A DNA stretch of 64,000 nt, taken from Saccharibacillus brassicae (lineage in GTDB: Bacteria; Bacillota; Bacilli; Paenibacillales; Paenibacillaceae). Below are positions 1 to 64,000 of the stretch, in pieces (the first letter of the stretch is position 1; every line of letters starts with the position of its first letter). The translations under genes were made by a program, and so were the position numbers. The stretch is taken from assembly GCF_006542275.1 (NCBI RefSeq), contig NZ_CP041217.1:2837501-2901500 (forward strand), written 5' to 3'. The notes under the pieces are model-generated. The model was not told the DNA's origin. It did not search any database and saw only the letters and a list, made by a program, of their open reading frames with translations.

Positions 1-740
1 CGATACGGGCCAAAAGCCGCTTCGTGCAGCCGCCCGGCGCCTTGCGTCGGCGGAGCGAAAAAGAAGCGCATCAGATAATGGACGGGAAGCGGGAGGCCGG
101 ATTTTTTGCCTTTGCGAAGCGTGTTGTTGGGGCCGGGATCGGCGCTGCGCAGCAGGATGCCGTCCGCCGCTTCCGCCGGGGCCAGCGCCTGCGTCCAGAG
201 TGACAGCGCAAGCTTGGTGTCCGCGTACGCACCCGTCAGCGGCTTGAACGTGCCCGGCTTGGCCAGCTTGTCGGGATCGAACTTCTTCGTATAGGCGAAC
301 GCGTTTGACGACGTGCCGATCACGGTCTTCAGCGATCCGCGCAGCAGCAGCTCTTTTGTCTCGCGGTAGAGAATGTACGGCACGACCGTTTGCAGCTCGT
401 AATGCTTTTCGCGTCCCTGCGGCGAAAATTCGAGCTCCGCCAGGCTGCCGCCCGCGTTGTTGAACAGCACGTCGATCGCCGTCTCCTCATGCCGGATACG
501 CTTCAGCGCCGCGGCCAACTGCCGGTAATCGGTCAGTTCCGCGGTGTAGACCCGCAGCCGCCCTGCGCGGATCGCCGCCGAGATTGCTTCGTCCTCCGCC
601 GCAAACGGCGAACGGATCAGCGCGGCGACGTCCCAGCCTTCGGCCAGCAGCCTGCGCGTCAGTTCCAGGCCGATGCCGTTGTTGGCACCGGTGATCAGGG
701 CCGTTCTGCCCGCTGTCGGGGCGGTATGAGTATCTTTCAT
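1..740 (-). CDS. SDR family NAD(P)-dependent oxidoreductase, C-terminus cut by window edge
   Basis: This is a short-chain dehydrogenase/reductase reading leftward off the window, so the C-terminal end is missing. The N-terminus carries the Rossmann motif TGANNGIG (about residues 18-25), then NNAGG near residue 90 and a YADTK active-site motif near residue 170, with Tyr and Lys in the usual YxxxK spacing. The start at 740 follows a GGAGG ribosome site eight bases upstream. The gene is divergent from a MerR regulator, and its promoter has a 19-bp spacer filled by a perfect dyad, so it is probably the target of that MerR protein. The substrate cannot be told. It resembles retinol-dehydrogenase-like SDRs of Bacillota. 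The family call is certain; the role is not. Confidence 0.9.
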   Translation of the reverse strand, partial: MKDTHTAPTAGRTALITGANNGIGLELTRRLLAEGWDVAALIRSPFAAEDEAISAAIRAGRLRVYTAELTDYRQLAAALKRIRHEETAIDVLFNNAGGSLAELEFSPQGREKHYELQTVVPYILYRETKELLLRGSLKTVIGTSSNAFAYTKKFDPDKLAKPGTFKPLTGAYADTKLALSLWTQALAPAEAADGILLRSADPGPNNTLRKGKKSGLPLPVHYLMRFFFAPPTQGAGRLHEAAFGPY

Positions 741-778
741 GCTGCATGCCTCCATTCGATTATTCGATCATGGAGAAC

Positions 779-809
779 AGCATATAACTTGGAGCCAGCT
801 CCAAGTCAA
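779..809 (-). promoter_or_regulatory. MerR-type promoter of the SDR gene
   Basis: On the minus strand, TTGACT (804-809) and TATGCT (779-784) are separated by 19 bp. The long spacer is typical of MerR-activated promoters. The perfect 20-bp dyad ACTTGGAGCCAGCTCCAAGT (787-806) fills most of the spacer and overlaps the -35 element, which is the classical MerR operator position. Confidence 0.75.
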
Positions 810-947
810 CAACGATGTGCTGCTTGTTGACTTGGAGCCAGCTCCAAGTCAACAAACGGTGTGTTGCTTCTTGACTTGGAGACTGGCTCACAAGTCCGCA
901 AACGGTGTTTTGCTTCTTGACTTGGAGACTGCATTAAACGGTATACT
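787..947. repeat. Tandem array of four MerR operator-like units
   Basis: Four direct copies of a 43-46 bp unit lie between the divergent SDR and MerR genes. Each begins with (TTG)ACTTGGAG, at about 787, 830, 874 and 920. The first two carry the same perfect 20-bp dyad (787-806 and 830-849). The third dyad is degenerate and the fourth has lost its right half. The linkers (ACGATGTGCTGCTTG, ACGGTGTGTTGCTTC, ACGGTGTTTTGCTTC) are also clearly related, so the array arose by tandem duplication. Confidence 0.8.
917..947 (+). promoter_or_regulatory. Promoter of the merR-family gene, 19-bp spacer
   Basis: TTGACT (917-922) and TATACT (942-947) are separated by 19 bp, the same geometry as the SDR promoter. 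The spacer lacks the right half of the dyad, so the MerR protein may bind here more weakly. Confidence 0.65.
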
Positions 948-988
948 CGGTTCAACGAACATCAACCGATCAAGAGGAGCGATAGCAC

Positions 989-1453
989 TTGACCGAACAA
1001 ACGATCCGCCGGGCGGAGACGACAGAAGGATACACGATCAAGCAGACCGCGGAGCTGACCGGCCTGCCGGGAGACACGATCCGTTATTACGAGAAGATCG
1101 GGCTGCTGCCGAGAGCGAAGCGCAAAGCCAACACCCACCGCATCTATGCCGAGAGCGACGTGCAGACGATGAAGCTGATCCTGTGCCTCAAAAAAACGGG
1201 CATGCCGCTGGAGGAAATGAAGCCGTATCTCGACATGTCCCGCACCGGAGACCTCGCCGATACGCCGGAAGCGTTCGAGCGCATCCGGCAGTACCGGGCC
1301 GAAGTGCTGAAGCAGATGTCTTCGCTGCAAACGATCGTCGATTTTATCGACCTCAAGCTGTCGCAGGGCACGCTGCTGAACGAAAGCGATTGCGACGCCG
1401 ACCCGCAGAAAGGGCCGGGATTGCCGGCGAAGCGAGGCAGCAAGTTTCGGTGA
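989..1453 (+). CDS. MerR family transcriptional regulator
   Basis: This 154-residue DNA-binding protein has the MerR winged helix at residues 14-80. The helix-turn-helix reads TIKQTAELTGLPGDTIRYYEK, followed by LLPRAKR and a second-helix region with MKLILCLKKTGMPLEEMK. A dimerisation helix occupies residues 95-130. There is no cysteine cluster typical of metal sensors, so it more likely belongs to the group that senses small organic molecules and controls an adjacent oxidoreductase. The TTG start at 989 follows AAGAGGAG with good spacing. It is divergent from the SDR gene and the two probably form one regulatory unit through the shared operator array. Its C-terminus is basic and short. The inducer is unknown. 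Confidence 0.92.
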   Translation: MTEQTIRRAETTEGYTIKQTAELTGLPGDTIRYYEKIGLLPRAKRKANTHRIYAESDVQTMKLILCLKKTGMPLEEMKPYLDMSRTGDLADTPEAFERIRQYRAEVLKQMSSLQTIVDFIDLKLSQGTLLNESDCDADPQKGPGLPAKRGSKFR

Positions 1454-1457
1454 ATGC

Positions 1458-1513
1458 CAAAAAGCTCCGAATCCGCAGCTTCCTCTTGTTTGGAAGAAGC
1501 GGTTTTCGGAGCT
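1458..1513 (-). terminator. Terminator downstream of the epimerase-like gene
   Basis: A hairpin pairs AGCTCCGAA (1463-1471) with TTCGGAGCT (1505-1513). On the minus strand it is followed by TTTTT, so it suits the leftward gene; the stem is long with an imperfect interior. Confidence 0.55.
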
Positions 1514-1563
1514 ATGGCCGTGCCTTCGAATCGGTAGACCTATTTTCAATCCATCAATCCCGA

Positions 1564-2439
1564 TCAACCGACCTCAATCACCAAAGCCGCTTCAAAATAC
1601 TCGCCCGGCTCAAGTCCGACGGCAAGCTCTTTGTTTTTGAGTTCGCCGTCGAAGCGGTCCGCGTCGGCGAGGCCGTGCCACGGTTCGATGCAGAGAAACG
1701 GCGCGTTTTGAGGCTGCCAGACGCCGAGGTACGGGAAGTTTTCGTACGAGACGGTCACGCTGCGCTCGCTTTTGTCGCTTCTCAGCGCCACGCGTTCCGA
1801 TTTGACGTCGCGGAAGATCATGGCGCCTTCTTCGAACTGCGCGCGCGTCAGCGGCAGTACGGTTCCTTTTTCCAAAACGATCTCCGATTTGTCCGGGATC
1901 TGGATATTGCCGCCCGTCACGAAAAAGCGTTCCAGTGTCTCTTCCCGTTCAAACTCCAACCGATAGTCTTCGAAATCGCCTTCGCCGCCGATCGGGCAGT
2001 TGAACGCGGGGTGCGTGCCGAGCTGGAAATGGATGCGTTTGTCGTCGTCGTTGTCCACCCGGTACTGGATGCGCAGGGTCGAACCTTCCAGCGTATAGGT
2101 GAGCGTGAGCGCGAATCGGTACGGGTACATAGCAAGCGTCTCGTCGTCGTACGACAGATGGAACACGGCCCGCGCCGCGTCCGATTCGACGAGCCGGAAC
2201 TCGCGATTGCGGGCGAAACCGTGGTTTTTGAGCTCGTACGTGCCGCCTTCGGCGCGCATTTTGCCTTCGTACACCGACCCGACGATCGGGAACAGCACCG
2301 GCGAACGGCCTGTCCAGAAAGCGGCGTCGCCGCTCCACATGTACTCGAGGCCCGTATCTGTGCGTTTGAAGCTGACCAGTTCCGCGCCGAGCGGCTTGAT
2401 CTCGACCGTGGCCGTGTCGCTGCTTAAAATTGCGTTCAT
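1564..2439 (-). CDS. Aldose 1-epimerase family protein (LacX-like mutarotase)
   Basis: This 291-residue cytoplasmic protein belongs to the galactose mutarotase superfamily, which interconverts alpha and beta anomers of sugars or binds hexose-6-phosphates. Visible marks are RSPVLFPIVG (about residues 45-54), KNHGFAR with the first family histidine near residue 73, and LGTHPAFNCP with the second histidine near 145. A conserved acidic residue lies in the C-terminal CIEPWHGLAD segment. Length fits the LacX/YihR-like branch rather than the roughly 340-residue GalM. It stands alone, with a terminator behind it and about 400 bp of non-coding DNA ahead. The exact sugar substrate cannot be read from the sequence. 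Confidence 0.88.
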   Translation of the reverse strand: MNAILSSDTATVEIKPLGAELVSFKRTDTGLEYMWSGDAAFWTGRSPVLFPIVGSVYEGKMRAEGGTYELKNHGFARNREFRLVESDAARAVFHLSYDDETLAMYPYRFALTLTYTLEGSTLRIQYRVDNDDDKRIHFQLGTHPAFNCPIGGEGDFEDYRLEFEREETLERFFVTGGNIQIPDKSEIVLEKGTVLPLTRAQFEEGAMIFRDVKSERVALRSDKSERSVTVSYENFPYLGVWQPQNAPFLCIEPWHGLADADRFDGELKNKELAVGLEPGEYFEAALVIEVG

Positions 2440-2647
2440 AGGTTCTTCCCTCCGGGTGAATGATTTTGTGAAGCTTGAACTGCCTTTAGTGTAGCAAAAA
2501 AAGCACCGCCGTAAAAACGCCTTCGGCGCTTGCGGGCGGGCGGCGGACGCGCAGAATGGCTATAATGGGGAAAAGCGACTGGGGGGACTTCGCCGGCGTG
2601 CTCGGCGCGGAGCGGGTGCGGGTAGAGAGGTTAAGCCGGAGTGGACC

Positions 2648-2727
2648 GGTTACGCTGCTTTTTCGGCAATGTAGCGTTGAAAAAGGACGCGAAAAGGCGT
2701 TTACGCTGCCTTTTTGGCAGCGTAACC
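2648..2727. other. Alternative hairpins in the gap before msrA
   Basis: The 404-bp gap 2440-2843 holds no convincing gene. Inside it, a perfect 10-bp stem with a TTTTT loop forms between 2701-2710 and 2716-2725. The right arm can instead pair over 11 bp with GGTTACGCTGC at 2648-2658. The two folds exclude each other, as in attenuators, but no known riboswitch class is recognisable. Confidence 0.45.
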
Positions 2728-2843
2728 TCGCCTCCAATAAGCCGATCAAGCGTCTCCCGGCGACACGCGACATCCGACATCCGCCTGCGGACTGCCGCCC
2801 AGGCGCCGCGACGTAGATCCAATCCCGACAGGAGGTATCCGTC

Positions 2844-3464
2844 ATGACCGAACCAACCCCGATTCGCGAGCAGCTGACCTTCGCCATGGGCTGCTTCTGG
2901 GGACCGGAAGACCGTTTCGCCCGGGTTCCGGGCGTCACGGCCACGCGCGTGGGCTACTGCGGCGGCGATACGCCGTCCGTCTTGACCCCGCCCGCGGCTC
3001 CCGGCGAAGCCCCGCCTGCTTTACCGCAGCCGGATTCGCCTGCGGCTCCTGCCGGGGTCCCGCCCGCAGACCCCGGCGAGAACCCGCCGCCGGTTCCGAC
3101 CCATCGCCGCCTCGCCGGGCACTCCGAAGCGGTCGAAGTGGAGTTCGATCCGCGGATCGTCTCGCTTGAGGAGCTGCTCCGAAAGTTCTGGGGCGAGCAC
3201 AATCCGTCAGCGATCGAAAGCTACAAGCCGGACGATTCCCGCTACCGTTCGATCCTGTTTTACCGAAGCGAAGAACAGCGGGCGGCGATGGAGCGGGTGC
3301 GGAGCGAGCCGGCGGATGCAGGGCGCAGCCGCGAGTTGACCGCGCTGCGTCCGCTCGGCGTTTTCTACCCGGCGGAAGAGAAGCACCAGCGGTACGAAGC
3401 GAAGAAGCGGCAAAGAAACGGTGCCGGGCAGCGCAGCAGAAGCAGCGGGAAAGGTGAAAACTGA
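2844..3464 (+). CDS. msrA: Peptide-methionine (S)-S-oxide reductase MsrA with proline-rich insertion
   Basis: MsrA repairs methionine-S-sulfoxide in proteins. The catalytic motif GCFWGPE places the active cysteine at residue 17, followed by VGYCGG (36-41), GHSEAVEVEFDP and FYPAEEKHQRY near the C-terminus. An AGGAGGT site lies just before the ATG. The oddity is at residues about 45-86: where MsrA proteins normally have roughly 18 residues between GG and GH, this one has about 51, rich in proline, alanine and glycine. The loop normally carries a conserved Tyr and a recycling Cys region, and these are absent. The C-terminus is short, basic and serine-rich. Activity is plausible because the catalytic Cys and the fold motifs remain, but recycling may differ. 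Confidence 0.82.
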   Translation: MTEPTPIREQLTFAMGCFWGPEDRFARVPGVTATRVGYCGGDTPSVLTPPAAPGEAPPALPQPDSPAAPAGVPPADPGENPPPVPTHRRLAGHSEAVEVEFDPRIVSLEELLRKFWGEHNPSAIESYKPDDSRYRSILFYRSEEQRAAMERVRSEPADAGRSRELTALRPLGVFYPAEEKHQRYEAKKRQRNGAGQRSRSSGKGEN

Positions 3465-3635
3465 GGCGGTTCGGGCTATTTTTAACGGATCGCACGGGCG
3501 CTTCTCATAGGCTTTGCCTGCGCATTTCTGAGCGTGACCCTATGGGTTGTTGTCTTTTTTCTCGGAAATTCGCGTGTAAACTTCCCGTGGCTTTGCACTT
3601 TCGGGTACAATCGTGGCATAGGGGAGGGGATCCGC

Positions 3636-4397
3636 ATGAACCATTTCGACAAAGGCATCGAGTGCTACAACCGTAGAGATTTCAGGAATGCCGATTTTTA
3701 TTTTAAAAAAGCGCTGGTGGAAAAAGGAATGGATGCCGTGACTCTCGACTATCTCGGGCGCTGCCGGCTGATGCTGGGCGATTCGCGCGGCGCGCTGGAA
3801 CTGTTCGATCAGACGATGAAGATGCGGCCGACCTGGGCCAATCCGTATGCCGGCAAAGCGCGGGTATACGCCAATCGCGGCAAAAATGAGGAAGCCGAAG
3901 CGATGGCGCGGCGCGCGCTCATGCTGAACGCGGAATCCGCGGACAGCTGGTCGGTGCTGGCTTATATATGCGAACGCACGACGCGGCTCAAGGAAGCCAA
4001 GTCCTGCTACTTGCGCGCAATCGAACTGGACCCGATGCTGGAAGAGGCGCACGTGCATCTGTCCGTCGTCTATTACCAGCTGTGGGAACCGTATTCGAAA
4101 TGTCTGGAGCAGCTCGACCGGGCGCTGGACATCAATCCGAATTCGACCGACGCGCTGTTCAACAAAGGGCTGATTTACAAAGATTTGCGCCGCCACGGCG
4201 CGAGCAAGGCCGTGTTCGAGAAGCTGCTTGCGATCGATCCGGAAGACCGGGAAGCGAATCTGGAGCTGGCGGAGCTGTACAAGCGCGACCGCCAGTACGA
4301 GAAAGCGCAGCAGTGCATGGCCCGGGCGCGCGATCGCAGATCGTACGACGGCCGGGTCGGCGGCAGGTCGCAGGATCGCGGCAAGACCGACCGTTAA
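3636..4397 (+). CDS. Tetratricopeptide repeat protein
   Basis: This 253-residue soluble protein is built almost entirely of TPR helices. About six repeats run from residue 1 to 230, recognisable by periodic patterns such as DYLGRCRLMLGDSRGALELF, AKARVYANRGKNEEAEAMAR and FNKGLIYKDLRRHGASKAVF. The repeat spacing is 34 residues. The C-terminal 20 residues are basic and disordered. I chose the ATG at 3636 because GGGGAGGGGA precedes it directly; upstream in-frame starts have no ribosome site. TPR proteins are scaffolds for protein binding, but no partner can be named and the neighbours are unrelated. Confidence 0.88.
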   Translation: MNHFDKGIECYNRRDFRNADFYFKKALVEKGMDAVTLDYLGRCRLMLGDSRGALELFDQTMKMRPTWANPYAGKARVYANRGKNEEAEAMARRALMLNAESADSWSVLAYICERTTRLKEAKSCYLRAIELDPMLEEAHVHLSVVYYQLWEPYSKCLEQLDRALDINPNSTDALFNKGLIYKDLRRHGASKAVFEKLLAIDPEDREANLELAELYKRDRQYEKAQQCMARARDRRSYDGRVGGRSQDRGKTDR

Positions 4398-4459
4398 GGG
4401 CGGGCCGGGCGAAGCCCGATTCCCGATCATCAAGCATTCATTAAGCGAAAAAGAGCATA

Positions 4460-4496
4460 AAAAAACGGGACGAAGCAGCCGCTTCGTTCCGCTTTT
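4460..4496. terminator. Bidirectional terminator after the TPR gene
   Basis: CGGGACGAAGC (4466-4476) pairs with GCTTCGTTCCG (4481-4491) with one G-U pair. It is flanked by A6 on the left and GCTTTTG on the right. Confidence 0.65.
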
Positions 4497-4515
4497 GCAT
4501 AAGGAGACCGATCCC

Positions 4516-5106
4516 ATGACGGAAAAAGAAAACAGGGCGGACCGCCCGGCGCACCGCGCCGGCACTTCCGCCGAACCTCCCGCCGGCACGGTTCCGCCGA
4601 ACAGTCAGCCCGCCGACGCGGATCACGGCCTCGGCGCCGATGTTATCGAAGTGCGCCGGATTGCGTTCGGCACGGCGGAATACGAACTTGCGCTGAAGCT
4701 GCGCGACGAAGTGCTGCGCCGCCCGCTCGGGCTGAGCATCGCGGACGACGATCTGTCCGGCGAGGAAGCCGCGCTGCATATCGGCGCTTTTGCCCGGCGG
4801 CGGGGCGGAGCCGAAGCGCGGCTGGTCGGCACGCTGCTGCTGCGCGCCGCAGGCGAGGGGGCGCTGCAAATGAAGCAGGTCGCGGTCGACGAAGCGCTGC
4901 GCGGCACCGGAACCGGGCGGCAGCTGGTGCGGTTTGCCGAAGCGCTGGCCGCGCGGCAGGGGTACGGCGAGATCGTGCTGCACGCCCGCGAGACGGCGGC
5001 GCCTTTTTACGACAAGCTCGGCTACGCGCGCGAAGGCGAGCGCTTCGAAGAGATCGGCATTCCGCATTATTCGATGCGGAAGCCGCTCGGCGGCGCGCCG
5101 GAGTAA
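4516..5106 (+). CDS. GNAT family N-acetyltransferase (YjcF/ElaA-like)
   Basis: A 196-residue GNAT enzyme that would transfer an acetyl group from acetyl-CoA. After a disordered Pro/Ala-rich leader (residues 1-45) comes the GNAT core: LALKLRDEVLRRPLG, then MKQVAVDEALRGTGTGRQLV, where V-D-E-x-x-R-G-T-G-x-G is the acetyl-CoA pyrophosphate loop, then EIVLHARETAAPFYDKLGY and IPHYSMRKPL at the end. The pattern LRxxVLRxPLG and the ending PHxxM match the YjcF branch of Bacillota. The ATG at 4516 has AAGGAG nine bases upstream. The long Pro-rich N-terminus is unusual for this branch. Substrate unknown. Confidence 0.88.
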   Translation: MTEKENRADRPAHRAGTSAEPPAGTVPPNSQPADADHGLGADVIEVRRIAFGTAEYELALKLRDEVLRRPLGLSIADDDLSGEEAALHIGAFARRRGGAEARLVGTLLLRAAGEGALQMKQVAVDEALRGTGTGRQLVRFAEALAARQGYGEIVLHARETAAPFYDKLGYAREGERFEEIGIPHYSMRKPLGGAPE

Positions 5107-5193
5107 CGCGCCGCTCTGCCGGCGGCGGGCAGCGGAGGCGCCGCGCTATTTGCACCGGCCCTATCGCGCGCCGCCTCGCCGCTCTGCATCGCC

Positions 5194-5247
5194 AAAAAGC
5201 CCGAACGACCGGCAGGAGAAAGCGCCGGCGGTTCAGGCTTTTTTGTC
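5194..5247. terminator. Terminator between convergent GNAT and Gfo/Idh/MocA genes
   Basis: AAAAAGCCCGAAC near 5194 pairs with GTTCAGGCTTTTTT ending at 5246, with an inner GACCGGC/GCCGGC stem. T-runs on both strands suit the convergent genes. Nothing else is visible in 5107-5384. Confidence 0.7.
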
Positions 5248-5384
5248 TTTTCCATACGGCGGCGTGCGGCGGATCTTCGCGGCGTTTGCCGCTCAAGCAG
5301 CCGCTCGCCGCAGCTCCTCACCCAGCCGCGCAAAGCCGCTTGGCACGGCTGCACGAGCGCCAGCGCCATTCAGCGCTCCGCCGC

Positions 5385-6488
<1,104 letters not shown>

Positions 6489-6528
6489 CGCAGTTTCCGC
6501 CTCTCGTCCGTTTGGAATAACTTCACGT

Positions 6529-7188
6529 TCAGCGGGCTGCCCACAGCAGGCCGCGCCGCATCAGTTCTTTGGCTTCCGGAATATCGAAAATGTTCACCTG
6601 GTGGCCGAGCGAGTTGTAGAACACTTTGCCCGCGCCCCAACGTTTGGTGTAGACGACCGGCATGACGATTTCGCCGTTGGCGGAATGCGGGCCTTCGCTG
6701 ATTTTGAACGTCGTCGTGGCGAGAACGTCCACCACCGGATCGACGTGCAGGTAATACTGCTCCGACTTCACGGTGAAGTCCGGGATATTGTCCACGATTG
6801 GGCTCGAAGAAGTGCGCGTCATGCGGACTTCGTACTCCACGCCGTCGTTGAACGGATGCGCCACCCACTGCGATCCGGTCAAAAATTGCCACTCGACGCT
6901 GTTGCGGAACGAATCGCACATGCCGCCGTGGCAGCCCGCCATGCCGACGCCGGATTCCACCGCTTTCAGCACCGGCTGAAGCTGTTCGTTGGTGATCTCG
7001 CCCATCGTCCATACCGGCACGATCAGGTCGAGCTTCATCAGGCGTTCTTCGTCCAGAAAAGCGTCCAGCGTATAGGCAATTTCCGCTTCAAAACCTTCCT
7101 GGCGAAGAATGTCGGCGAAAAGGTCGGCAACTTCCTTCGGCTGGTGTCCGTCCCAGCCTCCGCTTACGATCAAAGCCTGCTTGCTCAT
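6529..7188 (-). CDS. ThuA-like domain-containing protein (trehalose-utilisation type)
   Basis: This 219-residue protein has the ThuA fold, a class I glutamine-amidotransferase-like domain linked to disaccharide metabolism. It starts with ALIVSGGWDGHQPKEVADLF, contains AGCHGGMCDSFRNSVEWQFL near residues 93-112, and ends with KVFYNSLGHQVNIFD, all typical of ThuA (the GGWxGH and GCHGG motifs). I chose the ATG at 7188 because CGGGAG precedes it and the family begins there; the longer upstream reading would cross the promoter region. It precedes the Gfo/Idh/MocA gene in the same operon, a known pairing in which the dehydrogenase may make 3-keto sugars. The direct reaction of ThuA is not settled. 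Confidence 0.9.
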   Translation of the reverse strand: MSKQALIVSGGWDGHQPKEVADLFADILRQEGFEAEIAYTLDAFLDEERLMKLDLIVPVWTMGEITNEQLQPVLKAVESGVGMAGCHGGMCDSFRNSVEWQFLTGSQWVAHPFNDGVEYEVRMTRTSSSPIVDNIPDFTVKSEQYYLHVDPVVDVLATTTFKISEGPHSANGEIVMPVVYTKRWGAGKVFYNSLGHQVNIFDIPEAKELMRRGLLWAAR

Positions 7189-7250
7189 GATATCGATCTC
7201 CCGTCTCGTATAAGAATAGGCAATCCGCTGATATAAGACTACACTCCCAT

Positions 7251-7269
7251 TGTAAAGGAAGCCCTTACA
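7251..7269. promoter_or_regulatory. Imperfect palindrome between ThuA operon and AraC gene
   Basis: TGTAAAGG AAG CCCTTACA lies in the 162-bp divergent gap and has seven of eight arm pairs. Its place midway between the two starts makes it a candidate binding site for the AraC protein or a catabolite regulator. It does not match the cre consensus. Confidence 0.35.
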
Positions 7270-7350
7270 TGAAGCGCGCCATTTTCGTTGCGGGAGTGGA
7301 CGATTTTTGCTAATATGCACCTATTCGAACACAAGAACGGAGGCGCGGCG

Positions 7351-8196
7351 ATGAGAGCTTTTCACGAAAACCGGATCTACGGCAGCGGTCTGCCGGTCCA
7401 GATCTCCAAAGTGCGCAGTATCGATTTTCTGGCGCATTGGCATCATGACCTGGAGTTTATGTACGTCAGCGAAGGCTCGCTTCAGGTCGGGATCAATTCG
7501 GAGACTCGGACGCTGCGGGCGGGCGAATTCGCTTTTTGCGGCAGCGGGGACATTCATTACTACGACAGCGGCAAAAGCGAGTCGGAGATCATTCTGGTCG
7601 TGTTCAATCCCCGGCTGATCGGCAGCGCGGCGGGTTGGCCGGAAGAAGGCGCGATCCGGTCGCCTTTTATCCCCTATTCGGATACGGGCGAGCGTTCGCC
7701 GTTCGAAGAAGAAGCGCTGCGGGAGCTGGCCGGGGTGATGGAGCGGATCGCGGCGGAAGAAGAGGCGGGACGCGAGCAGTCGGATGCCGTCATTACCGGA
7801 CTGCTGCACATGCTGTGCGGATTGGCACTGCGCTACGCGTCGGCGGACGGGCCGGGCCGCAGGCGCAGCGCCCGCGCGGCCGCCCATCTCAAGACGACGC
7901 AGGAGCTGCTCGATTATCTGGACCGTCATTACACGCGGCCGCTCACGCTTCAAGACGGGGCGGATCGGGCGCGGATGAGCGTGTTCCATTTTTCCCGTTT
8001 TTTCAAAAATGTGACCGGCATGAACTACAACACCTACCTCAACGAGCTGCGGATCGGCCGCGCGGAACGTCTGATCGTGGGCACCGACGCCAAGCTGATC
8101 GATATCGCGCTGGAATGCGGCTTCGGCAATGTGCGGACGTTCAACCGGGTGTTCCGGCAGCTTCGGGGAGGGACGCCGTCCGATTTGCGGTATTAG
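7351..8196 (+). CDS. AraC family transcriptional regulator with cupin sensor
   Basis: This 281-residue regulator has an N-terminal cupin-like ligand domain (about residues 10-145; HWHHDLEFMYVSEGSL, then AGEFAFCGSGDIHYY) and a C-terminal AraC double helix-turn-helix (about 183-281). The signature is visible in LQDGADRARMSVFHFSRFFK and IDIALECGFGNVRTFNRVFR. The ATG at 7351 follows ACGGAGG. It is divergent from the ThuA and Gfo/Idh/MocA operon, and probably activates it in response to a sugar or sugar acid. The final residues GGTPSDLRY match the usual AraC ending (G-x-x-P-x-x-x-R), so the gene is complete. Confidence 0.9.
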   Translation: MRAFHENRIYGSGLPVQISKVRSIDFLAHWHHDLEFMYVSEGSLQVGINSETRTLRAGEFAFCGSGDIHYYDSGKSESEIILVVFNPRLIGSAAGWPEEGAIRSPFIPYSDTGERSPFEEEALRELAGVMERIAAEEEAGREQSDAVITGLLHMLCGLALRYASADGPGRRRSARAAAHLKTTQELLDYLDRHYTRPLTLQDGADRARMSVFHFSRFFKNVTGMNYNTYLNELRIGRAERLIVGTDAKLIDIALECGFGNVRTFNRVFRQLRGGTPSDLRY

Positions 8197-8279
8197 GCGG
8201 CGTCGGGCTATTTGGGCTAGGTCAGGCTATCAGGCTATTAGATGAAATGGAAATTCGGGAATTAAAAAAAGCGAAAATT

Positions 8280-8443
8280 GCGAACCGTTCGGCGGTGCGG
8301 GGAGTCTTTGTAACGAGGCGCAGGAAGGCGTGCAGGCCGTGAAAACGACCGCGGCCTTCTCCGTGCGACCTAGATTAACTGCCGAGCCAACATCCAAATA
8401 TGTACTTTAAAAGAAAATTTTGAAATTTAGCGAACCGTTCGGC
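8280..8443 (+). repeat. Direct repeat in the gap before the beta-propeller gene
   Basis: The 14-bp sequence GCGAACCGTTCGGC occurs at 8280-8293 and 8430-8443, each time after an A/T-rich GAAAATT segment. The rest of 8197-8502 contains a GC-rich imperfect hairpin around 8320-8365 and no gene. Confidence 0.45.
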
Positions 8444-8502
8444 AGCGTTGGCCGTCTCTTATGCAGAACCAAAAAAACAGACTCACTCAGGAGGAACAAA
8501 TT

Positions 8503-9810
8503 ATGAACATTCCATTCAAACCCGCAATGTTGAGCATGGCCCTGGTCATCGGATTTACCGGCGCAAGCGCAGGCGTGGCCGCCGCGGCGACCGCCCCGGC
8601 AAACGCTTCGACCAACGCTTCGACCAACGCCCCAACGACCGTCCCGACGAACGTCCTGGCCGATCCGGACTGGACATACGAAATTCCCGGCGACCGGGGC
8701 ATCGAAAGCCTGTTCGGTTGGGCGACGCTTGGCGGAGGCAACGTGAACTTCAGAGCCGAACGCGGCGAAAATTCGTTTATCGCGCAGGCCGTCGACCGCG
8801 AAAGCGGCGACAAGGTCAACTGGGCTTACGATTTCCGGGGCGATACCAAAGTGCTGACCGGCGGCAGCTTCTATTACGGCAGCAACGGCGACGTCTACTT
8901 CCTGAGCAAAAAGTCGGAAGAGAAAAGCTATACGATCCGCGCCGTCGATGCGAAGGGCAAACTGAAATGGACGACGCCGGTCAAAGTGGACGTGGGCGGT
9001 GACCTGACCGTGCTGCCAAACGGAGATATCGTTCTGGAGAATACCGTGCAGGAAACGAAAAAAGCGAAAGGCTACACGACGTTCCACACGTTCGGCAGCG
9101 ATGGCAAGCTCAAAAGCGAGAAGAAAGTGACCGGTTCCGATGGTTTCAGAATGCTGAGCAACGGCCAGGTCATGAGCAGAGACATGGATTCGTTGAAGCT
9201 CTACGCCAGCATAAACGCGCTGTCGAAACCTGTCTTGAAACTGAAGATGTCGGAATACGAGAACCTTTTCCATGACTTCCGCACTATGGGTTCCGAACCT
9301 GCCATATATTCGTTGAAAGACGGCGGCACGGTGATCGAAACGTACGAAGAAAGAATCGAACCCGGCAAAGAAGGCGAAGTGATCGAGATCGATCCGGACA
9401 CGATCGACACCAAGCGGAAGCTGGTCGGATTCGACGCCAAAGGCAAGCAAACGTTCGAGCGCTCCTTGGCCAAAGGCGACAACGTGATGGCCACGGGCAG
9501 CGGATTCATCCTGCAAAAAGGCACGAAATTCGAAGCGTACGACATCCATAACAAACGGACGGGAGCCGCAGCGCTCGAAGGCAAAGACCTGTGGATGATG
9601 CCTTCGCCGAGCGGAGAGGTATCCGTCACGAGCAAAAAAGACGGCAAATTCTATGCGCTCGACGCCAAAACGCTGAAAGCGAACTACGAAGTCGACATGA
9701 ACGCCGGCGCGGACCGCGTCAAAGGCTACTCCTTCTACTACGCCGGCAAAGGCGAACTGTACACGCTGGAAGCCGGAGAGAAAAAGCTGTCGCGCTACAC
9801 GCTGAACTAA
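8503..9810 (+). CDS. Secreted PQQ-like beta-propeller repeat protein
   Basis: This 435-residue protein has a signal peptide (residues 1-27: short basic start, hydrophobic LSMALVIGFTGASAGVAA, and an AAA cleavage zone), then a Thr/Ala/Asn linker with the repeat NAST. The rest is made of beta-propeller blades of the PQQ-binding-like type, with phrases such as AVDRESGDKVNWAYDF, AVDAKGKLKWTTPV, GFDAKGKQTFERS and ALDAKTLKANYEV. Each marks the strand pair where W-x-x-x-x and G-K-x-x-W recur. The start at 8503 has AGGAGGAAC in front. It is a single-gene unit closed by a strong terminator. Role outside the cell is unknown; such propellers often serve as binding scaffolds. Confidence 0.82.
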   Translation: MNIPFKPAMLSMALVIGFTGASAGVAAAATAPANASTNASTNAPTTVPTNVLADPDWTYEIPGDRGIESLFGWATLGGGNVNFRAERGENSFIAQAVDRESGDKVNWAYDFRGDTKVLTGGSFYYGSNGDVYFLSKKSEEKSYTIRAVDAKGKLKWTTPVKVDVGGDLTVLPNGDIVLENTVQETKKAKGYTTFHTFGSDGKLKSEKKVTGSDGFRMLSNGQVMSRDMDSLKLYASINALSKPVLKLKMSEYENLFHDFRTMGSEPAIYSLKDGGTVIETYEERIEPGKEGEVIEIDPDTIDTKRKLVGFDAKGKQTFERSLAKGDNVMATGSGFILQKGTKFEAYDIHNKRTGAAALEGKDLWMMPSPSGEVSVTSKKDGKFYALDAKTLKANYEVDMNAGADRVKGYSFYYAGKGELYTLEAGEKKLSRYTLN

Positions 9811-9893
9811 ACGCTGAATCAAACGCCTGAACCAAACGTCGCAACCGCTATTCCTTCTCTGCCGGAACCCCTCTGGCGGGTAAACCCTGTCAA

Positions 9894-9926
9894 AACCGCC
9901 GTCTTCTCCGGAGACGGCGGTTTTTT
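9894..9926 (+). terminator. Terminator of the beta-propeller gene
   Basis: AACCGCCGTC pairs with GACGGCGGTT over 10 bp and is followed by TTTTTT. Confidence 0.88.
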
Positions 9927-10127
9927 CGCGGCTGGAGAGGAGGAAGAGGGCGAGGGAGGCGCGGAAAAGGTGATTTTGCTTGATTAGTTGCGGATATACA
10001 GCTGTTTCTGCCGGGATACGGCTTTTTCGGCTGTCGGGAGCGAAATAGATGGATATAGGCAGCTATTTTGAATTTGGATCACGAGATGGCGGGAATAACT
10101 GCTTACAGGCAGTTATTTTGGCGCAGG

Positions 10128-10153
10128 AAAAAGCCTGCGCGGGGCGCAGGCTT
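10128..10153 (-). terminator. Terminator of the kdp operon end
   Basis: AAGCCTGCGC (10131-10140) pairs with GCGCAGGCTT (10144-10153). The A-run to its left gives TTTTT on the minus strand, just past the last leftward gene. The remainder of 9927-10192 shows two related AT-rich segments (CAGCTATTTTGAATTTGG-like and CAGTTATTTTGG) and no gene. Confidence 0.75.
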
Positions 10154-10192
10154 CTTTCTTGCGGCGAAAAGCCGTGGATACTCCGGCAGTCG

Positions 10193-10957
10193 TCAAAACC
10201 AGGCGCAATACGCATCGGCCCGATCCATCAGATCGAACGAAGACGGCCGTTCCGCCGCGACGGCAGCGAGCAGTTGCTCCGGCATGTCGTCCGGCGAGAT
10301 CGCGCGCCCGCGAACGCTTTCGGCGGCTGCGCGCCCGCCAAACGCCGCGCCCGCCTCGCGGGCCGCCTGCGCTCCGCCGGCTGACCCCGCCGGCGCCGTC
10401 TCCGCGCGCCCGTGCGCGGCTGCCGCCGCGCCCCGCACGGCGCGGACCCCGGCGTCCGCCGCATGGCGCGCGGACAACAGCGGCGCATAGCCGCCGTGGG
10501 CGCGGCCGCCCGCAGCCGGCCCGCGCAGCGCGTCGGCCCCGCGCCCCGCAACCCGGGCGGCGAGGCCGCCCAGCAGGCCGGCCGCGCCGAGGCCGATCAG
10601 GAGCCGCGCGCTGGCCCGGCGCGTCTCCTGCGCACGGAGCAGATCGGCCAGAGCCCGGCCGATCAGCGCGTACTGCGCGGTATGGTGCTCGCACTCGCCC
10701 CAGCGGTCCGCTGCGGCCGCGCTCGCGGCTTCGCCCGGCGTCAGGCCGCGCAGCCGGCGGCAGCAGGCGCTCCACCGCACCGGATCGGCCGGGGCGAAGC
10801 CTTCGGAGAGCAGGCAGGCGCCATAGCCGGCGGCCGACCCGCAGGACAGCTTGAGCAGGCCGTACCGGCGGATGCTCCTGCGCGGCTCGCCCGCACCGGT
10901 CTCTTCCATAACGTCAAACGCAAACAGCTCGATGCCCGACAACTTTCGTTCGCTCAT
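10193..10957 (-). CDS. Uncharacterised Ala/Arg/Gly-rich protein at the end of the kdp operon
   Basis: I do not recognise this 254-residue protein. The start at 10957 follows AAGGAGGAG. Residues 1-45 (KLSGIELFAFDVMEETG, then RRYGLLKLSCGSAAGYGACL) faintly recall the N-terminal capping domain of enolase-superfamily proteins, but no barrel domain follows, so I do not use that name. The middle, about 115-210, is very rich in Ala, Gly and Arg with a hydrophobic patch LIGLGAAGLLGGLAA that could be one membrane segment. The C-terminus (SPDDMPEQLLAAVAAERP) is more ordinary. It follows the tandem KdpD-sensor gene by 129 bp on the same strand. A role with potassium sensing is only inferred from position. 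Confidence 0.6.
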   Translation of the reverse strand: MSERKLSGIELFAFDVMEETGAGEPRRSIRRYGLLKLSCGSAAGYGACLLSEGFAPADPVRWSACCRRLRGLTPGEAASAAAADRWGECEHHTAQYALIGRALADLLRAQETRRASARLLIGLGAAGLLGGLAARVAGRGADALRGPAAGGRAHGGYAPLLSARHAADAGVRAVRGAAAAAHGRAETAPAGSAGGAQAAREAGAAFGGRAAAESVRGRAISPDDMPEQLLAAVAAERPSSFDLMDRADAYCAWF

Positions 10958-11086
10958 CCTGACTTTCTCCTCCTTGGTTTGGACTTCTGTCGCATGGGGC
11001 TGCGCCGCTTGCGCGGACGCGGTCCGTTTCACTCGATTGCTGCCGGAATCGGGAGACTGCCGAAGCAGCGCCCGACCCCGGCCGCC

Positions 11087-13438
11087 TCATTCTTCCCGCT
11101 TCACCTGCGCCGCATGGTCGAACCGCGCCACGACGAGCAGGTCCATATGCCGGGCGGTGCGCAGCAGGCGGCGGGTCAACGACCCGAACATCAGGCGATA
11201 GGCGGCGGAGCGGCGGGACTGGCCGACGATGAGCTGGGTGCAGCGGCGGGCGTCGGCGCGGAGCAGCAGTTCTTCGTGCAGCCGGCGGGGCGTGACGCGC
11301 TCTCCGAGATCGAATTGCCCGCCGAGGCGGCGGGTCAGGCGCTGGAGCTGTTCGATCCGCTCCCGCCCGCGCGCTTCCGGGCAGCCGCCGTCGGGAATGT
11401 AGCAGACGTGCCACGGCGCTTTGAGCCGGTACGCGATCCGAAAGCCGCGCCGGATCAACCGTTCGGCGTTGTCGCTCAGCGTGATCGCCACGAAGATGAC
11501 TTCCTCGCGCCGCCACGGGCCGCGCAGCGAAGCGCTGCGTTCCCACGATTCCAGCCGTTCGTCGACGTCGTCCGCGATTTCGCGCAGCGCCAGTTCCCGC
11601 AGCGCGATCAGATTGCCCGTTTTGAAAAAGTTGCCCAGCGCCTGATCCACTTTTTCCCGCGCGTAGATTCGTCCTTCCTTCATCCGCTCCTGCAGCGCTT
11701 TGGGCGTGACGTCGATTAATTCGACTTCGTCGGCGAGGCGCAGGATGGAATCCGGCACCGTCTCCCGCACGCGCACGCCGGTGAGCTGTTCCACGCTGTC
11801 GTTCAGGCTCTCCAGATGCTGCACATTCATGGTCGAGATGACCGAGATGCCGGCGTTCAGGATGCGAATGACGTCTTCGTAGCGTTTTTTTTGCAGGCTG
11901 CCCGGCACGTTCGTATGCGCCAGTTCGTCCACGAGCACCACTTCGGGATTGCGGGCGATGATCGCGTCGGCGTCCATTTCTTCGAGCTGCGCGCCTTTGT
12001 AGGCGAAGACGAAGCGCGGCACCTGTTCGAGTTCGCCGACCTGGGCCTGCGTCTCGCGCCGCCCGTGCGTTTCCAGCAGGCCGACGACGACGTCGATCTT
12101 TTTTTTGCGTAAAATATTGCCTTCCCGCAGCATCGTATACGTCTTGCCGACGCCGGGAGCGGCTCCGATGTACACTTTGAACCGGCCGCGCTTGAGTTCT
12201 TCGATCCGGCGTCCGGCCTGTTCTTCGCTGAGGCGCCGGTACGGGCCGGCGGGATCGCCGAGCGGCTCTTTGCGTTTGGTCGGCAGAATCCGCTCGCCGC
12301 CGCCCGTCGAGCGGTCCGCGACGACGAACATGTCCACGTTGCGCATAAGTTTGACCATTTCCGCCACGATCGACCCTTTGAGCCATTCCTGGGTTCGCGT
12401 CTGGTTGGAGTGGCCGATGACGATGCGCGACACGTTTTGTTCCAGTGCGACCCGCACGAGTGTAGGCGGGATTTCGCGGCGCGAACCGATTTTGACTTCA
12501 TGCAGCTTGGCGCCGATCTTCTCGCACAGCTTGCGGATCGAACGGCGGAATTCTTCGCGTTCCGGTCCGAGGCGTTCGCCTGGATTGACGAACGTGACGA
12601 CCGACAATTCCCCGCCGAGCCGCTGCGCGATCTGCTGGCCCCGGCGGATATGGATCGAACCGTTCCAATGGTACTGGGCGGATACGAGAATATGCTCGGT
12701 CGTGCCCGAAGCGCCGGTATAGCCCTGCTGATCGCGGTATTTGAGCAGGCTGCCGTTGACGCCTTCGGCGACGAGGCGCAGCGTCAGTTCGCGCAGCACG
12801 CCGATATTGCCGCGGTTGAACAGCGTTTTGTCCGGCATGTTCGTCAGCAGGCCGTCTTCGATCCGCGCCAGCAGCGCTTCCGGCGTGACGTCGATCAGGC
12901 GCACTTCGTCGGCAAGCTCAAGCGTATCGGACGGGACCGTCTCCTTGACGTCGATGCCGATCAGTTTGCGCGCCATTTCGGTTACGCCCTGCAGTTCGTA
13001 GACATTGACGGTGGCGATAACGCTGATGCCTTTTCCGAGCAAAAAACGAATATCGTCCAGCCGGGACCGGTTCGGAGCGCCGGGGCGGTTGCGATGCGCG
13101 AGGCCGTCGGTCAGCAGCACTTCCGGGTTGCGGTGCAGGATCGCGTCCAGATCGAGGTCTTTGCGTTCGGCGCCGTCCCGGCCGGTCCAATGGATGCTCG
13201 GCACGCGTTCGAGTCCTTCGAGCTGCTCGATCGTCTCGGGCCGGCGCATGGTAGACACGGCGCACAGCACGACGTCGACGCCTTGATCCTTGAGCGTCTG
13301 CCCGTCGCGCAGCATATGGTACGTCTTGCCGGAGCCGGAGATGGCCCCGATGATAATCTTGAGCCGGCCGTTGTACAGCGCGTGGATTGACTCCAGAATC
13401 TCCTCCGGCGATTTGCGTTTGAAGTCGGGCATGGGCAT
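11087..13438 (-). CDS. Tandem KdpD sensor/USP protein without histidine kinase
   Basis: This 783-residue protein consists of two consecutive copies of the KdpD N-terminal module. Copy 1 (about residues 1-390) has Walker A GAISGSGKT (31-39) and a KdpD domain, then a universal-stress-protein domain ending MRNVDMFVVADR. Copy 2 (about 395-775) has GAAPGVGKTYTML, VVLVDELAHTNVPGS and STMNVQHLESLN, followed by a second USP domain ending ARHMDLLVVARF. Copy 1 has TDGLAHRNRPG where copy 2 has the canonical VDELAHTNVPG, so its Walker B acidic residue is lost. No membrane, HisKA or HATPase part exists. In the family this region senses potassium and c-di-AMP. It sits behind kdpC, so it may act as an accessory sensor on KdpD or on the transporter. 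Confidence 0.88.
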   Translation of the reverse strand: MPMPDFKRKSPEEILESIHALYNGRLKIIIGAISGSGKTYHMLRDGQTLKDQGVDVVLCAVSTMRRPETIEQLEGLERVPSIHWTGRDGAERKDLDLDAILHRNPEVLLTDGLAHRNRPGAPNRSRLDDIRFLLGKGISVIATVNVYELQGVTEMARKLIGIDVKETVPSDTLELADEVRLIDVTPEALLARIEDGLLTNMPDKTLFNRGNIGVLRELTLRLVAEGVNGSLLKYRDQQGYTGASGTTEHILVSAQYHWNGSIHIRRGQQIAQRLGGELSVVTFVNPGERLGPEREEFRRSIRKLCEKIGAKLHEVKIGSRREIPPTLVRVALEQNVSRIVIGHSNQTRTQEWLKGSIVAEMVKLMRNVDMFVVADRSTGGGERILPTKRKEPLGDPAGPYRRLSEEQAGRRIEELKRGRFKVYIGAAPGVGKTYTMLREGNILRKKKIDVVVGLLETHGRRETQAQVGELEQVPRFVFAYKGAQLEEMDADAIIARNPEVVLVDELAHTNVPGSLQKKRYEDVIRILNAGISVISTMNVQHLESLNDSVEQLTGVRVRETVPDSILRLADEVELIDVTPKALQERMKEGRIYAREKVDQALGNFFKTGNLIALRELALREIADDVDERLESWERSASLRGPWRREEVIFVAITLSDNAERLIRRGFRIAYRLKAPWHVCYIPDGGCPEARGRERIEQLQRLTRRLGGQFDLGERVTPRRLHEELLLRADARRCTQLIVGQSRRSAAYRLMFGSLTRRLLRTARHMDLLVVARFDHAAQVKREE

Positions 13439-13501
13439 TCTTCCTTCCGATTGAAGCTGCGGGTCGGCCGTCGGCCGTGCACCTAGGCCTGCATGCCTGG
13501 C

Positions 13502-14068
13502 TTAGCGCGATGCCGCGACGTCCAGGTTCAGCTCCAGCACGTTGACGGCGGGTTCGCCGAACAATCCCAGCGAACGGCCCTGCGTATGCTCGCGGATCAG
13601 CTGCTCCAGCTTGTCCGCCGCGATGCCGGTCGCGGCGCTGACGCGCGGCACCTGGGCTTCGGCGGAAGCCGGGCTGATATGCGGATCGAGGCCCGACCCG
13701 GAGTTGGTGATCAGGTCGACCGGCAGCTTCGAGACCGGAACGTCGGGATTTTCGGTCTGCCAGGCGGCGACCGAATCTTCCGCGCGCAGCAGCAGGTCCG
13801 GGTTGGACGGCGCGTAGTTCGGCGTGCCGGAGCCGTTCGCGTCATAGTCGATACTGGACACGCGGCCGTGGAAATACCCGGGTTCGGCGAAGTTCTGGCC
13901 GATCAGGCGCGAGCCGACGACCTGCCCTTCGGCGTTCTCGATCAGGCTGCCGTTCGCTTTGTCCGGCGCGGCGGCCTGGGCCACGGCCCAGACGGCGACG
14001 TTGTAGACGAGGCAGCACAGAATCGCCACGGAAAAAGTAGTGCGCAGCGTCACCCATATGATTCGCAT
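13502..14068 (-). CDS. kdpC: Potassium-transporting ATPase subunit C
   Basis: This 188-residue KdpC has a single N-terminal membrane helix (about residues 8-32, TLRTTFSVAILCCLVYNVAVWAV) and an extracytoplasmic domain. Family marks are GSRLIGQNFAEPGYFHGRVSS, LPVDLITNSGSGLDPHISPASA and the C-terminal VNVLELNLDV. KdpC assists ATP binding and stabilises the KdpFABC pump. A TATATTGGAGGATACC ribosome site precedes the ATG. It is separated from kdpB by 235 bp, unusually long for this operon, and that gap carries two tandem arrays. The length fits the family. Confidence 0.96.
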   Translation of the reverse strand: MRIIWVTLRTTFSVAILCCLVYNVAVWAVAQAAAPDKANGSLIENAEGQVVGSRLIGQNFAEPGYFHGRVSSIDYDANGSGTPNYAPSNPDLLLRAEDSVAAWQTENPDVPVSKLPVDLITNSGSGLDPHISPASAEAQVPRVSAATGIAADKLEQLIREHTQGRSLGLFGEPAVNVLELNLDVAASR

Positions 14069-14140
14069 AAAAGGTATCCTCCAATATAATGGGGGCGGGC
14101 GCCGGCACTTGGTTAGGAAAACAAGGCCGGACGAACCGCC

Positions 14141-14220
14141 GATTTTGAATGTTTGATCGATTTTAAATGTTTGATCGATTTTGAATATCGCATCGATTTC
14201 GAATGCCGTATCGATTGCGA
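14141..14220. repeat. 18-bp tandem array in the kdpB-kdpC gap
   Basis: Four full units and a partial fifth: GATTTTGAATGTTTGATC at 14141, then copies at 14159, 14177, 14195 and the partial at 14213. Copies 1 and 2 differ at one base; copies 3 and 4 have drifted. Confidence 0.85.
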
Positions 14221-14255
14221 GGGTTGTAACGACGGAGATGGTTTTGTTCGACGAT

Positions 14256-14309
14256 CGGTCAGGTCGGTCAGGGCCGTCAGATCCGTCAGGGCCGTCAAAT
14301 CCTTCAGAT
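14256..14309. repeat. 9-bp tandem array running into the kdpB stop codon
   Basis: Six units of the type CGGTCAGGG/CCGTCAGAT start every 9 bp from 14256 to 14301. The last unit covers the TGA stop of kdpB (14304-14306 on the minus strand). Confidence 0.8.
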
Positions 14310-16334
14310 GAACACCTGAACGACCAGATCGATCAGCTTGATCCCGATAAACGGCACGATGACTCCGCCGAGGCCGTAGATCAGCAGGTTTTTGCCGAGC
14401 AGGCGGCTCGTGCTCATCGGCTTGTACGCCACGCCGCGCATCGCCAGCGGAATCAGCATCGGAATGATGATCGCGTTGAAGATCAGCGCGGACAGGATGG
14501 CCGACAGCGGGGAATCGAGCCGCATGACGTTGAGCGCCTGCATCTGCGGGATCGCGACCATGAACATGGCCGGGATGATCGCGAAATATTTGGCGACGTC
14601 GTTGGCGATGCTGAACGTGGTCAGCGCGCCGCGCGTCATGAGCAGCTGCTTGCCGATCGCGACCACTTCGATGATCTTCGACGGATCGGAATCCAGGTCG
14701 ACCATGTTGGCCGCTTCCTTGGCGGCGACGGTGCCGCTGTTCATGGCGATACCGACGTCGGCCTGGGCGAGAGCCGGCGCGTCGTTCGTGCCGTCGCCGG
14801 TCATGGCGACGAGCTTGCCTTCGGCCTGCTCGCGGCGGATGACGGCGATCTTGTCTTCCGGCGTGCTCTCGGCGATAAAATCGTCCACGCCCGCTTCGCG
14901 GGCAATGGTGGCGGCGGTCAGCGGATTGTCGCCGGTACACATGATCGTCTTGATGCCCATGCGGCGCATCTGTTCGAACCGCTCGCGCATGCCGGGCTTG
15001 ACGGTATCCTTGAGATAGATCAGGCCGTAGATCCGTTCGTCCACGGCGACGGCAAGCGGCGTGCCGCCGGCCGTCGCGATCGCGGCGCCGTTCGCTTCGA
15101 GGTCGCCCGGAATCGAGCCGCCCTGCGAGAGTACCCACTGCTTGACGGAGTCGACCGCGCCTTTGCGCACTTTGCGGCCGTCGGCAAGATCGATGCCGCT
15201 CATGCGCGTCTCGGCCTTGAATTCGATAAACTCGCCGCCTTCGGCCAGTTCTTCGTCGTAGACGAACCCGTTCTTTTTCATCAATTCCAGCACCGAACGG
15301 CCTTCCGGCGTCTCGTCTTGCAGCGAGCTGACCGAAGCCCAGTAGGCCGTCTCGTCTTCGCGGCTGCCCTGAACGGCGACGAATTCGCTCGCCATCCGGT
15401 TGCCGAACGTGATCGTGCCCGTTTTGTCGAGGATGATCGTATTGATATCGCCCGACGCTTCGACCGCTTTGCCGGACATGGCCAGCACGTTGAACTGCGT
15501 GACCCGGTCCATGCCCGCGATGCCGATCGCGGACAGCAGTCCGCCGATCGTGGTCGGGATCAGGCAGACGAGCAGGGCGACGAGAATCGGGATTTCCATT
15601 TGAATGTCGAGAAAGCCCGACAGGAACGGCAGCGTGACGACGACGATCAGGAAGATCAGCGTCAAGCTGACGAGCACGGTGTTCAGCGCGATCTCGTTCG
15701 GCGTCTTCTGGCGCTTCGCGCCTTCGACGAGCGAGATCATCCGATCGAGGAACGATTCGCCGGGATCGGCGGTGATGCGCACCTTGATCTTGTCGCTGAC
15801 GACTTTGGTGCCGCCGGTGACGGAGCTGAAATCGCCGCCCGCTTCCTTGATGACCGGGGCGGATTCGCCGGTGATCGCCGATTCGTCGACGGAAGCGAGT
15901 CCTTCGACGACTTCGCCGTCGCCCGGAATCATCTCGCCGGTCGTCACGACGACGAAGTCGCCTTTGCGCAGTTCGGACGCCGGCACGACCTTGATCGCGC
16001 CGCCGCTCGACACTTTGTTGGCCGCGACGTCCTGCTTTGTTTTTTTGAGCGAATCGGCCTGGGCTTTGCCGCGGCCTTCGGCCAGCGCTTCGGCGAAGTT
16101 GGCGAACAGCAGCGTCAGCAGCAGGATGACCGAGGTGACGACGTTGAACCAGCGCGGCACGGTGCCGCCGAACGCGTCCGGCACGAAGCACAGCAGCAGC
16201 GTGACGAGAAATCCGATTTCGACGACGAACATGACCGGGTTGCGCAGCATGATGCGCGGATCGAGCTTCACGAACGACTGCCGCAGGGCGGCGCTTGCGA
16301 TCTCCCCGCTCAGCATGGTCTTTTTCTTATCCAT
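14304..16334 (-). CDS. kdpB: Potassium-transporting ATPase ATP-binding subunit B
   Basis: This 676-residue P-type ATPase drives the KdpFABC high-affinity potassium pump. [10 protein letters not shown] places the phosphorylated Asp at residue 303. [15 protein letters not shown] in the actuator domain carries the TGES motif, whose serine is the known inhibitory phosphorylation site in the E. coli protein. [20 protein letters not shown] forms the hinge of the P domain, and membrane helices lie near residues 35-85, 215-260 and in the last 110 residues. The length is normal. GGAG lies nine bases before the ATG at 16334. It is 31 bp behind kdpA. Confidence 0.97.
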
Positions 16335-16365
16335 AAATCAGCGTCTCCATTTCTAATTAAGAGGT

Positions 16366-18036
16366 TTACAGCGTCAGCTGCTCGGCGATCGGGCCGAGTA
16401 CGAGAGCGGGGAAGAACGTCAGCGCGCCGACGATCAGCACGATGCCGACGAAGACGGCTCCGAACATCGCGGTGTCGGTGCGGAACGTGCCGGACGATTC
16501 CGGGACCCGCTTCTTGGAAGCCAGCGAAGCGGCTACCGCCAGCAGCGTCACCATCGACAGGTAACGGCCGAAGAACATGACGATGCCCGTCGAGATATTC
16601 CAGAACGAAGTGGCGTCGCCCAGTCCTTCGAAGCCGGAGCCGTTGTTGGCCGCCGCGGACGTGTATTCGTACAGCGCCTGGGTCAGCCCGTGGAAGCCGG
16701 GATTCGAGATCGTCTCCGGATGGAGGGCGAGCGCGATCGCCGTCGGCACGAGAATCAGGAACGGCTGGATCAGCAGCGTGACCGCGATCAGCTTCATTTC
16801 CTTGCCTTCGATTTTGCGGCCGAGGAACTCCGGGGTGCGCCCGACCATCAGGCCGGACAGGAACACGGCGATGATCGCGTACATCAGCACGTTGACGAAG
16901 CCGACGCCCATGCCGCCGAAGACGGTATTGAGCATCATGTTGGCCAGCGGAACGAGCCCGCCGATCGGCGTCAGCGTGTCATGCATCGTATTGACGGCTC
17001 CGGTCTCGGCCGCCGTCGTAATGACGGAATAAAAAGCCGACTGCGCTTCGCCGAAGCGCACTTCCTTGCCTTCCATCGAGCCCTGGCTGTGTTCGATGCC
17101 GAGCGCGTTCAGCGCCGGGTTGCCTGCGCTTTCGGCGGTGAGCGACACGGTAGTCATGACGAGCAGCAGCATGAGCATGGAGACGAACAGCACGCGGCCC
17201 TGCTTGATCGAGCCGGCCATTTTGCCGTAAGCGAACGGCAGCGCGGAAGTGACGAGCAGCATGAGCAGGATTTGCAGCAGGTTGCTCAGCCCGTTCGGAT
17301 TCTCGAACGGATGCGCCGAGTTGACGCCGAGGAAGCCGCCGCCGTTATTGCCCAATTCCTTGATCGCGAGAAACGAAGCGATCGGGCCGCGGGCGATCGT
17401 CTGCTGCGCGCCTTCGAGCGTCGTGGCCGTCGCGGCCGGTTCGAACGTCTGCGGCACGCCCATGAAGACGAACAGCAGTGCCGATACGAAAGCGACCGGC
17501 AGCAGCACGCGGGTCAGGGCACGGATCAGGTCGGCGAAAAAGTTGCCGGGCGCCCGGCCCGTCAAGCCGCGGATAAACGCCATGACGAGCGCGAGGCCGG
17601 TGGCCGGCGAGACGAACATGGCGAAGACGAGCACGCTGATCTGCGACAGGTAGGAGACGCCGCTCTCGCCGCTGTAATGCTGGAGGTCGGTGTTGGCCAT
17701 GAAGCTGATCGCCGTGTTGAACGCGAGCGTCGGTTCCATGTTGGCGATGCCGGCCGGGTTCAGCGGCAGCAGCCCCTGGAAGCGGAGCACCAGATACACG
17801 AGCAGGATCATGACGGCGTTGCTCAGGACCAGCGAAGCGGCGTACGTTTTCCAACTTTGATTTTCTTCGCGGATCCCGCTGACTGCATGAATGAGCCGTT
17901 CGAACGGCCCGTAGATCCGGTTCAGCCGATTGGGGCCGTAATCGAACGCCGCCGCCAGGTACAGGCCGACCGGCTTCGCCAACGCTGCGGCGATCAGCAG
18001 CGTGACGGCGATTGCGAGGATGCTGATAGTAGTCAC
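16366..18036 (-). CDS. kdpA: Potassium-transporting ATPase subunit A
   Basis: KdpA is the potassium-binding channel-like subunit of the pump, with about ten membrane helices. The selectivity-filter loops of its four repeats are visible: SFMANTDLQHYSGESG, ELGNNGGGFLGVNSAHPFENP, AVNTMHDTLTPIGG and TSAAANNGSGFEGL. I chose the GTG at 18036 because TGGAGGGAAG lies eight bases before it and the helix ISILAIAVTLLIAAALAKPVG then begins at the expected place, giving 556 residues. An in-frame ATG 15 bases upstream overlaps that ribosome site. It lies 88 bp behind kdpF. Confidence 0.95.
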   Translation of the reverse strand: MTTISILAIAVTLLIAAALAKPVGLYLAAAFDYGPNRLNRIYGPFERLIHAVSGIREENQSWKTYAASLVLSNAVMILLVYLVLRFQGLLPLNPAGIANMEPTLAFNTAISFMANTDLQHYSGESGVSYLSQISVLVFAMFVSPATGLALVMAFIRGLTGRAPGNFFADLIRALTRVLLPVAFVSALLFVFMGVPQTFEPAATATTLEGAQQTIARGPIASFLAIKELGNNGGGFLGVNSAHPFENPNGLSNLLQILLMLLVTSALPFAYGKMAGSIKQGRVLFVSMLMLLLVMTTVSLTAESAGNPALNALGIEHSQGSMEGKEVRFGEAQSAFYSVITTAAETGAVNTMHDTLTPIGGLVPLANMMLNTVFGGMGVGFVNVLMYAIIAVFLSGLMVGRTPEFLGRKIEGKEMKLIAVTLLIQPFLILVPTAIALALHPETISNPGFHGLTQALYEYTSAAANNGSGFEGLGDATSFWNISTGIVMFFGRYLSMVTLLAVAASLASKKRVPESSGTFRTDTAMFGAVFVGIVLIVGALTFFPALVLGPIAEQLTL

Positions 18037-18124
18037 AAAACTTCCCTCCATCTGATGGGTCGGCCGGTGAAGACCGACGAACAATTTCGATTCTTGCGCT
18101 TGCACGTTCGGCGGATGCCGGGGG

Positions 18125-18205
18125 TCAGAACTTTTCCGGGTTGATCAGGGCGTAGCCTAGATACAGAAACAGCAGGGCGACGAGGCCCGCGAGCAGCACG
18201 ATCAT
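18125..18205 (-). CDS. kdpF: Potassium-transporting ATPase small subunit F
   Basis: This 26-residue single-helix peptide reads MIVLLAGLVALLFLYLGYAL followed by INPEKF. It matches KdpF in length, hydrophobicity and the ending Y-x-L-x-x-P-E-x-F. KdpF stabilises the KdpABC complex in the membrane. Its ATG overlaps the TGA of the preceding small gene as ATGA, so the two are probably translationally coupled. kdpA follows. Confidence 0.9.
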   Translation of the reverse strand: MIVLLAGLVALLFLYLGYALINPEKF

Positions 18206-18309
18206 CGCTCTTCACGTCCTTCCCGGATCACTCGGCCGGACCAGGCGGAGAGGCCCAGAGCGGCCAGCGTCATAACGGCGAAGCCGGCGATCATTAACAT
18301 GTCGGTCAT
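18202..18309 (-). CDS. Small single-span membrane protein preceding kdpF
   Basis: A 35-residue reading frame starts at 18309 behind a clear AAGGAAGG site with eight bases of spacing. It encodes MTDMLMIAGFAVMTLAALGL and then a short basic tail SAWSGRVIREGREER. One membrane helix spans about residues 4-23, with the positive charges at the C-terminal end. It is the first gene of the kdp operon and its stop overlaps the kdpF start in an ATGA. Its name is not known to me. It could be a second KdpF-like stabilising peptide or a leader for coupling. The good ribosome site and overlap argue for real expression. Confidence 0.7.
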   Translation of the reverse strand: MTDMLMIAGFAVMTLAALGLSAWSGRVIREGREER

Positions 18310-18446
18310 GGATTCAACCTTCCTTCGGATGCAGGATATCGGGCCGGAAGCGCCGGCGGCAGGGGCCGGAACGCTGGATTCGGTCTCGCGATTCATGTCT
18401 CGTATCGTAGTCCTGCCGGCTCTGTCTGTAAAACGGGCCGAACGCG

Positions 18447-18469
18447 AAAAAAAGCCTTATAGGCCTTTT
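18447..18469 (-). terminator. Possible attenuator hairpin in the kdp leader
   Basis: On the minus strand AAAAGGCC, loop TATAA, and GGC is followed by seven T. The stem is short with a one-base bulge, and it lies between the likely kdp promoter region and the first gene of the operon. Confidence 0.35.
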
Positions 18470-18547
18470 GAACGGTTTTTGTTTAAACTGGAGATGTTAA
18501 TGATCGATATAACTCCGTTTTACGAAGTTTAACTCCGATTATCGCTT

Positions 18548-18569
18548 ATTTTTACGCGATTTTTACACG
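18548..18569. promoter_or_regulatory. Candidate KdpE operator, 11-bp direct repeat
   Basis: ATTTTTACGCG (18548-18558) and ATTTTTACACG (18559-18569) form an exact 11-bp tandem repeat with one difference. OmpR-family regulators bind such direct repeats, and the E. coli KdpE site is also T-rich with TTTTTACAC. It lies in the gap between the divergent kdp operons. Confidence 0.45.
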
Positions 18570-18693
18570 TTTGCGGCACATCTTTATATCTTTTTTATGC
18601 GGGTGTAACCTTACATTCACTTCTTGCGCTGCCGGATGCTCTATACTTGAAGCGAACGGAAAAGCAGGCCTTCGGGCCGACAGGAGAGCAGAC

Positions 18694-21387
18694 GTGGACG
18701 ACTTGGAGAAAAAAGGACTTCGCAGAGGCAAATTGACGTTGTTTATCGGGGCGGCTCCCGGTTCGGGCAAGACGCAGTCGATGCTGCGGGCGGCGATCCG
18801 GGAAGCGGCGGCCGGCGTCGCGGTGCGCTGCGCCGTATCCGGTGCGGAAGCGCAGTATCCCGACACGCTGGACCTGCTGCGGCATGCGGACCTGCCGGCC
18901 GCGCCGGAACGCGGCGGCGACCTGGACGTGGACGCGCTGCTGGAAGAAAAGCCGGGGCTGGTCGTCGTGGACCGCCTCGAAGCGAGAAACGCCAAACGGG
19001 CCGTGCGGCTCAAGCGGTACATGGACGTCGAGACGCTGCTGCTGAACGGCATCGACGTCTACGCGGCGCTGAATATCGGGCACGTCGAGAGTCTCAACGG
19101 ACTGGCGGGCCGGATCTGCGGCCGCCCCCTGACGGAGACGGTGCCCGACGCGTTCGTCGAACAGGCGGACGTGCTGCGCATCGCGGACGCGCCGCCCGAA
19201 GAGATTATGCGCCGAGGCGGGGCTGCGCCCCGCAGCGAAGCGTCGCTGTCCGCGCTGCGCGAGATGCTGTTCCGGTTTGCGGCGGAACGGATGGACAGCC
19301 GGCTCGACGCGTACCTGCACGGCCGCGGGGACGATTCGTCCGAGCCGTGGTCCGTGGCGGAGAAAGTCATGGTCGCCGTGGGCAGCGGCCCGTCGACGGC
19401 CGAACTGCTGCGCATCGGCCGCCGGACCGCCGCGGCGCTCAAGACGTCGTGGATCGCGGTCCACGTCAAACAGCCCGAGCGCACTCTCGGCGCGCCGCCT
19501 CGGCTTCAAGGCGATCCCGAGCGCAATCTGCGCCTGGCCGAAGAGCTGGGCGCGGAAGTCGCCGTGCGGGACGGGCGCAGCGTGAGCGGGGAACTGCTGC
19601 GTTTCGCGGAACGCCATCATATCCGGCAGATCCTCGTCGGGGAGACGCTGCGGCCGCGCCGCGGGCTGCGCCTGCGCCGGACGCTGGCCGAGGAGCTGGT
19701 GCGCGGCAGCCGCGGCATCCAGATTCGCGTCGTGCCGGCGGCCGGAAGCGCGGAGCGGCCGGACCCGGGCAGCCGACTGGCGAAGCTGCCGCCCGGCGGG
19801 CTGCCCGGCTGGGCGTCCTACGTGCTCATCACGCTGCTGACGGCGGCGATGACCGCGGTGCTGCTGCGGTACGCGGCGGTGCTGGAGATCGTCAACATCG
19901 CGCTGATCTACCTGTTTCCCGTGCTGCTGTTCGCGGTCTACGGAGGGCTCGGTCCGTCGCTGTTCGCGGCCGGCGCGAGCGTGCTGGCGCTCGATTTCTT
20001 CTTCGTCGCGCCGCAGCTGAGCTTTACCGTGTCCGATCTGCGCTACCTGATCTCGTTCGGCGTCTACCTGTCGGTGGCTGCGCTGACGGCAAGCCTCGCC
20101 GGCCGGCTCAAGCAGCAGCTGCTGCACGCGCGCCAGCGCGAAGAGCACACGGCTTCGCTGTACGCGTTCAGCCGCCAGATCGGTGCGGTCTCCGACGTCT
20201 CGTCGCTGCTGGACGGCATGGCGCGCCAGCTGTCGCAGACGATCGGAGCCGAGACGTCCGTCTATTTGCCCGACGAAGACGGTCGCCTGCGCCGCGTACA
20301 CGCTTCGGGCGGATTTTCCGACCACGGGGACGGCGGGGAGAGAGCCCGGGAAGAGGACGTCGTGGCGGGCCTGGTCTTCGGCGACGGGGAAGCCGCCGGC
20401 CGGGGATCGAACACGCTGCGCGAGCTGCCGGGCCGCTACATGCCGCTGCGCACCGAGGAGCGGACGTACGGCGTGCTGGCCGTCCGGCTGCCCAAGCGGG
20501 GCGACGGAAGCGACGCCGAACTGACCGGCGAGCAGCAGCGGCTGCTCGAAGCGCTGTGCGACCTGGCGGCCGCGGCCATCGCCCGCTTCAAGCTGGCCGA
20601 AGAAGCGAAGCTTGCGCATCTGACGGCCGAATCGGAACGGCTGCGCACCGCGATTCTCGATTCGGTGTCGCACGAGCTGCGAACGCCGCTTGCGACGATC
20701 GTCGGCTCGGCGACGGGATTGATCGACAACGACGACCTTTTTTCGCGGGAAGACCGGATGGAGCTGCTGGAGACGATCCGTAGCGGCGCGATGCGCATGA
20801 ACCGGCTCGTGCAGAATTTGCTTGGGATGGTGCGGCTGGAGAGCGGCATGCTGACGCTGCGCCGGGAATGGTGCGATGTGCAGGACCTGATCGGGGTGTC
20901 GCTTGCGCAAATCCGCGACATTCGCGGAAGCCGGGAGCTGTCGCTCCGCGTTCCGGACGACCTCCCGATGGTGCGGGGCGACGAGGTGCTGCTGGAGCAG
21001 GTGCTCGGCAACGTACTGGGCAACGCGATCAAGTACGGGCCGGACGGCAGCACGATCGGGCTCGAAGCGCGGGCGCAGGGCGGTATGCTGATCCTGTCCG
21101 TCTCGGACGAAGGGCCGGGCATCCCGGAAGGGGAACGGCAGCGCGTGTTCGAGAAGTTTTACCGGTCCGATTCCACGCGGCAGGTGTCGGGGACGGGTCT
21201 GGGCCTTGCCATCTGTAAAGGCATCGTCGACCTGCACGAAGGCACGATCACTGCCGCGCCGAGAACGGACGGCCGATCCGGGACGATCGTCTCGATTCGG
21301 CTGCCGGCCGCGGACACGCCGAAACTGCCGGAAGCGGGGCATGACTTTCGGCCCGGCGCAGAGAGGGGAATGAACGATGACGAATGA
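18694..21387 (+). CDS. kdpD: Sensor histidine kinase KdpD
   Basis: This is the full-length potassium sensor kinase, about 897 residues from the GTG at 18694, chosen for the ACAGGAGAG site. Domains in order: KdpD sensor (about 10-205, Walker A GAAPGSGKT), USP (215-350), four membrane helices of the DUF4118 type (365-470), a GAF-like region (490-625) and the kinase (640-875). The phospho-accepting His660 lies in SHELRTPLATI, and the ATP site has NVLGNAIKYGP and GTGLGLAICKG. The sensor's Walker B region reads VVVDRLEARN rather than the usual VDELAHTN, so the sensor half appears degenerate. It overlaps kdpE by 11 bp and is opposite the kdpFABC operon. The intact VDELAHTN sits in the separate tandem sensor protein instead. 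Confidence 0.93.
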   Translation: MDDLEKKGLRRGKLTLFIGAAPGSGKTQSMLRAAIREAAAGVAVRCAVSGAEAQYPDTLDLLRHADLPAAPERGGDLDVDALLEEKPGLVVVDRLEARNAKRAVRLKRYMDVETLLLNGIDVYAALNIGHVESLNGLAGRICGRPLTETVPDAFVEQADVLRIADAPPEEIMRRGGAAPRSEASLSALREMLFRFAAERMDSRLDAYLHGRGDDSSEPWSVAEKVMVAVGSGPSTAELLRIGRRTAAALKTSWIAVHVKQPERTLGAPPRLQGDPERNLRLAEELGAEVAVRDGRSVSGELLRFAERHHIRQILVGETLRPRRGLRLRRTLAEELVRGSRGIQIRVVPAAGSAERPDPGSRLAKLPPGGLPGWASYVLITLLTAAMTAVLLRYAAVLEIVNIALIYLFPVLLFAVYGGLGPSLFAAGASVLALDFFFVAPQLSFTVSDLRYLISFGVYLSVAALTASLAGRLKQQLLHARQREEHTASLYAFSRQIGAVSDVSSLLDGMARQLSQTIGAETSVYLPDEDGRLRRVHASGGFSDHGDGGERAREEDVVAGLVFGDGEAAGRGSNTLRELPGRYMPLRTEERTYGVLAVRLPKRGDGSDAELTGEQQRLLEALCDLAAAAIARFKLAEEAKLAHLTAESERLRTAILDSVSHELRTPLATIVGSATGLIDNDDLFSREDRMELLETIRSGAMRMNRLVQNLLGMVRLESGMLTLRREWCDVQDLIGVSLAQIRDIRGSRELSLRVPDDLPMVRGDEVLLEQVLGNVLGNAIKYGPDGSTIGLEARAQGGMLILSVSDEGPGIPEGERQRVFEKFYRSDSTRQVSGTGLGLAICKGIVDLHEGTITAAPRTDGRSGTIVSIRLPAADTPKLPEAGHDFRPGAERGMNDDE

Positions 21388-22081
21388 GAACGGAGCGGGC
21401 GCGCGCATCCTGATCGTGGACGACGAGCCGCAGATCCGCAAGCTGCTTCGCGTGACGCTTGCCGCGCACGGGTACGCGGTGCACGAAGCGGATACGGGGG
21501 AAGAAGGCGTGCTGCAGGCGTCGATGCACGCGCCGGAGCTGATCGTGCTCGATCTGGGTCTGCCGGACCTGACGGGCATGCAGGTGCTGGAACGCATCCG
21601 CGAATGGTCGGTCGTCCCGGTCATCGTGCTCACGGCCAAAGACCGGGAAGAAGACAAAATCGCCGCGCTGGACGCGGGGGCGGACGATTACGTGACCAAG
21701 CCGTTCGGCATGGGCGAGCTGGTCGCGCGGATCCGCGTCGCGCTGCGCCACGCGTTGAAGACGGCGGAAGAGCCGGTCATTCGCAGCGGGGGACTTGCGA
21801 TCGACCTGGCGCAGCGCATCGTCGAACGGCACGGGGAGCGGGTCAAGCTGACGCCGACCGAATACGATTTGCTGAAAGCGCTGGCGCACAACGCGGGCAA
21901 AGTGGTCACGCAGCGCCAACTGCTGCAGCAGGTCTGGGGCAGCCGGCACGACGAAGGCGACAGTCACTATTTGCGAATCTATATCGGGCATCTGCGCAAA
22001 AAGCTCGAAGAAGATCCGTCCCAGCCCCGGCTGATCGTAACCGAACCTGGAGTCGGATACCGCTTCCTGGTTCAGGAATGA
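21377..22081 (+). CDS. kdpE: Response regulator KdpE, OmpR family
   Basis: This 234-residue OmpR-type regulator receives phosphate from KdpD. The receiver has ILIVDDEPQIRK, the phosphorylated Asp59 in IVLDLGLPD, and VLTAKDREEDK and YVTKPFGMGEL, with the conserved Thr and Lys. The winged-helix domain (about 132-230) has VKLTPTEYDLLKALAHNAGK and LRIYIGHLRKKLEEDP. It starts inside the end of kdpD, which couples their translation. It would activate kdpFABC under low potassium, most likely through the direct repeat at 18548-18569. Confidence 0.96.
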   Translation: MTNENGAGARILIVDDEPQIRKLLRVTLAAHGYAVHEADTGEEGVLQASMHAPELIVLDLGLPDLTGMQVLERIREWSVVPVIVLTAKDREEDKIAALDAGADDYVTKPFGMGELVARIRVALRHALKTAEEPVIRSGGLAIDLAQRIVERHGERVKLTPTEYDLLKALAHNAGKVVTQRQLLQQVWGSRHDEGDSHYLRIYIGHLRKKLEEDPSQPRLIVTEPGVGYRFLVQE

Positions 22082-22138
22082 TATAATGGAGAAACGTTTC
22101 AACGCTTAAATTCGCAATGCGGAATAGGGTGATGGGGA

Positions 22139-22606
22139 ATGGATGCTTTAGATGTAAAGATTCTGAGATTACTGCAGCAAAATGCTCGCATGAACGTAAC
22201 GTCGTTATCGCAGGAGCTGTCGCTCAGCCGTCCGAGCGTGGCCGAGAGGCTGCACCGGCTGGAAGAGCGCGGCGTGATCGAAGGCTATATGGCGCGCGTG
22301 TCTCCGCAGGCCGTAGGCCGCGATACGCGGCTCGTGCTGCAAATTTCCGATCTTCGGATTCCCGCGCAGCAGTTTGAGCGGTGGGCCCAGTCCGAACCGG
22401 ACATCGTGGAATGCCACCGGGTGACGGGCAATGCCAGCTATTTCCTGCAGGCTGCCGTTGCCGGTACGCCGGGGTTAAAAGAATTGGTCGATCGCCTGAT
22501 GGACTTCGGCAGCGTGCAGACGTCGGTCGTGCTGGCTTCGCCGGTCGCTTCCCGTCCCATGCTGCCTCCGAACGCTGCGGAGCTTGAGCAGAGCCGGCAG
22601 CTTTAG
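22139..22606 (+). CDS. Lrp/AsnC family transcriptional regulator
   Basis: This 155-residue protein has the Lrp helix-turn-helix (LDVKILRLLQQNARMNVTSL, then SRPSVAERLHRLEERGVIEG) and the ligand-binding RAM domain with AVGRDTRLVLQISD and VECHRVTGNASYFLQAAV. The RAM motif ending VVLASPVASRPM is typical of the family. The ATG at 22139 has only a weak GATGGGGA site, and another out-of-frame ATG follows, but the family begins at this residue. It sits 57 bp behind kdpE with no terminator between them, so readthrough is possible though a functional link is unlikely. The effector amino acid is unknown. Confidence 0.9.
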   Translation: MDALDVKILRLLQQNARMNVTSLSQELSLSRPSVAERLHRLEERGVIEGYMARVSPQAVGRDTRLVLQISDLRIPAQQFERWAQSEPDIVECHRVTGNASYFLQAAVAGTPGLKELVDRLMDFGSVQTSVVLASPVASRPMLPPNAAELEQSRQL

Positions 22607-22644
22607 TCCTGAGAAGCCGGAGTGCGGCAGCGCGCTTTTTATGC

Positions 22645-22720
22645 AAAAACCGGAAGATGCGTCACGCCGGCTTCGTCCCTTTCCGGGAAGCGGAGCCGAA
22701 CGGTCGCGCTTCCGGTTTTT
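22645..22720. terminator. Terminator between Lrp and EEP genes
   Basis: AAAAACCGGAAG (22645-22656) pairs with CTTCCGGTTTTT (22709-22720) around a structured loop. It works in either direction. Confidence 0.6.
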
Positions 22721-22783
22721 GTGCGTGTGGTACACTGGTAAGGTCGAAAAGAGACGGAACATTCAAGAATGCGGGGGATACCG

Positions 22784-23620
22784 ATGAAATTGCTGACGCT
22801 GAACGCCCACTCGTGGCACGAAGAAAACCAGCTGGAGAAGCTCGACCAACTGGCCGAATTTATCGGGGAGCGCGGCTTCGACGTCGTGGCCCTGCAGGAG
22901 ATCAACCAGCCGATGAACGGCGCCCCGGCGTCTGGTCCGTCGATGGAACGTTACGTCGAAGGAGAAGCGGGGCTCGTCATTCGCGAAGGCCATTTCGTGC
23001 TCGCGCTGCTGGAGCGCCTGCAGACGCCTTATTACTGGACGTGGATTCCGACGCACGCCACGTTCGGCCGTTACGACGAAGGTCTGGCCGTACTGAGCCG
23101 GATGCCGATCACGGAAGCGTTCTGCGCCCGGGTGTCGGCGCTCGAAGATTATCACAACCACAAGACGCGCCGCCTGCTCGTCGTTCGCACGTCCGCGCAG
23201 GCCGAACCGGAGCGGGCGTTCTGGGCGGCAAGCGGCCATTACGGCTGGTGGAACGACGCGATCGAACCGTTCCGCGGCCAATGGGACCGGACCGAAGACG
23301 TGTTGGCGGAGCTTCGGGCCGGCAGCGAACCGCTGTATCTGCTCGGCGATCTTAACAACGTGGCGCAGATCCGCGGCGAAGGCTACGATTACGTCATGGA
23401 GCGCGGCTGGTGCGATCTGCACACGGCCGCCGCGGAAAAAGACGAAGGTTCGACCGTGCTCAAAGCGATCGCCGGCTGGTCCGACAACGAGCGCCCGCTG
23501 CGAATCGACTACATCTTGTCCAGCCGCCCGGTCGCCGTCAAGAAGTCCGAAGTCGTGCTCGACGGCCGCAACGGCCCGGTCGTGTCGGATCATTTCGGCG
23601 TGGCGGCGGAGCTGGAATAA
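22784..23620 (+). CDS. Endonuclease/exonuclease/phosphatase family protein
   Basis: This 278-residue metal-dependent hydrolase has all family marks. KLLTLNAHSW opens the fold, LQEINQ holds the catalytic Glu, HYGWWND carries the conserved His, LLGDLNN holds Asp and Asn, RIDYIL precedes the end, and SDHFGV carries the terminal Asp and His. The family includes AP endonucleases, lipid phosphatases and, in lactic acid bacteria, the sugar phosphatase MapP, whose N-terminus looks similar; I cannot choose. The ATG at 22784 is used because the fold begins there, though its ribosome site GGGGGAT is modest. There is no signal peptide, so it acts in the cytoplasm. It is a monocistronic unit. Confidence 0.85.
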   Translation: MKLLTLNAHSWHEENQLEKLDQLAEFIGERGFDVVALQEINQPMNGAPASGPSMERYVEGEAGLVIREGHFVLALLERLQTPYYWTWIPTHATFGRYDEGLAVLSRMPITEAFCARVSALEDYHNHKTRRLLVVRTSAQAEPERAFWAASGHYGWWNDAIEPFRGQWDRTEDVLAELRAGSEPLYLLGDLNNVAQIRGEGYDYVMERGWCDLHTAAAEKDEGSTVLKAIAGWSDNERPLRIDYILSSRPVAVKKSEVVLDGRNGPVVSDHFGVAAELE

Positions 23621-23633
23621 GCCATAGGCGTGA

Positions 23634-23682
23634 AAAAAAGCCCTCGAAAGCGGATAGATTCCGCGGCTTCGGGGGCTTTTGG
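23634..23682 (+). terminator. Terminator after the EEP gene
   Basis: AAAAGCCCTCGAAAGCGG pairs with CCGCGGCTTCGGGGGCTTTT, with small imperfections, ending in TTTT. Confidence 0.7.
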
Positions 23683-23875
23683 CATGGAGCAAACATGGAG
23701 AAAATATGAAGAAAACAGGGTAGAGCCTTGGGCCGGCCGACAACCGGGTCAGGACCGGGTCAACAACGGGGCAAGATGAGTGAGGACCGGTTCAGGGCCT
23801 GGATTAAAGGGCCGGCGCTCCGGATTTGGGGCCGGCATGGAGCCGGGCCTTTCGGCTTGGATGCGGCTGAGGTGC

Positions 23876-24313
23876 TCAGGCTTTCGGCCGGCTCGGACGA
23901 TACATTCCGATCGAAGCCGGAGCCGTGTCGATAAAGCCGAAATGGCGGTACAGCGCGTCGGCCGGCGTGTCGGCGATGAGGCTGACGAACGAGCCGGGCG
24001 GCACGTTTTTCTCCAAATAGCGCTCGATCTCCGCCATGACGCGTCGGCCGAGGCCGCGGCGCTGCATGGACGGATGCACGACGATGTCGGAGATCAGGTA
24101 AGCGCAGCCGCCGTCGCCGAGCACGCGTCCCATGCCGACGAGCCGGCCGTTTTCGCGCAGCGTGACCGCGAACAGCGAATTGGGCAGGCCGCGGCGCGCC
24201 GCTTCCGGCGTGCGCGTGCTCATACCCGCCGCGACGCGCAGTTCGATATATTCGTCGGGCTGGGGCACCTCGTAAGCGAGGACAATGTCGTGCGAATGTT
24301 CCGGTTGGGTCAT
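23876..24313 (-). CDS. GNAT family N-acetyltransferase
   Basis: This 145-residue GNAT enzyme has the acetyl-CoA loop in ISDIVVHPSMQRRGLGRRVM (Q-R-R-G-L-G-R), SLIADTPADALYRHFGFIDT and a short ending SIGMYRPSR. The family phrase SRxTPEAARRGLPNSLFAVTL is recognisable near residues 30-50 and matches small Bacillus acetyltransferases of unknown substrate. The start at 24313 has the weak site CAGAAGGAGCCTTACC in front. No operon partner is seen. The neighbouring region 24314-24810 has no gene. Confidence 0.9.
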   Translation of the reverse strand: MTQPEHSHDIVLAYEVPQPDEYIELRVAAGMSTRTPEAARRGLPNSLFAVTLRENGRLVGMGRVLGDGGCAYLISDIVVHPSMQRRGLGRRVMAEIERYLEKNVPPGSFVSLIADTPADALYRHFGFIDTAPASIGMYRPSRPKA

Positions 24314-24660
24314 GGTAAGGCTCCTTCTGTCGGGATTGGGCTTGGCATCGGTTCACACGGGAACGGCAATCGGTTGGCGAACAAGAAAACGGTTGGAAAA
24401 GGATCGAAATCGTGCAAGATCATGCGGAAATGTGCAAAATCATGCGAAATCGAGATTTACTTCTCCGCAATCGCTCTGCACCCGCTCCGCACCCGCATAA
24501 AAGTTGACTTTATGATCACTTTTCGACCGAAAAAACGACGGACAAGCGAAAAAGGGATCATTTTGCTCACATTTTTGCAAGCTTTTCCGGGATAAGAGCC
24601 TTTTGAAGCGAAAAAGCGATCAGAATGACAACATTTCGCGCGAGAGCAGCGTTTTCTGCT

Positions 24661-24689
24661 GAAAATGTGTACGAAATGCACACATTTTC
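24661..24689. repeat. Perfect inverted repeat in the gap upstream of the SNF2 gene's end
   Basis: GAAAATGTGT and ACACATTTTC, ten bases each, flank a nine-base loop. It is AT-rich unlike its surroundings and has no T-run after it, so it is more likely a protein site or a relic than a terminator. The wider gap 24314-24810 also has related GCGAAAAAG-GATCA segments near 24548 and 24608. Confidence 0.5.
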
Positions 24690-24748
24690 GGATTTGAGAC
24701 AGACGTTCATGAATCGCCGGTCCGAGGCAAGCCAGGCCGACGGTTCGA

Positions 24749-24791
24749 GCTCTGTCCGCCCTCTGTCCGCCCTCTGTCCGAGCTCTGTCCG
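24749..24791. repeat. 11-bp tandem repeat after the SNF2 gene
   Basis: Four copies of CTCTGTCCG(CC/AG) run between the palindrome and the end of the SNF2 gene. No coding role is seen. Confidence 0.65.
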
Positions 24792-24810
24792 GTCGCTTGC
24801 GTGGGTCCGA

Positions 24811-27800
24811 TCAGCCCTGCCGCAGCGTGAACAGATCCCGCAGCGCGTTGTCGGACAGCTCGGTGATCCAGCCTTCCGAGCCGGCGATGACGCTGTCGCT
24901 GAGCTGCTGCTTGCTCTCCAGCATGTCGTCGATCCGCTCTTCCAGCGTGCCGATCGAGATGAATTTGTGCACCTGCACGTCCTTCGTCTGGCCCATCCGG
25001 TAAGCCCGGTCGGTCGCCTGGTTCTCGACGGCCGGGTTCCACCAGCGGTCGACGTGGAACACGTGATTGGCCGCCGTCAGGTTGAGGCCGACGCCGCCCG
25101 CTTTGAGCGACAGGATGAATACGGCCGTCGTCTCGCCGGCGGGCTGATCCTGCGCCTGGAACTGCTCGATCATGCGCTCGCGCATCGTTCGCGGCGTGCT
25201 GCCGTTCAGGTACAGCACGTTCTCGCCGAGTTCTTCGCCGAGGACGCGCTGCATCATTTCGCCCATGCCGATGTACTGGGTGAAGATCAGGCAGCGCTCG
25301 CCTTCGGCCCGCAGCTCTTTGACCATCGCGACGAGCCGCGACAGCTTGGCCGACTGCTCGATCAGCGTATCGAGATCCGGCGCGTCTTCCGGCTCGGCCG
25401 CGGTCGATTCGCCCGCGGTCAGCACCGGATGGTCGCACAGCCGCTTGAGCTGCGTCAGCGCGGACAGAATCGCGCCTTTGCGCTTCATGCCTTCAAGCTG
25501 CGGCATTTCTTTGAGCAGCTGCTTGACGACCTGCTCGTACAGGACGCTCTGCTCCGGGGTGAGATGGATATATGTCTTCATCTCGTTTTTCTCCGGCAGG
25601 TCCAGCTGGATATTCGGGTCTTTCTTTTTGCGGCGCAGCATGAACGGCTTGACGAGCTTTTGCAGTTCGCCGATCTTTTCTTCGTTTTGCTCTTTCTCGA
25701 TCGGGTTCGCAAACCGGTCCTGAAAAGCTTTCGGCCCGCCGAGATAGCCGGGCACCATGAAGTCGTAGATCGACCACAGCTCGGACAGCCGGTTCTCGAT
25801 CGGCGTGCCGGTCAGCGCGATCTTGTGCAGCGCGCGGAAGCTGCGGATCGCCGTAGACTGCTTCGTCTGCGCGTTTTTGATCGTCTGGGCTTCGTCGAGG
25901 CAGATCGTCAGCCAGTTGAAGCCGCGCAGCAGGTCCTGGTCGAGAGCGGACGTCGCGTAGGACGTCAGGATCACGTCGGCGTCGGAAGCCGCCGCGGCGA
26001 ACGCTTCGCCGGTCCGGCGTCCGCTGCCGTAGTGCAGCATGACGCGCAGATCCGGCGCGAAGCGCGCGATTTCTTTCTGCCAGTTGCCCAGCAGGGACGT
26101 CGGGCAGATGATCAGGGAAGCTTCGAGCGGATAGGAACCGGGACGGATGATGCCGTCGTCCTGAGGCAGCCAGCCGGAAGCGGCGGGACCGGCCGGCCCG
26201 GCCGAAGCGGAGCGCGGCTGCGCCGCGCCGGTTCCGCGAGCGCCTGCGCGGGGCGGCGTGCGGACATCCGCGTAGGCTTCCGAAGCCGCGCCGCGCGAGG
26301 CTGCGCCTGCGCGGCCTCGCGCGGCTTCGCCCGAGCCCGAGCCCGAGCCCGAAGCGGCCACGGCGCGGCTTTCTTTGACGTGCAGCAGATACGAGATAAG
26401 CTGCACGGTCTTGCCGAGGCCCATGTCGTCGGCCAGGCAGGCGCCGAGCCCGAGCTGGCGCAGGAAAGCGAGCCAGCCGAAGCCTTCGCGCTGGTAGCCC
26501 CGCAGCTCGGCGCGCAGCCCTTGCGGCAGGTCGATTTCCGGCCAGGCGTCTTTCTGGCCGAGCTGGTCGATCAGCGAGGCCAGATGGCCGGTCAGCTGCA
26601 CTTCGATCTCCAGCCGCGCGTTCGCGTCGGCTTTGGCCCGTTCTTCCGCTTCGCCGTCTTCTTCGGCTTTTTTGAGCAGCTGCAGCTGAAGAATATCTTG
26701 GAACGACAAGCCGCGGGACTTGTCCAGCCCGTTCATCGCCCGGCTGATCTGCGTCAGCAGCACCGGATCGAGCGCGACCCATTCGCCGCGGAACTGCACG
26801 AGCCGCTCGTTGCGCGCCGCAAGCTCCAGATATTCTTCTTCGCTGAACTCCGCGTCGCCGATCGCGATCCGCCAATCGAAGTTCAGGACGGAATCGAGTC
26901 CGAACACGGACTTGCCGCCCTTTTTCTTCTCGTCGCCGCCTTCTTCTTCCTTGACCCGCGCCTTGAGCTTGGGCTTCTTCTTGCTCGCCGCCTGCCACCA
27001 GGCCGGCAGCAGCACCCGCCATCCGGCGTCCAGCAGCCGCGGGCTGTCCTTCGTCAGGAACTGCCACGCTTCCGGTCCGCTCATCGTGCGGGACAGAATG
27101 TCCGTCCCCGGTGCCACGCGTGGCGTCGGCAGACCGGTCCGCAGGCTTTTGAGCCATTCTGCGCTTCGTTCGCGCACATGCTTCTCCCAGGCCGAAGGCC
27201 AACTGCCGGCGGCGACGCCGACGTCGGAGAGCGTGATCGGGACGAGCGACGTCTCGTCCTTTTTGTCCTGGAGGGCGAGTTCCAGCCTCCAGTTGTCGCG
27301 GTCTTCGTCCGGTTCGAGGAACCGGACGACCGGGCGCATCGGCATGGCGTCTTCGCGCCAGCCGACCGCGATCAGCCACGCGTCTTCGTCCAGCCCCGCC
27401 GCCGAAGCGCCGCGGTCGAACAGCTTCGGATGCTCGCGGCGCAGATCGAGCGCCGCCTGCTCCGAACCGTAGCGGCGCTGGAACACGGCCGCCGAATAGG
27501 CGGCGCGCAGCCCCGCCATAAACGATTCCTCGGCTTCGGCTTCTTCCTCGCCGCGTCCGCCGAACATCGCTTCCTCGTAAGCTTCTTCGTTGCTCTGCGT
27601 TTTGCGGACTTCGCGTTCTCCCGCTTCGGCGCCCGCGGCGCGAATCTTGCCCCGGTCGAGCGCGGCAAGCACCGCGGCGATCCCGCGCTCCTTGAGCGCA
27701 TGCCGATCCCATTTCCACTGCAATTTGCCCGAACGGTACGCTCCGAAGTCCGGCTTGTAAGCCCGTTTCGCGATGCTTGCGGCAAGCGCCGGCGCGCTTT

Positions 27801-28092
27801 GCGCCAGCAGCTCCGCGTCGCCTTCGAACGACCAGTCGACATGCTTCAGCAGCGGCCGGTCCGCGAAGAACGACAGCACCATTTCCGCCGGCAGCAGCAC
27901 CAGATCCATCTCGCCGCTGGTCTGGATCTCGAGTTCGGTGCCGTAGAACGATTCTTCATGCCGCGCAAACAGCAGCTGCTTGAAATACAACCCCGGCACG
28001 GCGCCGTAAGTCGGCTTCGTTCCGTAGAGCAGGGCGTCGCCGTATTCGCTCAGTACCGCATGTACGGTAACGGTCTCCATGACTGCGTTCAT
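24811..28092 (-). CDS. SNF2-family DEAD/DEAH-box helicase
   Basis: This 1093-residue Swi2/Snf2-type ATPase has an N-terminal region (about 1-480) ending in the SNF2 helicase-associated domain, then the two helicase lobes. Motif I is [10 protein letters not shown], motif [13 protein letters not shown], motif [18 protein letters not shown], and motif V-VI [22 protein letters not shown] followed by [18 protein letters not shown]. It lies directly downstream of the SWIM protein with a four-base ATGA overlap, so they form a coupled pair. In bacteria this pairing is common and the two probably remodel a nucleic-acid complex together. A stretch of about 80 residues rich in Gly, Ser, Ala and Arg interrupts lobe 1 between motif I and motif Ia (near 26160-26365), which is not typical. 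Confidence 0.92.
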   Translation of the reverse strand: [1093 protein letters not shown]

Positions 28093-30134
28093 AGCATCAA
28101 TTTTCCTTTCTTCAATTCTTCCTGAAGCGCGCGCAGCCGCCCGTAGCGGGCGTTAAACGATTCCATGAACGCTTCCCAGCGATCTTCGCGCTTCATTTTC
28201 CGATACAATTTCTCCAGCCGTTTGAGCAGGCGGACCGCGCCCTTGTAGCCGTCCCGGCTGCGCTGCTCGACCAGCCGCTCGGCGGCCTGATGGTAGAACG
28301 GCAGCAGCAGATGCGGCGCGTTTTTCTCGATCGGAGCGAAGTCGGCCACTTTGAAGCTCGACGGCTCCGCCCCGGTCGACAGCTGATAGTCCATCCAGCC
28401 GTCCCAGTTGCTTCGTTCCAGCAGCTTGGCTTCGTACAGCGAAGACGCGTGCGGCAGCATGCCCTGCAGCGTCGTCCACATGCGAGCTTCGGCGTCCGGC
28501 CGATGCGCGATCGCCCGGTCCCACAGTTGTCCGTAATCCGTCAGGTTGGCGCGTGCGCGCTCCAGCAGCGGGCCGAAGGTCTCCAGCCAATCGGTCAGCC
28601 GATCCCATTCGCCCGCGCGGGCGAGCGGAGAGAGGAAGTCGGGCAGTTTTTTGGGCGAAAAATACGGCTTGTCCGCGGCTTCGCCAAGCAGCGCTCTCGC
28701 TTGGTCATCCTGACCGAGGCAGAACCGGCTCCAGGCGTTCGCGCCCAGCCAGGCCTGACGGTTCAGCGCCCGCCCGAGCTCCCGCTCTTCGTCCATCAAA
28801 TACTGCAGTTCGGATTCGTAAAAATCGCGCCGTTCTTCCGCCAGCTTCCGCAGCTGCTCCGGATCGACCGGATCGAGCGAAGCAGCCGGGTCGTCCGCAG
28901 GGACGGCGTGATCCAGCGCGAACAGATCGGGCATTTCCACCGCCGTTTCGGCGTGTCCGCTGCCCGCTTGGGCGCCTGCCCGAGCGGCAAAGCCCGCTTC
29001 CGGCGCGGCCCAGCCGTTCAGCAGCCCGTAATAGCCGGTCGAGAACAGCTCCGATTCGCGGCCTTCGGTCAGCATCTGCCGGCGCACGGCATGCAGCGTC
29101 TCGCCGAGCCGCTCACGCACCTGCGGGTCGTCCCGGTCTGGAAGAGGAGCGGCCAGCAGGCCGGCCATGCCGGATGCCGTGTCGGACACGGCCAGATGCG
29201 CAAAGTAGCCGGACGAGGACAGCCCGGCACCGGTCGGCGCGCTCAGCGTCCGCAGCACGAACAGATGCGCGTTCAGCCGGTATAACGCTTCGATGCCCGG
29301 CTTGAACGGCGGCATGTCCGCGAAGGCGAGCTGGAGCGTCAGTTCCGCGAATTTCGGGTTGCGCGTGCGGCCGTTCAGCGAAGAAGCCGCTTCTTCGAAG
29401 CGACGGTTCCAGGTCGAAATGCCGGAAGCGGCGAGCAGCGCGGCTTCTTCGACGCCCGGCTTTTTCCCCGGCGCGCCGCCTGCGAAGTCGCCGGCCGAGC
29501 CGACGGACGGGTCGTCGGACAGAAAGTCCGGCCGAGCCGCCGCCGTTTGATCGGCGCGCTCCGCGTCGGAGCTATCGCTGCGCGGCGCTGCCGTTCGAGC
29601 CTGCCGACCGTCCGCAGCCGCGTTGTCGCGGCCTGCTTCGGCCCGGCTGCCCGGCGGCTCGATCGCCGCCGTGCCCGTCTGTCCGGCCCGGCCGCTGCCC
29701 GTCGGGTCCGTACTCGCCGCCGGAGCCGCTTCGCCTCCGTCGGCGCGATCCGCCGCCGGATTTCCGGCCGCCGCGTCCGCTTCGCGCTTCGCTTTCGCCG
29801 CCGAAGCGCTGGCGTTGGCCAGCGCCGAGACCGGCCGGCCGCGCAGGCGGGCCAGCTTCATCAGCGCGGCCGCCTGGTGCCGGCACGGCTTGCGGTCTTT
29901 GCAGTCGCAGCTTCCGCCGCCGGCGAAATCGAGCGCCACGTCGACCCGGCAGACGCCGTCGCCTTCTTTGACTTCGGCTTCCAGCCGCCGTTCTTCGGAC
30001 ACGGCCAGCTGCTGAACGCTGCCCATGCGTTCGTATTGAAATCCTCTTTTTAACGTCAGGTCGTCGAAAGCTTCCGCAACGCCCTGAACGAGTCTGTTCC
30101 ATTGTTCGTCGGTGAACGTCGTGTTCGCATCCAT
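28089..30134 (-). CDS. SWIM zinc-finger protein
   Basis: A 681-residue protein with a SWIM zinc finger in residues about 60-90: the motif is CDCKDRKPCRHQAAALMKL, matching C-x-C-x(n)-C-x-H. Residues about 95-210 form a low-complexity Ala/Gly/Asp/Arg linker, and the rest is helical. SWIM domains bind DNA or proteins, and bacterial ones usually sit next to an SNF2 helicase, as here (ATGA overlap). The start at 30134 is preceded by a GGGAGACGATTGAGGC segment. A metal-binding adaptor that brings substrates to the helicase is the likely role, but this is inference. Confidence 0.88.
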   Translation of the reverse strand: MDANTTFTDEQWNRLVQGVAEAFDDLTLKRGFQYERMGSVQQLAVSEERRLEAEVKEGDGVCRVDVALDFAGGGSCDCKDRKPCRHQAAALMKLARLRGRPVSALANASASAAKAKREADAAAGNPAADRADGGEAAPAASTDPTGSGRAGQTGTAAIEPPGSRAEAGRDNAAADGRQARTAAPRSDSSDAERADQTAAARPDFLSDDPSVGSAGDFAGGAPGKKPGVEEAALLAASGISTWNRRFEEAASSLNGRTRNPKFAELTLQLAFADMPPFKPGIEALYRLNAHLFVLRTLSAPTGAGLSSSGYFAHLAVSDTASGMAGLLAAPLPDRDDPQVRERLGETLHAVRRQMLTEGRESELFSTGYYGLLNGWAAPEAGFAARAGAQAGSGHAETAVEMPDLFALDHAVPADDPAASLDPVDPEQLRKLAEERRDFYESELQYLMDEERELGRALNRQAWLGANAWSRFCLGQDDQARALLGEAADKPYFSPKKLPDFLSPLARAGEWDRLTDWLETFGPLLERARANLTDYGQLWDRAIAHRPDAEARMWTTLQGMLPHASSLYEAKLLERSNWDGWMDYQLSTGAEPSSFKVADFAPIEKNAPHLLLPFYHQAAERLVEQRSRDGYKGAVRLLKRLEKLYRKMKREDRWEAFMESFNARYGRLRALQEELKKGKLML

Positions 30135-30251
30135 GCCTCAATCGTCTCCCGTAAAGTACTCTGTTTTTGTCGTCCGCCTATTATAGCATGGGACGGCGAA
30201 CGTCTGTACCCCGATACGATTTCCCAAGCTGTTTTTTCGAAGAGAGACCGA

Positions 30252-30257
30252 TATAAT
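30252..30257 (+). promoter_or_regulatory. Likely -10 element of the ATPase-nuclease pair
   Basis: TATAAT lies 50 bp before the start codon. A poor CTGTTT is found 17 bp upstream, so the -35 element is weak. Confidence 0.4.
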
Positions 30258-30308
30258 GGAGAGTAACGAGTCTTTGCGCGAAAAACCCGATAAGGGAGGC
30301 GGAATTTG

Positions 30309-31691
30309 GTGTTATCAGTTGAGTTTGAAAAGGTAGGTCCGATCAACCGCGGCAGCGTTTCGCTTCATAACTTAATGCTGTTTTGCGGAGAAAATAATGC
30401 GGGGAAAACCTATGCGAGTTATGTTTTGTACAATGTTTTTGATAAAAAGTTCCAAACCGGTATCAATTTTTTAGACGAAAAAGCATTAAAAAGCAGCGGG
30501 ATTGCGGAAGTGGATCTTGAAAATGCGTTAAATCAACACAACGAGGTAAAAGAGGCTTGGTCTGAGGAGCTCACGCGCTCTTTGCCGGACCTATTGAATG
30601 CGGAACCAGATGGGTTTACCGATTCCAGAATAACTTTACGCCAAAACGTCGAACACATCAAAAAAGAGGTCTTCGATGAAAAGTTTGAACATCAATGGGG
30701 TCTTAACGGACAACCGGCAGGTCAGATCACCAAGCCGGCCAAAAGTTTTATGGCGGAAGTCAAGTTAGAAAAGGGAACTGAAGATTTGGACGATGTTACT
30801 TTCTCTTACGTATTAAATTTTGGAATCAGACATTTTTTTAACACACTAATATTCAAGGACTTATACAGCGATGCTTTTCTGCTTCCGGCCGAACGGGCGG
30901 GGTTGAATTTATTTTATAAAGAGTTGAATGCTTCCCGTAACGAACTGCTGCGCAAAGTAACATCCGAAGTTCGCCATGATTCCCTGGTTTTCGACCTGAA
31001 GAAAGAAATCAGTATGTACGCCAAACCGATCTCGGATTACCTTACTTTTTTGAACCGTTTATCGTTTTATGCAAGACAAAAAAGCTCTTTCTCGGATTTG
31101 GCTTTGAAAATTCAGGAAACTGTCCTGAAAGGCAGCTACGTACTTGACGACACAGGCATTCAGTATGTATCGGATTCGGCGGAAGCAGCCAATGACAATT
31201 TCAAAATCGGCCTGCATACTTCGTCTTCGACAGCCAAAACGCTGTTCGGACTCGTCTTTTATTTCAACCATATGGCTGTCCCCGGCGCGACCCTGATCAT
31301 CGACGAACCCGAACTCAATCTTCATCCCGACAATCAACGCAAGCTGGCGCGGATTTTGGCGGAGGCGACGAATCGCGGACTGCGTGTCATTTTGTCCACT
31401 CACAGCGATTATATTGTCAAAGAATTCAACAATCTGATCATGCTCTCCAACGACTTCGAGAACAAAGAACATATTATGCAAAAGTTCGGATACACCGCGA
31501 AACAGATTCTTGAGCCGCAAAATGTCGGAGCGTATATGTTTGCGGATCATACCATAGCGGAAATGGAAGTCAACGAACGCGAAGGCGTCATCGCCGAGAC
31601 GTTCAACGAAGTAATCAACCAGTACAATGATTCCAATGATGAAATTTACTATGCACTTATGGAGAATGAAGAGCATGCGGAATCTGATTGA
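30309..31691 (+). CDS. AAA/ABC-type ATPase of a candidate two-gene defence module
   Basis: This is a 460-residue SMC/OLD-like ATPase. Walker A is GENNAGKT (residues 27-34), Walker B is LIIDEPELNLHP (about 329-340), followed by the D-loop and the H-loop LSTHSDYIVKEFNNLI. The intervening region (40-300) is helical and unlike a known domain. The signature region reads HTSSSTAKTLFGLVFYF. The GTG at 30309 has GGAGG nine bases upstream; a TTG three bases earlier is also possible. Base composition is clearly lower in GC than the neighbours, which suggests transfer. The downstream nuclease overlaps it by 17 bp. AAA_15/AAA_21 ATPases of this type, such as AriA, PtuA and GajA, are often paired with nucleases in antiphage defence. 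The exact family is not clear. Confidence 0.82.
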   Translation: MLSVEFEKVGPINRGSVSLHNLMLFCGENNAGKTYASYVLYNVFDKKFQTGINFLDEKALKSSGIAEVDLENALNQHNEVKEAWSEELTRSLPDLLNAEPDGFTDSRITLRQNVEHIKKEVFDEKFEHQWGLNGQPAGQITKPAKSFMAEVKLEKGTEDLDDVTFSYVLNFGIRHFFNTLIFKDLYSDAFLLPAERAGLNLFYKELNASRNELLRKVTSEVRHDSLVFDLKKEISMYAKPISDYLTFLNRLSFYARQKSSFSDLALKIQETVLKGSYVLDDTGIQYVSDSAEAANDNFKIGLHTSSSTAKTLFGLVFYFNHMAVPGATLIIDEPELNLHPDNQRKLARILAEATNRGLRVILSTHSDYIVKEFNNLIMLSNDFENKEHIMQKFGYTAKQILEPQNVGAYMFADHTIAEMEVNEREGVIAETFNEVINQYNDSNDEIYYALMENEEHAESD

Positions 31692-32232
31692 GGTCCTGAA
31701 CGAGGTCGTTCATCCTCGTTACAAGCTTGATCCTTCGTCTTCATTGACGATACTCGAGACCAGTCCGGACACGGCGACCCGTCAGACCCGCTGCAGGCAG
31801 GTGACGATTTTGGGAGCCGGGCAGGTATGCGCCTTGTCGCTGGACAATCGGGGTTTGGAGCCGTTTCCGTTTCTTCAAGACGTGTCCAACGTCAAAATGA
31901 AAAATGATGCGATCGTGTTCTGCAAGTGCGACGACCGGTTATATCTGTTGGTCATCGAATTGAAGTCCGGAAACGCCAAAGAAGGCGTCAAGCAGCTTCG
32001 GGCGGGCAAACTGTTTGCGGATTATTTGCTGGGACTCGTCGATATGCATTATCCGGGAGTCGATACGAGGAGCCTGGAGACCAAATACATTATTTTCAGC
32101 AGAGATCCGCGTAAAAACGTCCAGAAAAAGGCGGATCATAAAAGCCGGAAAGCTTCTTACGTGAACGAAAAAGGGCTGCCTGTCGCTTTCGTCGACTGCA
32201 AGGACAAATACGAGTTGCGTTATTTTATTTGA
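31675..32232 (+). CDS. PD-(D/E)XK nuclease-like partner protein
   Basis: This 185-residue protein carries a PD-(D/E)XK pattern: Asp78 in MKNDAIVF, then Glu95 and Lys97 in LLVIELKSG. The strand-turn-strand spacing and the following helix (EGVKQLRAGKLFADYLLG) are what the nuclease fold requires. A second part (SLETKYIIFSRDPRK) is strand-rich. The start at 31675 lies inside the ATPase gene and overlaps its end by 17 bp, so the pair is translationally coupled. Its composition is closer to the ATPase than to the GC-rich neighbours. It may cut DNA or RNA when the ATPase senses invasion. No named partner is recognised, so the fold call is an inference from motif and spacing. Confidence 0.65.
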   Translation: MRNLIEVLNEVVHPRYKLDPSSSLTILETSPDTATRQTRCRQVTILGAGQVCALSLDNRGLEPFPFLQDVSNVKMKNDAIVFCKCDDRLYLLVIELKSGNAKEGVKQLRAGKLFADYLLGLVDMHYPGVDTRSLETKYIIFSRDPRKNVQKKADHKSRKASYVNEKGLPVAFVDCKDKYELRYFI

Positions 32233-32400
32233 TTGTCATAGGCCGTTTCGGAGACATGCGCATGCCGGGCATGCAGCCGGAGCGGTTTTTGTTTGCAAAA
32301 TAATTCCCATGTAACCGTATGCAATATATTGCATGACGCAGCCCCAAAAGCTATAATGAGAAAATCTTGTCACGACATGTTAACAATGAAGGAGGAAGTC

Positions 32401-33072
32401 ATGCCGATTCCAGCAGGGTTTTCCATGCCCAATCCCCTGACCGCCAAGCAGCGCGCTTTCCGGCAGCTTCAGGAATGGATTATCGACGGCACGCTCAAGC
32501 CGGGCGAGAAGCTGAACGACAGCGAGCTGGCCGCCGCGCTCGGCGTCAGCCGGACGCCGGTGCGCGAAGCGCTGCAGCTGCTCAGCGTCGAAGGGCTGGT
32601 CGAGATGAATCCCGGCGTATCCACGCAGGTGACGGCGGTGGACGGCGGGGACGTCGCCAAGATTTTGCCGCCGCTTGCGGTGCTTCAGGCGCTCGCCGCC
32701 GAGCTTGCGCTGCCCCAAGTCACGGCGCGCGAGATCGAGTCGCTGCGCGAGATCAACGCCGAATTCGGCGAAGCGCTCGGGCGAGGAGACTCCCACTACG
32801 CGCTGAAACTGGACGAGGAGTTCCACGGCTTCGTCGTCGATTTGGTGGACAATCCGTATATCGCCAACACGATTTCGACTTTTCAGGCCCATATTCGCAG
32901 ACTCTTTTTCCATAATTCGATCATTTTGAGCCTCAAGTCGGTCGACGAACACGAAGACATTTTGCAGGCTTTCGAGCAGGGCGACCCGGCCGAAGTCAAT
33001 CGCCTCGTGCGGGGCAACTGGCTGCGCGCGATCGACGCGTACGACGAAGCGCTGCGGGAGAACGAACGTTAA
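32401..33072 (+). CDS. GntR family transcriptional regulator (FadR/FCD type)
   Basis: This 223-residue regulator has the GntR helix-turn-helix (AFRQLQEWIIDGTLKPGEKL and LGVSRTPVREALQLLSVEGL), and an all-helical FCD domain with the metal or ligand pocket (DEEFHGFVVDLVDNPYI, then DEHEDILQAFEQGD). I chose the ATG at 32401, which has AAGGAGGAAG in front; earlier in-frame starts have none. It lies upstream of BrnQ on the same strand with a 180-bp gap, so it may regulate that transporter or itself. The FCD effector is unknown. Confidence 0.9.
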   Translation: MPIPAGFSMPNPLTAKQRAFRQLQEWIIDGTLKPGEKLNDSELAAALGVSRTPVREALQLLSVEGLVEMNPGVSTQVTAVDGGDVAKILPPLAVLQALAAELALPQVTAREIESLREINAEFGEALGRGDSHYALKLDEEFHGFVVDLVDNPYIANTISTFQAHIRRLFFHNSIILSLKSVDEHEDILQAFEQGDPAEVNRLVRGNWLRAIDAYDEALRENER

Positions 33073-33252
33073 GATCGTTTTTCCGTTAAGCGTGTTCTTC
33101 GCGTCTTCGCCGCCTGCACGAACACGAACGTTTTCACTAATTAAGCGGGCAGCCTCGCCCGATGAATGGACCGGTTTGGCGCTTTCCGCAGCGGAAGGCT
33201 GCCGCGAACCGGATTCGACGCGCGGGGCTGCACGGTTGGAGGATTTTTTATT

Positions 33253-34665
33253 ATGTCGCGCAAAGCGCCTTTGTCTTTGGTTATCATTCTCGGTTCCATG
33301 CTGTTCGCCCTGTTCTTCGGAGCGGGCAACCTGATTTTCCCGCCGATGCTCGGCCAGATGGCCGGCGAGAACGTCTGGTCCGCCAACGCGGGCTTTCTCG
33401 TCACCGGGGTCGGCCTGCCGCTGATTGCCGTCGCCGCTTTCGTCTTCTCGGGCGAGCGCGATCTGCGGGGGCTGTCGAGCCGCGTGAATCCGACGTTCGG
33501 ACTGATCTTCACCGTCGTGCTGTATCTGGCGATCGGCCCGTTCTTCGCCATGCCGCGCACCGGCAGCGTCTCGTTCGAGATCGGCGTGAAGCCGCTGCTG
33601 CCGGCCGCCGATTCGCATCATCTGGCGCTTGCGGTCTTCACGGTGCTGTTCTTCGGCGTCGCCTGCCTGCTGTCGCTGAATCCGACCCGGATCATCGACA
33701 TCGTGGGCCGGGTGCTGACGCCGATGAAGCTGACCTTTATCGGCGTGCTGGTCGCGGCGGCGCTTCTCTATCCGATCGCGAACTTTGGGACGCCGGACCC
33801 GAGCTATGCGTCGCACGCGTTTTTCAAAGGCTTCCAGGAAGGGTATCTGACGCTGGATGCGCTCGCGGCGACCATCTTCGGCATCATCATCGTCAACGCG
33901 CTCAAAGACCGCGGCGTCACCGGACGCCGCTCGCTTATGGGCGCCTGCGCCAAAGCGATTCTGATCGCGGGCGTGCTGCTGGCGTTCATCTATACGTCGC
34001 TGGCCTATATGGGCGCTTCGAGCGTCGGCAAGCTTGGCGTGCTCGGCAACGGAGCCGATATTCTCGCCGCCGTCTCGTCGCATTATTTCGGCGCGTACGG
34101 GTCCATTTTGCTGGGACTGATGATCACGGTGGCCTGCATGACGACGAGCGTCGGGCTGATCACGTCCTGCGCGTCGTTTTTCCACGGGCTGTATCCGAAG
34201 CTTTCCTATAAAAAGATTGCCGTAGCGCTGGCCGCGTTCAGCGCGCTCGTCGCCAACATCGGCCTCAACGGGTTGATCAAAGTGTCCGTGCCCGTGCTCA
34301 TGATGCTGTATCCGCTCGTGATCGCGCTGGTGCTGCTGACGTTCCTGCACCCGCTCTTCAAAGGGCGGAACGAAGTGTACCAGGGCACGATGCTGCTGAC
34401 GTTTCTCGTGAGCCTGTTCGACGGACTCAAAGCGGCCGGCTTCGAGATCGGCGCGGTCGAGCGGCTGTTCGGCGAAATCCTTCCGTTTCACGCGCTCGGC
34501 CTCGGTTGGCTGCTGCCCGCGTTGGTCGGCGGAATCGGCGGCGCCCTCGTCGCCAGATTCACCGGCCGGCCGCAGGGACTGACCGCGCGGGAGACCCCAT
34601 CCGAACCTTCCGCCAAGCCCACGCCTTCCGTTCGGGACGGCAAAGGCACGTCGCACGGCCGCTGA
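33253..34665 (+). CDS. brnQ: Branched-chain amino acid:cation symporter BrnQ
   Basis: This 470-residue membrane protein of the LIVCS family imports leucine, isoleucine and valine with sodium or protons. The N-terminal LFALFFGAGNLIFPPMLGQMAG is the family signature, and about twelve helices follow, with GLPLIAVAAFVFSG, TVVLYLAIGPFFAMPRT and MMLYPLVIALVLLTFLHPLF. The ATG at 33253 follows TTGGAGGA. The tail (residues 435-470) is hydrophilic with Arg and Pro. The preceding 180 bp contain an imperfect hairpin (CGTGTTC 33091-33097 with GAACACG 33120-33126), which might be a terminator for the GntR gene, and no evident T-box. Confidence 0.93.
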   Translation: MSRKAPLSLVIILGSMLFALFFGAGNLIFPPMLGQMAGENVWSANAGFLVTGVGLPLIAVAAFVFSGERDLRGLSSRVNPTFGLIFTVVLYLAIGPFFAMPRTGSVSFEIGVKPLLPAADSHHLALAVFTVLFFGVACLLSLNPTRIIDIVGRVLTPMKLTFIGVLVAAALLYPIANFGTPDPSYASHAFFKGFQEGYLTLDALAATIFGIIIVNALKDRGVTGRRSLMGACAKAILIAGVLLAFIYTSLAYMGASSVGKLGVLGNGADILAAVSSHYFGAYGSILLGLMITVACMTTSVGLITSCASFFHGLYPKLSYKKIAVALAAFSALVANIGLNGLIKVSVPVLMMLYPLVIALVLLTFLHPLFKGRNEVYQGTMLLTFLVSLFDGLKAAGFEIGAVERLFGEILPFHALGLGWLLPALVGGIGGALVARFTGRPQGLTARETPSEPSAKPTPSVRDGKGTSHGR

Positions 34666-34744
34666 TCGCGCCGCGTACGGAGCGTGTTCAGACAGAAAAG
34701 CAGACAGAAAAGCAGACGAAAAAGCAGATCGAAAACAGCATGCC

Positions 34745-34784
34745 AAAAACCGGGACCGACCGCAGTCGGATACCCGGTTTTTTG
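34745..34784 (+). terminator. Terminator after brnQ
   Basis: ACCGGG and CCCGGT with an inner CGAC/GTCG stem, then TTTTTT. A short imperfect CAGAAAAGCAGA tandem lies just before it (34692-34728). Confidence 0.75.
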
Positions 34785-34807
34785 ACGTGTGCAGCGGCGC
34801 CCGGCGT

Positions 34808-35353
34808 TCAGCCGTTTTGCTGCGCGAGCAGCCATTCTTTTTTCAGCAGCGCATATTGGAAGGTGTTCTCGTACCTGGGCGTTCCGTCCGCGTTCGAAGT
34901 GAACGAGACGAACTCCAGGAACAGCCCTTCCTGGCGCATGCCCAGCCGTTCGCACAGCTGCTGCGACCTGCGGTTGTCGTCTTCGACGTAAGCGTACAGC
35001 CTCCGGGCATTCATCTGCGTGAACAGATGGTTCAGCAGCGCGCGCGTGCTCTCGCCGGCGTAGCCCTGGCCTTCGTAGCGCGGGTTGAAGTTCCAGCCGA
35101 CGGAATAAGTATCCGGCTCTTCCTTCATGGCGAACAATTCGCCGATCAGACGATCGTTTTCTTTGAGGCACACCGCGATCTGCGCGTCGTCCCGGCTTTT
35201 CTCCAGCACTTTGAGGGCGGCCGCTTCGAAGTCGGGCAGTCGCTCGTCCAAAAAGCAGGTGGCCTGCGGGTTCGCCGCGTATTCCAGCAAAAAGGCGGCG
35301 TCTTTTCCGGCAAAGTTGCGTAAAATCAATCGCTCCGTCTCGATCCGCTGCAT
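34808..35353 (-). CDS. GNAT family acetyltransferase (RimJ/RimL type)
   Basis: This 181-residue protein opens with IETERLILRNFAGKDAAFLL, the hallmark RimJ/RimL start. It continues with SVGWNFNPRYEGQGYAGEST, the acetyl-CoA loop (R-x-x-G-x-G-Y-A), and ends ARRLYAYVEDDNRRSQQLCE, GMRQEGLFLEFVSF. The start at 35353 has AGAAGGAGACTG in front, so I reject the much longer reading that would extend through a coding region on the other strand. RimJ/L enzymes acetylate N-termini of ribosomal proteins, but many paralogues have other targets, including small molecules. Confidence 0.9.
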   Translation of the reverse strand: MQRIETERLILRNFAGKDAAFLLEYAANPQATCFLDERLPDFEAAALKVLEKSRDDAQIAVCLKENDRLIGELFAMKEEPDTYSVGWNFNPRYEGQGYAGESTRALLNHLFTQMNARRLYAYVEDDNRRSQQLCERLGMRQEGLFLEFVSFTSNADGTPRYENTFQYALLKKEWLLAQQNG

Positions 35354-35537
35354 GGGCAGTCTCCTTCTTTCTCTCAGGGTAAGTCTTCCTTGAAACCGAG
35401 TATACCGGGGCGCGCGGAAAAAGAGAAATCCGGTTCCGATTGGGTAACTTTGCACATTGGGCAATGAAATGATATGCTTGTTTTGAAGCATTTCTGCAAA
35501 AACCTGAAAAGCTTGCGGCGAAGAAAGGAGGATTTGC

Positions 35538-36149
35538 ATGACCAAACAAAGCCTGCGCGATATGAAAAAAGAAGAAACATGGCATGTGCTGGCCCGGACT
35601 TCGTATGCCTTGGCGATCGAGAAAGGGCTGGACGGCTTCACGATCGAAGACGCGGTGCAGCGCGCGCGGTATTCCCGGCGCACGTTCGCCAACCATTTTT
35701 CGTGCAAGGAAGAAGCGGTGGCGATGGCGGTGCTCTCGCTGAGCAGCGGCCGAAGCGACGTGCTGCGGGAAGTCGAAGTCCCGGCCGGCATGGCTCCGCT
35801 CGAAGCGCTTGAGCAGTGGTCGCGGATGCAGTTCACGGCCGAACTGCTGCGCAATCTGCGGCAGCTGCTGCGGATGGCCCGCGAATACCCCACGCTTGAG
35901 CCGTACGTCTTGATCGTCCTGCAGCGGCTGCAAAAAGCGGCGCAGGAAGAACTGGACCGCAATTACGCCGGACATTATCCGCCGGGCTACACGCATATTT
36001 TGGCCGGAGCGGTGTTCGGGGCGGTGCTGTCGATCCTCGAAGGGGAAAATGTGCGCATTCCCGGAGAAGAACAGGCCGGCGAGCCGGGAGAAGCGACGTT
36101 TGACGAGTTTTTGCGCACCACGTTCGATTATTTGAAAAACGGATTCTGA
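35538..36149 (+). CDS. TetR family transcriptional regulator
   Basis: This 203-residue protein has the TetR helix-turn-helix at residues 10-60 (LARTSYALAIEKGLDGFTIE, then RARYSRRTFANHFSCKEE, where the second helix of the HTH is R-R-T-F-x-N-H-F). The rest is helical ligand domain with QLLRMAREYPTLEPYVLIVL. An AAAGGAGGATTTGC site precedes the ATG. It stands 43 bp before an MMPL exporter in the same direction and so probably represses that operon, releasing it on drug or lipid binding. Operator sites are not visible. Confidence 0.9.
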   Translation: MTKQSLRDMKKEETWHVLARTSYALAIEKGLDGFTIEDAVQRARYSRRTFANHFSCKEEAVAMAVLSLSSGRSDVLREVEVPAGMAPLEALEQWSRMQFTAELLRNLRQLLRMAREYPTLEPYVLIVLQRLQKAAQEELDRNYAGHYPPGYTHILAGAVFGAVLSILEGENVRIPGEEQAGEPGEATFDEFLRTTFDYLKNGF

Positions 36150-36192
36150 CGATCGGACTTGTCCGATGCGCGAATAGAAGGAGCGAGCCCTA

Positions 36193-38685
36193 GTGTCCAA
36201 GTTTTTGTATAAAATCGGCAAGTCCGCCTACAGCAAGCCCTGGTTGTTTATCGGGGGATGGGTCGTCGTTCTGGCGATCGTGATCGCGATGCTGGGCCTT
36301 AACGGCGTGAGCGTGAGCTCGGAGATGAAGCTGGAAGGCACGGAGTCGCAAAAAGTGCTCGACCAGTTGGCCGAAGTGCAGCCGGAAGCTTCCGGCGGGC
36401 AGGGCAGCGTCGTGTTCGTCGCGCCCGAAGGCGAGAGCCTGAATACGCCGGAACGGTTGGCGGCGATCCGGGAAGCGGTCGACGAAGTCTACGGCCTCGA
36501 CCAGATTCTGAACGCGCCCGAATTGGCCGCGCAGGCGATGGCCCAGGCGCAGGCCCAGGCCGCGCAGAGCACGGAAGGCGCGCCGGCCGGCGCCGGCGAC
36601 GCGGCTTCCGCGGCGGGCCAGACCCCCGGCGGGGCTGCCGGGGATAACGCCGACGCCCAGCAGGGCGCGGGTGCCGCTCAAGCCGGCGAAGCCGGAGCAG
36701 CCGAAGGCGCCGCCGGCAGCGATGCCGCCGCCCAGCAGGGCGCAGGCGCCGCTCAGCCCGGCGCCGAACGGCCGCCGTACACGCCGCTCGTCGTGGACGG
36801 CATGCCGGTCATCGGCGTGACGATCGCAAACGACGGCAGCGCGGCGCTGTTCCAGTTCCAGTTCACGGTGCAGCAGTCCGCCGTGTCCGACGAAGTGAAG
36901 GAATCGGTGATCGACACGGTCGAAGCCGTCGCCAGCGAGACCGGCGTCGAAGCGCTGCCGAGCGAATCGCTGCTGCCGCTCGACATTCCGGTCGGCACCA
37001 ACGAGATTTACGGCCTCGTCGTGGCGGCGATCGTGCTGATCATGACGCTCGGTTCCGTCATCGCCGCCGGCCTGCCGCTGATCGTCGCGCTGTTCGGCGT
37101 CGGCATCGGAGTCGGAGGCGCGTACGCGTTCTCCTCGTTCCTCAGCATGAGCTCCATTACGCCGGTGCTGGCGCTGATGGTCGGCCTCGCGGTCGGCATC
37201 GACTACGCGCTGTTCATCATCAACCGCCAGCGCCGCCTTATTTTCGACCAGGGGCTTAGCGCCAAGGAAGCGGCCAGCCGTTCGGTCGGTACCGCGGGCA
37301 GTGCCGTCTTCTTCGCGGGCCTGACGGTCATTATCGCGCTGTGCGGTTTGCTCGTTATCGGCATCGGCTTCCTCAGCACGATGGCGCTCGTCGCTTCGGT
37401 GACGGTGCTGCTGAACGTCCTGATCGCGCTCACGCTGCTGCCGGCGCTGCTCGGCCTGATCGGCGAGCGGATCTGCTCGCGCAAAGCGCGCGAGAAAAAT
37501 GCCGCCCTGCGGGCTTCCCGCGCCGACAAGCAGGAGAAAGCGCGCTGGATTCACGGCGTTATCAAATTCCGCTGGCCGGTCATTCTGCTGATCGTCGCCG
37601 TGCTCGGCGTGGCGGCGATTCCGGCTCTCAAAATGGATCTGGCGATTCCGTCCGCGGCTTCGGCCGATCTCGATACGGCCAAGCGCCAGAGCTATGACGC
37701 CATCTCCGAGAGCTTCGGCGAAGGCTTCAACGGCACGCTGCTGATCGTCGCAGAATCGGCGAACGGCGCAGACGTGACGCCGCAGACGCTCGGCGCGCTG
37801 ACGCAGGGCATCGGGCAGGTCGACAACGTGTCGGTCGTCTCGCCGCTCGGCATCAGCGAGAACGGCAAGCTGGCGCTGCTGAGCGTCATTCCGAAGACCG
37901 GACCGAACGACGCCGAGACGCGCGACCTCGTGACGACGCTGCGCGACGACGAGTCGGCGCTTGCGACCGATAACGGCATCACGCTCGGCGTAACCGGCGT
38001 GACGGCGGTCAATATCGACATGTCGGCGAAGCTCGCCGAAGTGTTCCCGATCTACGTCGGCATCATCGTCGTCTTGTCGCTGATCATTCTGCTGCTCGTG
38101 TTCCGTTCGATCGTCGTGCCGATCAAGGCGACGGTCGGCTTCCTGCTCAGCATCCTGGCGACGTTCGGCATCACGACTGCCGTGTTCCAATGGGGCTGGG
38201 CGCACGACCTGTTCGCGTTCGATACGGCAGGTCCGATCCTGAGCTTCATGCCGATCATGGTGACCGGCATTCTGTACGGCCTGGCGATGGACTATCAGGT
38301 GTTCCTCGTCTCGTCCATGCGCGAGTCCTACGTACACGGCCGCCGGGGCAGCGACAGTGTCATCCACGGCTACGGCCAGGCGAGCCGCGTCGTCGTGGCG
38401 GCCGCCGTCATCATGGTCGCCGTGTTCGCCGGCTTCATCTTCACGCACGACATCATGATCAAGCAGATCGGCTTCGCACTGGCCGTCGGCATCCTGATCG
38501 ACGCGTTCGTGATCCGCATGACGCTCGTTCCGGCCGTCATGTCGCTGTTCGGCGACAAAGCGTGGGCGCTGCCGAAATGGCTCGACCGCATCCTGCCGAA
38601 CCTTGACGTCGAAGGCGACAAGCTGCTCGAAGAGCTGAAAGCGCAGGAAGCGCAGGAAGCGGCGGAAGCCGCGAGAGGGCGCTGA
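36193..38685 (+). CDS. MMPL family transporter
   Basis: This 830-residue RND-superfamily exporter has a membrane helix at about residues 15-37, an extracytoplasmic domain, six helices (about 275-440), a second external domain (450-610) and six more helices. Marks include LMVGLAVGIDYALFIINRQR and MPIMVTGILYGLAMDYQVFL, with the charged Asp pairs used for proton coupling. Residues about 115-190 form an Ala/Gly/Gln/Pro-rich tail in the first external domain with an internal copy of AQQGAGAAQ. The GTG start at 36193 has AAGGAG ten bases upstream. MMPL proteins export lipids, siderophores or drugs; substrate unknown. Confidence 0.93.
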   Translation: MSKFLYKIGKSAYSKPWLFIGGWVVVLAIVIAMLGLNGVSVSSEMKLEGTESQKVLDQLAEVQPEASGGQGSVVFVAPEGESLNTPERLAAIREAVDEVYGLDQILNAPELAAQAMAQAQAQAAQSTEGAPAGAGDAASAAGQTPGGAAGDNADAQQGAGAAQAGEAGAAEGAAGSDAAAQQGAGAAQPGAERPPYTPLVVDGMPVIGVTIANDGSAALFQFQFTVQQSAVSDEVKESVIDTVEAVASETGVEALPSESLLPLDIPVGTNEIYGLVVAAIVLIMTLGSVIAAGLPLIVALFGVGIGVGGAYAFSSFLSMSSITPVLALMVGLAVGIDYALFIINRQRRLIFDQGLSAKEAASRSVGTAGSAVFFAGLTVIIALCGLLVIGIGFLSTMALVASVTVLLNVLIALTLLPALLGLIGERICSRKAREKNAALRASRADKQEKARWIHGVIKFRWPVILLIVAVLGVAAIPALKMDLAIPSAASADLDTAKRQSYDAISESFGEGFNGTLLIVAESANGADVTPQTLGALTQGIGQVDNVSVVSPLGISENGKLALLSVIPKTGPNDAETRDLVTTLRDDESALATDNGITLGVTGVTAVNIDMSAKLAEVFPIYVGIIVVLSLIILLLVFRSIVVPIKATVGFLLSILATFGITTAVFQWGWAHDLFAFDTAGPILSFMPIMVTGILYGLAMDYQVFLVSSMRESYVHGRRGSDSVIHGYGQASRVVVAAAVIMVAVFAGFIFTHDIMIKQIGFALAVGILIDAFVIRMTLVPAVMSLFGDKAWALPKWLDRILPNLDVEGDKLLEELKAQEAQEAAEAARGR

Positions 38686-38734
38686 ACAATGTAGGCTGGA
38701 CAAGAGCCGGACTCAAATAACATGCCGGAAATAC

Positions 38735-38777
38735 GAAACGAGCCTTTAGAATTGATTCTAAAGGCTCGTTTTTTTGT
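38735..38777. terminator. Strong bidirectional terminator
   Basis: ACGAGCCTTTAGAAT pairs with ATTCTAAAGGCTCGT over 15 bp with a two-base loop, flanked by A- and T-runs. Its right arm contains the stop codon and last codons of the leftward gene. Confidence 0.9.
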
Positions 38778-39192
38778 TTGTTTTCGATTTAAATACACGA
38801 CCCAAATTCATTTTTTGAATCAGCCAATAACCTATACCAAAAACGAGCCCGGAAAATATATAAAAGAAATAAAATAGTAAAGCTTCATCAGAAAACGGAG
38901 AAACTCCGCCCCAGATCAATAAAATCAAAAGAGTAGGGATAAAGAAAATTGCAATACAGGCTAATGGATATAGAAGTAACTTGAACTTTTTTGCCACCTG
39001 GTCTACAGCATATACTATTCCCATAAAAGCTGGATAGGCAATAAGAATAAAGCCTAAAAGAGTTGCAAAAATCACAAAAGCAATCTCGGATCCAAGAGAC
39101 TGATCGTAAATGACCTTCAGAAAGTATAAGTAACTACTTAAACCGGCAAGATAGGATAACAATCCGATTATGATCATGGCTAGTATAAACAT
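38758..39192 (-). CDS. Hypothetical AT-rich four-helix membrane protein
   Basis: This 144-residue protein has four predicted membrane helices: ILAMIIIGLLSYLAGLSSYL, IAFVIFATLLGFILIAYPAF, LLYPLACIAIFFIPTLLILL and LLFYFFYIFSGLVFGIGYWL. The C-terminus is basic (KSKTNKKTSL). AGGAGGTTTATTA precedes the ATG. Base composition is strongly AT-rich compared with the flanks, so this stretch is probably a late arrival. Its last codons lie in the strong terminator hairpin at 38735-38777. I do not recognise the family. Confidence 0.75.
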   Translation of the reverse strand: MFILAMIIIGLLSYLAGLSSYLYFLKVIYDQSLGSEIAFVIFATLLGFILIAYPAFMGIVYAVDQVAKKFKLLLYPLACIAIFFIPTLLILLIWGGVSPFSDEALLFYFFYIFSGLVFGIGYWLIQKMNLGRVFKSKTNKKTSL

Positions 39193-39457
39193 TAATAAAC
39201 CTCCTAATCTTTTAACAATTTAAATTAATTATAGCATGCGTCAACGAAGCCTCCTATTTGAAAGTAATATTCAAGCAAGCAAAAAATTAATGAATGAGTT
39301 TAATAATTATTTTTTAAAAAAGTTGTAGATTGACATATTCGACTCCTTTTTAAGTACAAGAGAAACTTTATTAACTTCTTTAAAACCAGAAGATAAGTTT
39401 TAAAGAAGGCATCTTCATAGAGTTTCTATTGAATACACTTATCTGGAGGAATTTAAA
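39193..39457. other. AT-rich gap upstream of the DUF3238-like gene
   Basis: This 265-bp gap is more AT-rich than anything else nearby. A TTGACA (39330-39335) with no good -10 at the right spacing is the best promoter trace. It holds no gene. Confidence 0.4.
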
Positions 39458-40000
39458 ATGGCATTTAGCGTAGCACTTAAAATCCAAACTTTTATTGCAG
39501 ATGCTTATGTACCTGGTGTTCCTACACCAACATCCCAAGCTTGGTACGGAGGAGACAATCGTGGTTTTTCGAGTTCTGATACAGTTCGATTTCGTACCAA
39601 GCAATACCTGACCTTCAACTTTGATAATAATGGAGCTTCATGGAATGGTTTTACAGATACAGGTGAAACTCATCGTTATACCATCAATACAAAAACCGGA
39701 TATCAATTTGATCAAACAGATAAGCAAAGTCCAACTACTATTCGTCATTCCTTGGTAACTGCAGGTTCTAAAATGACTGGAGCAGCAGATGATCGCATCC
39801 AAATTCGTTGCATTTGTGATTCTCAAAACCCATTTGAGCCTTTTGCCCCAGCGATTAATTACACGTATATGGTTACAGTCTACAAAAAGGGTACAGTAAA
39901 TATCAGCGGAACGCATGATGGGTTTCCTTGCTATGAATCCTATGCTCGTTTGAACAGCGGATCTTGGCAAGCCTTGCACCGCCGGAAGAACATGATTTAA
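39458..40000 (+). CDS. DUF3238-like protein in an AT-rich island
   Basis: This 180-residue protein resembles the DUF3238 family of Bacillus: it opens with VALKIQTFIADAYVPGVPTP, then GGDNRGFSSSDTVRFRTKQY, where R-T-F-I-x-D-x-x-V and GDxRGFS are the recognisable marks. There is no signal peptide or membrane helix. A CTGGAGGAATTTAAA site precedes the ATG. Codon use is AT-rich, unlike the chromosome around it. The function of the family is unknown. Its neighbour, the membrane protein on the other strand, shares the composition and may have come with it. Confidence 0.72.
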   Translation: MAFSVALKIQTFIADAYVPGVPTPTSQAWYGGDNRGFSSSDTVRFRTKQYLTFNFDNNGASWNGFTDTGETHRYTINTKTGYQFDQTDKQSPTTIRHSLVTAGSKMTGAADDRIQIRCICDSQNPFEPFAPAINYTYMVTVYKKGTVNISGTHDGFPCYESYARLNSGSWQALHRRKNMI

Positions 40001-40080
40001 ATAAAAGTATTAAAGTGTTTTAAAAATCGATAAATGTCTCTGATCTAAGCTGCTTCCTTAACTTAAAACGATATATTCCA

Positions 40081-40118
40081 CAATCAGGCAGGGTATAAAC
40101 GCTTGCCTGATTGTTTTT
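40081..40118 (+). terminator. Terminator after the DUF3238-like gene
   Basis: CAATCAGGCA pairs with TGCCTGATTG over 10 bp, then TTTTT. Confidence 0.85.
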
Positions 40119-40317
40119 GATAGCAAATAATATTTAATTCAAGGCTATTAGATCCAATTCAGAAGATAATTAAGAAGAAAATGGATCGTACGAAAGCATT
40201 TTTCTGATTTAAAAGTGAAAGTATTAGAGGGGATCTAAGAATTTATCTGTACGAACTAGCCTATGAAACAGCCGATTCAGCTTGCAAGACATTAAACGTC
40301 GCGCGACATTCGGCGCG

Positions 40318-40355
40318 CAAAAAGGACCCGGCTACAGGCCGGGTCCTTTTTTTGG
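40318..40355. terminator. Terminator of the PH-domain gene
   Basis: AAAAAGGACCCGGC and GCCGGGTCCTTTTTTT form a strong stem with a TACA loop. It faces the leftward gene. The rest of 40119-40397 has no gene. Confidence 0.85.
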
Positions 40356-40397
40356 ATAAGAAAGATTTAACGGGTTGACCAAACGCCGATCCGGCGG

Positions 40398-41021
40398 TCA
40401 CTCTCCCGCAAGATACAGCTCGAATGCCGCGTCGTACTCCTGCGGATGGTATTTGTCGTAGGCGGCCAGCAGTTCGGACTGCGCGTGCTGGAGAATGTTC
40501 CGGTACTCCGAGCTGGCGCTGCCGGTGCCCGACAGACGGCCCACGGCGTCGCGGCTGTGCTCGAAGCTGCGCTCGACCAGCGCCCAGTGGCGCGCGTATT
40601 CCGTCTTGGTCATGCCGATCAGCGTGAGGATTTTGTACAGCGCGATCAGCGGTTCCAGATGGGCTTTGACCACGTCGATCGAAAAAGAAGGACCCATCGT
40701 GAACTTGATTTCCACGTCCAGATCGACGGTGCCGGCCGTTTCCAGAAAGACGTCGGTCGGCGTGTTCTCGAAATAGTTGTAGCGCAGAACCTGCCGCTTG
40801 CTGCTGGTCGCTTTTTGCCCGTCGATATGGATCATGCCGATGTTGGTGAACGCGTACTCGTCTTTGGACGATTTGAGCAGGAAATAGAGCTTCTCGTTCA
40901 TTTCGCTAAAAATGTAAGCTTGAGCCTGCGAATTGGCAAAATCGGACGGAGGGATGACTTTGCAGATGTCGGACATTCCGGTCAGGTCCGAAGTGACGCG
41001 TGAGAAAATGTTGCGGGCCAA
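40398..41021 (-). CDS. PH domain-containing protein (YvbH-like)
   Basis: This 207-residue cytoplasmic protein resembles B. subtilis YvbH: an N-terminal bacterial PH domain (SDICKVIPPSDFANSQAQAY, MNEKLYFLLKSSKDEYAFTN, IGMIHIDGQKATSSKRQVLR, then FLETAGTVDLDVEIKF), and a C-terminal helical oligomerisation part (residues 120-200). The start is a TTG at 41021 behind AAAGGTGG, a slightly weak context. Such PH domains in bacteria have no clear ligand. It stands alone with a strong terminator. Confidence 0.85.
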   Translation of the reverse strand: MARNIFSRVTSDLTGMSDICKVIPPSDFANSQAQAYIFSEMNEKLYFLLKSSKDEYAFTNIGMIHIDGQKATSSKRQVLRYNYFENTPTDVFLETAGTVDLDVEIKFTMGPSFSIDVVKAHLEPLIALYKILTLIGMTKTEYARHWALVERSFEHSRDAVGRLSGTGSASSEYRNILQHAQSELLAAYDKYHPQEYDAAFELYLAGE

Positions 41022-41184
41022 AAAAATTCCACCTTTCGATCTGGGTTGGGTTGTGGGCCGTGTCGGCCTATGTATCCGTGCGCCCCTATTCTAACCGATG
41101 CCTGCCGGGAAGGAAAGACTCGGGGCCGCCCCGCGCGCTTCCTCGCCGGAGCCTCGCCCGAAGACGTCCGGGGCGGCAGAACGG

Positions 41185-42084
41185 TTATTCCGTTTTCGCC
41201 CGTCCGCCAAGCGCGTAAGCTTCCGGCGTCACCCCGACGACCGTCTTGAAGTCTTTGCCGAAATGGGTCTGGTCGTGGTAGCCGAGTTCGTGCGACAGAT
41301 GCAGCAGCGTAGGCCGGCTGTCGGCGGCGCCCCGATCCAGCGCTTCGGCCGCTTCCTGCAGCCGCTGCAGCCGGATCACCCATTTGGGAGCCAGGCCGAC
41401 GCGGCGGTTGAACAGGCGCTGAAGCGTACGCTTTTCGATGCCGAACCGCTCGCACAGCTGATCGACCTTCGTCAGTTCCCGGTCCGACGAGATGGCGGCC
41501 ATCATCCGGCACAGAAGTTGGGCGTCGGCGTCGAAGTGCGGAGCGGCGTCGAGCAGCAGCCGGTTCATGATGCTGATCAGTTCTTCGCTGCTGCGCGTCC
41601 GCAGCGCTTCTTCCAGTTCCGCGGCCGTGGCATCCAGCACCCGTTCCACCGGAATCGGCATGCCCGCAAGCGGCGAGAGCGGTTCGCGCAGCAGCGGATA
41701 GAAGCCGCCGGGCCGGAATTTGACGCCGAATACGCGGCCCGCGCCCGATAGGGACTTGGCGAATTTTTCCGCCGAAGGCGTGAAGCAGAACGTGCGTCCC
41801 GGCTCGATAACGAGATTGACGCACGGATTGGGCACGATCTCCTGCACGTAGGAACGCCCGCCCGGCAGTTCCCATTCCACGGTCCAGTAGTGGAGCACGA
41901 ACGGAGCGAGTTCCGGCGCGGGATCGTAGCGGAGCAGGCGGAAGTTTTGCCGGCCCGACGCGGGGTTCAGCACGCCGAGCCCCGGTTCGGAATAATCGCA
42001 AAAAGGCGAGCGCGGAGCGGCAGCCTTGCTGTCGGGCGCTTCCCCGGTCTTTCTTTTGGCGGCGAATCCGTTGTTGAACGTCAT
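41185..42084 (-). CDS. AraC family transcriptional regulator (DUF6597/HTH_18 type)
   Basis: This 299-residue regulator has an N-terminal effector domain that starts after a 38-residue disordered leader: LAPFVLHYWTVEWELPGGRS, EIVPNPCVNLVIEPG and FGVKFRPGGFYPLLREPLSP, all typical of the DUF6597 domain. The C-terminal AraC domain has VDQLCERFGIEKRTLQRLFN and LSHELGYHDQTHFGKDFK. Start at 42084 behind GCAGGAGGTG. It is divergent from the SRPBCC gene and probably controls that SRPBCC-SDR pair. The effector is unknown. Confidence 0.9.
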   Translation of the reverse strand: MTFNNGFAAKRKTGEAPDSKAAAPRSPFCDYSEPGLGVLNPASGRQNFRLLRYDPAPELAPFVLHYWTVEWELPGGRSYVQEIVPNPCVNLVIEPGRTFCFTPSAEKFAKSLSGAGRVFGVKFRPGGFYPLLREPLSPLAGMPIPVERVLDATAAELEEALRTRSSEELISIMNRLLLDAAPHFDADAQLLCRMMAAISSDRELTKVDQLCERFGIEKRTLQRLFNRRVGLAPKWVIRLQRLQEAAEALDRGAADSRPTLLHLSHELGYHDQTHFGKDFKTVVGVTPEAYALGGRAKTE

Positions 42085-42256
42085 CTTGCACCTCCTGCGG
42101 AAATTGGGTGAAAAGTCCGATCGTCAGCCTGTCGCGTTTTTACTATGCGAATGTCTGTTCTTCATTATAGACTGATTGTAGCACGGCGGACCGGACAGGC
42201 GCGAGCGGTATTATGGTGGTCTATCCGTCCTACAACCCCAGAGGAGGAATGCGAAC

Positions 42257-42706
42257 ATGAAGCTGGAATACGTGATTTACGTAAACGCATCGCCGGACAA
42301 AGTATGGGAAGCGCTGACGTCTCCGGAAGGCACGCGAGCCGCCTTTTTCGGATCGGAACTCAAGTCGTCGTTCGAGGTCGGCGCTCCGTTCGAATACGCG
42401 GGACCGGGCAGCGAAGGGGAGTCCACCGTACACGTATACGGAGAGATTCTGGAATTCGAACCGGGCCGCAAACTCAGCTATTCCGAACATCCGGGTCCGT
42501 CGTATTACGACAACCACGCCGAACTGCTCACGCGGATCACGTTCGAACTGGAACCGGCGGGGAGCTGCACCAAGCTGACGCTCGTGAACGACGAGTGGAG
42601 CGAGGACCATCCGGGCTTCGCCAACGCAAGCGGCGCATGGCCGATGGTGCTCAGTTCGATCAAGACGTGGTGCGAGACGGGGCAGACACTGAATTTCGGC
42701 TGGTAA
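42257..42706 (+). CDS. SRPBCC family protein (AHSA1-like)
   Basis: This 149-residue protein of the START/AHSA1 superfamily has the fold's opening (KLEYVIYVNASPDKVWEALT), then FFGSELKSSFEVGAPFEYAG and GPSYYDNHAELLTRITFELE, and the C-terminal helix (AWPMVLSSIKTWCETGQTL). The family binds hydrophobic ligands or helps in enzymes, and many members sit beside ArsR or AraC regulators. The ATG at 42257 follows AGAGGAGGAAT. It probably forms an operon with the SDR gene 60 bp behind, opposite the AraC regulator. Confidence 0.9.
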   Translation: MKLEYVIYVNASPDKVWEALTSPEGTRAAFFGSELKSSFEVGAPFEYAGPGSEGESTVHVYGEILEFEPGRKLSYSEHPGPSYYDNHAELLTRITFELEPAGSCTKLTLVNDEWSEDHPGFANASGAWPMVLSSIKTWCETGQTLNFGW

Positions 42707-42766
42707 AAAAAGAAGCGGACGCACAGACGAAGCCTGGAGTCATCGAAGAGGGAGAGATCAGCGCAT

Positions 42767-43489
42767 ATGCAGAAGCAGACGGTATTGATTACGGGAGCGA
42801 ACAAAGGCATCGGGTACGAAACGGCCCGGCAGCTCGGCGGGCAGGGGTATTTCGTATTTCTGGGCGCACGCGACGAACGCAGAGGGCAGGAAGCGGTAGA
42901 CAAACTGCGCGCAGAAGGCATCGAAGCCGAATACGTCCGGATCGACGCGGCCGATCCGGCAACGATCGGGGCGGCGGCGCAGCAGATCGGCGCGCGGACG
43001 CCTTCGCTCGACGTGCTGGTCAACAACGCGGGCATCGGCGCCGGCGGCAACGTGCCGAGCGAGCAGACGATGGACGAGATTCGCAGCGTGTACGAAGTGA
43101 ACGTGTTCGGACCGATCCAGCTTATTCAAGCGATGCTGCCCCTGCTCAGGCAGGCGCCGCTCGGCCGGATCGTGAACGTGTCGAGCGGCCTCGGTTCCCT
43201 GACGTTCAACAGCGATCCGACCCACGAACATTACGGAGCGAATTCGCTGGACTACAACAGTTCCAAGACGGCGCTGAACGCCGTCACCGTCCTGTTCGCC
43301 AAGGAATTCGCGGGAACTTCGCTCAAGATCAACGCGGTAGACCCCGGGTATACGGCGACCGACATGAACAACAACAGCGGTCCCCGGACCGTCGCACATT
43401 CCGCCGGCACGGTGGCGCGGCTGGCGCTGATCGGCGAAGACGGCCCGTCCGGCGGATTCTTCGACGAGAACGGCGAGATTCCCTGGTAA
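42767..43489 (+). CDS. SDR family oxidoreductase
   Basis: This 240-residue short-chain dehydrogenase has the complete set of motifs: ITGANKGIGYETARQLGGQG for the coenzyme, VNNAGIGAGG, SSGLGSLTFNS, the catalytic YNSSKTALNAVTVLF (Y-x-x-x-K) and VDPGYTATDMNN. It resembles carbonyl-reductase-like SDRs of Bacillota. The ATG has GAGGGAGAGATC in front. It follows the SRPBCC gene in one unit. Substrate unknown. Confidence 0.92.
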   Translation: MQKQTVLITGANKGIGYETARQLGGQGYFVFLGARDERRGQEAVDKLRAEGIEAEYVRIDAADPATIGAAAQQIGARTPSLDVLVNNAGIGAGGNVPSEQTMDEIRSVYEVNVFGPIQLIQAMLPLLRQAPLGRIVNVSSGLGSLTFNSDPTHEHYGANSLDYNSSKTALNAVTVLFAKEFAGTSLKINAVDPGYTATDMNNNSGPRTVAHSAGTVARLALIGEDGPSGGFFDENGEIPW

Positions 43490-43500
43490 AACCTCGGGGT

Positions 43501-43682
43501 AACGAACCCTCATAGCGCTATTTGCCGATTTTCCGCTTTTTGCGCCATCTAACGAATCGTGCCGGCGTTATGGGGTGTTTTGCGGCCTTTTTTGGGCCGT
43601 TTGTGAGCCTATAGCGTGATCCCGATTCGTTAGATTGGAACAAAGCGGGTTATTGGGCAAATAGCGTGTTCAGGATTCGTTG
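43501..43682. repeat. Nested palindromic intergenic element (MITE-like)
   Basis: Three nested inverted pairs: AACGAA (43501) with TTCGTT (43676), CGCTATTTGCC (43516-43526) with GGCAAATAGCG (43656-43666), and ATCTAACGAATC (43548-43559) with GATTCGTTAGAT (43624-43635). A GGCC-T6-GGCC core lies at the middle. The layout resembles a folded repeat element, and the sequence motif AACGAATC is common to intergenic repeats I associate with Paenibacillaceae. Confidence 0.6.
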
Positions 43683-43683
43683 G

Positions 43684-43820
43684 AGCGATCGGACGAAGGA
43701 TTGAAGGATACGAAGAATGATACGGAAAATGATGGAACGATGCGAAGACTGACCGAAGGATGCAAAGAAGGATCGAATCATGCGAAGAAAGATCGACCGA
43801 TGCGAAAAAGGGATCGAACC
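43684..43820. repeat. Degenerate GATGCGAAG-type repeats
   Basis: Irregular copies of GAAGGAT, GATGCGAAG and GATCGA(A/C)C recur about every 12-24 bp between the palindromic element and the next gene. No protein is apparent. Confidence 0.5.
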
Positions 43821-43841
43821 GCCCCTTTTTTCACAGAATGA

Positions 43842-43872
43842 CGTCCCGGCGGCATGCGCCGGGGCGTTTTTT
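43842..43872 (+). terminator. Terminator-like hairpin before the AbrB-type gene
   Basis: CGTCCCGGCG and CGCCGGGGCG with a GCATG loop, then TTTTTT. No gene ends just before it on the plus strand, so it may be an attenuator or the end of the repeat element. Confidence 0.5.
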
Positions 43873-43996
43873 GGTCTGTTCAGCGGCCGGCGTGTACGGC
43901 GGCAGGCGGGGAAAAAGGGCGCGGAAGGGTATACTAGTAACAACGGGTTCACCGTAACAAATTGTGCATTGTGCCGTATGGAAATGAGGAATACGC

Positions 43997-45178
43997 ATGA
44001 ATACCTTGAAAATGCCCGCCAAAAGCCTATGGCCGCGGCTGACGGCTGCCCTGCTGATCTCGCTTGCGGGCGCGCTGCTGTTCGAGCGGCTTCGCCTGCC
44101 GGTCCCGTGGCTGCTCGGTCCGATGTTCGCGGCGCTGATCGGCTCGAACCTGCTCAAGACGCGCTACGCGTGGCCGTCGCCGATCCGCAACGGCGCGCTG
44201 ATCGTGATCGGCTATACGATCGGCCTTGCGCTGACCGGGGAAGCGCTGCGCGCGATGGGCTCGCAGGTGCCGTACATGATCCTGATGACGTTCCTGCTTC
44301 TGCTGCTGTGCGCCGGCATCGCCTACGTCATCGGCCGGCTGTCCGGCACCGACTTCAAGACGTCGCTGCTCGGCAGCGTCCCCGGCGGGCTGTCGCAGAT
44401 CGTCGTGCTGGCGGAAGAGACCAAAGGCGTCGACCTGACGCTCGTCACCGTCAACCAGGTCGTGCGGCTGCTGCTGATCGTCGTCAGCATTCCGCTGCTG
44501 ATCTACAGCCCGCTGTTCGGCGAACAGGCCGGCGATGCCGCGCAGGCCGCCGTTCGGGCGGACGCTCCGTGGAGCGCCCTGTTCCCGAACGCGCTGGCGT
44601 ACGCTCCGCTCTGCGTGCTCCTCGCGCTGCTCGGCCAAAAGGTCCGGTTCCCGACCGCCTTCCTGCTCTGCCCGGCGTTCGGGACGGCGCTGCTCCAGGC
44701 GACCGGCTTCGAGGCGCCGGAACTGCCGCATGCCCTGACGGCCGCCGCGCAGCTGGCGCTCGGCACTTACGTGGGCACGCTGCTGAAGCCCGCGCAGATC
44801 CGCCATAAAGTGCGGACGCTGGCGCTCTGCCTGCTCAGCGGGCTGCTGCTGATCGCCGGTTCGTTCGGCCTGACCGTGCTGCTGACAAAGCTGCAGCCGG
44901 TCACGCCGGCGACCGCGCTCCTCAGCCTGGCGCCGGGCGGCATGGACCAGATGGGCGTCATCGCCCATTCGATCGGCGCGGAACTGTCGACCGTGACCGG
45001 GTACCAGCTGTTCCGGACGTTCTTCATCTTCTTCGCCGTTCCGCCGCTGCTGCGGATGCTGTTCCGGTATACGGACCGCAGAAGCGGAGCGGACGGCGTT
45101 GACGAACCGTCTGCGCCGGCCGAACTTCCGCCGGAACCGGAAACGGCCCGCCGCGCAAGGCAGGAGTTCGACGATTGA
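43997..45178 (+). CDS. AbrB/ammonia-monooxygenase-type membrane protein
   Basis: This 393-residue protein belongs to the AbrB membrane family (named from a wrong link to ammonia monooxygenase, and unrelated to the DNA-binding AbrB of Bacillus). It has about nine helices in two duplicated halves: LRLPVPWLLGPMFAALIGSN and LLGSVPGGLSQIVVLAEETK in the first, and LSLAPGGMDQMGVIAHSIGA in the second. The G-G-L/M-x-Q-M/I motif occurs in both halves. Its transport role is not proven. The tail is hydrophilic and Arg/Glu-rich. The start at 43997 has the weak site AATGAGGAATACGC in front. Confidence 0.85.
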   Translation: MNTLKMPAKSLWPRLTAALLISLAGALLFERLRLPVPWLLGPMFAALIGSNLLKTRYAWPSPIRNGALIVIGYTIGLALTGEALRAMGSQVPYMILMTFLLLLLCAGIAYVIGRLSGTDFKTSLLGSVPGGLSQIVVLAEETKGVDLTLVTVNQVVRLLLIVVSIPLLIYSPLFGEQAGDAAQAAVRADAPWSALFPNALAYAPLCVLLALLGQKVRFPTAFLLCPAFGTALLQATGFEAPELPHALTAAAQLALGTYVGTLLKPAQIRHKVRTLALCLLSGLLLIAGSFGLTVLLTKLQPVTPATALLSLAPGGMDQMGVIAHSIGAELSTVTGYQLFRTFFIFFAVPPLLRMLFRYTDRRSGADGVDEPSAPAELPPEPETARRARQEFDD

Positions 45179-45182
45179 ACGA

Positions 45183-45216
45183 CCAAAAGCACCTTCGGAT
45201 TCCGAAGGTGCTTTTG
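45183..45216. terminator. Bidirectional terminator between convergent genes
   Basis: CCAAAAGCACCTTCGG and CCGAAGGTGCTTTTGG pair perfectly around ATT. Confidence 0.85.
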
Positions 45217-45274
45217 GTTGTCGAATCGGGCTGCGGATCGCCGATTAAGCGGCGCCCGCTGCTCTCCGCCGGCT

Positions 45275-45760
45275 TCAGGCGGGGTTCGTCCGCGAACGAA
45301 GTTCTTTTTCCGCCGCCGAGCGCTTGTTGCCCCGGTAGATCAGGTACAGAGCCAGGACCATGAAGACCAGCGCCAGTATTCTTTTGCCGTCGAGATGAAT
45401 CTCCAGACTGTTGAACCAGCCGAAATGGTCGATCAGCATGCCCGCGAGCAGCTGACCGGCGATGCCGGCAATGTTGGCCGCGATGACGCCGATCTTCGGC
45501 ACGGCCATGACGGTCAGCAGCAGATAGAGCGTGCCCAGAAAAGCGGCGCTCAACTGCCATTTCGGCGCGTTCAGCAGGGCGAGCAGATGTCCCTGTCCGA
45601 AGAACAGGATGAAGATCGCGAGAAACAGCGTGCCGGTAATGAACGTAAGCAAAGTCGTCTCCAGGGTGCCCGCCTTGCGGCTGAGCGCCCCGTTGATCGA
45701 AGACTGCGCGCTCAGCGTAATGCCGCCGAGCAGCGTGAACAAAATCATAAATATTCCCAT
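45275..45760 (-). CDS. YdcZ/DUF606 family membrane protein (DMT superfamily), copy 2
   Basis: This 161-residue protein is a half-size DMT-type transporter with five helices: FMILFTLLGGITLSAQSSIN (Q-S-x-x-N, family start), LLTFITGTLFLAIFILFFG, LLLTVMAVPKIGVIAANIAG and LALVFMVLALYLIYRGNKR. The family phrase GQLLAGMLIDHFGWF is near the end. It follows a paralogue 38 bp upstream; such small DMT proteins usually act as dimers, either hetero or homo. The ArsR regulator upstream is likely to control both. Substrate unknown. Confidence 0.9.
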   Translation of the reverse strand: MGIFMILFTLLGGITLSAQSSINGALSRKAGTLETTLLTFITGTLFLAIFILFFGQGHLLALLNAPKWQLSAAFLGTLYLLLTVMAVPKIGVIAANIAGIAGQLLAGMLIDHFGWFNSLEIHLDGKRILALVFMVLALYLIYRGNKRSAAEKELRSRTNPA

Positions 45761-45797
45761 AGGTGGATCCTCCCGGAATTCGTGTCGGTCGACGTTC

Positions 45798-46226
45798 TTA
45801 TTGAATGAGCAGCAGCGAGACGGTCATGGCGAGCACGGCGAAGATTTTCTCCTTGTTGACGCGCGTCGGTTCGCTGCCGAGCCAGCCGTAATGTTCGATG
45901 ACCATGCTCATGATGAGCTGGCCGATAATGACCGCGACCATCGTGACGCCGACGCCGACGAACGGGACGCTGACGACGATCGAAGTGAGGTAGACGACGC
46001 CGAGCAGACCGCCGAGCAGCGACCATTTGGGCGCGCGGCGCACATGGGTAATATCGCCTTTTCCGAAAAAGAGCCACAGCAGGCCGACGATGATCGTGCC
46101 CATCGCAAAGTTGTAAAAGCTCGTTTCGACCTGTCCGATCGATTTGCCGAGTTCGGCGTAGATCGCCCCTTCGAAGCTGAGGGCCGCGCCGGCGAGAAGA
46201 GCCAGCAGATAGTAAATGGGGCGCAT
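45798..46226 (-). CDS. YdcZ/DUF606 family membrane protein (DMT superfamily), copy 1
   Basis: This 142-residue paralogue of the next gene begins YYLLALLAGAALSFEGAIYA and ends with GQLIMSMVIEHYGWLGSEPT and FAVLAMTVSLLLIQ, with the same five-helix plan. The two genes together look like a heterodimeric pair. Its ATG at 46226 has AAAAAGGAGAAC in front. It is the second gene of an operon that starts with an ArsR regulator, and a second copy of that regulator's likely operator lies just upstream of it. Confidence 0.9.
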   Translation of the reverse strand: MRPIYYLLALLAGAALSFEGAIYAELGKSIGQVETSFYNFAMGTIIVGLLWLFFGKGDITHVRRAPKWSLLGGLLGVVYLTSIVVSVPFVGVGVTMVAVIIGQLIMSMVIEHYGWLGSEPTRVNKEKIFAVLAMTVSLLLIQ

Positions 46227-46254
46227 AATAGTTCTCCTTTTTCCAATAATTAAA

Positions 46255-46274
46255 TATCTAGAAAATTCGATATG
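46255..46274. promoter_or_regulatory. ArsR operator-like dyad upstream of ydcZ-type pair
   Basis: ATATCTAGAAAATTCGATAT has arms ATATC and GATAT. Its spacing and bases agree with the dyad upstream of the arsR gene (46635-46653), so both are likely operators of the same protein. Confidence 0.55.
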
Positions 46275-46307
46275 TGAGGTCCGAAAAAAGAACGGACTCT
46301 TCGCGGC

Positions 46308-46622
46308 TCAGAGCTCCGTTCGGATATGTTCGGCCAACTCGCGGATCGCCGATTCGTTGCGCCGGTAATACGTCCACTGTCCGTACCGGAAAGACTCCAG
46401 CAGACCCGCTTTTTGCATCATGTTCAGATAGCTGGACACGGTGGACTGCGACAGGCCGGCTTTTTCCTGAATATCGCCGACGCAGACGCCGCCCGCAAAG
46501 TTCACGCCTTTGGGAATATGCGCGCCCTGCGCGGGGAAATGTTTCTCAGGCTCTTTCAGCCAACCGAGCATGCTCAACCGGGTCTCATTGGATAAAGCTT
46601 TGAAAATATCGATAGTTTTCAT
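46308..46622 (-). CDS. ArsR/SmtB family winged-helix regulator
   Basis: This 104-residue repressor has the ArsR fold: IDIFKALSNETRLSMLGWLK, the recognition region with QEKAGLSQSTVSSYLNMMQK, and the wing LLESFRYGQWTYYRRNESA. There is one cysteine (CVGD) at the start of the recognition region and no full metal box such as ELCVCDL, so a redox or non-metal effector is possible. It is divergent from nothing and heads the ydcZ-type operon. Two matching dyads flank it, upstream of itself and of the transporters. Confidence 0.88.
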   Translation of the reverse strand: MKTIDIFKALSNETRLSMLGWLKEPEKHFPAQGAHIPKGVNFAGGVCVGDIQEKAGLSQSTVSSYLNMMQKAGLLESFRYGQWTYYRRNESAIRELAEHIRTEL

Positions 46623-46634
46623 ACCGGAAATTAT

Positions 46635-46653
46635 ATATCGAGATTTCGCGATA
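46635..46653. promoter_or_regulatory. ArsR operator-like dyad upstream of the arsR gene
   Basis: On the plus strand ATATCGAGATTTCGCGATA has arms TATCG and CGATA. It lies 12 bp before the start codon of the arsR-family gene, in the usual autoregulation place. Confidence 0.55.
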
Positions 46654-46715
46654 AGTCAAGTCGGACCTCCGCTTCGCTGCCACTCTTGTCGTTAGTCTCG
46701 CCGCCAGCCTCGCCG

Positions 46716-47792
46716 TCAGCCGTTGCGGACTCCGGCCTGCCGCGCGGACGGACGACCGGCCGGAGCCGCTTCGCGCAGCGCCGTTTTCCACGTGTCGTAG
46801 GCCCGCCACGCCGAACCGTCGTCGAGCAGCGGCTTGGCGGTATACACGCCTTCTTCGACCGAGCCGACCGCTCCGGCCAGATGTAGCCGCACCGCCGCGT
46901 TCAGCAGCGTCTGATTGTAATACGCCATATGGCCGCCGCCCTGCAGCACCGCTTCGAGCGTCTCGAATTGGCGGCGGGCCGTCCATTCGCCTTCTTCTTC
47001 GGGCATTTCCGTATCGAGCCCGTACGTCTCGGGATCGAGCAGATCCAGCTCGCACCGGCCGTCTTCTACCGTATGAATACGCGTCGGACGATGGATGAAC
47101 ACGTCTTCCGAGCCTTCGACGCCCTGGACGATCAGCGCTTTGCGGTAGCCGAGCCGGCTCACGAGCCGGGCCAGCCGGTCGATGACCGTATTATGGAACA
47201 CGCTCAGCACGAGATACGGCGAGCAGGCGTAATCGACCAATTTCTCCGCCGTGTTCAGCAGCGTGCGCATACCGAGTTCCTGACGGATGCCGTGCAGCTG
47301 CCCGAGCGGCGGGCACCATTTGGCGGAGTCGGCGAACAGGACGCCGCTCCGGTCCGCGGCCGCAATCGCGTCCGCGCGGCTCAGCGCAAGCGGATCGACG
47401 CCCGCCGCGCCGAGAATGTCGTGCAGCACGACGCCGTATTTGGGCGGCAGCGGCGCGGAGCCGTGCAGCGTCACCGGCACGCCGGCGGCGGCCGTCACGA
47501 ACGCGGTCGGCAGCGACGCCCAGAACGTTTTTTGCCGGCCGTCGTACGGCCCCGCGAAGTCGATGCCGGGCTTGCGGCATTCGCGGTAAGCCTGTGTACG
47601 GCAGACGGACACGAAAGCTTCCAGCTCTTCGACGCTTTCGAGCTTCAGCCGTTCGGCGATCAGGAAAGCGCCGGTCTGGGCCGGGGTCGACCGGCCGCCG
47701 AGGATCGCTTCCGCCGCTTCCAGCGATTCGCCGTAGTTCAGATCCCGCGCGCCGCGCTTGCCGCGGGCCACTTCTTTTAACAGATCGATCAT
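46716..47792 (-). CDS. TrpD2-like glycosyl transferase family protein (YbiB type)
   Basis: This 358-residue protein has the anthranilate phosphoribosyltransferase fold, yet lacks the strict TrpD motif GTGGD; the corresponding part reads LHGSAPLPPKYGVVLHDILG. Other marks are the N-terminal helical domain (ARGKRGARDLNYGESLEAAE, ILGGRSTPAQTGAFLIAERL) and VFHNTVIDRLARLVSRLGYR. TrpD2/YbiB proteins bind DNA non-specifically rather than make tryptophan. It follows the ANTAR regulator by 12 bp with a GGAGG site, so the two are one operon opposite the nitrite reductase operon. The pairing with nitrite assimilation suggests a role there, but no direct evidence is in the sequence. Confidence 0.82.
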   Translation of the reverse strand: MIDLLKEVARGKRGARDLNYGESLEAAEAILGGRSTPAQTGAFLIAERLKLESVEELEAFVSVCRTQAYRECRKPGIDFAGPYDGRQKTFWASLPTAFVTAAAGVPVTLHGSAPLPPKYGVVLHDILGAAGVDPLALSRADAIAAADRSGVLFADSAKWCPPLGQLHGIRQELGMRTLLNTAEKLVDYACSPYLVLSVFHNTVIDRLARLVSRLGYRKALIVQGVEGSEDVFIHRPTRIHTVEDGRCELDLLDPETYGLDTEMPEEEGEWTARRQFETLEAVLQGGGHMAYYNQTLLNAAVRLHLAGAVGSVEEGVYTAKPLLDDGSAWRAYDTWKTALREAAPAGRPSARQAGVRNG

Positions 47793-47804
47793 CGCTGCGC
47801 CTCC

Positions 47805-48398
47805 TTAGGACGGTTCGTGGAGAAGTTGATAGACTTTGACGATGGAGGTGGCGACGTCCACCATTCGTTTGCGTTCGTTCATGGCCTGCTTGCGCAGCAC
47901 GTCGTAGGCTTCGGATTCGGAAATGTTTTTGGTCTTGGACAGAATGCCTTTTGCCATATCGATCCATTTGCGTTCTTCGAGCCGGGCGAGCAGCTTCTCC
48001 CGCTCTTTGGCCCATTGGGCCCGCTCGTAGCATCGCCTGGCGCTGAAATGCAAAATCCAGTGCATTTCGGACGGCTGCATGGAAGGAGAGAGGATGCCGT
48101 CGATTCGCACGTCGTCTTCGCAGGCGGAGACGGACAGGTCGGCTGTTGCGGATGTGCACCACCAGAGGACAGGCACGGTCTTGCGGGACATTAACAGATC
48201 GGCCCAGCCGTTCATTTCCGTCAGGGGCAGCGCGAGCACGGCGGCATCCGTTGCGCCGACGCGGTCGAATGCTTCTTCGCGCGTGCCCGCCGATTCGATC
48301 AAATAGCCGCATCCGCCGAGCAGGCGGGCAGGCCCCGCTTCGTCCCTGCCGGAATCGGCGGCCGCGGAAGAATGGTGCACGATCAATAGGCTGTGCAT
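47805..48398 (-). CDS. ANTAR domain-containing antitermination regulator
   Basis: A 197-residue protein with a C-terminal ANTAR RNA-binding domain (about residues 140-195): LEERKWIDMAKGILSKTKNI, then SEAYDVLRKQAMNERKRMVD and VATSIVKV, with the conserved A-K-G-I-L and A-M-x-x-x-x-M. The first 125 residues look like a receiver-type or pseudo-receiver domain (LPLTEMNGWADLLMSRKTVP), without a clear phosphorylated Asp. ANTAR proteins bind paired hexaloop RNA hairpins and prevent termination. Exactly such a pair lies in the leader of the divergent nirB gene (48571-48614), so nirB is probably its target. The start at 48398 has AAGGAGAG in front. TrpD2 follows 12 bp behind. Confidence 0.9.
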   Translation of the reverse strand: MHSLLIVHHSSAAADSGRDEAGPARLLGGCGYLIESAGTREEAFDRVGATDAAVLALPLTEMNGWADLLMSRKTVPVLWWCTSATADLSVSACEDDVRIDGILSPSMQPSEMHWILHFSARRCYERAQWAKEREKLLARLEERKWIDMAKGILSKTKNISESEAYDVLRKQAMNERKRMVDVATSIVKVYQLLHEPS

Positions 48399-48512
48399 GG
48401 ACGACTCTCCTTATATTCAGAATCCTTTCCGTCAGGTCTAAGCTGCGTGTGTGACTTTATATAACATGAAAAATGGCGTTTTGTCGACAATTTTACTTAA
48501 TCAATTTTTTAA

Positions 48513-48529
48513 TGTCAAAGTTGTTGACA
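48513..48529 (+). promoter_or_regulatory. GlnR/TnrA-type nitrogen box
   Basis: The 17 bases TGTCAAAGTTGTTGACA match the GlnR/TnrA consensus TGTNAN7TNACA at every fixed position. It overlaps the -35 element of the nirB promoter, a position expected for repression by GlnR or related protein when nitrogen is plentiful. Confidence 0.75.
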
Positions 48530-48552
48530 TGTAAATCATCTTCCGGTATAGT
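48524..48552 (+). promoter_or_regulatory. nirB promoter
   Basis: TTGACA (48524-48529) and TATAGT (48547-48552) with a 17-bp spacer; a start site near 48559 is expected. The leader to the nirB ATG is about 195 bases. Confidence 0.8.
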
Positions 48553-48570
48553 CGGACTCAAGAAATGATA

Positions 48571-48614
48571 CGGATACAACGATGTGTCCGATTGAAGCGG
48601 CAATGGCGCCTGCT
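48571..48614 (+). promoter_or_regulatory. Paired hexaloop ANTAR target hairpins in the nirB leader
   Basis: Hairpin 1 pairs CGGATAC (48571-48577) with GTGTCCG (48584-48590) around the hexaloop AACGAT. Hairpin 2 pairs AGCGGC (48596-48601) with GCCTGCT (48608-48614, one bulge) around the hexaloop AATGGC. Both loops have A at position 1 and G at position 4, the bases shared by ANTAR targets. Five bases separate the hairpins. The 3' arm of hairpin 2 is also the 5' arm of the following terminator, so binding of the ANTAR protein would block termination. Confidence 0.82.
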
Positions 48615-48683
48615 CTCACCTGAACAAGCAACGGGAAACGTATGTTTTCCGAAGCGGGTGGAGCGGGCTGTTTGCGTTTTTCC
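48608..48683 (+). terminator. Conditional terminator in the nirB leader
   Basis: GCCTGCTCTCACC (48608-48620) pairs with GGTGGAGCGGGC (48657-48668) with one wobble pair and one bulge. A smaller hairpin (CGGGAAAC with GTTTTCCG around GTAT) sits in the loop, and TGTTTGCGTTTTT follows. Confidence 0.78.
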
Positions 48684-48754
48684 GTCCGATACATCCGTCT
48701 CGCAAGCCTATCTCGTCCAATCCCGATTTCCCTCTCTGGAAGGAGCGATTCCAT

Positions 48755-51259
48755 ATGACAAACGAACGCAAAAAGCTGGTGCTGGTCGGCAACGGAATGG
48801 CAGGCGTCCGCACGATCGAACATCTGCTCAAATTGGCGCCGGACTTATACGACATTACCATATTCGGTGCGGAGCCGCATCCGAACTATAACCGCATCAT
48901 GCTCTCTTCGGTACTGGCCGGCGGCGCAAGCCTGGAAGAGATCGTCATCAACGACCTCGACTGGTACCGGGAGAACGGCATTACGCTCCATATGGGACAG
49001 GCGATCTCGCGGATCGACGGCGAACGCCGCCGGGTGTACGCCGAAGGCGGCATCGAAGCGGACTACGACGAACTTATCTTGGCGACCGGCTCCAACGCGT
49101 TCATCCTGCCGGTTCCCGGCGCCGACAAGGAAGGCGTCATCGGCTTCCGCGACATCAAGGACTGCCAGGCGATGCAGGAAGCGTCCCGCAAGCACCGGAA
49201 GGCGGCCGTGATCGGCGGCGGCCTGCTCGGCCTCGAAGCGGCGCGCGGCCTGCTGAACCTCGGCATGGATGTGACCGTCATCCATATCAACGAATACCTG
49301 ATGGAACGCCAGCTCGACCGTCCCGCTTCGATCATGCTCCAGCAGGAGCTTGAAGCGCAGGGCATGAAGTTCCTGCTCAAGAAGCAGACGGAGTCGGTGC
49401 TCGGCAAGCAGCGGGCGAAGGGACTGCTGTTCAAGGACGGAAGCATGCTCGAAGCGGACCTCGTCGTCATGGCGGTCGGCATACGCCCGAACGTGTCTTT
49501 GGCGCAGCGCAGCGGCCTTGCCGTAGAGCGCGGCATCGTCGTCGACGACCATATGCGCACCAATCTGCCGGGCGTGTACGCCGTCGGCGAATGCGCGCAG
49601 CACCGGGGCATCGCCTACGGACTCGTCGCGCCGCTGTACGAACAGGGCGCGGTGCTGGCCAAGAACCTGGCCGGCGTGCCGGTCGAAGGCTACGCCGGAT
49701 CGGTCACTTCGACGAAGCTCAAAGTGTCGGGCGTCGACGTCTTCTCCGGAGGCATCTTCACCGAGCCGGAAGGCGCTCGGGCGCTCCGGTACCAGGACGA
49801 GATCGAAGGCGTGTACAAAAAGCTCGTCATTCTCGACAACCGGCTGATCGGCGCCGTCTTGTTCGGCGAGACGGGCGAAGGCGCCGCGCTGTTCTCGCTC
49901 ATCAAGAGCGGAGAGAGCATCGCCGGACGGGAAAAGGAACTGCTGCTCGGCCTGCCCGCGGATGCGCTTGCTGCCGGAGGCGGTGCGGCGGCGCGGCTCG
50001 AAGCCATGCCGACCGACGAGATCGTCTGCGGCTGCAACGGCGTCTCCAAAGGCGATATCGTCGCCGCGATCGACGGAGGCTGCAACAGCCTCGGCCAGAT
50101 CAAAGGCTGCACCAAAGCGTCCGCTTCCTGCGGCGGCTGCAAGCCGCTCGTGGAAGGACTGCTTCAATTATACGCCGGCGACGCCGCGGTGACGGTGAAG
50201 GAAGGCATCTGCGGCTGCACGACGCACAGCCGCGACGAGATCGTGGCCGAGATCAAGCGCATGGGCCTCAAGACGGTCAAGGAAGTCATGAACGTGCTGG
50301 AATGGAACAACGACGAAGGCTGCTCCAAGTGCCGGCCGTCGCTCAATTATTATCTGGGCATGCTGTGGCCGACGGAATACAAGGACGAGAAGGAATCCCG
50401 CTTCGCCAACGAACGGTATCACGCCAATATTCAAAAAGACGGCACGTATTCGGTCATCCCGCGCATCTACGGCGGCGTCACGTCGCCGACCGAGCTGAAG
50501 CGGATCGCCGAAGTCGCGGAGAAGTTCGACGTGCCGCTCGTCAAGTTCACGGGCGGACAGCGCCTCGATCTGCTCGGCGTGAAGAAGGAAGACCTGCCGG
50601 GCGTCTGGGAAGCGCTGGACATGCCTTCGGGCCACGGCTACGGCAAGGCGCTGCGCACCGTCAAGACGTGCGTCGGCTCGACCTTCTGCCGCTTCGGCAC
50701 GCAGGACGCGATGGGTATGGGCGTCCGGCTCGAGAAAGCGTTCGAGCGTATGAACGCACCGGCCAAAGTGAAGCTCGCCGTCTCCGGCTGCCCGCGCAAC
50801 TGCGCGGAAGCGACGGTCAAAGACTTCGGCGTCGTGGCGGTCGACGGCGGCTGGGAGCTGCATGTCGGCGGCAATGCCGGCATCCACGTCCGGGCGACCG
50901 ACCTGCTCGGCTTCGTGAAAACGGACGACGAGGTCGAAGAGTGGGCGAGCGCGTTCCTTCAATATTATCGGGAAAACGCGACGTGGAACGAGCGCACCGC
51001 GCCGTGGGTAGAGCGCGTCGGCCTGGAGCACGTCAAGCAGGTGCTGAGCGACGAAGGCGAGCGCAAAGCGCTGCATGCCCGACTGCGCGAAACGCTGGAC
51101 CGGACGGTCGATCCGTGGAAACAGATCGTCAGCGAGCCGGAACTGCGCAAAAATTTCGAGCGTCTCCCGGTAGCCGCGGCCATTTCGGCGCAGGGCGAAG
51201 GAAGTACGCAAGGGAAATCGGACAGCCGGAACGCATCGGACAAGGAGGAATCGGCATGA
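48755..51259 (+). CDS. nirB: Nitrite reductase [NAD(P)H] large subunit
   Basis: This 834-residue enzyme (NasD in B. subtilis) reduces nitrite to ammonium. Domains: an FAD/NAD(P)H reductase (about 1-320: VGNGMAGVRTIEHL, ILATGSNAFILPVPGADKEG, VIGGGLLGLEAARGL), two BFD-type [2Fe-2S] domains (CGCNGVSKGDIVAAIDGG with C-x-G-C, then ICGCTTHSRDEIVAEIKRMG with DEGCSKCRPS), and the siroheme/4Fe-4S sulfite/nitrite reductase domain. There C-x5-C in TCVGSTFCRFG and C-x3-C in SGCPRNCAE bind the cofactors. The C-terminus extends about 30 residues. A GGAAGGAGCGATTCC site precedes the ATG. It is first in nirB-nirD-FNT-SUMT, under dual control in its leader. Confidence 0.97.
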   Translation: MTNERKKLVLVGNGMAGVRTIEHLLKLAPDLYDITIFGAEPHPNYNRIMLSSVLAGGASLEEIVINDLDWYRENGITLHMGQAISRIDGERRRVYAEGGIEADYDELILATGSNAFILPVPGADKEGVIGFRDIKDCQAMQEASRKHRKAAVIGGGLLGLEAARGLLNLGMDVTVIHINEYLMERQLDRPASIMLQQELEAQGMKFLLKKQTESVLGKQRAKGLLFKDGSMLEADLVVMAVGIRPNVSLAQRSGLAVERGIVVDDHMRTNLPGVYAVGECAQHRGIAYGLVAPLYEQGAVLAKNLAGVPVEGYAGSVTSTKLKVSGVDVFSGGIFTEPEGARALRYQDEIEGVYKKLVILDNRLIGAVLFGETGEGAALFSLIKSGESIAGREKELLLGLPADALAAGGGAAARLEAMPTDEIVCGCNGVSKGDIVAAIDGGCNSLGQIKGCTKASASCGGCKPLVEGLLQLYAGDAAVTVKEGICGCTTHSRDEIVAEIKRMGLKTVKEVMNVLEWNNDEGCSKCRPSLNYYLGMLWPTEYKDEKESRFANERYHANIQKDGTYSVIPRIYGGVTSPTELKRIAEVAEKFDVPLVKFTGGQRLDLLGVKKEDLPGVWEALDMPSGHGYGKALRTVKTCVGSTFCRFGTQDAMGMGVRLEKAFERMNAPAKVKLAVSGCPRNCAEATVKDFGVVAVDGGWELHVGGNAGIHVRATDLLGFVKTDDEVEEWASAFLQYYRENATWNERTAPWVERVGLEHVKQVLSDEGERKALHARLRETLDRTVDPWKQIVSEPELRKNFERLPVAAAISAQGEGSTQGKSDSRNASDKEESA

Positions 51260-51618
51260 GCCACGCAGCGGAACAAGTACGGGTAGGCCGATTGAGCGAC
51301 ATCGATCCGCAGGGATCGCGCCGCCTGAATATCAACGGACTGGAGATCGCGCTGTTCCGGCTCTCGGACGGCGAAGTGCTGGCGGTGGAGAACCGCTGCC
51401 CGCACAAAGGCGGGGTGCTGTCGGAAGGCATGGTCTGCGGGCCGGTCGTCCATTGTCCGCTGCACGACTGGCGCATCGACCTGCGCAGCGGCGAAGCGCT
51501 CGATCCCGACAAAGGCTGCGTCACGACGTTCCGGACCGAAGTCGAAGCCGACGGCACGATTCTGCTCACCCTGAACGGAGAGACCGAAGACGAAGGACGA
51601 GACAGCCATATCGCGTAA
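51256..51618 (+). CDS. nirD: Nitrite reductase small subunit, Rieske type
   Basis: This 120-residue subunit has the Rieske-like fold. Cys48 and His50 (RCPHKGG) plus Cys67 and His70 (HCPLHDWRID) form the C-x-H and C-x-x-H motifs of a [2Fe-2S] centre. The spacing and length fit NirD/NasE, and this member keeps all four ligands, which some NirD proteins lack. It overlaps nirB by four bases (ATGA) behind AAGGAGGAA. Confidence 0.94.
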   Translation: MSHAAEQVRVGRLSDIDPQGSRRLNINGLEIALFRLSDGEVLAVENRCPHKGGVLSEGMVCGPVVHCPLHDWRIDLRSGEALDPDKGCVTTFRTEVEADGTILLTLNGETEDEGRDSHIA

Positions 51619-51686
51619 ATCCGGTTTTTTCGCAGCCGAATCTGTTCACAATCTAGCCTTTTCATAGCCGAAAGCGAGGGATACCG

Positions 51687-52658
51687 ATGGATTACGTCAA
51701 ACCGGCCGAAGTGCGGCAAACGATGATCGACACAGGCAAGGCCAAAGCGGAATTGACGACGTCGCAGCTGTTGATTCGAAGCGGATTGGCGGGGGCGATT
51801 CTGGCCTGCGCGACGACGCTTGCCATGACGGCATCGGCGCAGACGGGCATACCGATGGTCGGCGCGCTGCTGTTTCCCGTCGGCTTCGTCATCATCGTCT
51901 TATTGGGACTGGAGCTGGTCACCGGCAGTTTTGCCCTGATCCCGCTGGCCGTGCTGGAGAGAAAAACGACGGTCAAAGCGATGCTCAAAAATTACGGCTG
52001 GGTCATCATCGGCCATCTGATCGGCTGCGGCCTGTACGCGCTCGCCTACGTGTTCGTGGCCACGAAAGCGGGAAGCGACTTGTCCAACCCGCTGATCGCG
52101 ACGATCGTCGGCGCCAGCGAAGCCAAGACGACCGCCTATCAAGCGCTCGGCGCAGGCGGCATGCTGCTCGTCTTCGTCAAAGCGATCCTCTGCAACTGGA
52201 TGGTGACGCTCGGCGCGGTCATGGCGATGACGTCCAAATCGACAGGTGGCAAAATAGCGGCGATGTGGCTGCCGATCCTCATCTTCTTCGGACAGGGCTT
52301 CGAGCACACCGTCGTCAATATGTTCGTGATTCCGGCGGGCATGCTGCTCGGCGCGAACGTAAGCGGCATGGAATGGCTCGTCTGGAACGGCATTCCCGTG
52401 CTGCTCGGCAACTTCGTCGGCGGTGCGCTGCTGACCGGACTGCTGCTCTATTGGGGGCAAAAATCGGGCGGAACCGGCAGCCCGGCGGCGGAACCGGAGC
52501 AATCCCCGTCTGCGGGCAGCCTGACACACGCAGCGTCCGCGGCGCCGGGTACGCCGATCTCCGCGGCCGCCGCAGTCCGCCCTGCCTTACCGGCCGCGGC
52601 GGGCACATTCGTCTACGCCGAACCGCTCCGCGCCGCCTCGCTGGAGGACAGACGATGA
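51687..52658 (+). CDS. Formate/nitrite transporter family protein (NirC-like)
   Basis: This 323-residue FNT channel moves nitrite (or formate) across the membrane. Six helices span about residues 30-255. The family marks are VTGSFALIPLAVLERKTT, LCNWMVTLGAVMAMTSKSTG and FGQGFEHTVVNMFVIPAGML, with the central His of the FNT pore. The last 70 residues are a hydrophilic Ala/Pro/Ser-rich tail that most NirC proteins lack. A GCGAGGGATACCG site precedes the ATG. It stands between nirD and the siroheme gene, so nitrite uptake is the likely job. Confidence 0.92.
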   Translation: MDYVKPAEVRQTMIDTGKAKAELTTSQLLIRSGLAGAILACATTLAMTASAQTGIPMVGALLFPVGFVIIVLLGLELVTGSFALIPLAVLERKTTVKAMLKNYGWVIIGHLIGCGLYALAYVFVATKAGSDLSNPLIATIVGASEAKTTAYQALGAGGMLLVFVKAILCNWMVTLGAVMAMTSKSTGGKIAAMWLPILIFFGQGFEHTVVNMFVIPAGMLLGANVSGMEWLVWNGIPVLLGNFVGGALLTGLLLYWGQKSGGTGSPAAEPEQSPSAGSLTHAASAAPGTPISAAAAVRPALPAAAGTFVYAEPLRAASLEDRR

Positions 52659-53419
52659 GCCGGGGGCTGATTTCGATCGTCGGGGCGGGACCCGGCGATC
52701 CGGAGCTGATTACCGTCAAAGCGCTGCGCCGCCTGGAACGGGCCGACGTCGTGCTGTACGACCGCCTCGTCAGCGACGAGCTGCTGGATTACTGCCCGCC
52801 CGGCACGCTCAAGATCTACTGCGGCAAAGCGCCCGGCCGCCACGCGCTGACGCAGGAAGAGATCGACCGCCTGATCGTCGATTACGCCAAAGTCGGGCAC
52901 CGCGTCGTCCGGCTCAAAGGCGGCGATCCGTTCGTGTTCGGCCGGGGCGGCGAAGAAGCGCTGGCCGCGGCGAGAGCGGGCATCGAGTTCGAAGTCGTGC
53001 CGGGCGTCACTTCCGCCGCCGGCGCGTCGGCTTCGGCCGGCATCCCGCTGACGCATCGCGGCACGGCCGCCTCGTTCGCCGTCGTGACCGGCAGCCGCTG
53101 CGGCGAAGCGGATACGCCGATCCGCTGGGACCTGCTCGCCTGCGGCGCCGATACGCTGGCGATCTACATGGGCGTCTCGAAGCTGAACGAGATCAGCGGC
53201 GAGCTGATCCGCCACGGGCGCGGGCCGGACACGCCGGCCGCGCTGATCGAGAACGCGACGACCTCGTCGGAGCGGGTCGTGACCGGCACGCTCGGCAGTA
53301 TCGCCCGGTTGGCCGCGGCGATGAAAGTCAGCAATCCGGCGATGCTGATCGTGGGCGACACGGTCGGCGTGCGGGATCTGCTGTATCCGGCGGAACTTGG
53401 CCGGCAGCGGATCGTATAA
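52655..53419 (+). CDS. cobA: Uroporphyrinogen-III C-methyltransferase
   Basis: This 254-residue SUMT makes precorrin-2 from uroporphyrinogen III, the first step to siroheme, the cofactor of NirB (NasF in B. subtilis). Marks are ISIVGAGPGDPELITVKALR, VVLYDRLVSDELLDYCPPG, RLKGGDPFVFGRGGEEALAA, VPGVTSAAGASASAGIPLTH and LAIYMGVSKLNEI. It overlaps the FNT gene by four bases (ATGA) and is the last gene of the unit. Length is normal for a single-domain SUMT without a fused dehydrogenase. Confidence 0.95.
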   Translation: MSRGLISIVGAGPGDPELITVKALRRLERADVVLYDRLVSDELLDYCPPGTLKIYCGKAPGRHALTQEEIDRLIVDYAKVGHRVVRLKGGDPFVFGRGGEEALAAARAGIEFEVVPGVTSAAGASASAGIPLTHRGTAASFAVVTGSRCGEADTPIRWDLLACGADTLAIYMGVSKLNEISGELIRHGRGPDTPAALIENATTSSERVVTGTLGSIARLAAAMKVSNPAMLIVGDTVGVRDLLYPAELGRQRIV

Positions 53420-53436
53420 GAAGGCGAAGTATGGCG

Positions 53437-53466
53437 GGGACCCGGCTGCGGCGGGGTCCTTTTTGC
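53437..53466 (+). terminator. Terminator of the nir operon
   Basis: GGACCC and GGGGTCC with a GGCTGCGGC loop, then TTTTTG. Confidence 0.75.
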
Positions 53467-53583
53467 CGTATTTTGCGGCGCACGGTAACAAACACTTGTT
53501 CGTATCCGCTTTTTCTTTTATAGTAGAGAAAAGACAGAGTAGGACAAACAACCGTGCGTTTACGGACAAAAGGAGACGATAAG

Positions 53584-54072
53584 ATGAACGAGGCGCTGCA
53601 AATCCGCGATCACCTGCTGGATGAATTGGAGACGGGAGTCCGCACCGGCGAAGCCCTGATCCGCCTGATCCGCCCCGAAGACTGGAGCTACCGCCCGCAA
53701 GACAATATGCGTTCGCTGTCCGAACTGGTGCGCCATCTGGCGCTCGTGCCGCGCAGCGATCTGGCGATCATGCGCGAAGCCGGAGCCGAAGAAGTGGGCG
53801 CCGTCGAAGAGAGCCTGAACGACGAGTTCGATCCCGAACTTCTGGCCTCCGCCCTGCGCGACAGCTTCGAGCAGTACAAAGCGTATCTGCTGTCGCTCGA
53901 TCTGCACGAGTGGATGACCCGCTCGACCAAAGCGTTCTACGCCGATCAGGGGCATACGCAGATCCAGTGGCAGATCGAGACGCTGACCCATCTGTTCCAC
54001 CACCGCTCGCAGCTCTACAATTACTTGAAGCAGCGCGGTCACGAGCTGCATTTTTCGATGCTGTACATGTAA
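53584..54072 (+). CDS. DinB family protein
   Basis: This 162-residue four-helix-bundle protein of the DinB/YfiT family has the three-histidine metal site: SELVRHLALVPRSDLA in helix 2, and ETLTHLFHHRSQLYNYLKQR near the end, whose HHRSQ pattern supplies the last ligands. The family includes thiol transferases for bacillithiol, and most members are uncharacterised. The ATG at 53584 follows AAAGGAGACGATAAG. It is a monocistronic unit. Confidence 0.9.
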   Translation: MNEALQIRDHLLDELETGVRTGEALIRLIRPEDWSYRPQDNMRSLSELVRHLALVPRSDLAIMREAGAEEVGAVEESLNDEFDPELLASALRDSFEQYKAYLLSLDLHEWMTRSTKAFYADQGHTQIQWQIETLTHLFHHRSQLYNYLKQRGHELHFSMLYM

Positions 54073-54102
54073 GCGGCGGCTTGGCCGGCAGCATGGCCTG
54101 GC

Positions 54103-54137
54103 AAAAAGGCTTCGCCCTTGGGGGCGGAGCCTTTTGG
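54103..54137 (+). terminator. Terminator after the DinB gene
   Basis: AAAAAGGCTTCGCCC and GGGCGGAGCCTTTT pair around a short loop. Confidence 0.8.
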
Positions 54138-54142
54138 GTGTG

Positions 54143-54433
54143 TTAATATACGGTCAAAAATGTAACTTCTGCGGTCTCATCGACTACAGATAAAAGGACA
54201 TGGTCAAAAAAAGCCGAAAAGTATTGAAGCGCTTTTTCCCGGTGAAGGTTTTCGTGATAACTCCAATTGTGAGGGACGAGTACAATTTGATGATCCTGAC
54301 TCAAAAAGCATTCTTTTAAGAAAGCGAGCACTTGATCAAACTCCGGATTGGGATACGGCTCTATATGCTTTTTAGCGACTCGTAAATGAGATCTATGCAA
54401 AAACTCGGAGTCTGCTCGTTGAACTGCAATCAT
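54143..54433 (-). CDS. Unrecognised 96-residue protein or gene remnant
   Basis: A 96-residue frame reads RADSEFLHRSHLRVAKKHIE, then FDQVLAFLKECFLSQDHQIV and LVPHNWSYHENLHREKALQY, ending VTFLTVY. Its frame upstream is interrupted; a second frame on the same strand (54393-54584) overlaps it and begins inside a terminator hairpin. The two pieces may be parts of a broken gene. The stretch is AT-richer than the DinB and helicase genes on each side. No ribosome site stands out, and I do not recognise a family. Confidence 0.35.
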   Translation of the reverse strand: MIAVQRADSEFLHRSHLRVAKKHIEPYPNPEFDQVLAFLKECFLSQDHQIVLVPHNWSYHENLHREKALQYFSAFFDHVLLSVVDETAEVTFLTVY

Positions 54434-54565
54434 GCCCGGTTTGGAAAAAAGGAGCGATCTCCTCTATGATTCTCTTCATGACTTTTGGATCGGGTACAGG
54501 AAGAGAAAGCCGGGACTTGGAGAACTTTGAACCAACATCATCGTTCAAGCCCCGGCCGTTGACGC

Positions 54566-54620
54566 AAAAAAGAATCAGACACATGGAGCCTCGTTGAGAG
54601 GCCCATGGTCTGATTCTTTT
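54566..54620. terminator. Long terminator hairpin downstream of the DEAD-box gene
   Basis: AGAATCAGAC (54571-54580) pairs with GTCTGATTCT (54608-54617), with further pairing inside and A- and T-runs outside. It serves the leftward helicase gene or works in both directions. Confidence 0.7.
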
Positions 54621-54675
54621 ATTCTGCGGAAATAAACGGCCGTATTAGAGACGGAAGGCTCGAAAAAGGGTACGG

Positions 54676-54705
54676 CAAAAAGCGCGTCCGAAAGACGCGC
54701 TTTTG
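54676..54705. terminator. First terminator of the DEAD-box gene
   Basis: AAAAAGCGCGTC and GACGCGCTTTT around CGAAA. The A-run is TTTTT on the minus strand. Confidence 0.8.
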
Positions 54706-54808
54706 AAAAAGTTCGTTCGGGCAGCAATCGGACGGAGGCGGACGGCTGTCGATGTTAAGAGCCTCCGCCGCTCCGAAGGTTACGCCATAGCCGAATCAGG
54801 CTGCGCGT

Positions 54809-56473
54809 TTACGCTTTGTCGCCCGACAGGCCGAAGCTGGAGCGGTACAGGGTCTCGGCCGCCCATTGGCCGTCTTTCCACTTCTGGTTGCTCGTGGAAC
54901 GCGCGGAAGCTGCGGTGCCCGGCTGCGGGCGTCCGCCCGTGCGGGGGCGCTTGCCGTCCGCGCCTGCGCGAGGGCCGCTGTGCGGCTTGCTCGCCGGGCG
55001 GCTGCGGTTCGCTTCGCCGCCGGCTTGCGCAGCGCCGGCAGGCTTGCCGTTCGCGCGGACCGGCTGGCCGGAGCCGGCCGGGCGGCTTTTCGGCGCGCTT
55101 GGCTGCGCGTCGGCCTTGGCCGCAGGCTTGGCGGCAGCCGGCTGGCCGCCGTTTTTGGCCGGCGCTTTAGCCGCCGGCTGCTTCGCGGAAGGGCGGGCCG
55201 GGCTTTTGGCACCGGCCGGCTGCGAGCCGCCGCGGGCCGCGTTCTTGGCGCCGGCAGGCTGCGCGCCGCCTTTGGCGCGACCGCGTCCGCCGCCTTGTCC
55301 GCCCTGCGGGGCAGGCTCGTCGTCGGAAGCGGTGGCGCCTGTCATCGGATAAGGATGATCCTTGATTTCCGGAATGGTTTTGCCGATCAGCTTCTGGATG
55401 TCTTTGAGGTATGGCAGTTCTTCCGTTTCGCAGAACGAAATGGAGATGCCGTCCCGTCCGGCGCGGCCGGTACGGCCAATCCGGTGCACGTAAGTCTCCG
55501 GAATGTTCGGCAGGTTGAAGTTGATGACGTGCGACAGCTCGTCGATGTCGATGCCGCGGGCGGCGATGTCGGTCGCGACCAGCACGCGCGTCGCGCCGTT
55601 CTTGAAGTTGCTCAGCGCGGCCTGGCGGGCGTTCTGCGACTTGTCGCCGTGAATCGCCTGCGCCGAGATGCCGGAGCGGTCAAGCAGGCGCGCGACGCGG
55701 TTGGCGCCGTGTTTCGTGCGTGTGAACACGAGGGCGGACTCGATCGACGTGTCCTTCAGGATGTCGGTCAGCAGCTTCTGCTTGTTCGGCTTGTCGACCC
55801 GGTATAGGGCTTGGCGAATCCGGTCCACCGTCGAAGAGACCGGCGTAATTTCGACCTTGAGCGGATTGACGAGCAGCGAATTGACGAGATCGGCGATCTC
55901 GCGCGGCATCGTGGCCGAGAAGAACAACGTCTGCTTTTTGGCCGGAATTCTCGCGATGATCTTCTGCACGTCGCGGATAAAGCCCATGTCGAGCATCCGG
56001 TCGGCTTCGTCGAGCACGAGGATTTCGACCGAATCCAGGTTGACGTGCTTCTGGTTGATCAGGTCGAGCAGGCGGCCCGGGGTCGCGATGAGAATATCGG
56101 TGCCGCGCTGCAGTTCGCGCTCCTGCGGAGTCTGCGAGACGCCGCCGACGATAACCTGGCTGCGCAGCTCGGTATACAGGCTGTAAGCCCGGATATTGTC
56201 GTAGATCTGAATCGCCAGCTCGCGCGTCGGCGTCAGGATCAGCGAACGGATCGGACGTTTGTTGCCGGCAGGCGCTTTGGCCGACAGACGCTGGATGATC
56301 GGCAGCGAGAAAGCCGCCGTCTTGCCGGTACCGGTCTGGGCGCAGCCCAGCACGTCGCGTCCTTCCAGGGCGGCAGGAATCGCCTGCTGCTGGATCGGCG
56401 TCGGAGTGGTGTAGTTTTCTTTTTGCAGGGCTTTGAGAATGGAAGGAATCAGGTTCAAATCGTTAAATGTCAT
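54809..56473 (-). CDS. DEAD-box RNA helicase, RhlE type
   Basis: This 554-residue helicase has the full set of motifs: the Q motif TTPTPIQQQAIP, motif I AQTGTGKT, Ia PTRELAIQI, II VLDEADRMLDMG, III FFSATMPREI, V VATDIAARGIDIDELSHVIN and VI HRIGRTGRAGRDG. The C-terminal about 170 residues are an Ala/Gly/Lys/Pro-rich tail with many KPA and GAK pieces, likely binding RNA. The core resembles RhlE/CshA proteins that help RNA decay or ribosome assembly in the cold. The start at 56473 has AAAAAGGAGCCATC in front. Two terminators follow. The upstream 320-bp gap could carry a long leader. Confidence 0.93.
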   Translation of the reverse strand: MTFNDLNLIPSILKALQKENYTTPTPIQQQAIPAALEGRDVLGCAQTGTGKTAAFSLPIIQRLSAKAPAGNKRPIRSLILTPTRELAIQIYDNIRAYSLYTELRSQVIVGGVSQTPQERELQRGTDILIATPGRLLDLINQKHVNLDSVEILVLDEADRMLDMGFIRDVQKIIARIPAKKQTLFFSATMPREIADLVNSLLVNPLKVEITPVSSTVDRIRQALYRVDKPNKQKLLTDILKDTSIESALVFTRTKHGANRVARLLDRSGISAQAIHGDKSQNARQAALSNFKNGATRVLVATDIAARGIDIDELSHVINFNLPNIPETYVHRIGRTGRAGRDGISISFCETEELPYLKDIQKLIGKTIPEIKDHPYPMTGATASDDEPAPQGGQGGGRGRAKGGAQPAGAKNAARGGSQPAGAKSPARPSAKQPAAKAPAKNGGQPAAAKPAAKADAQPSAPKSRPAGSGQPVRANGKPAGAAQAGGEANRSRPASKPHSGPRAGADGKRPRTGGRPQPGTAASARSTSNQKWKDGQWAAETLYRSSFGLSGDKA

Positions 56474-56827
56474 GATGGCTCCTTTTTATATGAGAAAAAT
56501 CTATGGGATGCCGCTGGCTTGCAGCGGAGAATATCACAAAAAAATACGAAGTGATGCAACTTACAAGTCTAGCACAGAATGCTCCATATAAACAGTACGT
56601 TGACGCAAACACTTGCGAATCGCCTCTTTCTTTTTGCGCGGACCTACATTTCAACCAAATTTTCGACAAATTTCGGAATGCTGGATAATCTTTTGGACAC
56701 CATTGTGAGGTATACTTGAGTCTACTGGCTTGGCTGCCGGCTTGACGGCCGCTTATGGCCGAACGGCTATCGTGCAAAGCGGGAATCGATCCGCCGCGTG
56801 CCGGAACATCAAAGGGGGAAACGGAAA
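56474..56827. other. Gap between the DEAD-box gene and the chemoreceptor gene
   Basis: This region contains the promoters of two divergent genes. The TATACT near 56711 is the best -10 for the rightward gene, with no good -35. A CGGC-rich imperfect hairpin lies near 56728-56775. I see no gene in it. Confidence 0.4.
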
Positions 56828-58339
56828 TTGTTTAAAACAGCTGCAACCGGTCGCGTCGACTCGCTGCTAGAGGCGAGCAGGGAACTAAGAAAATGGGCGG
56901 AGCAGGGCAGACTTGGCGACAAGTTGGAACCGGGGCAAGCTTCCGCGGAAGTGCTGGAAATTGCCGAAAATCTCAACGCCGTGCTGGATTTGTCGTCCGC
57001 CCGGGCCGCCGATTCCGAACTCCGGCTCAACCTCGTCTCCAAAGCGATCGAGGTCGGATTGTGGGACATGACGGTAGTAGCCGGAGATCCGGTCAATCCG
57101 AACAATACCTTTATCTGGAGCCCGGAATTCCGCCGGATGCTCGGCTACGCGAACGAGAGCGATTTCCCGAACATTTTGGACAGTTGGGCTTCCCGGCTGC
57201 ACCCGGAAGAGCAGGAGTGGGTCGTCGCCGCGCTGGCGGATCACCTCGTCGACCGGACCGGCCGAACGCCTTACGACGTCCAGTACCGCCTGAAGCTCAA
57301 GAGCGGCGAATATAGATGGTTCCGCGCCACGGGCACGACGACGCGCGGCGAGAGCGGCGTGCCGCTGCGGATCGCCGGCGCTTTGTTCGATATTCACGAG
57401 AAGACGCTGCGCGAGAACGAGTTGAACAGCCTCGTCACCCGCTACGACCTGATCAACCGGGCGCTGACCGAAGCGCCCTGGGACATGACGGTCATCGCCG
57501 GCGATCCGGTGAACCCGAAGAACGAGATCTGGTTCTCCGAGCAGTTCCGCAAAATGCTCGGCTATGCAAGCGAGCAGGAGCTGCCCAACGTGCTCGACAG
57601 CTGGGCTTCGCGCCTGCACCCGGAAGATGCCGCCTCGGCCCGTCAGGGCCTGGCCGATTACCTGAACGATTACAGCGGCCGGTCGCAGCTCGACCAGCAG
57701 TACCGGCTGCGCCACAAGGACGGGCAGTACCGGTGGTACCGCGCGAACGGAGCGACGATTCGCAGCGAATCGGGCGTCCCGCTGCGCCTTGCGGGCACGC
57801 TGCGCGAAGTGACGTTCGAGCGCAATCAGGAGATGTTGATCGACCGCGTCAGCGAGAAGCTGGACCTGCTGTCCCGTTCGATCGGGGAAGTGGTCGCAAG
57901 CGTCGATTCGATCTCCGAAGGCGCCCAGGCGCTCGTCCAGATGCAGAACAAATCGACCAAAGCGGCCAACCGGGCGAAGAACAGCGCGGAAGAAACGCAG
58001 AACATTTCGAGCTTTATCAAGGAAGTGGCCGAACAGACCAACCTGCTCGGCCTGAACGCGGCGATCGAAGCGGCGCGGGCGGGCGAATTCGGCCGCGGCT
58101 TCTCGGTCGTCGCCGACGAAGTGCGCAAGCTTGCGGTCAACAGCGCCGAAGCGACCGGGAATATCGGCAGCAGCCTGAACGAGATGAAGGAGCAGATCGA
58201 CCGCATCCTGAACAATATCGGGGCGATGGCCGAACTGACCGGCGCCCAGGCCGCGATGACGCAGCAGGTCAATGCCGCCGTGGTCGAGATTCGGGCGCAG
58301 GCCGGCGAATTGGTCGAGTTTGCCGAGTCTCTGCGCTAG
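56828..58339 (+). CDS. Soluble methyl-accepting chemotaxis-type protein with two PAS domains
   Basis: This 503-residue protein has no membrane helix or HAMP domain. It has two PAS domains of the PAS_3 type, at about residues 60-180 and 195-325, that are copies of one another: [20 protein letters not shown], then [20 protein letters not shown], each followed by [11 protein letters not shown]. The C-terminal signalling domain (330-500) has the hairpin tip [20 protein letters not shown] and [15 protein letters not shown]. It probably senses an intracellular ligand or redox state and signals to CheA. I use the TTG at 56828 because GGGGGAAACGG precedes it; the GTG 30 bases upstream has no site. 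A hybrid histidine kinase follows in the same direction. Confidence 0.9.
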
Positions 58340-58350
58340 AACGCGAAGCA

Positions 58351-58378
58351 GCGGCAGGGACTCCCAAATCCCTGCCGC
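58351..58378 (+). terminator. Hairpin after the chemoreceptor gene
   Basis: GCGGCAGGGA pairs with TCCCTGCCGC over 10 bp with an eight-base loop; no T-run follows, so its role is less certain. Confidence 0.5.
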
Positions 58379-58416
58379 GCTGGAAACTCCGGTGCCGACT
58401 CCGACAAGTGAAGCAG

Positions 58417-58469
58417 CGCCCCAAATCCGCCGAAATAATTTTTTTCGCGCGGCTTGGGGCGTTTTTTTT
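58417..58469 (+). terminator. Terminator before the hybrid kinase gene
   Basis: CGCCCCAA pairs with TTGGGGCG and eight T follow, with an inner CCGC/GCGG stem. Confidence 0.75.
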
Positions 58470-58599
58470 GGTCCCATTTTAGGTTATAGTTTAAGAAATA
58501 CAGTTACTTACAGTCTGTACGCAAATCATTGATGGATTCATTCTTTTGCGCCGGCTGCTGCTGCATGCACATTGAGTTCGATCGGTCGGAGGTGACAGA

Positions 58600-60252
58600 A
58601 TGGCAATCGGCAAACATAAATTTTTCGAAAATTTCGTCGAGGCCGCCGAACATGTCGTAAGCCTGCTCAGTTGGAGCCTTGCGGCCGAATCGGTCATGGT
58701 CGTATCGAACGAAGGACCCGTCAGCACCGTCGTCAAAGCGTTCAACAACAGAAGGGAACTGGTTCGCGAAGGACAGGAAATCCGATTCGACCCAGCCTAT
58801 TTTGAGAAGTGGACCGACAACAACTGGAACCTCCCCCTCGTCATCCCCCAAACGTCCCGCCACCCTCTCACCCATAACCAATACGCGACGCGCACGTTCG
58901 GCGATTATTCGCTGATCGGATTTCCGATCTCGTATCCCGACGGCCGTAACTTCGGCGGATTGGCGGCGCTCGGCGTTCCGGGTGCTTTTTCCGAAAAAGA
59001 TCTGGAACTGCTGACTTCGATGGCGCTGTTCCTGTCGTATATCGTCGAACTGGAGCGGAGAGTCGCCGTGGACGTGGAGCATTTGAACCGGCTCGCCGAA
59101 GACAAGAAGCGTATCGAGGAACTGGCCGAATCGTATCGGGGCGAAGCGCAGGCCGCGCGGCAGTCGACGCAGCAAAAAGCCGACTTTCTGGCGTTCATGA
59201 CCCACGAGATCCGCAATTCGCTTAACGGCAGCATCGCGATGTCGGAGCTGATGGCGATGACCGAACTGACGCAGGAACAGCAGCATTTTCTCGAAATGAT
59301 CCGCTCCAGCAACGATTTCCTGTCGACGCTGGCCAACAATATTTTGGACTACAGCAAGCTGGAAGCGGGCAAGCAGAGCGTCGAAGTGTCGCTGTTCGAT
59401 CCCGCGTCGACGATCGAAGACGTCGCTTCGCTCATGGCGCCGAGGGCGATCGAGAAAAAGGTGGAGCTGATTCTCGACGTGGAAGACGGACTGCCGATGT
59501 TCGTGCAGGGCGACGCGGGCAAGCTGCGGCAGATCCTGCTCAATCTGCTGGGCAACGCCGTCAAGTTCACGCATGCCGGACAGATTCTCGTGACCGTCCG
59601 TCAGGCCGAAGCGTGCACGGACGGCGAAGTATGCCTCCGGATTTCCGTGCGGGATACGGGAATCGGCATGTCCGCGGACAAGCTGAACGGACTGTTCCAG
59701 ACGTATCATCAGGTGCACGGCCCGGAGAGCGGCCGGCATTACGGCGGAACGGGCCTCGGCCTGGCCATTACGCGCAACCTGATCGAATTGATGGACGGAC
59801 ATATCGACGTGGTGAGCGAGCCGGGTCTCGGAACGGAATTCATCGTCGTGCTTTCTTTTATGCCGTACACCGATTTTGACCTGGGCTTGGCCGCTCCGCT
59901 TCGCCTGCAGGGGCTGCGCGTTCTGATCGTCGACGACAATCTGTCGGCGCTGGCGGTACTGGAGCGGCTGCTGGACGGCTGGCAGGCTTCGGCTTCGGGC
60001 GCGCGCTCCGCCGGCGAAGCGCTGGCGCTGCTGGAACGCGAATCGTTCGATCTCGTGCTGCTCGACATGCACTTTCCGGAACTGCTGGAGCGGATCGCCT
60101 CCCTGCCGGATGCTCCGCCGATCGCGCTGCTGGCGCCGCTCGGCACGGTGCCGGAGCTGCCGGATCTCGACAGCGTGCGCTTTACGGTGTTCAAGCCGCT
60201 GCGCCGGCTTCAGCTCTACAGCGCGCTTGCCGCGGTGAAGCCGCAGGGCTGA
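58600..60252 (+). CDS. Hybrid sensor histidine kinase with GAF and receiver domains
   Basis: A 550-residue soluble kinase. Residues 1-155 form a GAF-like sensor, followed by a coiled coil (155-195), the HisKA dimer with the phospho-accepting His202, the HATPase domain (about 300-425: NLLGNAVKFTHAGQILV, DTGIGMSADKL, GGTGLGLAITRNLIELM) and a C-terminal receiver with VLIVDDNLSALAV and Asp489 in LVLLDMHFPE. The H-box reads HEIRNSLNG where most proteins have HEIRTPLNG, an uncommon change just after the His. The receiver lacks the usual Thr and the Lys site is FKPLRR. The ATG has GGAGGTGACAGA in front. It lies behind the chemoreceptor with a terminator in between, so it is probably its own unit. 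Confidence 0.92.
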   Translation: MAIGKHKFFENFVEAAEHVVSLLSWSLAAESVMVVSNEGPVSTVVKAFNNRRELVREGQEIRFDPAYFEKWTDNNWNLPLVIPQTSRHPLTHNQYATRTFGDYSLIGFPISYPDGRNFGGLAALGVPGAFSEKDLELLTSMALFLSYIVELERRVAVDVEHLNRLAEDKKRIEELAESYRGEAQAARQSTQQKADFLAFMTHEIRNSLNGSIAMSELMAMTELTQEQQHFLEMIRSSNDFLSTLANNILDYSKLEAGKQSVEVSLFDPASTIEDVASLMAPRAIEKKVELILDVEDGLPMFVQGDAGKLRQILLNLLGNAVKFTHAGQILVTVRQAEACTDGEVCLRISVRDTGIGMSADKLNGLFQTYHQVHGPESGRHYGGTGLGLAITRNLIELMDGHIDVVSEPGLGTEFIVVLSFMPYTDFDLGLAAPLRLQGLRVLIVDDNLSALAVLERLLDGWQASASGARSAGEALALLERESFDLVLLDMHFPELLERIASLPDAPPIALLAPLGTVPELPDLDSVRFTVFKPLRRLQLYSALAAVKPQG

Positions 60253-60302
60253 AGGTGGAACCTGAATCCGAACCCGGCAGCCCCAACCGCATAAAAAGCC
60301 GA

Positions 60303-60338
60303 AAAACCCGCCTCTCTGCGAAAGAGAGGCGGGTTTTG
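60303..60338. terminator. Bidirectional terminator between kinase and amidase genes
   Basis: AAAACCCGCCTCTCT pairs with AGAGAGGCGGGTTTT around GCGAA. Confidence 0.9.
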
Positions 60339-60454
60339 TCATGAACGCAGGCTGACAGTGGAAAGCAGGGCGTACCCGCACCGAGTGAACCGAGCGAACC
60401 CCGGTGGAGCCGCGTCCCGGCCGGTTCGGTCGCTTCGAACGGAGACGCCGCGAA

Positions 60455-61780
60455 TCAGTTGGAGAAGTAGAGCTGCAGGCCGTCGGCGATCGACTTGGCC
60501 GCGCTGCGCTGGTAGTCCGAGCTCGAGATCGTCGCTTCGTCGGACGCGTTCGACAGGAAGCCCATTTCGAGCAGGACGGCCGGCACGCTGTTTTCGCGGA
60601 TGACTTTGAAGTTGCCGAACGCGAGGCCGTTGCTGCGAATGCCGCTGCCGCTTTTGAGCGGCGCTTCGAGGGCGCGGGCCAGCTTCAAATCTTTGGCTTC
60701 GGAATAGAAGCAGACCAGTGTGCCGTTGGCCGAGGCGCTGAGCGCCGAATTGTAATGGATGCTCACAAAAGCGTCGGCGCCCAGCGAAGGCGCGAGCTGC
60801 GAGCGCGAAGCGAGCGAAGGCCGCTGGCCGCTGTCGGTACGCGTCATCTCGACGCGGGCGCCGCGCGAGACGAGGTAATCGCGCACGTAGAGCGCCGTCT
60901 GCAGGTTCAGCTCCTGTTCGACGAGGCCGTACGTCGTGCCGACCGTGCCGGGATCGTTGCCGCCGTGGCCCGGATCGAGCACGATCAGTTTGCCCTGCAG
61001 GCTGCCCGATTGAATATCGGACGTATCCGCTTTGGGACTGCGCGCGGCAGCCGTGCTGACCTTGACCGCTTTCTGCGTCTGGACGGCCGCTTTGACGACG
61101 GCCCGTCCTCCGCCCTGAAGATAGTCGGTCGAGATCCAGCCGTAAGCGCCGTAAGACGTCTTGATACGCGACCAGCCGCCGCGGCTCTCCATTACGGTGA
61201 CCGCGTCGTTGCGGTTGGCCGAGCCGAGCAGGTCGTGGCTTCGGCCGGGACCGCTGCGGATAATGACCGAATTCGCGGTCACGAGCGCTTTGTCACCGGA
61301 CGAGACGGCGGAGCCGCCCGCGGACGAGGAAGCCGACGGCGCGGAAGCCGTTTTCGCCGAAAACGAACGCGAACCGGTCGTGACGACCGCCGAAGCGGCG
61401 CTGCCGTTTTCCCGCTTGAGGTAATAGCCGGCGACCCAGCCGGACGTCGAAGCGTTCTCGACCTTGAGCCAGCCGAGGCGCTCGTCCGTGACGGTAACGA
61501 CGTCGCCGCTGCGCAGCGATCCGATGACCGGGGTGTCGGGCCCTGCCGTGCTGCGTACGTTGAGCGAGTCGGTGTGGACTTTGGCCTGATACGAAGCGCC
61601 TGCCGCATGGGCCGATTCCGGCGGAAGCAGGAGCATGCCGCCGATGCCCGCAGCCACCGTCAGCGAAGCGAGGCCGCCGAGGCGCGCGGCGCGACGGGCG
61701 TTCGTGTCGGCAGCGCGTGCGTCTGCGTCTTGTGGAATGGCGCGATCGTGCGCAAGGTCTTGCCTGGATAATCCGCTCAT
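60455..61780 (-). CDS. N-acetylmuramoyl-L-alanine amidase with two SH3 domains
   Basis: This 441-residue cell-wall hydrolase cuts the bond between N-acetylmuramic acid and L-alanine of peptidoglycan. A membrane-spanning signal region (residues 35-60, LGGLASLTVAAGIGGMLLLP with AHAA) precedes two bacterial SH3 domains (about 66-120, HTDSLNVRSTAGPDTPVIGS; and 150-205, NSVIIRSGPGRSHDLLGSAN). The Amidase_3 domain (255-438) has VLDPGHGGNDPGTVGTTYGL with the zinc His and Glu, SIHYNSALS and VLLEMGFLSN with the catalytic Glu. The N-terminal about 34 residues are polar and rich in Arg and Ala. Stands alone between terminators. Confidence 0.93.
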   Translation of the reverse strand: MSGLSRQDLAHDRAIPQDADARAADTNARRAARLGGLASLTVAAGIGGMLLLPPESAHAAGASYQAKVHTDSLNVRSTAGPDTPVIGSLRSGDVVTVTDERLGWLKVENASTSGWVAGYYLKRENGSAASAVVTTGSRSFSAKTASAPSASSSAGGSAVSSGDKALVTANSVIIRSGPGRSHDLLGSANRNDAVTVMESRGGWSRIKTSYGAYGWISTDYLQGGGRAVVKAAVQTQKAVKVSTAAARSPKADTSDIQSGSLQGKLIVLDPGHGGNDPGTVGTTYGLVEQELNLQTALYVRDYLVSRGARVEMTRTDSGQRPSLASRSQLAPSLGADAFVSIHYNSALSASANGTLVCFYSEAKDLKLARALEAPLKSGSGIRSNGLAFGNFKVIRENSVPAVLLEMGFLSNASDEATISSSDYQRSAAKSIADGLQLYFSN

Positions 61781-62328
61781 GTATGTACCTCCGAATTGTT
61801 TCTGTTTTCTAGAATGCGTCTGGATGTTGGGGTCCGGTTGTTATCGGGTGTTGCCCACAGGTGACGGAAGAAATGATAGCAAAAAATCGAAAAGGCTAAA
61901 AATAGTTTCCGTTTGTCCAGAGTTTCGTCTTATTTTACCCATCCCGGAGCAAAAAGATGCACTTTTTTTGAAAAAGGGTCCTATAGACTCAGAAAAGAGA
62001 CGAAAAGTTTCGAGAAAACCTTGAGAAAACGAAAGTTTGTTCGCAATAAAAGGCACAGCTGTTTCAACTGGACCGAAAATAGGGTAAGGTTAAAAGAAAA
62101 GCTTTATCCATTTCTCCCGGACTATTCGGCCTTTGGCCGACGGTTGCAAGGCGAAGCGGATAAGACGTCAAGCAAGCAGAATCCAAATCTAAAAACTCAA
62201 ACCGGCAGGAGCAACAATAACCGGCAGCAGCCTAACCCGAATGAACCGCTTCGATCGTGTCCGAGGCGTCGGGTGCGAACGAAACATGCTTTTTGCCAAA
62301 TGGAAAAGACAAGAGGAGATGGACTTTA
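61781..62328. other. Gap upstream of the amidase and small protein genes
   Basis: This 548-bp divergent gap is AT-richer than the genes around it. It contains A/G-rich stretches near 61930-62040 and no gene I can support. Promoters of both genes should lie here, but none fits a consensus well. Confidence 0.4.
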
Positions 62329-62658
62329 ATGGATTTGACGAATGAAAAGGTTCTGCATAACAGCTTTGGACCAGGGACGGTAACGGAAAACGGCGAAGGA
62401 AAAGTTACCGTCAAATTCGCCGATGAAACCGGAGAGAAAACGTTCATGTATCCCGAAGCGTTCGAACATTACCTGACGATCAGCGATTCGAGCAAGCAGG
62501 AACTCGTGACCGAAGAAATCCGGGAGAAAAAAGCCCAGATCGTCGAAGGCAAGCGCGTCGAAGAACAGGATCGCGTCGACGAAATCGAACGCCTGGCCGC
62601 GGAGAAAGTCGCCGCACGCAAAAAGCCGAGCCGCAAAAAGGCCGCCACAACCAAATAA
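62329..62658 (+). CDS. Small KOW/Tudor-like domain protein
   Basis: This 109-residue protein begins KVLHNSFGPGTVTENGEGKV and continues with TVKFADETGEKTFMYPEAFE, the compact beta barrel seen in helicase- or nuclease-associated Tudor/KOW-like domains (F-G-x-G-x-V, V-x-F, G-x-K-x-F). The C-terminal half (60-109) is a charged helix with Lys/Arg/Glu-rich end SRKKAATTK. The ATG at 62329 follows AAGAGGAGATGG. It may bind nucleic acid. I do not know its partners. Confidence 0.75.
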   Translation: MDLTNEKVLHNSFGPGTVTENGEGKVTVKFADETGEKTFMYPEAFEHYLTISDSSKQELVTEEIREKKAQIVEGKRVEEQDRVDEIERLAAEKVAARKKPSRKKAATTK

Positions 62659-62764
62659 ATCCTTCTCCGGCGATTCCGCCGGGCCGGTATCCAGCTTTCG
62701 CTTCGGGTTCGCCCGGCGCGGAGGTCGCGTCACCCTTTACAGGCGGCACAGCCGCCGGATACCT

Positions 62765-62806
62765 AAAAACCCCGCTTTCCGTCTATACGGAAAGCGGGGT
62801 TTTTTC
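62765..62806. terminator. Bidirectional terminator between the small protein and pyk
   Basis: AAAACCCCGCTTTCCG pairs with CGGAAAGCGGGGTTTT, with T-runs on both sides. Confidence 0.9.
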
Positions 62807-62830
62807 TATTTTCTATAATGAGGGACCGGG

Positions 62831-64000
62831 TTAGACCTGCTGAACTTTCATGACGTTCGTGTTGCCGGCCTGGCCGATCGGGATGCCCGCCGACAGGACG
62901 ACGGTATCGCCCGACTTGATGTAACCGGCTTCGAGCGCGTTTTTGGTCGCGACTTCGAACATTTCGTCGGTGCTCGTGACGGCTTGACCTTGCATCGGCA
63001 CGACGCCGTACAGCAGGCTCATTTTCGGCAGCGTTTTGGCATTCTGGCTCACCGCGATGATTGGAGCTTTCGGGCGGTATTTCGAGATCATGCGGGCCGT
63101 GAAGCCCGATTCGGTCGAAATGATTAGCGCCGCCGCGTCGAGTACGAGCGAAGCGTTCACCGAACTCTGGCTCACCACTTCGGTGATGTCGTTCAGGTGC
63201 AGCGCGCGTTTGCTGTTGAACTGCACGTCGTAGTCGATCATCGTTTCGGCTTTGGCCGCGACGGCCGCCATCGTGCGGATCGATTCGAGCGGGTATTTGC
63301 CCGCCGCGGATTCGCCGGAGAGCATGACGCAGTCCGCGCCCTGAAGTACGGCATTCGCCACGTCGCTGACTTCGGAACGGGTCGGACGCGGGTTCACCTG
63401 CATCGACTCCAGCATATGCGTCGCCACGATGACCGGTTTGCCGGCCAGGTTGCACTTGTCGATCATGAGCTTCTGGGCAGCCGGCACGTCCTGGACCGGA
63501 ACTTCCACGCCGAGATCGCCGCGGGCGACCATGATGCCGTCGGACGCTTCGATGATCGCGTCGAGGTTGTCCATGCCTTCCTGGTTCTCGATCTTGGAGA
63601 TGATCTGCACATGCTCTGCGCCTTGCTCGGCCAGAATGCGGCGGATTTCCATGATGTCTTCGCCTTTGCGGACAAACGAAGCGGCGATAATTTCAACGTT
63701 TTCGCTCAGACCGTAGTTGATATGCATCACGTCGCGCTCGGTGACGCCCGGCAGGCTCGTTTTGACACCCGGCAGGTTGACGCCTTTGCGCGGTTTGAGA
63801 CGTCCGCCGTTCAGGATGCGGCAGTAGATCTCGCCGCCTTCGATCTTGAATACGTCGAGGGCGATCAGGCCGTCGTCGATCAGGATGCGGTCGCCCACAT
63901 GCACGTCTTCGTTCAGCTTCGGATAGTTGACGCCGATACGCTCCGCCGTGCCAAGCACTTCCGGTTCGGTCGTCAGGATCAGTTCGGCGCCCGCTTCGAG
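62831..64000 (-). CDS. pyk: Pyruvate kinase, N-terminus beyond the window
   Basis: Pyruvate kinase makes pyruvate and ATP from phosphoenolpyruvate and ADP in glycolysis. The C-terminal 390 residues are present: the B domain, RKGVNLPGVKTSLPGVTERD, ISKIENQEGMDNLDAIIEAS (catalytic Lys and Glu), MVARGDLGVEVPVQDVPAAQ, VATHMLESMQVNPRPTRSEV and CVMLSGESAAGKYP. The usual ATQM reads ATHM here. It ends soon after the allosteric domain with VVLSAGIPIGQAGNTNVMKV, so the extra PEP-utiliser-like domain of B. subtilis and Geobacillus enzymes is missing. The first in-frame Met lies at 63958, but coding continues to the edge, so the start is outside. Confidence 0.95.
   Translation of the reverse strand, partial: LEAGAELILTTEPEVLGTAERIGVNYPKLNEDVHVGDRILIDDGLIALDVFKIEGGEIYCRILNGGRLKPRKGVNLPGVKTSLPGVTERDVMHINYGLSENVEIIAASFVRKGEDIMEIRRILAEQGAEHVQIISKIENQEGMDNLDAIIEASDGIMVARGDLGVEVPVQDVPAAQKLMIDKCNLAGKPVIVATHMLESMQVNPRPTRSEVSDVANAVLQGADCVMLSGESAAGKYPLESIRTMAAVAAKAETMIDYDVQFNSKRALHLNDITEVVSQSSVNASLVLDAAALIISTESGFTARMISKYRPKAPIIAVSQNAKTLPKMSLLYGVVPMQGQAVTSTDEMFEVATKNALEAGYIKSGDTVVLSAGIPIGQAGNTNVMKVQQV

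Follow-up and report, generated by a model that had tools for sequence, protein, structure and literature searches.

How is transcription of nirB controlled in Saccharibacillus brassicae, and does the gene transcribed away from it on the opposite strand take part in that control? Nitrate assimilation in Bacilli is usually described through promoter regulators such as TnrA, GlnR and ResDE. The window that we analyzed is a stretch of 64,000 nucleotides from the S. brassicae contig NZ_CP041217.1, in which a divergent intergenic region of 356 bp separates nirB on the plus strand from a gene for an ANTAR protein on the minus strand. A sequence-only reading had placed in this region a nirB leader with a GlnR box and a pair of hexaloop hairpins overlapping a terminator, and its coordinates hold. 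We propose that the nirB leader is an ANTAR-type transcription-antitermination switch and that the same protein would act on further leaders, a reading to which we give a probability of roughly 87%. The predicted antitermination is well supported by the sequence, and we infer the ligand and the action in vivo.

The nirB gene (48755..51259, plus strand) encodes a nitrite reductase large subunit of 834 aa that matched TIGR02374 with 1015 bits. It is followed on the same strand by a reading frame for a nirD-like small subunit (51256..51618), which was assigned from its position and sequence and whose start codon overlaps the nirB stop codon, and by a nirC-like gene for a formate/nitrite transporter (51687..52658; Form_Nir_trans, 5.9e-62). 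The ANTAR gene (47805..48398, minus strand) encodes a protein of 197 aa with a degenerate pseudo-receiver and an ANTAR domain (residues 134-187). A TrpD2/YbiB-like gene (46716..47792, minus strand; Pfam Glycos_transf_3) lies 12 bp behind it and is probably co-transcribed with it.

Promoter-like sites were found on both strands of the intergenic region, a sigma-70-type TTGACA-17-TATAGT directed toward nirB (48524..48552, plus strand) and a TTGACA-17-TAAAAT directed toward the ANTAR gene (48490..48518, minus strand), compared to 0.5 such sites expected from shuffles. A perfect GlnR/TnrA box, TGTCAAAGTTGTTGACA (48513..48529; TGTCA-N7-TGACA), contains both divergent -35 elements, and a second perfect box, TGTGACTTTATATAACA, is located at 48450..48466; the sequence-only reading had mentioned neither the shared -35 position nor this second box. 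The consensus used was TGTNA-N7-TNACA from the accessible part of PMC3412718, which also predicts GlnR sites upstream of nasDEF, among them a site in Paenibacillus sp. JDR-2. Upstream of the first leader hairpin (P1, described below), 81 of 81 leaders from this and related genomes had at least one perfect box and 36 of them had two, compared to 0.008 per mononucleotide-shuffled leader; a TTGACA-N15-19-TATANT promoter or a near variant was matched in 49 of the 81. Since the predicted box at 48513-48529 overlaps both -35 elements, the arrangement suggests that GlnR represses from this site. As the single palindromic box sits at both -35 elements, binding of one GlnR dimer could shut off the regulator gene along with its target.

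Downstream of the nirB promoter-like site, the leader holds two hairpins with six-base loops. Hairpin P1 (48571..48590, plus strand), CGGATAC[AACGAT]GTGTCCG, has 7 pairs and the hexaloop AACGAT. Hairpin P2 (48596..48614, plus strand), AGCGGC[AATGGC]GCC(T)GCT, is the predicted antiterminator; it has 6 pairs, a bulged T and the loop AATGGC at 48602-48607. An A at loop position 1 and a G at position 4 (A1/G4) are present in both hexaloops, as the sequence-only reading had observed. The hairpins are followed by an intrinsic terminator (48606..48681, plus strand), in which the segment at approximately 48606-48622 pairs with 48656-48668 and is succeeded by the U-rich tail TGTTTGCGTTTTT (48669-48681). 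The 5' arm of this terminator is the 3' arm of P2 (48606-48622), which confirms the earlier claim that the terminator uses that arm of the second hairpin. A search of Rfam gave no match above the curated threshold across the window and none in the leader up to an E-value of 10.

The segment 48549-48700 folded with -60.8 kcal/mol, compared to -44.0 +/- 3.9 kcal/mol in dinucleotide shuffles (4.3 sd better), and its minimum free energy structure was the terminator form. A transcript truncated 5' of the terminator 3' arm folded as P1 and P2, a fold that is weak when taken alone (z -1.6; 12 of 200 shuffles were equally good). Forcing P1 and P2 in the nirB leader cost 9.2 kcal/mol relative to the terminator form (-41.9 vs -51.1 kcal/mol), and this greater stability of the terminator form fits the requirement of a default-off switch.

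A scan of GTDB genomes with the ANTAR alignment gave 188 confirmed relatives, of which the best 80 served as named loci; most of these belong to Saccharibacillus, Paenibacillus and Cohnella. In 79 of these 80 loci, nirB and the ANTAR gene are transcribed divergently; in the exception, Paenibacillus hemerocallicola (L078, also L154), no nirB match was found beside the ANTAR gene and the leader is kept before nirC. A lack of A1 and G4 conservation in orthologous leaders had been named beforehand as a result that would refute the antitermination reading; both bases were kept in both loops in 80 of the 80 leaders divergent from the ANTAR gene, as determined with a pattern that left the loop bases free. 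The free pattern gave 80 matches in the 80 leaders and 12 more elsewhere in the same loci, and the pattern requiring A1 and G4 gave 80 matches in 1.67 Mb (both strands), one per leader and zero elsewhere. A hairpin scan demanding at least 5 pairs missed 11 of the 80 leaders (no pair in 10, a false pair in one), all of which were recovered by the pattern.

Covariation was evaluated in 81 aligned leaders, 75 of them distinct. P1 was paired in 99.0% of cells and both sides changed in 3 of its 7 pairs, with compensatory changes at one pair comprising A-U in 41 leaders, G-C in 26 and G-U in 8. P2 was paired in 91.4% of cells and its three inner pairs were invariant; little variation is expected of an arm that is used in two structures, and the covariation of P2 consequently says little. 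The covariation score of the two-hairpin structure was 0.193, compared to 0.120 in shuffled alignments, and none of 500 shuffles reached it; changes on both sides were counted in 49 cells over the whole structure, compared to 14.3 in shuffles. With a set of 32 deliberately diverse leaders, both sides changed in 5 of the 7 P1 pairs and three of five measures exceeded all shuffles, while the number of pairs changing on both sides and the further pair types were not above all shuffles. A terminator overlapping P2 (at least 7 contiguous pairs and a T-rich tail) was present in 68 of the 81 leaders, compared to 47 of 1620 shuffled ones. The other 13 leaders fell below the 7-pair criterion; visual inspection showed an interrupted stem or a poorer tail in at least two of them (L069 and L099).

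The covariance search that had been proposed for related leaders was carried out in a family sample of 148 genomes, evenly drawn from a larger group and, judged by the genome labels, identical in each search. Model R1 was built from the nirB leaders of clade 1 (one of the 81 lies before nirC). The ANTAR protein was found at E < 1e-30 in 98 of the 148 genomes, and 117 genomes gave some match at an E-value of 0.001. Both R1 and the second model, R2, were trained partly on leaders of species that were later searched, which in part predetermines the counts of nirB leaders. The R2 motif at E <= 0.003 was recovered in 96 of the 148 genomes, all 96 among the 98 with the ANTAR gene, and it lay divergently upstream of that gene, 146-433 nt away, in 96 of the 98. 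No R2 match at this threshold was obtained in the 50 of 148 genomes without the nirB-linked ANTAR gene. A less circular check is given by R1, whose training leaders all came from clade 1: at E <= 0.01 it recovered 9 of the 26 leaders in clade 2, and it also found the non-nirB leaders described below. At the same threshold R1 matched in 84 genomes of the sample, four of which have no such ANTAR gene (G023, G048, G092 and G146); three of these four matches lay over coding sequence and one in a simple repeat, and we judged them to be chance matches. The weak R1 matches rejected as chance were L121 and L126-L128 (coding sequence) and L129 (simple repeat), and the R2 match L142 (E 0.073) was rejected as well. 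The non-adjacent R1 match G035:C1 has an E-value of 0.0086. Across the order, R2 at E <= 0.001 matched in 149 of 296 genomes, 33 of them outside the family. The ANTAR gene adjoined the motif in 9 of the 9 loci inspected from these 33 genomes (L153-L160 and L167); three of the nine (L153, L154 and L155) were apparently already among the named loci, and two of these three were in the R2 training set.

The element is also found before other genes of the pathway. R1, derived from nirB leaders, found leaders of nasB, narK and moeA-nasB. Its second match in the genome of the window (G000:C1:4577500, E 0.027) is the nasB-nasC leader, which is divergent from a NarK-family gene and has the loops AATGGC and AGCGCA and a terminator that shares P2. 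Toward narK, that intergenic region also showed this layout by eye, with the loops AACGCT and AATGAG, the terminator GCGGCCTTTT and a mismatch in P1; this narK leader was not recovered by R2 at an E-value of 0.1. The narK-nasB intergenic region of this genome carries two GlnR boxes with one mismatch each, and no perfect box was found in it. Among the 148 genomes, 21 R2 matches were located far from the ANTAR gene, all in genomes that have this gene: 12 before nasB, 7 before moeA-nasB (for 3 of these, Pfam confirmed MoeA) and 2 before narK. Five of the 21 were in the R2 training set and 16 outside it. Leaders flanked the narK/nasB intergenic region on both sides in three genomes (L122, L140 and L141), the narK-side leader of L122 with a score of E 0.048 only. 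The presence of the element before nasBC, before narK (by eye) and before moeA in relatives indicates that the predicted ANTAR leaders form a nitrate-assimilation regulon that extends beyond nirB. With one regulator and several leaders, such a regulon is predictable from sequence, and numerous members of a single order seem to have a second, RNA-level decision at several steps of the pathway. Members of Paenibacillus are used as plant-growth bacteria, which makes their use of soil nitrate a matter of practical interest.

The product of the divergent gene matched the ANTAR domain PF03861 with 67.9 bits, compared to a curated cut-off of 27.3, bearing out the assignment in the sequence-only reading, and it is the sole ANTAR match found in the 5.62-Mb genome. 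An AlphaFold2 model of the protein had a mean pLDDT of 79.7 and a pTM of 0.57. The best Foldseek match of the model was RNA-bound EutV (6ww6; E 9e-7, TM 0.55), followed by EutV 6wsh, AmiR 1qo0 and then FixJ and Rv1626, with TM values that are moderate. In a hand-counted comparison with the EutV alignment, 10 of the 11 RNA-contact residues named in the accessible part of PMC8934654 were identical (R143, K144, K150, E161, Y165, R169, M173, N174, R176 and R178), and K147 corresponds to M148 here. The available portion of PMC7496416 assigns an important role in RNA binding to R340 and K347 of NasR; with a tag offset of 27 in the PDB chain, an assumption that fits W362, these residues align with R143 and K150.

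On reading the EutV and Rv1626 alignments, we saw neither the phospho-acceptor Asp nor the conserved Lys that receivers carry, and none of 14 aligned orthologs has them. We therefore rejected phosphorylation of the ANTAR protein, since the acceptor Asp is missing. Six residues of the pseudo-receiver (P76, W79, C81, D100, G101 and M107) were invariant in 7 aligned proteins from two clades. By its predicted features, the regulator is a pseudo-receiver ANTAR protein of the AmiR/NasT sort, with no NasS detected.

In the mechanism that we propose, RNA polymerase would start at the promoter at 48524-48552, with GlnR presumably limiting initiation when nitrogen is plentiful, and the nascent leader would fold P1 first and P2 next. 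If no active ANTAR protein is present, the stronger terminator would take over the 3' arm of P2 and transcription would stop before nirB. In the presence of nitrate or nitrite, the presumed signals, a dimer of the neighboring pseudo-receiver ANTAR protein would bind the two hexaloops and keep P2 closed; the terminator would not form, and nirBD and the genes behind it would be transcribed. Readthrough into nirB would in this way be controlled by the ANTAR protein, as had been suggested, and the same protein would act on the leaders before nasBC and narK, giving the nitrate-assimilation regulon. We infer the binding of the protein, its dimerization, the direction of the effect, the ligand and the sign of the GlnR control.

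We considered whether the leader could work without the protein. By itself, the RNA can adopt two folds that exclude each other, which would suit a protein-independent attenuator or riboswitch responding to a ligand or to transcription speed, with the ANTAR gene as an unrelated neighbor; the lack of an Rfam match leaves room for a new riboswitch. This explanation is highly unlikely in view of the 50 genomes that lack the ANTAR gene and gave nothing with R2 at E <= 0.003, and of the confinement of all 21 distant matches to genomes having the gene. Furthermore, the loop bases that never vary are the ones required by ANTAR proteins according to the accessible sections of PMC3369931, and the conserved part consists of two small hairpins, which offers little for an aptamer.

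If the ANTAR protein does bind the leader, it might act mainly on translation or RNA stability and not on termination. Section 10 of PMC3369931 describes ANTAR elements close to ribosome-binding sites, and 13 of the 81 leaders here fail the terminator criterion. However, the U-tract of the nirB leader ends ~57 nt before the RBS-like GGAAGGAG at 48738, and P2 overlaps a U-tailed stem in 68 of the 81 leaders, with the imperfect stems or tails noted above in at least two of the others; we regard an effect mainly on translation or stability as very unlikely. The receiver-like fold of the ANTAR protein would also suit a regulator switched by a histidine kinase, as EutV is switched by EutW, but the acceptor Asp and conserved Lys that are missing here are likewise missing in 14 of 14 aligned orthologs, making a kinase input very improbable. 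Antitermination by the ANTAR protein is our preferred reading.

That reading raises a sharp question: how does a pseudo-receiver ANTAR protein with no known sensor read nitrogen oxyanions? The earlier reading had described the locus as a NasR/EutV-type layout. The arrangement of a dual hairpin and a terminator agrees with this description; the regulator departs from it in having no NIT match, although the controls gave none either, and no EutV-like phospho-receiver. ANTAR was the only Pfam domain found in the protein, and a NIT search of the genome gave no match, as did the same search in 14 control genomes. We found no cytosolic NasS-like gene among the neighbors that were placed or among the above-cut-off matches to PF13379. 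The only protein above that cut-off (L034) looked lipoprotein-like by eye and is encoded beside an ABC-transporter gene, and it was rejected as a NasS candidate; PF13379 also gave a match below the cut-off (L033).

In each of the 80 named loci, the ANTAR gene is immediately followed by the TrpD2-like gene, which also occurs in 8 of 9 loci from other families and in L161 of genome G104. Its product matched TrpD and YbiB chains in the PDB. The accessible part of PMC10123104 presents the E. coli relative YbiB as a TrpD2 protein that binds DNA and interacts with ObgE. The gene was absent within 0.9-1.4 kb downstream of the ANTAR gene in 5 of 5 clade-2 loci, and in 8 of 8 clade-2 genomes tested the only TrpD2 match was 27-29% identical, about as distant as the second match in the genome of the window, which is TrpD-like (30%). 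The idea of TrpD2 as an obligate partner is weakened by its absence from clade 2, and a partnership with the TrpD2/YbiB-like protein is a possible lead only. Redox sensing by a C81/C93 cysteine pair is weakened as well, since 4 of 4 clade-2 proteins keep C81 and not C93. As a tentative and rather doubtful extension, the Paenibacillales might hold a third ANTAR-nitrate wiring that does without a NIT fusion and without a NasS partner; either the pseudo-receiver or the co-encoded TrpD2/YbiB-like protein would then be the sensor of nitrate, nitrite or redox/NO and would switch leaders throughout the pathway (transport, nitrate reductase, molybdenum cofactor and nitrite reductase).

Among known systems, the NasR/nasF leader of Klebsiella oxytoca shares an ANTAR protein, two A1/G4 hexaloops, a terminator overlapping P2 and nitrate/nitrite assimilation genes as targets (PMC3369931, as far as its accessible text goes). 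Unlike the pseudo-receiver protein described here, NasR fuses a NIT sensor to the ANTAR domain. The N-terminus of NasT is of the receiver type. The NasS-NasT system of Paracoccus, Azotobacter and Pseudomonas (available portion of PMC3795266) is similar in having a sensor that is not fused to the ANTAR regulator and nitrate-assimilation targets; it differs in that no cytosolic NasS-like gene was found here among the neighbors tested or by Pfam, and in belonging to Proteobacteria, not Paenibacillales. EutV and the eut leaders of Enterococcus faecalis provide the closest solved structure (6ww6, with RNA), the 10 of 11 shared RNA contacts and a precedent for several leaders per pathway. In contrast to the present protein, which has no phospho-Asp, EutV is phosphorylated by EutW (PMC7496416, accessible part), and it serves another pathway. 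The same RNA motif was predicted in a search of 1902 genomes by Ramesh et al. 2012 (PMC3369931), where section 10 names nitrite reductase and nitrate/nitrite transporters among the genes with predicted ANTAR elements. The word Paenibacillus has no occurrence in the accessible text of that paper, and its Table S2 may already list some of these leaders. Because the element and its mechanism are established there, the present system is not new in kind; its signal input is possibly new. In openly searchable literature, covering titles and the starts of abstracts and leaving subscription papers and supplements outside, no description of the present system was found among the matches listed.

A few loci deviate from the common arrangement. 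The two of the 98 ANTAR-gene genomes without an adjacent motif are G104 and G033. In G104 (L161), the ANTAR gene, TrpD2 and nirB are present; by eye, a deletion seems to have taken out the leader and the beginning of nirB, which may make this a naturally leaderless locus. In G033 (L162), the ANTAR gene is followed by narK on the same strand, and the stretch examined gave no match to nirB. Genus g6 carries a different ANTAR protein, which matches in the ANTAR domain only (~40 bits). In two loci from another family of the order (L158 and L160), narK is divergent to the ANTAR gene, and its leader shows, by eye, an apparent second hairpin pair just downstream of the first.
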